Translations under genes and position numbers: made by a program
Shown here: positions 1 through 17,052 of the stretch, in pieces
How positions within the stretch are numbered: the first letter of the stretch is position 1
How the letters are laid out: each line of letters opens with the position of its first letter
Notes under the pieces: model-generated
The model's database searches: none
What the model saw: only the letters and a program-made list of their open reading frames with translations
Told to the model about the DNA's origin: nothing
NCBI GenBank assembly: GCA_016190205.1
Contig: JACPQZ010000011.1
Coordinates: 1-17,052, forward strand
Direction of reading: 5' to 3'
Length of the DNA stretch: 17,052 nt
Source of the DNA: Candidatus Omnitrophota bacterium
GTDB lineage: Bacteria; Omnitrophota; JACPQZ01

Positions 1-1317
1 GGTGGGAGGGGTGGTGTCCAAGAGGACCTCTGCCACGGCCGCGTCACTCATGCGGCCCACTGCATCGGACACTTGGAAAGTGTAGAGATTCGTACCATGC
101 GCCGAGGACACCGGAAAGGTCCAGGTGGTCGTAGGAAGGACCGAGCCCGCCTGGATTCCGTTCGCCCACAAAGCGGTGTCTGCGGGCTTTGTGCCTGCAA
201 TGGATTGCGTCGCCTCACGCGTGGGAGTTTGAACCCCTTGAACCACTGGCGCCGCAGGGTTGGGACTTAAGTCGTCGTAGATCACGGTGAATGTCACAGT
301 GCTTTGGGTAAGCCCCGTGTCTGCGGTCACGGTCACTGTGTTGGAGCCCACGGACAAGGGCACACGCTCAACGACAAAGTTCCCTTGCGCGATGCGGACC
401 CTGCCCCGCGCCACTGGGCTCGTGGCTAACGCCGCGGCGTCGTCATCGATCGTGCCCAGGATGGCGATCTCCGCTTCACTCACCGTGGCCCCGTCTAAAG
501 GCGAGAGGACACGGAGGGTAGGCGCTTCACTATCTCTTATGATGGACACAATCGCTTCGGGGCTAAAGTTTCCGGCCTCATCTTGGGCCTTAAAGCGGAA
601 GGTGTTGGTGCCTTCCTGGGGAAGGGTGACTTCATAATTCCAGGTGGTGGCGGCATCCAGGGGCACAATTTCCACCCCATCCAAAAGGATGCTCGTTCGA
701 GTGTCCTTGGCGCCTTCTATCGTCTGCGTAGAAAGAGGGGTGCGGCTGGGGACGGTAAACACCCGCGGCCTTCCGGGAGCCACAAGATCGAGGACAACAG
801 AGATTGTTTCAAAGGCCTCGTTCCCCACGTCGTCCGTGGCGTGGGCGGTTAGTTTGTTCTGGCCCTGGATGAGGACGACTCCTGGGGATAGAAACTCTAC
901 ATCCGGCCCTTGCGGGGTGACCAAACCCGGCACGGAGACCGGCTCATAGTCGGGGTTGTCTTCCTCGTTTTCAGGAATGATGGAGACCGACACCGCGACC
1001 TCATGCTCATGCTTCACCACCCCCGTCACGTTGATCTTTCCGTCCGGAGATTGAAAGGTGATCACATGACCCAGGCCCCCCTTGAGACGATAGGTTTCGC
1101 TGGTTGAGACCCCAGCCAGGTTTTCGCCCAAGGTGCCGTTAAGAACGCGATACTGCGTGGACTGGGCGGAATCCTGGGCATCGACCGGAATGAGCACCGG
1201 GACCTTGTAACGCGACTCTGCATATACAGGCGCCGTGAACACCGCGCCAAGGAGAATATTTATTATCACGACAGTTCGCAATTGCCTACTGCGGCTTATG
1301 AAACTAGTTCTAGTCAC
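1..1317 (-). CDS. Secreted bacterial Ig-like repeat protein (partial, runs off left edge)
   Basis: I translated the minus strand from a GTG codon at 1317-1315 and found no stop through position 1, giving 439 residues of an incomplete protein. The GTG overlaps the TGA of the upstream 1805-residue gene (GTGA), which implies translational coupling. The N-terminus has arginines at residues 3, 9 and 11, then a hydrophobic run ending in PVYA before ESRYK: a plausible signal peptide with cleavage near residue 33. The rest is tandem Ig-like domains. Each has the pattern hydrophobic strand, EGxNxxxFxAxDxxGN, then a short linker such as DSEAPTLRVLSPLDGATV. It looks like an adhesive or structural extracellular protein with no visible enzyme domain. 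The start is supported by the signal peptide and the overlap. No clear Shine-Dalgarno was seen. The ORF is intact and not a shadow, because the repeat register is maintained throughout. Confidence 0.85.
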   Translation of the reverse strand, partial: MTRTSFISRSRQLRTVVIINILLGAVFTAPVYAESRYKVPVLIPVDAQDSAQSTQYRVLNGTLGENLAGVSTSETYRLKGGLGHVITFQSPDGKINVTGVVKHEHEVAVSVSIIPENEEDNPDYEPVSVPGLVTPQGPDVEFLSPGVVLIQGQNKLTAHATDDVGNEAFETISVVLDLVAPGRPRVFTVPSRTPLSTQTIEGAKDTRTSILLDGVEIVPLDAATTWNYEVTLPQEGTNTFRFKAQDEAGNFSPEAIVSIIRDSEAPTLRVLSPLDGATVSEAEIAILGTIDDDAAALATSPVARGRVRIAQGNFVVERVPLSVGSNTVTVTADTGLTQSTVTFTVIYDDLSPNPAAPVVQGVQTPTREATQSIAGTKPADTALWANGIQAGSVLPTTTWTFPVSSAHGTNLYTFQVSDAVGRMSDAAVAEVLLDTTPPT

Positions 1318-4300
1318 GGCACGATCTCCGCAGGGCCTATTAAGGCCCCGTCTAAAGGAAAGGTAAACACAATCTCGGGCGCCTCGTTATCCAGGATGAT
1401 TTCGATCGTGACCACCGCGCTTAAGTTGTCCGTCAAGTCCCTCGCCTGAAGGGTGAGGGCGTTGGAGCCAGGAGCCAGCTCCAAGGCCACCGACCAATCC
1501 CGGATGATCTGCGAAGGATCCGGGTCATGCTTTACCTCGCCCACAGAAGCGCTGGTGGAGGTAATAATTACCTCGGTCGTATCCTGAAACGCCACCCCTT
1601 TCAAGGTCACGGTAGAAAAGCGCGTGCGGACAGGCGTTCCTGGGGTAATGTCCAGGGTGGATTCATCCGGAAGGAGAAGCTGGCGTGCCTCGGGGGCAGG
1701 GGGTGGGACGCCATCTTTGACAATTGCGGCCGTGGCTGGGACGCTCGCATTATCCAAAACGTCAAAGGCCGTGACTTGGACGACGTTGGCCCCTTCCGCC
1801 ATCCCCTCAATGTGACAGACCCACGTTAAGTCGGGATTTAACGTGGGGTGATCGGGATGAGCCTCGGCCGTGGAGCAGGTGACATGCAAAGAGACCGTGT
1901 CCGCCGTCGCAGTCCCGTGGAGGGCCTGGGTATCGAGACGGGTCGGGCTTGCGGGGGGGTCAATCATGGGGGCTTGGGGCCCCAGGTTATCCCGCGTGAC
2001 GTTTAAAACAAGCTCCGACGCATTGCCCAGGATATCTTGTGCCTCCAGGGAGAGGCGGTTGGCACCCTCCTCAATCGGCCAGCTATAGGAAAACGCGCCC
2101 CCTGAAAGCGGCACGGAATTTTGATTGATCGTAAGTACAGCCCCAGGGTCATCCAGGGTGCCCGTGACGGGCATGGCGCCCTCTTTTGTCGTCCAGCCGT
2201 TTTGGGGGCTCGTAAGAAAGATGCGAGGCGCGGTCGTATCCCGCTCAATCGTGACCGTGGCTGCCGTGCTGTCCGCCTTGCCGGCTGATTTTGATTTGAA
2301 GGAATAGGCGTTATCTCCTTCCACCAAGAGGACGTCCATGGTCCACGCGGTGACCTGGGAGGCCGGGACGACCTCTTCGAAACCCAAACCTGAATCCATC
2401 CAGACGGAGGTGTTGGGGGCGCGCGTGCCTGAGATCTGCTGATGATCCATCTGGGTGGGGGTTAGAACAGGGTCCACGGTGGGGGCGGGAGTCGGGAGCC
2501 CGTAGATCCAGTCGGGGATGGGAAACCCTAAGTATTCCCAGATATACTTGGTGAGCGTGGTGCCGGGGGCCGCAAGCCCTCGGGCAGGGTTTTGGACGAC
2601 CGTGTAGGCCGAGCCGTCCCACTTGGTCGTGGGCCAGGTGAAGTGGTCGGCTTCAGCTGCGTCGGCCTTAATCCTTTCCTCGTTGGGCCACGGCCAGATC
2701 GTGTCCTGGGTTAAAGTGTCATACCCCGGCTCGCCAAAAAGCGAGCCGGAGACCCCTGACTTATAAAGGATGGTGGCCCCCCGCTTGGCGCCGCCTAAGC
2801 CTGTCCCTGTATCTGGCGTTTGGACAATATACTTATACCCCGGGTCCCCCGTCTGGTAATAAGTTCCTTGCTTAAACCACTCCGGGTCGTAGCGGTTGTA
2901 CCTGACCACGTCCCCGCCCATGTTATAAGTCACCATGTCATCAAAGACCGAGTTTTGGACAGTCGTTTTGGCAAATTTATTGAGTGAGCCCGACCAGCGG
3001 TTCGTGGCGCGGTAGGCGCGGCCGACGGTCACTTGATCGATCAAGCTCGTTTTCAAGGGGTCCCCTTCACGCATTTGAATGGCCTCGCGGTTACTTAAGT
3101 CCCAGAAGACCGTGTTTAAGACGTCGTTATACCCGGCCGGGTAGTCGAAATTCAGAAATAAGCCGTGGGAGGGAAGCTTAAGAAAGAGGCTCCCCTGGAC
3201 CTTGATCCCGGAGGAAGTGCTCGGAATCAAGACGCCGTACGCTGCGCCACTATTAAAGTCAGCCAGGATCGCGTTTTGAACGAGGCTCGCCGTGGATTTA
3301 TAAAAGACGATCCCCGCATGGGACCCCCGCCCGGTGTTTCCGTCGAAGCGCACCAAGACGCGGCGCAGGATAACCTCCCTTGAGTTATCGACATAGACCC
3401 CATAATGCATGGCGCCTATGACCCAGACGTCCTCCAAAAGGATGTGGTGGCTTCCGTAGAGGATCCCGATGGGATAGCCTAAGCTGGAAGAGATGGGGAC
3501 GCCGTTTTTAACCCCGATCTCTTTAAGTTTTAAGTGGTGGCTGTTGGCGATGTAGATCCCGCCTTTCCGAAGTTTAAGGCCTTCAAGCTCGAGGTAGCTC
3601 GTCCCCTGGTAGACGCCGCTTGTTAAGGCGCCCCCTAAGTAGATAGCGCCTTCCAAGATGGCTCCTCCATCACGGTCCGCCTTTATCCTCGTATAGGCCC
3701 CCTCGGTCCCAGAGGGCGGCGACCAGCTCGTGGAGGGGGCGCTTGAGTAATAGCGGCCCAGGGGTTCGGTGTAGGTCCCGTCTAAAAGGACGAGGGTCTC
3801 CCCGCTCTTCATTCCCGTCTTTAAGGCATAGGCAAACGTCTTCCAGGGGGCCGTTCGGGTGCCGGGATTCGTATCACTTCCTGTCGGAGACAAAAAGTAC
3901 GTTGCGGCCGGCGGAGCCTCAAGGACGGTCAGGGTGAAAGTCGTAGATACATTGACGCTCCCATCCGAAACAGTGACGCCTATGGGGTAGGTTCCTTTCG
4001 TTCCGGCGGCTGGACTTATCACCATTTGGCTCCCCTCCACTCGGACCATGCCAGCCGGGGCTTGGACCGTGTAGGTCAAGGAGTCTCCGTCGGGGTCGGA
4101 GGCCTGAAGGGCAATGTTTTTTGTTTCCCCTTCCTTTAAGGTTACGCCGCTCATGGTGGGGACGAGAGGCGGGCGGTTGACATTCGTGACAAAGATGGGG
4201 AGAGTCTGTTGAGCGGCCAGGCGGCCATCTGTCGCCTCGACTGGAACTTGATAGGAACCCGAATGGGTAAATCCGGGAGCAAGACTGATGAGGTTACCCG

Positions 4301-6731
4301 TCAAGACGACAAAGGCAGGCGCGTTCAAGGCCTTGAAACTTAAGGTGTCTCCATCGATATCCCGAGCGATCAAGGGCACCATGCGCGTCTCCCCTTCATT
4401 GAGTTGAATCGTGGGGACGGGGTCTAGGACCGGGGGATCATTGACAGGTGCCACCGTAATTGCGACGGGGGCCTGGCTGCTTGATATAAGAGCATCTCGT
4501 ACCTGATAAGTGAAAGCATCCGGGCCATTGTAATTAAGGAAGGGCCTATAGCTCACCACGTTTCCCGACACCGAAAAGGTGCCGTGGCCGGGCGGGCTCG
4601 GAAATTGATAGGTGATCGAGTCGCCATCAGGATCTGACCCAGGGAGGGTGATCGATATAGGCGTGTCTTCTTGCGCCGTTACCGAGACCGGAGGCGCTAG
4701 GGGCGCGCGGTTCACGTTTGCGACATAAAGCGAGAGGGCTTGACTTACGCTCGTGGCTGCATCCGAAGCAGTTAATGTTAAGGAGTAGGAACCGCCGTCC
4801 TCGTACCCGGGTAAAAACATGAGCGTTTTATCTGCCAAAGTCAAGAAGGAGGGTTGCGGCATGACGGTCAGGCGCACGACGTCCTGGTCGGGGTCTGTCA
4901 CCGTAACCACAAGCTGCTGGACCTGGCCCTCCCCCATCGTGAAGATAGGAGGCGCCACGATCTTAGGGGGATCATTGACAGGGGCAATCTCAAGCCGGAC
5001 CGTGGCGAGGGCGCTCGTGTAGATGCCATCGGTGGCCGTGTACGTAAATTGATCGCTTCCGTTGAAATTGAGACTCGGGCTGAACTGAATAAACGGGGCT
5101 GTTCCGGAGAGGACACCATGCAGAGGCTGGGTTTGAAACGTAAACCTTAACGTGTCCCACTCGGGATCAGAAGCCTCTAAATTAAAGTAAATGGGACTAT
5201 CTTCCATAAGGCTTACCGTCTGATCCTTGACTTGAGGAGTCCCCTTGGGCGGGCCATAAACCCATTCGGGAATGGGATTACCCAGGTACTCCCAAATGTA
5301 TTTGCTTAAGGTAGTGTCGGGATCCGCAAAACCCCGGTCGGGCACATTCACAACGGTGTACGGCGAGCCGTCCCACTTCGTAGTGGGCCAGGAAAAGCCG
5401 TCAGGCTCGCGGGCATCGGCCGTGAGCCTCTGCTCATAGGGCCAGGGCCAGAGTGAGTTTTGTGTCAAAGTGTCATATCCCGGCTCGCCCCAGAGCGTGC
5501 CGGACGTGCCGTAACGCATTAAGATCGTGGCACCCCGCGTTAGCCCCCCGAGGCCAGTGCCCGTGTCGGTGGTTTCTACGAGGTATTTCAAGTTGGGCTC
5601 CCTTACCCGGTAGTATGCCCCCTTAGCCTGCCAATCCTGGTCAAAATCATTGTATTGCCATTTGTCCACCCCTTGACTTAAGTAGAGGTTGTCGTCAAAG
5701 ATCGAGTTTTGAAAGATAAAGTAGGTGCTGATTCCGGCCGAGCCAGACCAGTATTCGCTTGCCCGCTCCACACGGCCGATGGTGGCCCCGTCGACCACGG
5801 TGAGCGTGTCCCCGTCCACTTGGAGGATGGCGGCGCGGCGGGTGTTCCAGATGACTGTCTCCATGATGTCGTTATAGGCTGATGGGTACGTTTCCGTCAC
5901 GAAGAAACCGTAACCTGGGAGATTGAGGGCCAAGCACCCTACGCAGTCGACATTCACGGTGCGATACCTATTCCAGAAGCCGGTGTAGACGCCCGAATTA
6001 AAGTCCAGGCTCAAGCAGTTTTGAAGGAGGATGTCCCGGGAGTCATAGAAGACAAAACCGGCCTTGGTCTCGCGCTCGGTGTTTCCGTCGAAGCGCACCA
6101 CGACGCGCCTTAAGATGGATTCACTGGCCCTGTCAAAATAAACCCCATAGACCATGCTGCCAATGACCCAGGTGTCTTCCACGAGCACATGGTGGCTTCC
6201 GTCGGTCACGGCGATGACACTCCCGTAGCGGGAGGTGATGGCCTGACCGTTTTTAATGCCGATCCTTTTAAGTTTTACGTGGTGGGAATTGCGGACACGG
6301 ATCCCGGCTTTTTTAAGTTTTAGACCTGCGATCTCGATGTAGGAACTCCCCCGGTACACTCCGTTATCCACACTGCCCCCCAGGTAAATCCCTCCCTCAA
6401 GAACCGCTCCTCCATCGCGCTCGGCCTTGATCGAGGTGTACGCCCCATCGCTCCCATTGGGGGCCGACCACGAAGCCCAGGGGGCATTGGAATACGTTTG
6501 GCCCAGGGCCTCTGTGTAAACGCCTTCCAAAAGGATAAGCGTATCCGACCCCCTCATGCCGGTTTTAAGGGCGTAGGCAAAGGTCTTCCAGGGGGCCTCG
6601 CGGGTGCCGGGGTTTGTGTCGCTTCCCTGGGGCGAAATATAAAAGGTCGCGGCCGCGGCGGCGGTCGAAGTAAACGCGGCGCTTAAAAATACCAGGAAAC
6701 TCAAGCCCAAATAGAACGCGCCCCGTCTCAT
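1314..6731 (-). CDS. Large secreted protein: two parallel beta-helix domains, cadherin-like and Ig-like repeats
   Basis: The protein has 1805 residues. Residues 1-28 form a signal peptide (MRRG, hydrophobic core, alanine-rich end). Residues ~29-493 are a right-handed beta-helix domain of the pectate-lyase-like/DUF1565 type, opening TFYISPQGSDTNPGTREAPW with short beta-helix rungs such as NSHHVKLKRIGIKNG. Residues ~493-941 are about five cadherin-like repeats with DPDGD-type calcium-binding motifs and VNDPP or VNRPP linkers. Residues ~942-1411 are a second, clearly homologous beta-helix copy. Residues ~1411-1780 are about four Ig-like domains, followed by a short incomplete one (APEIVFTFPLDGALIGPAEIVP). 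It is probably exported and carbohydrate- or surface-associated. Catalytic activity cannot be claimed from what I see. The ATG at 6731 has a strong AAGGAG six bases upstream and overlaps the preceding stop as ATGA. The 3' end overlaps the next gene by GTGA. Confidence 0.93.
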   Translation of the reverse strand: MRRGAFYLGLSFLVFLSAAFTSTAAAAATFYISPQGSDTNPGTREAPWKTFAYALKTGMRGSDTLILLEGVYTEALGQTYSNAPWASWSAPNGSDGAYTSIKAERDGGAVLEGGIYLGGSVDNGVYRGSSYIEIAGLKLKKAGIRVRNSHHVKLKRIGIKNGQAITSRYGSVIAVTDGSHHVLVEDTWVIGSMVYGVYFDRASESILRRVVVRFDGNTERETKAGFVFYDSRDILLQNCLSLDFNSGVYTGFWNRYRTVNVDCVGCLALNLPGYGFFVTETYPSAYNDIMETVIWNTRRAAILQVDGDTLTVVDGATIGRVERASEYWSGSAGISTYFIFQNSIFDDNLYLSQGVDKWQYNDFDQDWQAKGAYYRVREPNLKYLVETTDTGTGLGGLTRGATILMRYGTSGTLWGEPGYDTLTQNSLWPWPYEQRLTADAREPDGFSWPTTKWDGSPYTVVNVPDRGFADPDTTLSKYIWEYLGNPIPEWVYGPPKGTPQVKDQTVSLMEDSPIYFNLEASDPEWDTLRFTFQTQPLHGVLSGTAPFIQFSPSLNFNGSDQFTYTATDGIYTSALATVRLEIAPVNDPPKIVAPPIFTMGEGQVQQLVVTVTDPDQDVVRLTVMPQPSFLTLADKTLMFLPGYEDGGSYSLTLTASDAATSVSQALSLYVANVNRAPLAPPVSVTAQEDTPISITLPGSDPDGDSITYQFPSPPGHGTFSVSGNVVSYRPFLNYNGPDAFTYQVRDALISSSQAPVAITVAPVNDPPVLDPVPTIQLNEGETRMVPLIARDIDGDTLSFKALNAPAFVVLTGNLISLAPGFTHSGSYQVPVEATDGRLAAQQTLPIFVTNVNRPPLVPTMSGVTLKEGETKNIALQASDPDGDSLTYTVQAPAGMVRVEGSQMVISPAAGTKGTYPIGVTVSDGSVNVSTTFTLTVLEAPPAATYFLSPTGSDTNPGTRTAPWKTFAYALKTGMKSGETLVLLDGTYTEPLGRYYSSAPSTSWSPPSGTEGAYTRIKADRDGGAILEGAIYLGGALTSGVYQGTSYLELEGLKLRKGGIYIANSHHLKLKEIGVKNGVPISSSLGYPIGILYGSHHILLEDVWVIGAMHYGVYVDNSREVILRRVLVRFDGNTGRGSHAGIVFYKSTASLVQNAILADFNSGAAYGVLIPSTSSGIKVQGSLFLKLPSHGLFLNFDYPAGYNDVLNTVFWDLSNREAIQMREGDPLKTSLIDQVTVGRAYRATNRWSGSLNKFAKTTVQNSVFDDMVTYNMGGDVVRYNRYDPEWFKQGTYYQTGDPGYKYIVQTPDTGTGLGGAKRGATILYKSGVSGSLFGEPGYDTLTQDTIWPWPNEERIKADAAEADHFTWPTTKWDGSAYTVVQNPARGLAAPGTTLTKYIWEYLGFPIPDWIYGLPTPAPTVDPVLTPTQMDHQQISGTRAPNTSVWMDSGLGFEEVVPASQVTAWTMDVLLVEGDNAYSFKSKSAGKADSTAATVTIERDTTAPRIFLTSPQNGWTTKEGAMPVTGTLDDPGAVLTINQNSVPLSGGAFSYSWPIEEGANRLSLEAQDILGNASELVLNVTRDNLGPQAPMIDPPASPTRLDTQALHGTATADTVSLHVTCSTAEAHPDHPTLNPDLTWVCHIEGMAEGANVVQVTAFDVLDNASVPATAAIVKDGVPPPAPEARQLLLPDESTLDITPGTPVRTRFSTVTLKGVAFQDTTEVIITSTSASVGEVKHDPDPSQIIRDWSVALELAPGSNALTLQARDLTDNLSAVVTIEIILDNEAPEIVFTFPLDGALIGPAEIVP
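2500..3906 (-). repeat. Internal domain repeat, copy 2 (beta-helix domain)
   Basis: This is the second copy of the beta-helix domain, about 469 residues, separated from copy 1 by the cadherin-like repeats. It is most similar at the N-terminal end (SDTNPGTR, KTFAYALKTGM) and the C-terminal end (WPTTKWDGS, KYIWEYLG). It is more diverged in the middle rungs, consistent with an old duplication. Confidence 0.9.
5254..6648 (-). repeat. Internal domain repeat, copy 1 (beta-helix domain)
   Basis: This stretch encodes about 465 residues that align end to end with the second copy at 2500-3906. Shared landmarks are SDTNPGTR.APWKTFAYALKTGM, the RDGGA.LEG.IYLGG block, RFDGNT, GEPGYDTLTQ, WPWP.E, WPTTKWDGS.YTVV and KYIWEYLG. 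It lies immediately after the signal peptide. Confidence 0.9.
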
Positions 6732-7003
6732 CGCCTTCTCCTTCTTTCGCTCATGTTAGAGAAAGCGCCGTCGGAATCCAAATGCGCGGCCATCTCCTCA
6801 CGCGTCAAAATGCCTTTTTGGATTAAGAGATTTTGCAGGACAACTACATTGTGGATGAGGGCGTGAATCAGGGGATCGGGATGAAATCCCGAGCGTGTAG
6901 GATTTTTTACTTTTTCTATCTTAAAGTTTCGCATGGGCTTCATAGGTCTTTGTAAGGTCTCTTTAAAATTTACACTTCGAGACTTGACGCCAAGACCCGC
7001 CAT
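6728..7003 (-). CDS. Small hypothetical protein upstream of the beta-helix gene
   Basis: The predicted protein has 91 residues and I do not recognise its family. The N-terminal third is basic. Residues ~42-75 form a likely amphipathic helix (PLIHALIHNVVVLQNLL, then IQKGILTREEM). That helix-turn pattern, ending in a KGI(L/I)T.EE motif, is common in small bacterial proteins of unknown function. The C-terminus SERRRRR is encoded by the purine-rich Shine-Dalgarno of the next gene, and the stop overlaps that gene's ATG (ATGA), suggesting co-translation. No good ribosome-binding site precedes the ATG at 7003. Starts at residues 21 or 24 (6943, 6934) are possible. A candidate promoter lies at 7154-7182. 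The small size and weak start keep confidence moderate. Confidence 0.55.
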   Translation of the reverse strand: MAGLGVKSRSVNFKETLQRPMKPMRNFKIEKVKNPTRSGFHPDPLIHALIHNVVVLQNLLIQKGILTREEMAAHLDSDGAFSNMSERRRRR

Positions 7004-7056
7004 GCGGTAAACTTAAAGATGCAGGCAGGTCCTATCGCGGACTTAAGCCTCACTTT

Positions 7057-7101
7057 AGAACGTGCGTGATTCCTAGCCCGAATGGCGCACGTTCTTTTTT
7101 T
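7057..7101 (+). terminator. Intrinsic terminator in plus orientation without a visible upstream gene
   Basis: The arm AGAACGTGCG (7057-7066) pairs perfectly with CGCACGTTCT (7086-7095) across a 19-base loop, and is followed by a run of T to 7101. The T-run is on the plus strand only; on the minus strand the stem is followed by TAAAG. No plus-strand gene precedes it, so it may end a small RNA. Confidence 0.7.
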
Positions 7102-7153
7102 ATGTCAAATCTTGCTCAAAGACTGCTGTAAAAAAATTCCTTAAACGCTACCT

Positions 7154-7182
7154 ACTATACCTGGGTTTTTGAATCTGCGCAA
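7154..7182 (-). promoter_or_regulatory. Candidate sigma70-type promoter for the secreted-protein operon
   Basis: On the minus strand TTGCGC (7182-7177) and TATAGT (7159-7154) are separated by exactly 17 bases. The -10 matches 5/6 and the -35 only 3/6. Transcription would start near 7147, giving a ~145-base leader before the small ORF at 7003. Confidence 0.4.
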
Positions 7183-7241
7183 GGTGCAAGCCGAGAAGTG
7201 GAAATAGGATATGTGCGAAAAAGCCACAACTTGGGCCCAAA

Positions 7242-7282
7242 TTGTTGCACCCGTGCAACAAAACCGGCCGTTTTTGTTGCAC
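7242..7282. promoter_or_regulatory. Triple TTGTTGCAC site array, possible operator or alternative hairpins
   Basis: TTGTTGCAC occurs at 7242-7250 and 7274-7282, and its complement GTGCAACAA at 7253-7261. Sites one and two form a 9-bp inverted repeat with a CC centre. Sites two and three form a longer inverted repeat of 11 bp around CCGGCCG. Centre spacings are 11 and 21 bp, about one and two helical turns. The array lies upstream of the promoter candidate at 7154-7182. Confidence 0.55.
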
Positions 7283-7407
7283 CAGCGCACATGAAGATTT
7301 TTTTTGAGAGGCCCATATTAGCTCTTGACATATGTTCATTGGGGCGCGTTTTGAGTCTGAAGCCGTATGCCAGCTTATCCGGTTGCTTAATTCTGCCTAT
7401 AACAAAT

Positions 7408-7431
7408 GAGACCTGGTTTCTCCCAGGTCTC
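7408..7431 (-). terminator. Hairpin downstream of the reductase gene, possible operon terminator
   Basis: GAGACCTGG (7408-7416) pairs perfectly with CCAGGTCTC (7423-7431) around a six-base loop, ~70 bases after the reductase stop. On the minus strand the next bases are ATTTGTTAT, only a weak U-tract, so termination is plausible but not certain. Confidence 0.45.
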
Positions 7432-7499
7432 TACTCGTTTGACTTGCACCTTAAGTATGCCCGACGAATCTGCCCCGCGCAAGGGCACATGAACAAATA

Positions 7500-8399
7500 T
7501 TAATAAACTTCCAGAAGAAGCCTGCGCTGGGCCTTCAAGGTCTGGGACCAATTTTCCCCCTGGCCCAGCTCCCTTCCCCAGCTATCGATGACGGGAAGGA
7601 TGCCCGCCTCCATGCCCTTCAAGCCGCAGATATATAATAAGGAAGAGGGCTTGGCAACCGCGGGAATAAGCGCGCGCTCGTGCTGGGCCATTTTGACTTG
7701 AACATACATGCGGTTCTGACGGGTGGGCACGTGCTCCGGCATGGGATTGACTTCCTCCCGGCTTACCGCAGTAAGATAGTGGAAGTTGGGGTGTTTTTCA
7801 TAGGGCTTGATCTCGCCGTCATAGAGGACGCGGTCCTTAAACTGGGTGCCGAAGATGTGCCAGCAGCTGCCCCGGTACCCCCCCTCAAAAAGCTCCTTGA
7901 GCATCCCGCGGAAGGGGGCGATGCCTGTTCCCGTAGATAAAAAGATAAAGTCCCTGTCTTTAAAATCGGGCGGTATGAGGAAGTGGCGCCCGACAGGCCC
8001 TGTAAGTTTAACCTTGTCTCCCACCTTTAAATCACAGAGATAATTGCTGCAGACACCCGCGATATTTTTTTCCCCCGTTTTCTCATTGTCCCAGAAGTGC
8101 CGCACAACGCACAAGGACACGGTGAGGCCGTCGCCCAGGTCCCCCTTTCGGTCGGAAGCGACGGAGTAGAGTCTCAATTGTTGGGGCTTCCCTGTCTTGG
8201 GATCCGCGCCGGGGGGAATGACACCCACACTCTGGCCGGGGATGTAGCGAAAATTCGGATCCTGGTAGCGGATCACGATATGGCAAACCTGCCGCTCAAA
8301 AGGCTCCTCCGGGGCGATAAATTTGTTCTCTATCACCTCCCCGATGAGGGGGTTCGTGGCACGGTATAAATTGTTGGGTATGTCCATAATATCGGGCAT
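7500..8399 (-). CDS. Plant-type ferredoxin--NADP(+) reductase
   Basis: This is an FAD-containing oxidoreductase that moves electrons between NADPH and ferredoxin or flavodoxin. Numbered from a possible upstream ATG at 8432, RLYS at 87-90 is the FAD-binding motif. GVCSNYLCDLKVGDKVKLTGPVG-type sequence lies around 126-148. STGTGIAPFRGM (166-177) binds the pyridine nucleotide, and MYVQVKMA and CGLKGMEAGI (269-278) are typical of plastid/cyanobacterial reductases. The C-terminal EVY supplies the aromatic residue that stacks on FAD. I prefer the ATG at 8399 (299 residues) because GGGTGAG precedes it at good spacing. The ATG at 8432 abuts a 41-bp palindrome and lacks a good site. It is the last gene of the cobalamin operon, directly after cobO, suggesting a role in reducing cob(II)alamin; a general redox role is the alternative. 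Confidence 0.92.
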   Translation of the reverse strand: MPDIMDIPNNLYRATNPLIGEVIENKFIAPEEPFERQVCHIVIRYQDPNFRYIPGQSVGVIPPGADPKTGKPQQLRLYSVASDRKGDLGDGLTVSLCVVRHFWDNEKTGEKNIAGVCSNYLCDLKVGDKVKLTGPVGRHFLIPPDFKDRDFIFLSTGTGIAPFRGMLKELFEGGYRGSCWHIFGTQFKDRVLYDGEIKPYEKHPNFHYLTAVSREEVNPMPEHVPTRQNRMYVQVKMAQHERALIPAVAKPSSLLYICGLKGMEAGILPVIDSWGRELGQGENWSQTLKAQRRLLLEVY

Positions 8400-8440
8400 T
8401 TTCTCACCCGGCTCCGGTTGTGACAATGACATCTATCACG

Positions 8441-8481
8441 CAGACACACAAGGGTGTCTGACAGACACCCTTGTGTGTCTG
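8441..8481. repeat. 41-bp perfect palindrome between cobO and the reductase gene
   Basis: Two 20-base arms are perfect reverse complements around a single A at 8461. Each arm is itself an inverted repeat, CAGACAC-n6-GTGTCTG, so the DNA or RNA can fold as one long hairpin or two short ones. No T-run follows on either strand, so it is not a standard terminator. It resembles REP-like intercistronic elements. Confidence 0.85.
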
Positions 8482-8483
8482 GC

Positions 8484-9077
8484 TTAGAAATCGATGCCCA
8501 GCTGTGCCTGGATTCCCTCTTGGTAGGGGTGCTTGACGAGCCGCATGTCCGTGACGAGATCGGCCTCTTCGACGAGCTCTTTCGGGGCGTCGCGGCCGGT
8601 GATGATGCAATGGGTTTGAGGAGGCCGTTTTTTGAGCCCGGCGAGGACTTCTCCAACAGGGAGAAAATGATATTTTAGGACATAACTCAGCTCATCAAAG
8701 ACGACCAGCCGGTAGCGTGCGTCGAGCATCATCTCCATGCACTTTCCCCAGGCCCTCCGGGCGCACTCGACGTCGCGCTTAAAATCCTTTGTATCCCAGG
8801 TGAACCCCTCCCCCATGCAAAAAAAATCGAGGCGGCCTTTAAGCCCCCTCGCAAATAAAGACTCCCCTGTTTTCCACTTTCCCTTGATAAACTGGACGAC
8901 TCCTACGCGCCACCCATGGCCCAGGGCGCGGAAGACGGCCCCCAGGGCCGCGCTTGTCTTGCCCTTCCCCTCCCCCGTGTAAACGATCAGGAGCCCCTTT
9001 TTGACCGGCTTGGCCCGTTCGCGGTACGTCCGGGGGGCCCTGTCTTTTAAGGCCGCGCGCCTGCGCCCTGCTGCCAT
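8484..9077 (-). CDS. cobO: Cob(I)alamin adenosyltransferase (CobO/BtuR family)
   Basis: The enzyme transfers the 5'-deoxyadenosyl group of ATP to reduced corrinoid cobalt, making adenosylcobalamin in the cytoplasm. The length of 197 residues is normal for the CobO/BtuR/CobA family. The P-loop GEGKGKTSAALG (35-46) is followed by VVQFIKGKW, the characteristic GEGFTWDT, VVFDELSYVLKYHFL and a C-terminal HPYQEGIQAQLGIDF segment typical of the family. The ATG at 9077 has AGAAGG seven bases upstream and overlaps the 3' end of the preceding gene by 31 bases. It sits between a transcobalamin-like protein and a ferredoxin-NADP reductase, consistent with adenosylating imported corrinoid. Regulation is probably by the cobalamin riboswitch at the head of the operon, if transcripts pass the repeat at 9952-10123. 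Confidence 0.96.
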   Translation of the reverse strand: MAAGRRRAALKDRAPRTYRERAKPVKKGLLIVYTGEGKGKTSAALGAVFRALGHGWRVGVVQFIKGKWKTGESLFARGLKGRLDFFCMGEGFTWDTKDFKRDVECARRAWGKCMEMMLDARYRLVVFDELSYVLKYHFLPVGEVLAGLKKRPPQTHCIITGRDAPKELVEEADLVTDMRLVKHPYQEGIQAQLGIDF

Positions 9078-9484
9078 GCCTCGACCTTCTCCGTCACGTC
9101 CTCAAACATATATTTCCAGGCGACGCGGTCCCCCGGCTTGAGGGTTGTCCCAAAAGGGTTGACGTCCCTCGAGCCGTTTAAGAAAACTACCCACCAAACG
9201 TTGGCCCCAGGGCTTGTCGCGACATTATTAACGCTCGCCACCTCCCTCGGGTCACAGCAGATGGCGTCGTTTTTAACCTGACAGGCCTTCTTAAGAAGGC
9301 TCTCCGGGGTATCTTCCCCCGTGGCCTTAAGTTCCATAAGGATGGAGTCCTCGCCTTGAGGGCCGAAATCGACTTCCAGAGTGACAGGAAATGTGGGTTG
9401 GGATTCATCCGCACACAGGTTCGGGATGCCGGCCAGGAGAAGGGCAGTCAGAAGCCCTGAAACGAAGAATTTGCTGCGGATCAC
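9047..9484 (-). CDS. Exported DUF4430 protein (transcobalamin C-terminal-like)
   Basis: The protein has 145 residues from a GTG start (9484-9482) that directly abuts the preceding stop, with AAGG five bases upstream. Residues 1-25 are a signal peptide (MIRSKF, hydrophobic core, ...PNLCA/DES); the cysteine does not fit a lipobox well. Residues ~30-135 match the DUF4430 fold: SLLKKACQVKNDA, a middle beta segment, then VWWVVFLNGSRDVNPFG and LKPGDRVAWKYMFED, where family members carry W..yvNG and GD.VeW.Y. DUF4430 resembles the corrinoid-covering C-terminal domain of transcobalamin and intrinsic factor. Given its neighbours cobO, btuB and tonB, I infer a periplasmic corrinoid-binding protein. A CC pair (ICCD) in the middle could be structural or a cobalt ligand; this is speculation. 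Confidence 0.82.
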   Translation of the reverse strand: MIRSKFFVSGLLTALLLAGIPNLCADESQPTFPVTLEVDFGPQGEDSILMELKATGEDTPESLLKKACQVKNDAICCDPREVASVNNVATSPGANVWWVVFLNGSRDVNPFGTTLKPGDRVAWKYMFEDVTEKVEAWQQGAGARP

Positions 9485-9931
9485 TTAAACCTTAAGGGTG
9501 CTGTGGCGCCGCATCACCCACGCACGTGCCAGGGCGAAGACTGCGGCAAAGCTCAAGGTGTACCCTATTTGCCAGGCGAGGGAGATTAAGAAGTAGGGTA
9601 CGGTCGTCACGATGGACTGCCAAAGGCCGGCGGGCGTATTGGGAAACCCTTCGCACATACCGACAGCCCACGCCCCCGAGGCGATGACAAGGTGGAACAC
9701 CGGAGTGGCTGCGAGCAATCCCAGGACAAGAGGGCCCAAGCCCAGCCGGACCCTTGCCAGGCGTGCCGCGCCCACCGTGGCAAAGACCGCGAGGAGCCGC
9801 ACAGGGGTCATCGCGTCAAAGCCCAAAACAATATCCCGAACGAGCATGCCGCCCAGACCAATACCCAAAACTTCCCAGGTCTTTAAAAAGCACATCCCGA
9901 TAAGAACCGCTGCCACAATGGGGCTCAACAT
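9485..9931 (-). CDS. Small integral membrane protein, DUF6580-like; candidate corrinoid transporter
   Basis: The protein has 148 residues and about four to five membrane segments (near 3-18, 44-58, 68-92 and 107-136). The stretch MLVRDIVLGFDAMTPVRLL and the later TPAGLWQSIVTTVPYFLISLAW recall DUF6580 proteins (DLILGF..., ...aGL...YvaaiPFF), which look like ECF-transporter substrate-binding (S) components. The usual N-terminal PHPPN.xP segment seems missing, so the protein is ~25 residues short, yet the start is well supported: AAGGAG lies seven bases before the ATG at 9931. The DUF4430 gene follows with no gap. Because no btuC, btuD or btuF is present, I infer it may carry corrinoid across the inner membrane. 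The family match is from memory of the pattern and is moderate. Confidence 0.75.
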   Translation of the reverse strand: MLSPIVAAVLIGMCFLKTWEVLGIGLGGMLVRDIVLGFDAMTPVRLLAVFATVGAARLARVRLGLGPLVLGLLAATPVFHLVIASGAWAVGMCEGFPNTPAGLWQSIVTTVPYFLISLAWQIGYTLSFAAVFALARAWVMRRHSTLKV

Positions 9932-9951
9932 TTCTTTGCTCCTTCTTCACC

Positions 9952-10123
9952 CGTCATTGCGAGGTTGCCAAAGGCAACCGTGGCAATCTCAATGAGGCCA
10001 TGAGTTGCTGAACGCAACTCATAGGGCCGAATTGATCCCGAGCGCGTCATAATGAGATTGCTTCGGCCCTTCGGGCCTCGCAATGACGAGCGAGGGATCT
10101 CCTCGCGGCCTCCTCGCAATGAC
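9952..10123. repeat. Dispersed palindromic repeat inserted in the cobalamin operon
   Basis: CGTCATTGCGAGG (9952-9964) and its exact complement CCTCGCAATGACG (10076-10088) bound a 137-bp element, with a further CCTCGCAATGAC at 10112-10123. Inside are smaller hairpins: GGTTGCC/GGCAACC (9963-9979), ATGAGTTGC/GCAACTCAT (10000-10022) and GGCCC/GGGCC near 10065-10077. This CATTGCGAGG repeat type is widely scattered in many bacterial genomes. It fills the 208-bp gap between tonB and the membrane-protein gene. Confidence 0.85.
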
Positions 10124-10139
10124 AATGGATCATATCCTA

Positions 10140-10694
10140 TCATTTCGTCAGTTTAAAGACTACCGGTATTTCCAATGTGCTCACGACTGCTTTGCCAAAC
10201 CGCCGGGCAGGCTCAAAGCGCCATGACCGTGCGGTCTTCACAGCCGCCTGATCCAGGGTGGCATGCCCTGAACTTTCTTCAATTTCCACCCGGACGCTCC
10301 GTCCGTTCTCTCCCACGATGATCTGGAGAACGACCGTCCCCTCCGCTCCGATAAGGCGGGCTGCGCGGGGATACGCGGGGGGCCGGTTTTCAAGTAAGTT
10401 TGCCTGCGATGAGCTCACGACGCCTGGCGCAGGATTAAATTCAGTGCGGGCCTCTGCGGCTTTTTGGCTCACGGGTTCATGGAACAACGGCGCCGGATCT
10501 GAAACCGACTCAACTTTAGGGTACACTTCACTCTGCCGGATGGCAGCACCCGGAGTGAAGCTCGCGAGGGAAAACTCGATCGCGGAGCGGCCGGTCGCCA
10601 CCTCAACCACGGGCCGGGACATCCACTGATAGGACAGAAACCCGAAGGCTGCTCCATGAATGACCGCCGACCAGAGGAAGAAGCGTTTTTTCAC
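10140..10694 (-). CDS. tonB: TonB energy-transducing protein
   Basis: TonB spans the periplasm and couples the inner-membrane ExbB/ExbD proton-driven motor to outer-membrane receptors. The protein has 184 residues, short for TonB because the proline-rich linker is reduced. One membrane anchor lies near residues 5-22 (FFLWSAVIHGAAFGFLSY, with the SxxxH-type motif). The C-terminal domain (~103-184) carries the family signature RPPAYPRAARLIGAEGTVVL, then ESSGHATLDQAA and SWRFEPARRFGKAV. The GTG start at 10694 overlaps the btuB stop as GTGA, so it is probably translated with btuB and dedicated to it. ExbB/ExbD are not in the window. Confidence 0.93.
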   Translation of the reverse strand: MKKRFFLWSAVIHGAAFGFLSYQWMSRPVVEVATGRSAIEFSLASFTPGAAIRQSEVYPKVESVSDPAPLFHEPVSQKAAEARTEFNPAPGVVSSSQANLLENRPPAYPRAARLIGAEGTVVLQIIVGENGRSVRVEIEESSGHATLDQAAVKTARSWRFEPARRFGKAVVSTLEIPVVFKLTK

Positions 10695-12577
10695 AGCTCG
10701 ATCTTGGCCCCGCCGTAAAAAGCGGCTCCCGCGTTGCGAAAGCCGCTTTCGACGATTTCCTGATTAAAAACGTTCTCCACCCGGAACCATACCCCAAAAT
10801 CTTCCGTCCAGTCGAAGGCGAGGCGCGCATCCGCCTTGGTGTAGGACGCGGCCTCAAACAGGTCCGACGTAAAGTTATCCAGGTTAAAAATTCGGGTTGG
10901 TTCGTCACCCTTGTGCACGACGTCCACCGTAAGTTTGAAGCGCTCTAAAAATTCAATGTCGGCGCCGGCCGTGAGGTACGTATGGGGCACATTTTCGAGA
11001 CCACCCCCGTCCATGCGTCCGTCCGTGCGCGTATAGGTGGCGAATAGCGATAGCTCATCTGACGGCCACCAGCGGGCCTCGAGCTCAACCCCGCGCGTGT
11101 GCCCGCCGTTCACATTGGCGTAGCCGGCGTCGCGGAAGAGAATGCGCTTGGAATAATCGTATCGAAAGTATGTGCCCGTGAGCTTAACGGAGTCCGACCA
11201 GAGCTTCTGCTCAAGACCCGCGTCCCAGCTCGTCCCCCTTTCCGGCTTAAGGCCGGGATTGCCGAAGTTAAACACGGTTCCGTCGGACGCCGTGAAACGG
11301 CCGAAGAGCTCAAAAAGAGAGGGCTCGCGAAAGCCCGTCGCGGCGTGGCCCTTAAGACGCGTGCCGGTCTTATCAAAGGAATACGAGGCCGCCCCCTCGG
11401 CGCTTTCATACGTGTGGGCCGCTTCATGGTGTCCCACGCGGCCCCCGAGGGATACATTCAGATTCTCGTCCAGCATCGACAGCCGGTTCTCAAGGTATGC
11501 GGCGTAACGGTAGAGATTGAAGTGATCCTCTACGGGCGGGACCGTTTGGGAGAGCCACTCGCGCTCGTATTCCCCTCCCAGGGTGATCGAATACGCATTG
11601 GACAGGATGACATTCGCCTGGTATTCAATATTTTGGGTATTGCCGTCGAACTCGCTGTCGTCTGAGACAGGATCTCCCGCATCTACCCCGCGGACAAAGC
11701 GCCGGTCGGTGTCCACAAACCCCACGCGCACGACCTGTTCTAGAGAGTCCGAGGGGCGGTTCCGGATGAGGCCGCTATAATGGAGGAGCCGGGTCTTGCG
11801 CCAGTCGTTTGGATCGTTCGTGTCCTCGTTGAAAACGCCGCCCAAAATCTGCGGGGAGTCATTGAGGTCGCTGTCCGCGTAATCGGCATTGATGAGAAAG
11901 CGCAGTTCGAGCTTGGGGTCCGGCACGTATCCTAGGTTTCCTGAATAGCTGTCCGTGGAGTAGCCGTCGTTTTCCCTTAAGCCCTTGGAGGTGAGGCGCG
12001 TGTACCCTGTGAAATAGTCGAGTCCTGCTTGGGCGCCGGAGACCTGGTATGTCTGGCGCCACGTGTGGTGGGTGCCGCCCTCCACACGAGTTGAGAGGCG
12101 CGGCGGACCGGCCTCCCCCCGCCTTGGCCGGATATTGATGACTCCACCCATGGCCCTCGAGCCATAGAGCGTGCTGGAACCGCCGCGGATGACCTCTATT
12201 TGATCCACGTCATCCACCAGAAGGTCCTCAATGAAAGGAGTCACGCTCCCCTGGGGATCGGAAGGGTCCCGGAGAGGCATGCCCTCCAGCAGCACCGCAG
12301 TGTCGAAGGAGCGCGTCCCTCGTATACGGATCGTGGCGAGCTTTCCAGCCGCTCCCAGTTGTTGGACGCGGACCCCGGGCACATCTCTTAGGGACTCCAC
12401 AATAGAAATGGACCCCTCGTTCTCAATATCGTCTTGAGAGATGACGGACACTGACTTTCCTATCCGCTCAAGGGGTTCCTCCACGCGTGAGGCCGTAACC
12501 ACGATGGGCTCTTCGAGAGCAAAGGCGGGCAGGGGTGAGGCAACAGAAAGTATGATGAGCGAGAGTGCACGGCGCAT
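10691..12577 (-). CDS. btuB: TonB-dependent outer-membrane receptor, BtuB-type (vitamin B12)
   Basis: The protein has 628 residues. Residues 1-20 are a signal peptide. A TonB box lies at ~23-31 (EPIVVTASR). The plug domain (~30-155) carries SVSVISQDDIE, RDVPGVRVQQ, IRIRGTRSFDTAVLLEGMPL and IEVIRGGSSTLYGSRAMGGVINI. The remainder is a 22-strand-type beta-barrel with alternating aromatic strands (NPGLKPERGTSWDAGLEQKL is a typical late-barrel motif). The final residue is Leu rather than the common Phe or Trp. B12 as substrate is inferred from BtuB-like length and plug sequence and, strongly, from the cobalamin riboswitch immediately upstream and the cob genes around it. GAGGA lies eight bases before the ATG and is buried in the riboswitch expression-platform hairpin. 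The stop overlaps tonB. Confidence 0.93.
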   Translation of the reverse strand: MRRALSLIILSVASPLPAFALEEPIVVTASRVEEPLERIGKSVSVISQDDIENEGSISIVESLRDVPGVRVQQLGAAGKLATIRIRGTRSFDTAVLLEGMPLRDPSDPQGSVTPFIEDLLVDDVDQIEVIRGGSSTLYGSRAMGGVINIRPRRGEAGPPRLSTRVEGGTHHTWRQTYQVSGAQAGLDYFTGYTRLTSKGLRENDGYSTDSYSGNLGYVPDPKLELRFLINADYADSDLNDSPQILGGVFNEDTNDPNDWRKTRLLHYSGLIRNRPSDSLEQVVRVGFVDTDRRFVRGVDAGDPVSDDSEFDGNTQNIEYQANVILSNAYSITLGGEYEREWLSQTVPPVEDHFNLYRYAAYLENRLSMLDENLNVSLGGRVGHHEAAHTYESAEGAASYSFDKTGTRLKGHAATGFREPSLFELFGRFTASDGTVFNFGNPGLKPERGTSWDAGLEQKLWSDSVKLTGTYFRYDYSKRILFRDAGYANVNGGHTRGVELEARWWPSDELSLFATYTRTDGRMDGGGLENVPHTYLTAGADIEFLERFKLTVDVVHKGDEPTRIFNLDNFTSDLFEAASYTKADARLAFDWTEDFGVWFRVENVFNQEIVESGFRNAGAAFYGGAKIEL

Positions 12578-12620
12578 AAAAAAATCCTCGTCAAAGTCGG
12601 TTCGAGAGACTCTGACGGGG
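12578..12620 (-). terminator. Riboswitch expression platform: terminator that also covers the btuB ribosome-binding site
   Basis: On the minus strand CCCCGTCAGAGTC (12620-12608) pairs with GACTTTGACGAGG (12598-12586) around a nine-base loop, with one mismatch and one G-U pair, followed by A and seven T (12585-12578) and then the btuB ATG. GAGG of the Shine-Dalgarno lies in the 3' arm, so the hairpin can block both transcription and translation. Confidence 0.75.
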
Positions 12621-12694
12621 ACTGCACCCTGCTTAAAAACTTGGCCCTCGTCTTTGGAACCCCTCCCCTCTACCGGGGAAGAGTATCCCTGCTT

Positions 12695-12895
12695 CGACAG
12701 GCAGGTCTTCTGGCTTGGGGATTAACCTACTCTCCGCGCCTTCCCTTCGGCTCGCTCCACCCTCACACCCGGCAGAGCCCACGAAAGTGGCATATTGCGG
12801 ATTTCGTCCCCCCCTCACAGCGGCGGGACCGCGGCCGATTTTAACGGCCTTCCCTCTTCACCCCGGCCTAAGGCCGGGGAACCTGTCAAAGTGGA
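12695..12895 (-). ncRNA. Cobalamin riboswitch
   Basis: Read 5' to 3' on the minus strand, the aptamer opens with GGTTCCC and a GC-rich hairpin near 12882-12862, then GGTGAAGAGGGAAGG. It continues with GGTCCCGCCGCTGTGAG, GACGAAATCC, the GCCACT box near 12791-12786, and the B12 box AAGCCAGAAGACCTGCC (12716-12700). The order and sequence of these conserved blocks match the classical AdoCbl riboswitch. It lies in the leader of btuB, which ends in a terminator hairpin at 12586-12620, so adenosylcobalamin should turn the operon off. Confidence 0.95.
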
Positions 12896-12942
12896 TTAAG
12901 ATTATCCCCGAGGTGAGGCAATGTCAAGTGCAAATTTACACA
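12886..12942 (-). promoter_or_regulatory. Promoter/operator element copy 1 (btuB operon)
   Basis: On the minus strand TTGACA (12927-12922) and TAATCT (12904-12899) are 17 bases apart; transcription would begin near 12892, just before the riboswitch. Upstream is a near-palindrome GTGCAAATTTACAC (plus strand 12928-12941). The whole 57-bp block is 52/57 identical to that at 15456-15512. The 67 bp from here to the cobS stop show no terminator, so cobS transcripts may read through. Confidence 0.75.
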
Positions 12943-13009
12943 TTGTAAAGGCAATTTAGAAATGTCGTGTTTTCAGCAAGTTAGAGATGGGGTTGTCATG
13001 GCATGCGCG

Positions 13010-13750
13010 TTAGCCTGTTGCCAGGGACACCCCGAACAACATCAGAACCTCCGTCAACTCGCCTGCGGCTCCCAGGGCATCGCCAGTCACGCCTCCCAGG
13101 GTACGTCTGAAGACCGAGCGTAAGGCGAGGCCTGTGACCATCGAGGCGACAACGAGTCCAAGGCCAAGCCGTCCAAGTGCAAACCATGAAACAGGCAGGA
13201 TCATCGCCGTGGCCGCAACCAGGGCAAGGGGATGAGCGAAGCGCACAAATGCTGCTGCGGTTCCCGGTCCGGATCGGGCATAAGGTAACGTCGTCCCAAG
13301 GAGCACCATGGCATAACGGCCAACGCACGGTGTCAGGAGAAGCGCTCGCATCATCGCGGCCCGTGGAAGGCTGCTGAGAAGCGCAAACTTCCCCAGGAGG
13401 AGCACCATTAACCCCACCACGGCCATGGCACCCATATGCGGGTCCTTCATGATGCGTAGACGTTCTGCAGGCGTACGGCCTGCGTAGAGTCCGTCACACA
13501 CATCACCGAAGCCGTCGAGATGGATAGCTCCGGTGAGTATGATCCATGTGAGCAGCACGCAGGCGCCAGTCACTAGCGGCGGAACCCATTGAGCGGTGAA
13601 GACGTAAACCGCGACTAGGACGCCCCCGATGAGTAGACCGACCGGTGGAAACCAAAGGAAGGACCCGCCGAGTTCGGTCTCCTGAACTTCGCCTCTTGGC
13701 CCGAACGGTAAGATGGTCAAGCATCCCAAGGCAACCTGTAGCCGCCTCAT
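13010..13750 (-). CDS. cobS: Adenosylcobinamide-GDP ribazoletransferase (cobalamin synthase)
   Basis: CobS joins adenosylcobinamide-GDP to alpha-ribazole (phosphate) at the inner membrane, the last step of nucleotide-loop assembly. The length of 246 residues is normal. The signature LTGAIHLDGFGDVCDGLYAG (~69-88) carries the acidic, Mg-binding residues, followed by KDPHMGAMAVVGLMVLLLGKFALL. Several hydrophobic helices follow, and the GGVTGDALGAAGELTEVLMLF end is characteristic. The ATG at 13750 overlaps the cobT stop (ATGA). It is the last gene of cobU-cobT-cobS, and no terminator is visible before the next promoter. Confidence 0.95.
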   Translation of the reverse strand: MRRLQVALGCLTILPFGPRGEVQETELGGSFLWFPPVGLLIGGVLVAVYVFTAQWVPPLVTGACVLLTWIILTGAIHLDGFGDVCDGLYAGRTPAERLRIMKDPHMGAMAVVGLMVLLLGKFALLSSLPRAAMMRALLLTPCVGRYAMVLLGTTLPYARSGPGTAAAFVRFAHPLALVAATAMILPVSWFALGRLGLGLVVASMVTGLALRSVFRRTLGGVTGDALGAAGELTEVLMLFGVSLATG

Positions 13751-14805
13751 GTCACCTTTCCAGCTACTCCGGCTTCTTCAAACGTCGTCATTTCAGTGAG
13801 CACCTTACACGCGGCTTCAGCCAAGGATATGGCGAGCGCCGCTCCTGTCCCCTCCCCAAGCCGCAAGTCCAAATCCAGAAGAGGCTTAAGCCCCAGAGAC
13901 TCAAGGACCCTGCAATGTCCTGGTTCCTGAGAGAGATGAGAGGCGAGGAGATAGTTTTTGACGCGGGACTCAAGGCCTACAGCAATCAGTGCGGCCGCCC
14001 CTGAAATGAATCCATCCACGACCACTGGAAGCCTCGCCTGTGCGCCTCCGAGGATGACCCCGACCAATCCCGCAATCTCAAATCCGCCCACCTTGGTGAG
14101 CACGTCAAGCGGATCCGAAGGATCCGGCATGTTCACCGCGAGTGCTTGCTGAATCGCATAGAGTTTTCTGGCATACGTGGAGTCATCAATCCCCGTGCCC
14201 CGACCGGTCACTTGTTCGACCGGTGTACCGGTCATGGCCGCCGTAATGGCACTGCTGGCTGTCGTATTTCCAATCCCCATGTCCCCGGTTCCGATGATGT
14301 CCACGCCGCGGGCGACCTCGTGCACGACGATGTCACGCCCCGTTTGAATCGCAGCACACGCCTGTTCAGTTGTCATCGCCGGACCCTGAGTGATATTCCG
14401 TGTGCCATACCCGATCTTTCGTGAGACGAGATCCGGATGAGACGGAAGATCCCCCGCCACCCCCATATCAACGACGACAACTCGCGCCCCCACATGCCGT
14501 GCCAGGACATTGATCCCCGCTCCGCCCCGAAGGAAATTGGCGACCATCTGCTGGGTGACGACTTGGGGATAGGCGCTGACACCTGCTTGAGCGACCCCAT
14601 GGTCGGCAGCCATCGTGATGATGACTTTCTGGGACAAGCGGGGAGTGGCGGTGCGGGTGATCCCGACGATCTGTTTGGCAAGTGATTCGAGCCTGCCCAG
14701 GCTTCCCAGGGGTTTCGTCAGATGATCCAGGCGGGCCTGGGCCTGCTGCATCAGACTGTGTTCCACGTCTTCAATCTGAATGTCAAGCTGTGACGAGAGA
14801 CGCAT
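13747..14805 (-). CDS. cobT: Nicotinate-nucleotide--dimethylbenzimidazole phosphoribosyltransferase
   Basis: CobT activates the lower-ligand base (dimethylbenzimidazole or another benzimidazole, purine or phenol) by transferring phosphoribose from nicotinate mononucleotide, giving alpha-ribazole phosphate. The protein has 352 residues, normal length. Motifs: KPLGSLGRLE (~31-40), TMAADHGVAQAGVSAYPQ, NFLRGGAGINVLAR, DIIGTGDMGIGNTTASSAI and the catalytic loop RLGEGTGAALA, whose Glu at about residue 318 matches the catalytic Glu of the Salmonella enzyme. The ATG at 14805 has AGGAG six bases upstream and lies 23 bases inside the end of cobU. TTAA is much scarcer here than in the flanking operon. 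Confidence 0.97.
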   Translation of the reverse strand: MRLSSQLDIQIEDVEHSLMQQAQARLDHLTKPLGSLGRLESLAKQIVGITRTATPRLSQKVIITMAADHGVAQAGVSAYPQVVTQQMVANFLRGGAGINVLARHVGARVVVVDMGVAGDLPSHPDLVSRKIGYGTRNITQGPAMTTEQACAAIQTGRDIVVHEVARGVDIIGTGDMGIGNTTASSAITAAMTGTPVEQVTGRGTGIDDSTYARKLYAIQQALAVNMPDPSDPLDVLTKVGGFEIAGLVGVILGGAQARLPVVVDGFISGAAALIAVGLESRVKNYLLASHLSQEPGHCRVLESLGLKPLLDLDLRLGEGTGAALAISLAEAACKVLTEMTTFEEAGVAGKVT

Positions 14806-15370
14806 GTGCGCTCCTGCGAGAGGACGAGCGCGCTTTGATCAGGGCGGGGATTCCCGCCACGAGCAGATACACTTCGTCGGCGAGGGCGGCGGCGATCTGA
14901 TTGGTCAGGCCGGCCAGGTCACGAAATCGCCGGCCCATCGGGAACTCGGGCACGATACCGGAACCGACTTCATTCGTCACCAGGATCACAGGATAGGGCG
15001 TGCGGCGAAGGACGTGACACAGGCGACGAACCTGCTGCTCAATCCTCGCATCTGACTGACCAGTCACCAAGAGCTGGGAGACATACATTGTGAGACAATC
15101 GAGAATCAGCCCGTCGGATTTCCCGTTTAGCTGCGCAACAACCTTCGCGGGATCTCGTGGGTGCTCGATGGTCCTCCAATGCGCGGGTCGGTGCCGTCGG
15201 TGGTGAGCAATTCGCTGCCGCATTTCCCGATCGGCTGCCTTGCACGTGGCGAGGTAGACGATGCCTTGACCACAGCGCTTGGCCAGCTCCACCGCAAACC
15301 GGCTTTTCCCGCTACGCGTCCCTCCAGTGATGAGAATGAGACGCCCCTTCTGGTTCCTTGGTAGTTTCAT
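14783..15370 (-). CDS. cobU: Bifunctional adenosylcobinamide kinase / adenosylcobinamide-phosphate guanylyltransferase
   Basis: CobU phosphorylates adenosylcobinamide and then transfers GMP to it, so it allows salvage of incomplete corrinoids. Counted from the ATG at 15370 (195 residues): P-loop GGTRSGKS at 16-23; HHRRHRPAHW around 56-65 with the histidine that carries GMP; DCLTMYVSQLL at 91-101; TNEVGSGIVP at 132-141; and RRFRDLAGLTNQIAA near 147-161. The reading frame stays open upstream to a GTG at 15421, but that extension would translate the terminator hairpin at 15392-15417 and adds no family sequence, so I choose 15370. The ribosome-binding site there is weak. The 3' end overlaps cobT by 23 bases. 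Confidence 0.93.
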   Translation of the reverse strand: MKLPRNQKGRLILITGGTRSGKSRFAVELAKRCGQGIVYLATCKAADREMRQRIAHHRRHRPAHWRTIEHPRDPAKVVAQLNGKSDGLILDCLTMYVSQLLVTGQSDARIEQQVRRLCHVLRRTPYPVILVTNEVGSGIVPEFPMGRRFRDLAGLTNQIAAALADEVYLLVAGIPALIKARSSSRRSAHASLVTA

Positions 15371-15391
15371 GGCAAGACGCTTCAGGGCAAC

Positions 15392-15417
15392 AAAAAACCC
15401 GCTGACGAAGGCGGGTT
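15392..15417 (-). terminator. Terminator hairpin in the cobU leader (attenuator candidate)
   Basis: On the minus strand AACCCGC and GCGGGTT pair around CTTCGTCA and run into six T (15397-15392). It lies ~45 bases after the predicted cobU transcription start (15462) and 21 bases before the cobU ATG, so it would stop transcription before the operon unless prevented. No T-run exists on the plus side. Confidence 0.75.
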
Positions 15418-15455
15418 GCACCCTCTTGCTTCACCCTCCGCCAGAAGAATCCTGA

Positions 15456-15512
15456 TCAAAGTGGATCGAGGTTATCCCCGAGGTGAGGCAAAGTCAAGTG
15501 TAAATTTACACA
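15456..15512 (-). promoter_or_regulatory. Promoter/operator element copy 2 (cobUTS operon)
   Basis: On the minus strand TTGACT (15497-15492) and TAACCT (15474-15469) are 17 bases apart. A perfect 14-bp palindrome GTGTAAATTTACAC (15498-15511) sits just upstream of the -35. The 57-bp block is 52/57 identical to copy 1 at 12886-12942. The conserved part includes the spacer and the first ~7 transcribed bases, so it is more than just promoter hexamers. Confidence 0.75.
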
Positions 15513-15597
15513 CCCCCCTCCTATTTCCCACCCTTTTCACATCCTGCTATTCCGTAATCAGTTGCAAAAGAGGGCGCTGTCCCCTTCCAAAGTGTAG

Positions 15598-15603
15598 TAT
15601 AAT
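15598..15603 (+). promoter_or_regulatory. Candidate -10 box for the PilM-like gene
   Basis: A perfect TATAAT lies 30 bases before the TTG start at 15634. No good -35 is found at 16-18 bases upstream (CGCTGT at 15575-15580), so the promoter would be weak or activator-dependent. Confidence 0.4.
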
Positions 15604-15633
15604 TTTAATGTCAGCGTATGCGGGGGATCTCTA

Positions 15634-16602
15634 TTGGAAAAATTACCGGACAACGCGCCTGAAAAGACTTCGCTCGCCACTTTGGAGCTGGGAGAGGAGC
15701 TCGCCCGGTGGATCCGATACGATGTGGCCGGCGAGCAGGTCGAGGTCTTAAGCGAGGAAGAGTGGCACTGGTCGCCGGAGGAGAGGCAGAATGCCTCCCT
15801 CCTCTACTGGCTGCGCGAGCGTTGCGCCCGCGACCGGCTGAACCCGAATCAGGTGCGCGTCCTCTTGGCCGACGGTTCCATCCGCCTGCGCAGCGTTTTT
15901 CCCAAGGAGGGTGAACCGGGTTCAGACCCCGATTCCCCCCCCGCACCCCATATGAAACCCGAAGTGACCGCCCCAGATCGGCTGAAGATTACGGTGGGTC
16001 TCTTGAACGAAGCGGGTATCCGCACGCATCAAATAAGCCTTAAGGAGCATGCCCTCTTTGAGGCCCTCTGCCGGGGGAGCGCCGCCGCGGAGACGGGCAG
16101 GCGCGCGGCCTTGTTTTCCCTCGAGCCCGGCATCCTCACGGTGACGGTCGCGCAGAGAAACGCTATGCTGTCCGCCCATCGCGTACCCGTCGATACCGGC
16201 GACTGCGATTTGACTTCCCTCTCGACCCGCAAGGCCCTGCTTCAGGAAGTGCGCACGATCTTAGACTATGAGAAGGCGCTCCTCAAGCACCCCGTCGACA
16301 CGATCTATTTCGCGGCCGACGAGCCCGACGTGGAAGTCTTCTGCGAGTGGCTATCCCAAGCCCTGGAGATCCCGATACAGCCCTGGGTCACCTATGACTT
16401 AAGCTGTATCGGCATCAAGACGCACTACGAGGGTGCCGCCCTGGATGAACTCAAGGCAAGCCTGGACGAGGTCTTTAAGCCCGCGGACCCCTGGACAAAC
16501 GTGACGTCCCAAATAAAAAAATCAGTCCGCGCGCTTGTCTTCGGCGGGCTGATTCTGGCCGTCTATGTAGCGGTCCTCGTCTGGTCGTTACTCCACTCCT
16601 GA
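15634..16602 (+). CDS. PilM/GspL-like protein with C-terminal membrane anchor (tentative)
   Basis: The protein has 322 residues and no strong family match. Features suggest a diverged actin-like fold as in PilM or GspL: an N-terminal strand pair LATLELGEELARWIRYD, two lobes, then LLQEVRTILDYEKALLKH followed by DTIYFAADEPDVEVFCEWLS and LEIPIQPW, which parallel PilM's helix, beta strand and 'lgipv' pattern. Residues ~299-320 form a single transmembrane helix at the very C-terminus (VFGGLILAVYVAVLVW), unusual for cytosolic PilM and reminiscent of a GspL cut off after its membrane segment. The start is TTG at 15634 with GGGGGA about seven bases upstream; no in-frame ATG is available nearby. It is encoded alone on the plus strand, and its end overlaps the convergent lipoprotein gene by 15 bp. 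Confidence 0.75.
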   Translation: MEKLPDNAPEKTSLATLELGEELARWIRYDVAGEQVEVLSEEEWHWSPEERQNASLLYWLRERCARDRLNPNQVRVLLADGSIRLRSVFPKEGEPGSDPDSPPAPHMKPEVTAPDRLKITVGLLNEAGIRTHQISLKEHALFEALCRGSAAAETGRRAALFSLEPGILTVTVAQRNAMLSAHRVPVDTGDCDLTSLSTRKALLQEVRTILDYEKALLKHPVDTIYFAADEPDVEVFCEWLSQALEIPIQPWVTYDLSCIGIKTHYEGAALDELKASLDEVFKPADPWTNVTSQIKKSVRALVFGGLILAVYVAVLVWSLLHS

Positions 16603-17025
16603 AACAGCAGGAGCCGGGGCCTTGACCCCCTCCAACTCCTCCTCAAGAATCTTGATCTTTCCCTCTAAGGCCGTTTTTTCGACCGTGAGGTCCCTCACGA
16701 GCTGTTCCAGGCGGATCTGACCCTCGGCGAGCTCCGCGTTCGCCTTTTCCACCTTCAGCTTTTCGTTGGAGTTCTGGTCCAGCTGGTCCTCCAAAATACC
16801 AATCTCTTTTTCGAGCGCGTCGTATTCCGCCTGCGGAACCCCGCAGCCCGTCAATAACATGGAAAAAAGCAATGTTAGACTACAGACTACATACCACAGA
16901 CTACAGACAAAAGACCCGAGACCCGAGACCCGAGACCCGCAACTGGAAGTGTCTTTGATCGTTCCAGTCTTCAGTCTGTAGTCTTCGGTCTTCAGTCTAC
17001 GCCCTGCCTCATCTTTTTTGCACAT
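16588..17025 (-). CDS. Coiled-coil lipoprotein with unusual repeat-encoded leader
   Basis: The protein has 145 residues. The ATG at 17025 has a perfect AAGGAG seven bases upstream. The first ~35 residues are hydrophilic and oddly basic (RRLKTEDYRLKTG), then comes a hydrophobic segment ending in the lipobox LLTGC with Cys at 61. After that, residues ~66-135 are a heptad-rich coiled coil (LEKEIGILEDQLD, LEQLVRDLTVEKTALEGKIKILEEELEG) and a Pro/Ala tail. It is probably a periplasmic lipoprotein of Lpp-like shape, function unknown. The long leader is encoded by short tandem repeats (16875-17000), suggesting that a repeat expanded inside the 5' end. The 3' end overlaps the convergent gene by 15 bp. 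Confidence 0.75.
   Translation of the reverse strand: MCKKDEAGRRLKTEDYRLKTGTIKDTSSCGSRVSGLGSFVCSLWYVVCSLTLLFSMLLTGCGVPQAEYDALEKEIGILEDQLDQNSNEKLKVEKANAELAEGQIRLEQLVRDLTVEKTALEGKIKILEEELEGVKAPAPAVSGVE
16875..17000. repeat. Short tandem and inverted repeats inside the lipoprotein leader
   Basis: Plus strand: GACTACA-type units (16878-16911), then about three and a half GACCCGA heptamers (16913-16939), and after a gap the inverse type, GTCTTCAGTCTGTAGTCTTC (16967-16996). The two flanks are roughly reverse complements, so a large imperfect hairpin is possible. The heptamer length is not a multiple of three. Confidence 0.75.
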
Positions 17026-17052
17026 GTAAGGACTCCTTTACCAGTCCGGGTA

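Follow-up and report, generated by a model that had tools for sequence, protein, structure and literature searches.

The window analysed here, 17,052 nt long, is a whole contig from the assembly of a Candidatus Omnitrophota bacterium (1.65 Mb, 76 contigs, 92.8% complete); the relatives retrieved by name are likewise all Candidatus Omnitrophota. Its minus strand carries, in this order, cobU-cobT-cobS, a cobalamin riboswitch, btuB, tonB, a gene for a DUF6580 membrane protein, a gene for a DUF4430-like protein, cobO, and a ferredoxin-NADP reductase-like gene (Table 1). The cobU-cobT-cobS group (13010-15421) shares this strand and precedes the riboswitch. For the btuB-like protein, the best NCBIfam match is TonB-B12 (TIGR01779, 142 bits), which falls under the cut-off of that model. 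The TAA stop codon of the DUF6580 gene directly abuts the GTG start of the DUF4430 gene. The coordinates and the profile matches agree with the original prediction of a riboswitch-btuB-tonB-DUF6580-DUF4430-cobO order with a gapless middle pair. Neither protein of this pair matched an NCBIfam model, and no mention of DUF6580 was found in the open-access literature searched.

Table 1. Features of the B12 gene group in the window
Feature	Position	Strand	Evidence and remarks
cobO/btuR corrinoid adenosyltransferase	8484-9077	-	PF02572 211 bits; TIGR00708 over cut-off
Exported DUF4430-like protein, 145 aa	9047-9484	-	PF14478 20.2 bits, cut-off 23.8
DUF6580 (PF20221) membrane protein, 148 aa	9485-9931	-	PF20221 40.8 bits, cut-off 27
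Repeat element, MITE-like	9945-10125		Inverted-repeat ends; between tonB and the DUF6580 gene
tonB-like protein	10140-10694	-	PF03544 73.7 bits
btuB-like TonB-dependent receptor	10691-12577	-	Plug and beta-barrel domains
Cobalamin riboswitch RF00174	12683-12901	-	122.1 bits, E 1.1e-30, complete; upstream of btuB
cobS	13010-13750	-	PF02654 167.7 bits; TIGR00317 over cut-off
cobT	13747-14805	-	TIGR03160 464 bits, over cut-off
cobU	14783-15421	-	PF02283 197.9 bits; NF004469 over cut-off

Directly after cobO lies the reductase gene (7500-8432), which resembles cyanobacterial PetH, and a perfect 20-bp inverted repeat (8441-8481) stands between the two. The PetH-like reductase is a possible source of reductant for corrinoid adenosylation, or it may be unrelated. 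The region beside the B12 operon (1-6731) encodes two large exported repeat proteins, of at least 439 and 1805 aa.

The combination of cobO, cobU, cobT, and cobS without CbiC is the gene set expected of corrinoid salvage. Because all four genes are present and CbiC was not found in the source genome (92.8% complete), the organism most likely salvages corrinoids, as judged from its gene content. The usual inner-membrane importers were also searched for in this genome. PF01497 (BtuF) had no match in its 76 contigs (92.8% complete), and neither did PF02361 (EcfT/CbiQ) at the same completeness. The sole FecCD (BtuC) match, at 30.9 bits, is a 274-aa permease adjoining a ZnuA-like binding protein; it was rejected as a BtuC, since it appears to be ZnuB-like, a family assigned by reading the sequence. 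SbmA/BacA was considered as an alternative importer, and none was found in the source genome. The original prediction had supposed that BtuF and BtuCD are replaced here, and no complete btuFCD set was indeed found.

The short DUF6580 protein and the adjoining repeat

The window DUF6580 aligns to positions 29-157 of the 162 positions of PF20221 and begins where helix 2 of its relatives begins. It had been predicted to lack the usual N-terminus of its family, and TM1 is indeed missing from the alignment. In terms of the model of L112, a full-length relative, the missing part corresponds to TM1 (helix 3-18) and loop 1, so that the window protein is without helix 1 of the six helices found in its relatives.

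The gap of about 208 nt between tonB and the DUF6580 gene is mostly filled by the repeat element, which is 181 nt long and ends about 20 nt before the DUF6580 ATG. The element has 21 matches in the genome, the best other copy being 98% identical over 124 nt. Insertion of the repeat with loss of TM1 would be a natural reading of this arrangement. Because TM1 is missing and the gene abuts a multicopy repeat, the window copy may be truncated or impaired. It could even be a decaying gene cut short by the repeat, with corrinoid uptake impaired or carried out by other means, as both the loss of TM1 with loop 1 and the position of the element just before the start codon would suggest. Nevertheless, the reading frame runs uninterrupted for 148 codons and is preceded by a Shine-Dalgarno-like sequence, AGAAGGAG, upstream of the ATG. 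From helix 2 onward, the protein keeps the residues that are invariant in its subclass; the exceptions are R139 and some further residues, conserved in eight of the nine sequences. Moreover, the DUF6580 proteins of three other loci (L036, L038, and L039) also start after TM1 and are encoded inside riboswitch-led operons. Decay of the window copy is regarded as a minor but real possibility, and it is compatible with the family-level explanation developed below.

Predicted folds and conserved residues

The fold of DUF6580 was inferred via L112, which is 35% identical to the window protein. Its model, built on nine sequences, has six helices, a pLDDT of 86.7, and a pTM of 0.77. In the Foldseek search, the best seven rows were all S-components, with probabilities of 0.84-1.00 and E-values of 0.21 or worse. 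In a second structural alignment, the best 22 chains were S-components or CbiM/NikM-type relatives (Z 10.2-13.7), and the first unrelated chain followed at Z 9.5. BtuM was among these chains, with Z 11.4 and an rmsd of 3.4 over 155 residues for 8ovv and Z 11.2 for 8c7p. Since middling Z-scores can arise by chance between helical bundles, the assessment leans on the unanimous top rows and the full-length coverage. On the basis of these consistent hits and the second alignment, L112 is modelled as having the ECF S-component fold, which is also the BtuM fold, and the predicted likeness to S-components is borne out at the level of the model. At the level of sequence, a PDB search with the DUF6580 profile returned no chain at E <= 10, BtuM included.

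BtuM of Thiobacillus denitrificans is a solitary S-component-like B12 importer, occurs in organisms without EcfT, and is functional upon expression in E. coli, a host that lacks an ECF module (PMC6072759). Its invariant Cys80, located in loop 3, is a cobalt ligand (PMC6072759). DUF6580 resembles BtuM in the six-helix S-component fold of the L112 model, in the lack of EcfT in the source organism, and in the conservation of a cysteine in a divergent subclass. This subclass comprises the window protein and those of L033-L035, L037, L040, and L041, and, more distantly, L036, L038, and L039. The two families differ in that no sequence relation is detectable by the PDB search, the window copy is without TM1, the subclass cysteine C116 lies in loop 5 instead of loop 3, and canonical DUF6580 lacks this cysteine. 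The match with BtuM is structural, and by analogy DUF6580 may work like BtuM.

When S-component topology is assumed, subclass-invariant residues such as G60, R68, G109, W111, and C116 are placed by the model on the expected periplasmic side. C116 is invariant in nine subclass sequences and is, as a conjecture, a candidate cobalt ligand there. In canonical DUF6580, H59 occupies the loop 3 position and is 98% conserved; it may, again as a conjecture, act as the cobalt ligand that C116 would provide in the subclass.

The DUF4430-like protein scores 20.2 bits against PF14478, below the cut-off of 23.8, and its close homologues reach 27.9 and 28.4 bits. A PDB sequence search with the protein and its profile gave no match at E <= 10. 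Its model (pLDDT 79.6) matched the beta domain of haptocorrin, intrinsic factor, and transcobalamin in Foldseek with E-values of 1.7e-5 to 4.7e-4. In the second alignment, the best 15 chains all belonged to this fold family (Z 11.3-12.6), and the next chain, an unrelated one, had Z 8.1. The resemblance to the C-terminal domain of transcobalamin, which had been predicted from the sequence, is thus supported by the modelled fold. This beta domain (DUF4430, SLBB superfamily; PMC1796856) is accompanied in the known proteins by an alpha/alpha toroid domain; the window protein has no such domain and carries a CCDPRE motif common to its Omnitrophota relatives. Burroughs et al. (2007) predicted B12 scavenging by bacterial transcobalamin-like proteins encoded beside CbiO/CbiQ genes in organisms without B12 synthesis (PMC1796856). 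These Gram-positive operons resemble the window in pairing an exported transcobalamin-like protein with an ECF-type system where B12 synthesis is lacking. They differ in that the window organism has BtuB/TonB and an outer membrane, and its genome has no CbiQ/EcfT.

Distribution of DUF6580 and BtuC in Omnitrophota

The survey covered 285 Omnitrophota genomes, with DUF6580 counted at the PF20221 cut-off and FecCD at E < 1e-30. DUF6580 occurred in 81 genomes and FecCD in 134, and the two were largely complementary: 77 genomes had DUF6580 only, 130 had FecCD only, and 4 had both (Fisher p = 6e-22). Among the 233 riboswitch-bearing genomes, the corresponding numbers were 72, 121, and 4 (p = 1.3e-27). 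A further 36 riboswitch-bearing genomes have neither DUF6580 nor BtuC. Shared ancestry was allowed for by shuffling the labels within ten families; three within-family co-occurrences were observed vs 22.9 expected, and none of the 200,000 shuffles gave a number as low. Within a single genus, DUF6580 is found in five genomes and FecCD in ten, and no genome has both. FecCD in Omnitrophota is BtuC-like by position: where a riboswitch is listed for the genome, 67 of 79 FecCD genes are found no more than 12 kb away from it, and the other 12 are on other contigs. For roughly one in four of the Omnitrophota sampled, DUF6580 is the likely substitute for BtuCD.

These counts bear on what DUF6580 might carry. 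S-components serve many substrates, and cobT and cobS are present in the window, so DUF6580 might import another small molecule of the B12 pathway, such as the lower ligand base or alpha-ribazole, and not a corrinoid. This would leave 77 genomes without a recognised inner-membrane corrinoid importer, and it would not explain why BtuC is replaced within families and even within one genus; we consider it quite improbable. Import of cobalt under B12 riboswitch control, as by CbiM, is suggested by the kinship of CbiM with S-components and by its place among the fold matches of the L112 model. However, CbiC was found in only 12 of the 285 genomes, two of which have DUF6580. The other 79 of the 81 DUF6580 genomes, the source genome included, have no CbiC and probably build no corrin ring, so that they would need a source of corrin and not cobalt for ring synthesis. 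In addition, EcfT (PF02361), or CbiQ, the partner of such a system, is absent from 58 of 78 DUF6580 genomes. Cobalt import thus seems very remote. Where EcfT is present, in 20 of those 78 genomes, DUF6580 could work with an ECF module instead.

The gene neighbourhoods show a wide link with B12 uptake. Within 4 kb and on the strand of the DUF6580 gene, 59 of 71 loci have a cobalamin-class riboswitch, 60 a TonB-dependent receptor, and 57 both; in 12 loci, no such riboswitch was found within this range. Two layouts are present. The first, found at 48 loci (most of L048-L103 together with L042 and L043), has the riboswitch on the 3' side of DUF6580, in almost every case directly in the interval that separates DUF6580 from the receptor gene, so DUF6580 itself is not under that riboswitch. 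The second, found at 11 loci, places DUF6580 3' of the receptor as well as of the riboswitch; it is the arrangement of the window and of the divergent subclass. Nine loci without BtuB or a riboswitch nearby (one of them left out of the listing) had no common alternative partner, and some are at contig ends. A scan of the collection with four query sequences gave eight loci, all in Omnitrophota, and plasmids queried with a canonical DUF6580 gave no match.

The position of DUF6580 5' of the receptor's riboswitch in most genomes, outside its control, could also point to an accessory or regulatory membrane protein, the true inner-membrane importer being an unrecognised protein encoded elsewhere. 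Loss of an accessory whenever BtuC is present would not be expected, and the lack of SbmA/BacA and EcfT matches in the source genome also speaks against this; such a role is judged unlikely.

The pairing with DUF4430 is narrower. DUF4430 was significant in 7 of 10 divergent-subclass genomes vs none of 71 canonical DUF6580 genomes (p = 3.5e-8). The common operon of the subclass is riboswitch-btuB-DUF4430-ExbD-TonB-DUF6580, and both genes occurred together in seven of the eight loci from the four-query scan of named records. The predicted recurrence of the pair at B12 loci therefore holds for DUF6580 widely and for the DUF4430 partnership within the divergent subclass, and not in canonical genomes. 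Five genomes (G072, G255, G220, G061, and G059) carry DUF4430 and BtuC together on one contig. Because it occurs beside BtuC as well, DUF4430 is better seen as an accessory of B12 loci than as a dedicated BtuF substitute. Hence, of the proposal that the pair replaces BtuF and BtuCD, the part concerning DUF6580 and BtuCD is supported by the mutual exclusion and the modelled fold. As its own modelled fold suggests, DUF4430 would bind corrinoid in an accessory role, and it may or may not stand in for BtuF.

In two subclass loci, L040 (5938-6846) and L041 (7659-8585), whose genomes have no BtuCD, a gene for a BtuF-like PF01497 protein separates DUF6580 from cobO. This protein starts at its domain with no evident signal peptide and is possibly cytoplasmic. 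In two divergent operons (L041:6133-6849 and L033:5688-6494), DUF4430 is followed by a protein with weak carboxypeptidase-regulatory-like matches.

A proposed route for corrinoid salvage

Taken together, the locus is probably an operon for the salvage of corrinoids (B12 and its precursors), in which DUF6580, as an S-component-like importer, carries out the inner-membrane step in place of BtuCD. This explanation is built on the computed gene order, its recurrence, the exclusion of BtuC, the absence of known alternatives, and the predicted folds; from these we infer corrinoid binding, transport, its direction, and a hand-over between DUF4430 and DUF6580. BtuB and TonB would bring the corrinoid across the outer membrane, and DUF4430, resembling the transcobalamin beta domain, would hold it in the periplasm. 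DUF6580 would then move it across the inner membrane, in the source organism apparently without an ECF module, by analogy with BtuM. Finally, CobO, CobU, CobT, and CobS would adenosylate the corrinoid and complete the nucleotide loop. DUF6580 is thereby proposed for the same step as the BtuFCD ABC importer, inner-membrane corrinoid uptake downstream of BtuB; it differs in its fold and in its complementary distribution, and the source genome has no BtuC or BtuF homologue.

A stronger form of this proposal is put forward tentatively, at somewhat less than an even chance. A five-helix S-component-like protein without TM1 might import corrinoid alone, with no ATPase, when fed by a transcobalamin-like periplasmic carrier, and DUF6580 overall might have been recruited independently, and widely, in place of BtuCD.

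With the proposed salvage role, DUF6580, a curated but functionally unassigned Pfam family, gains a specific and testable function in a phylum that mostly appears dependent on external corrinoid, and a transcobalamin-like domain is linked to the TonB-dependent B12 route. If DUF6580 transports alone, it would provide a second family beside BtuM for the question of ATP-free transport of a large cofactor by a solitary S-component.
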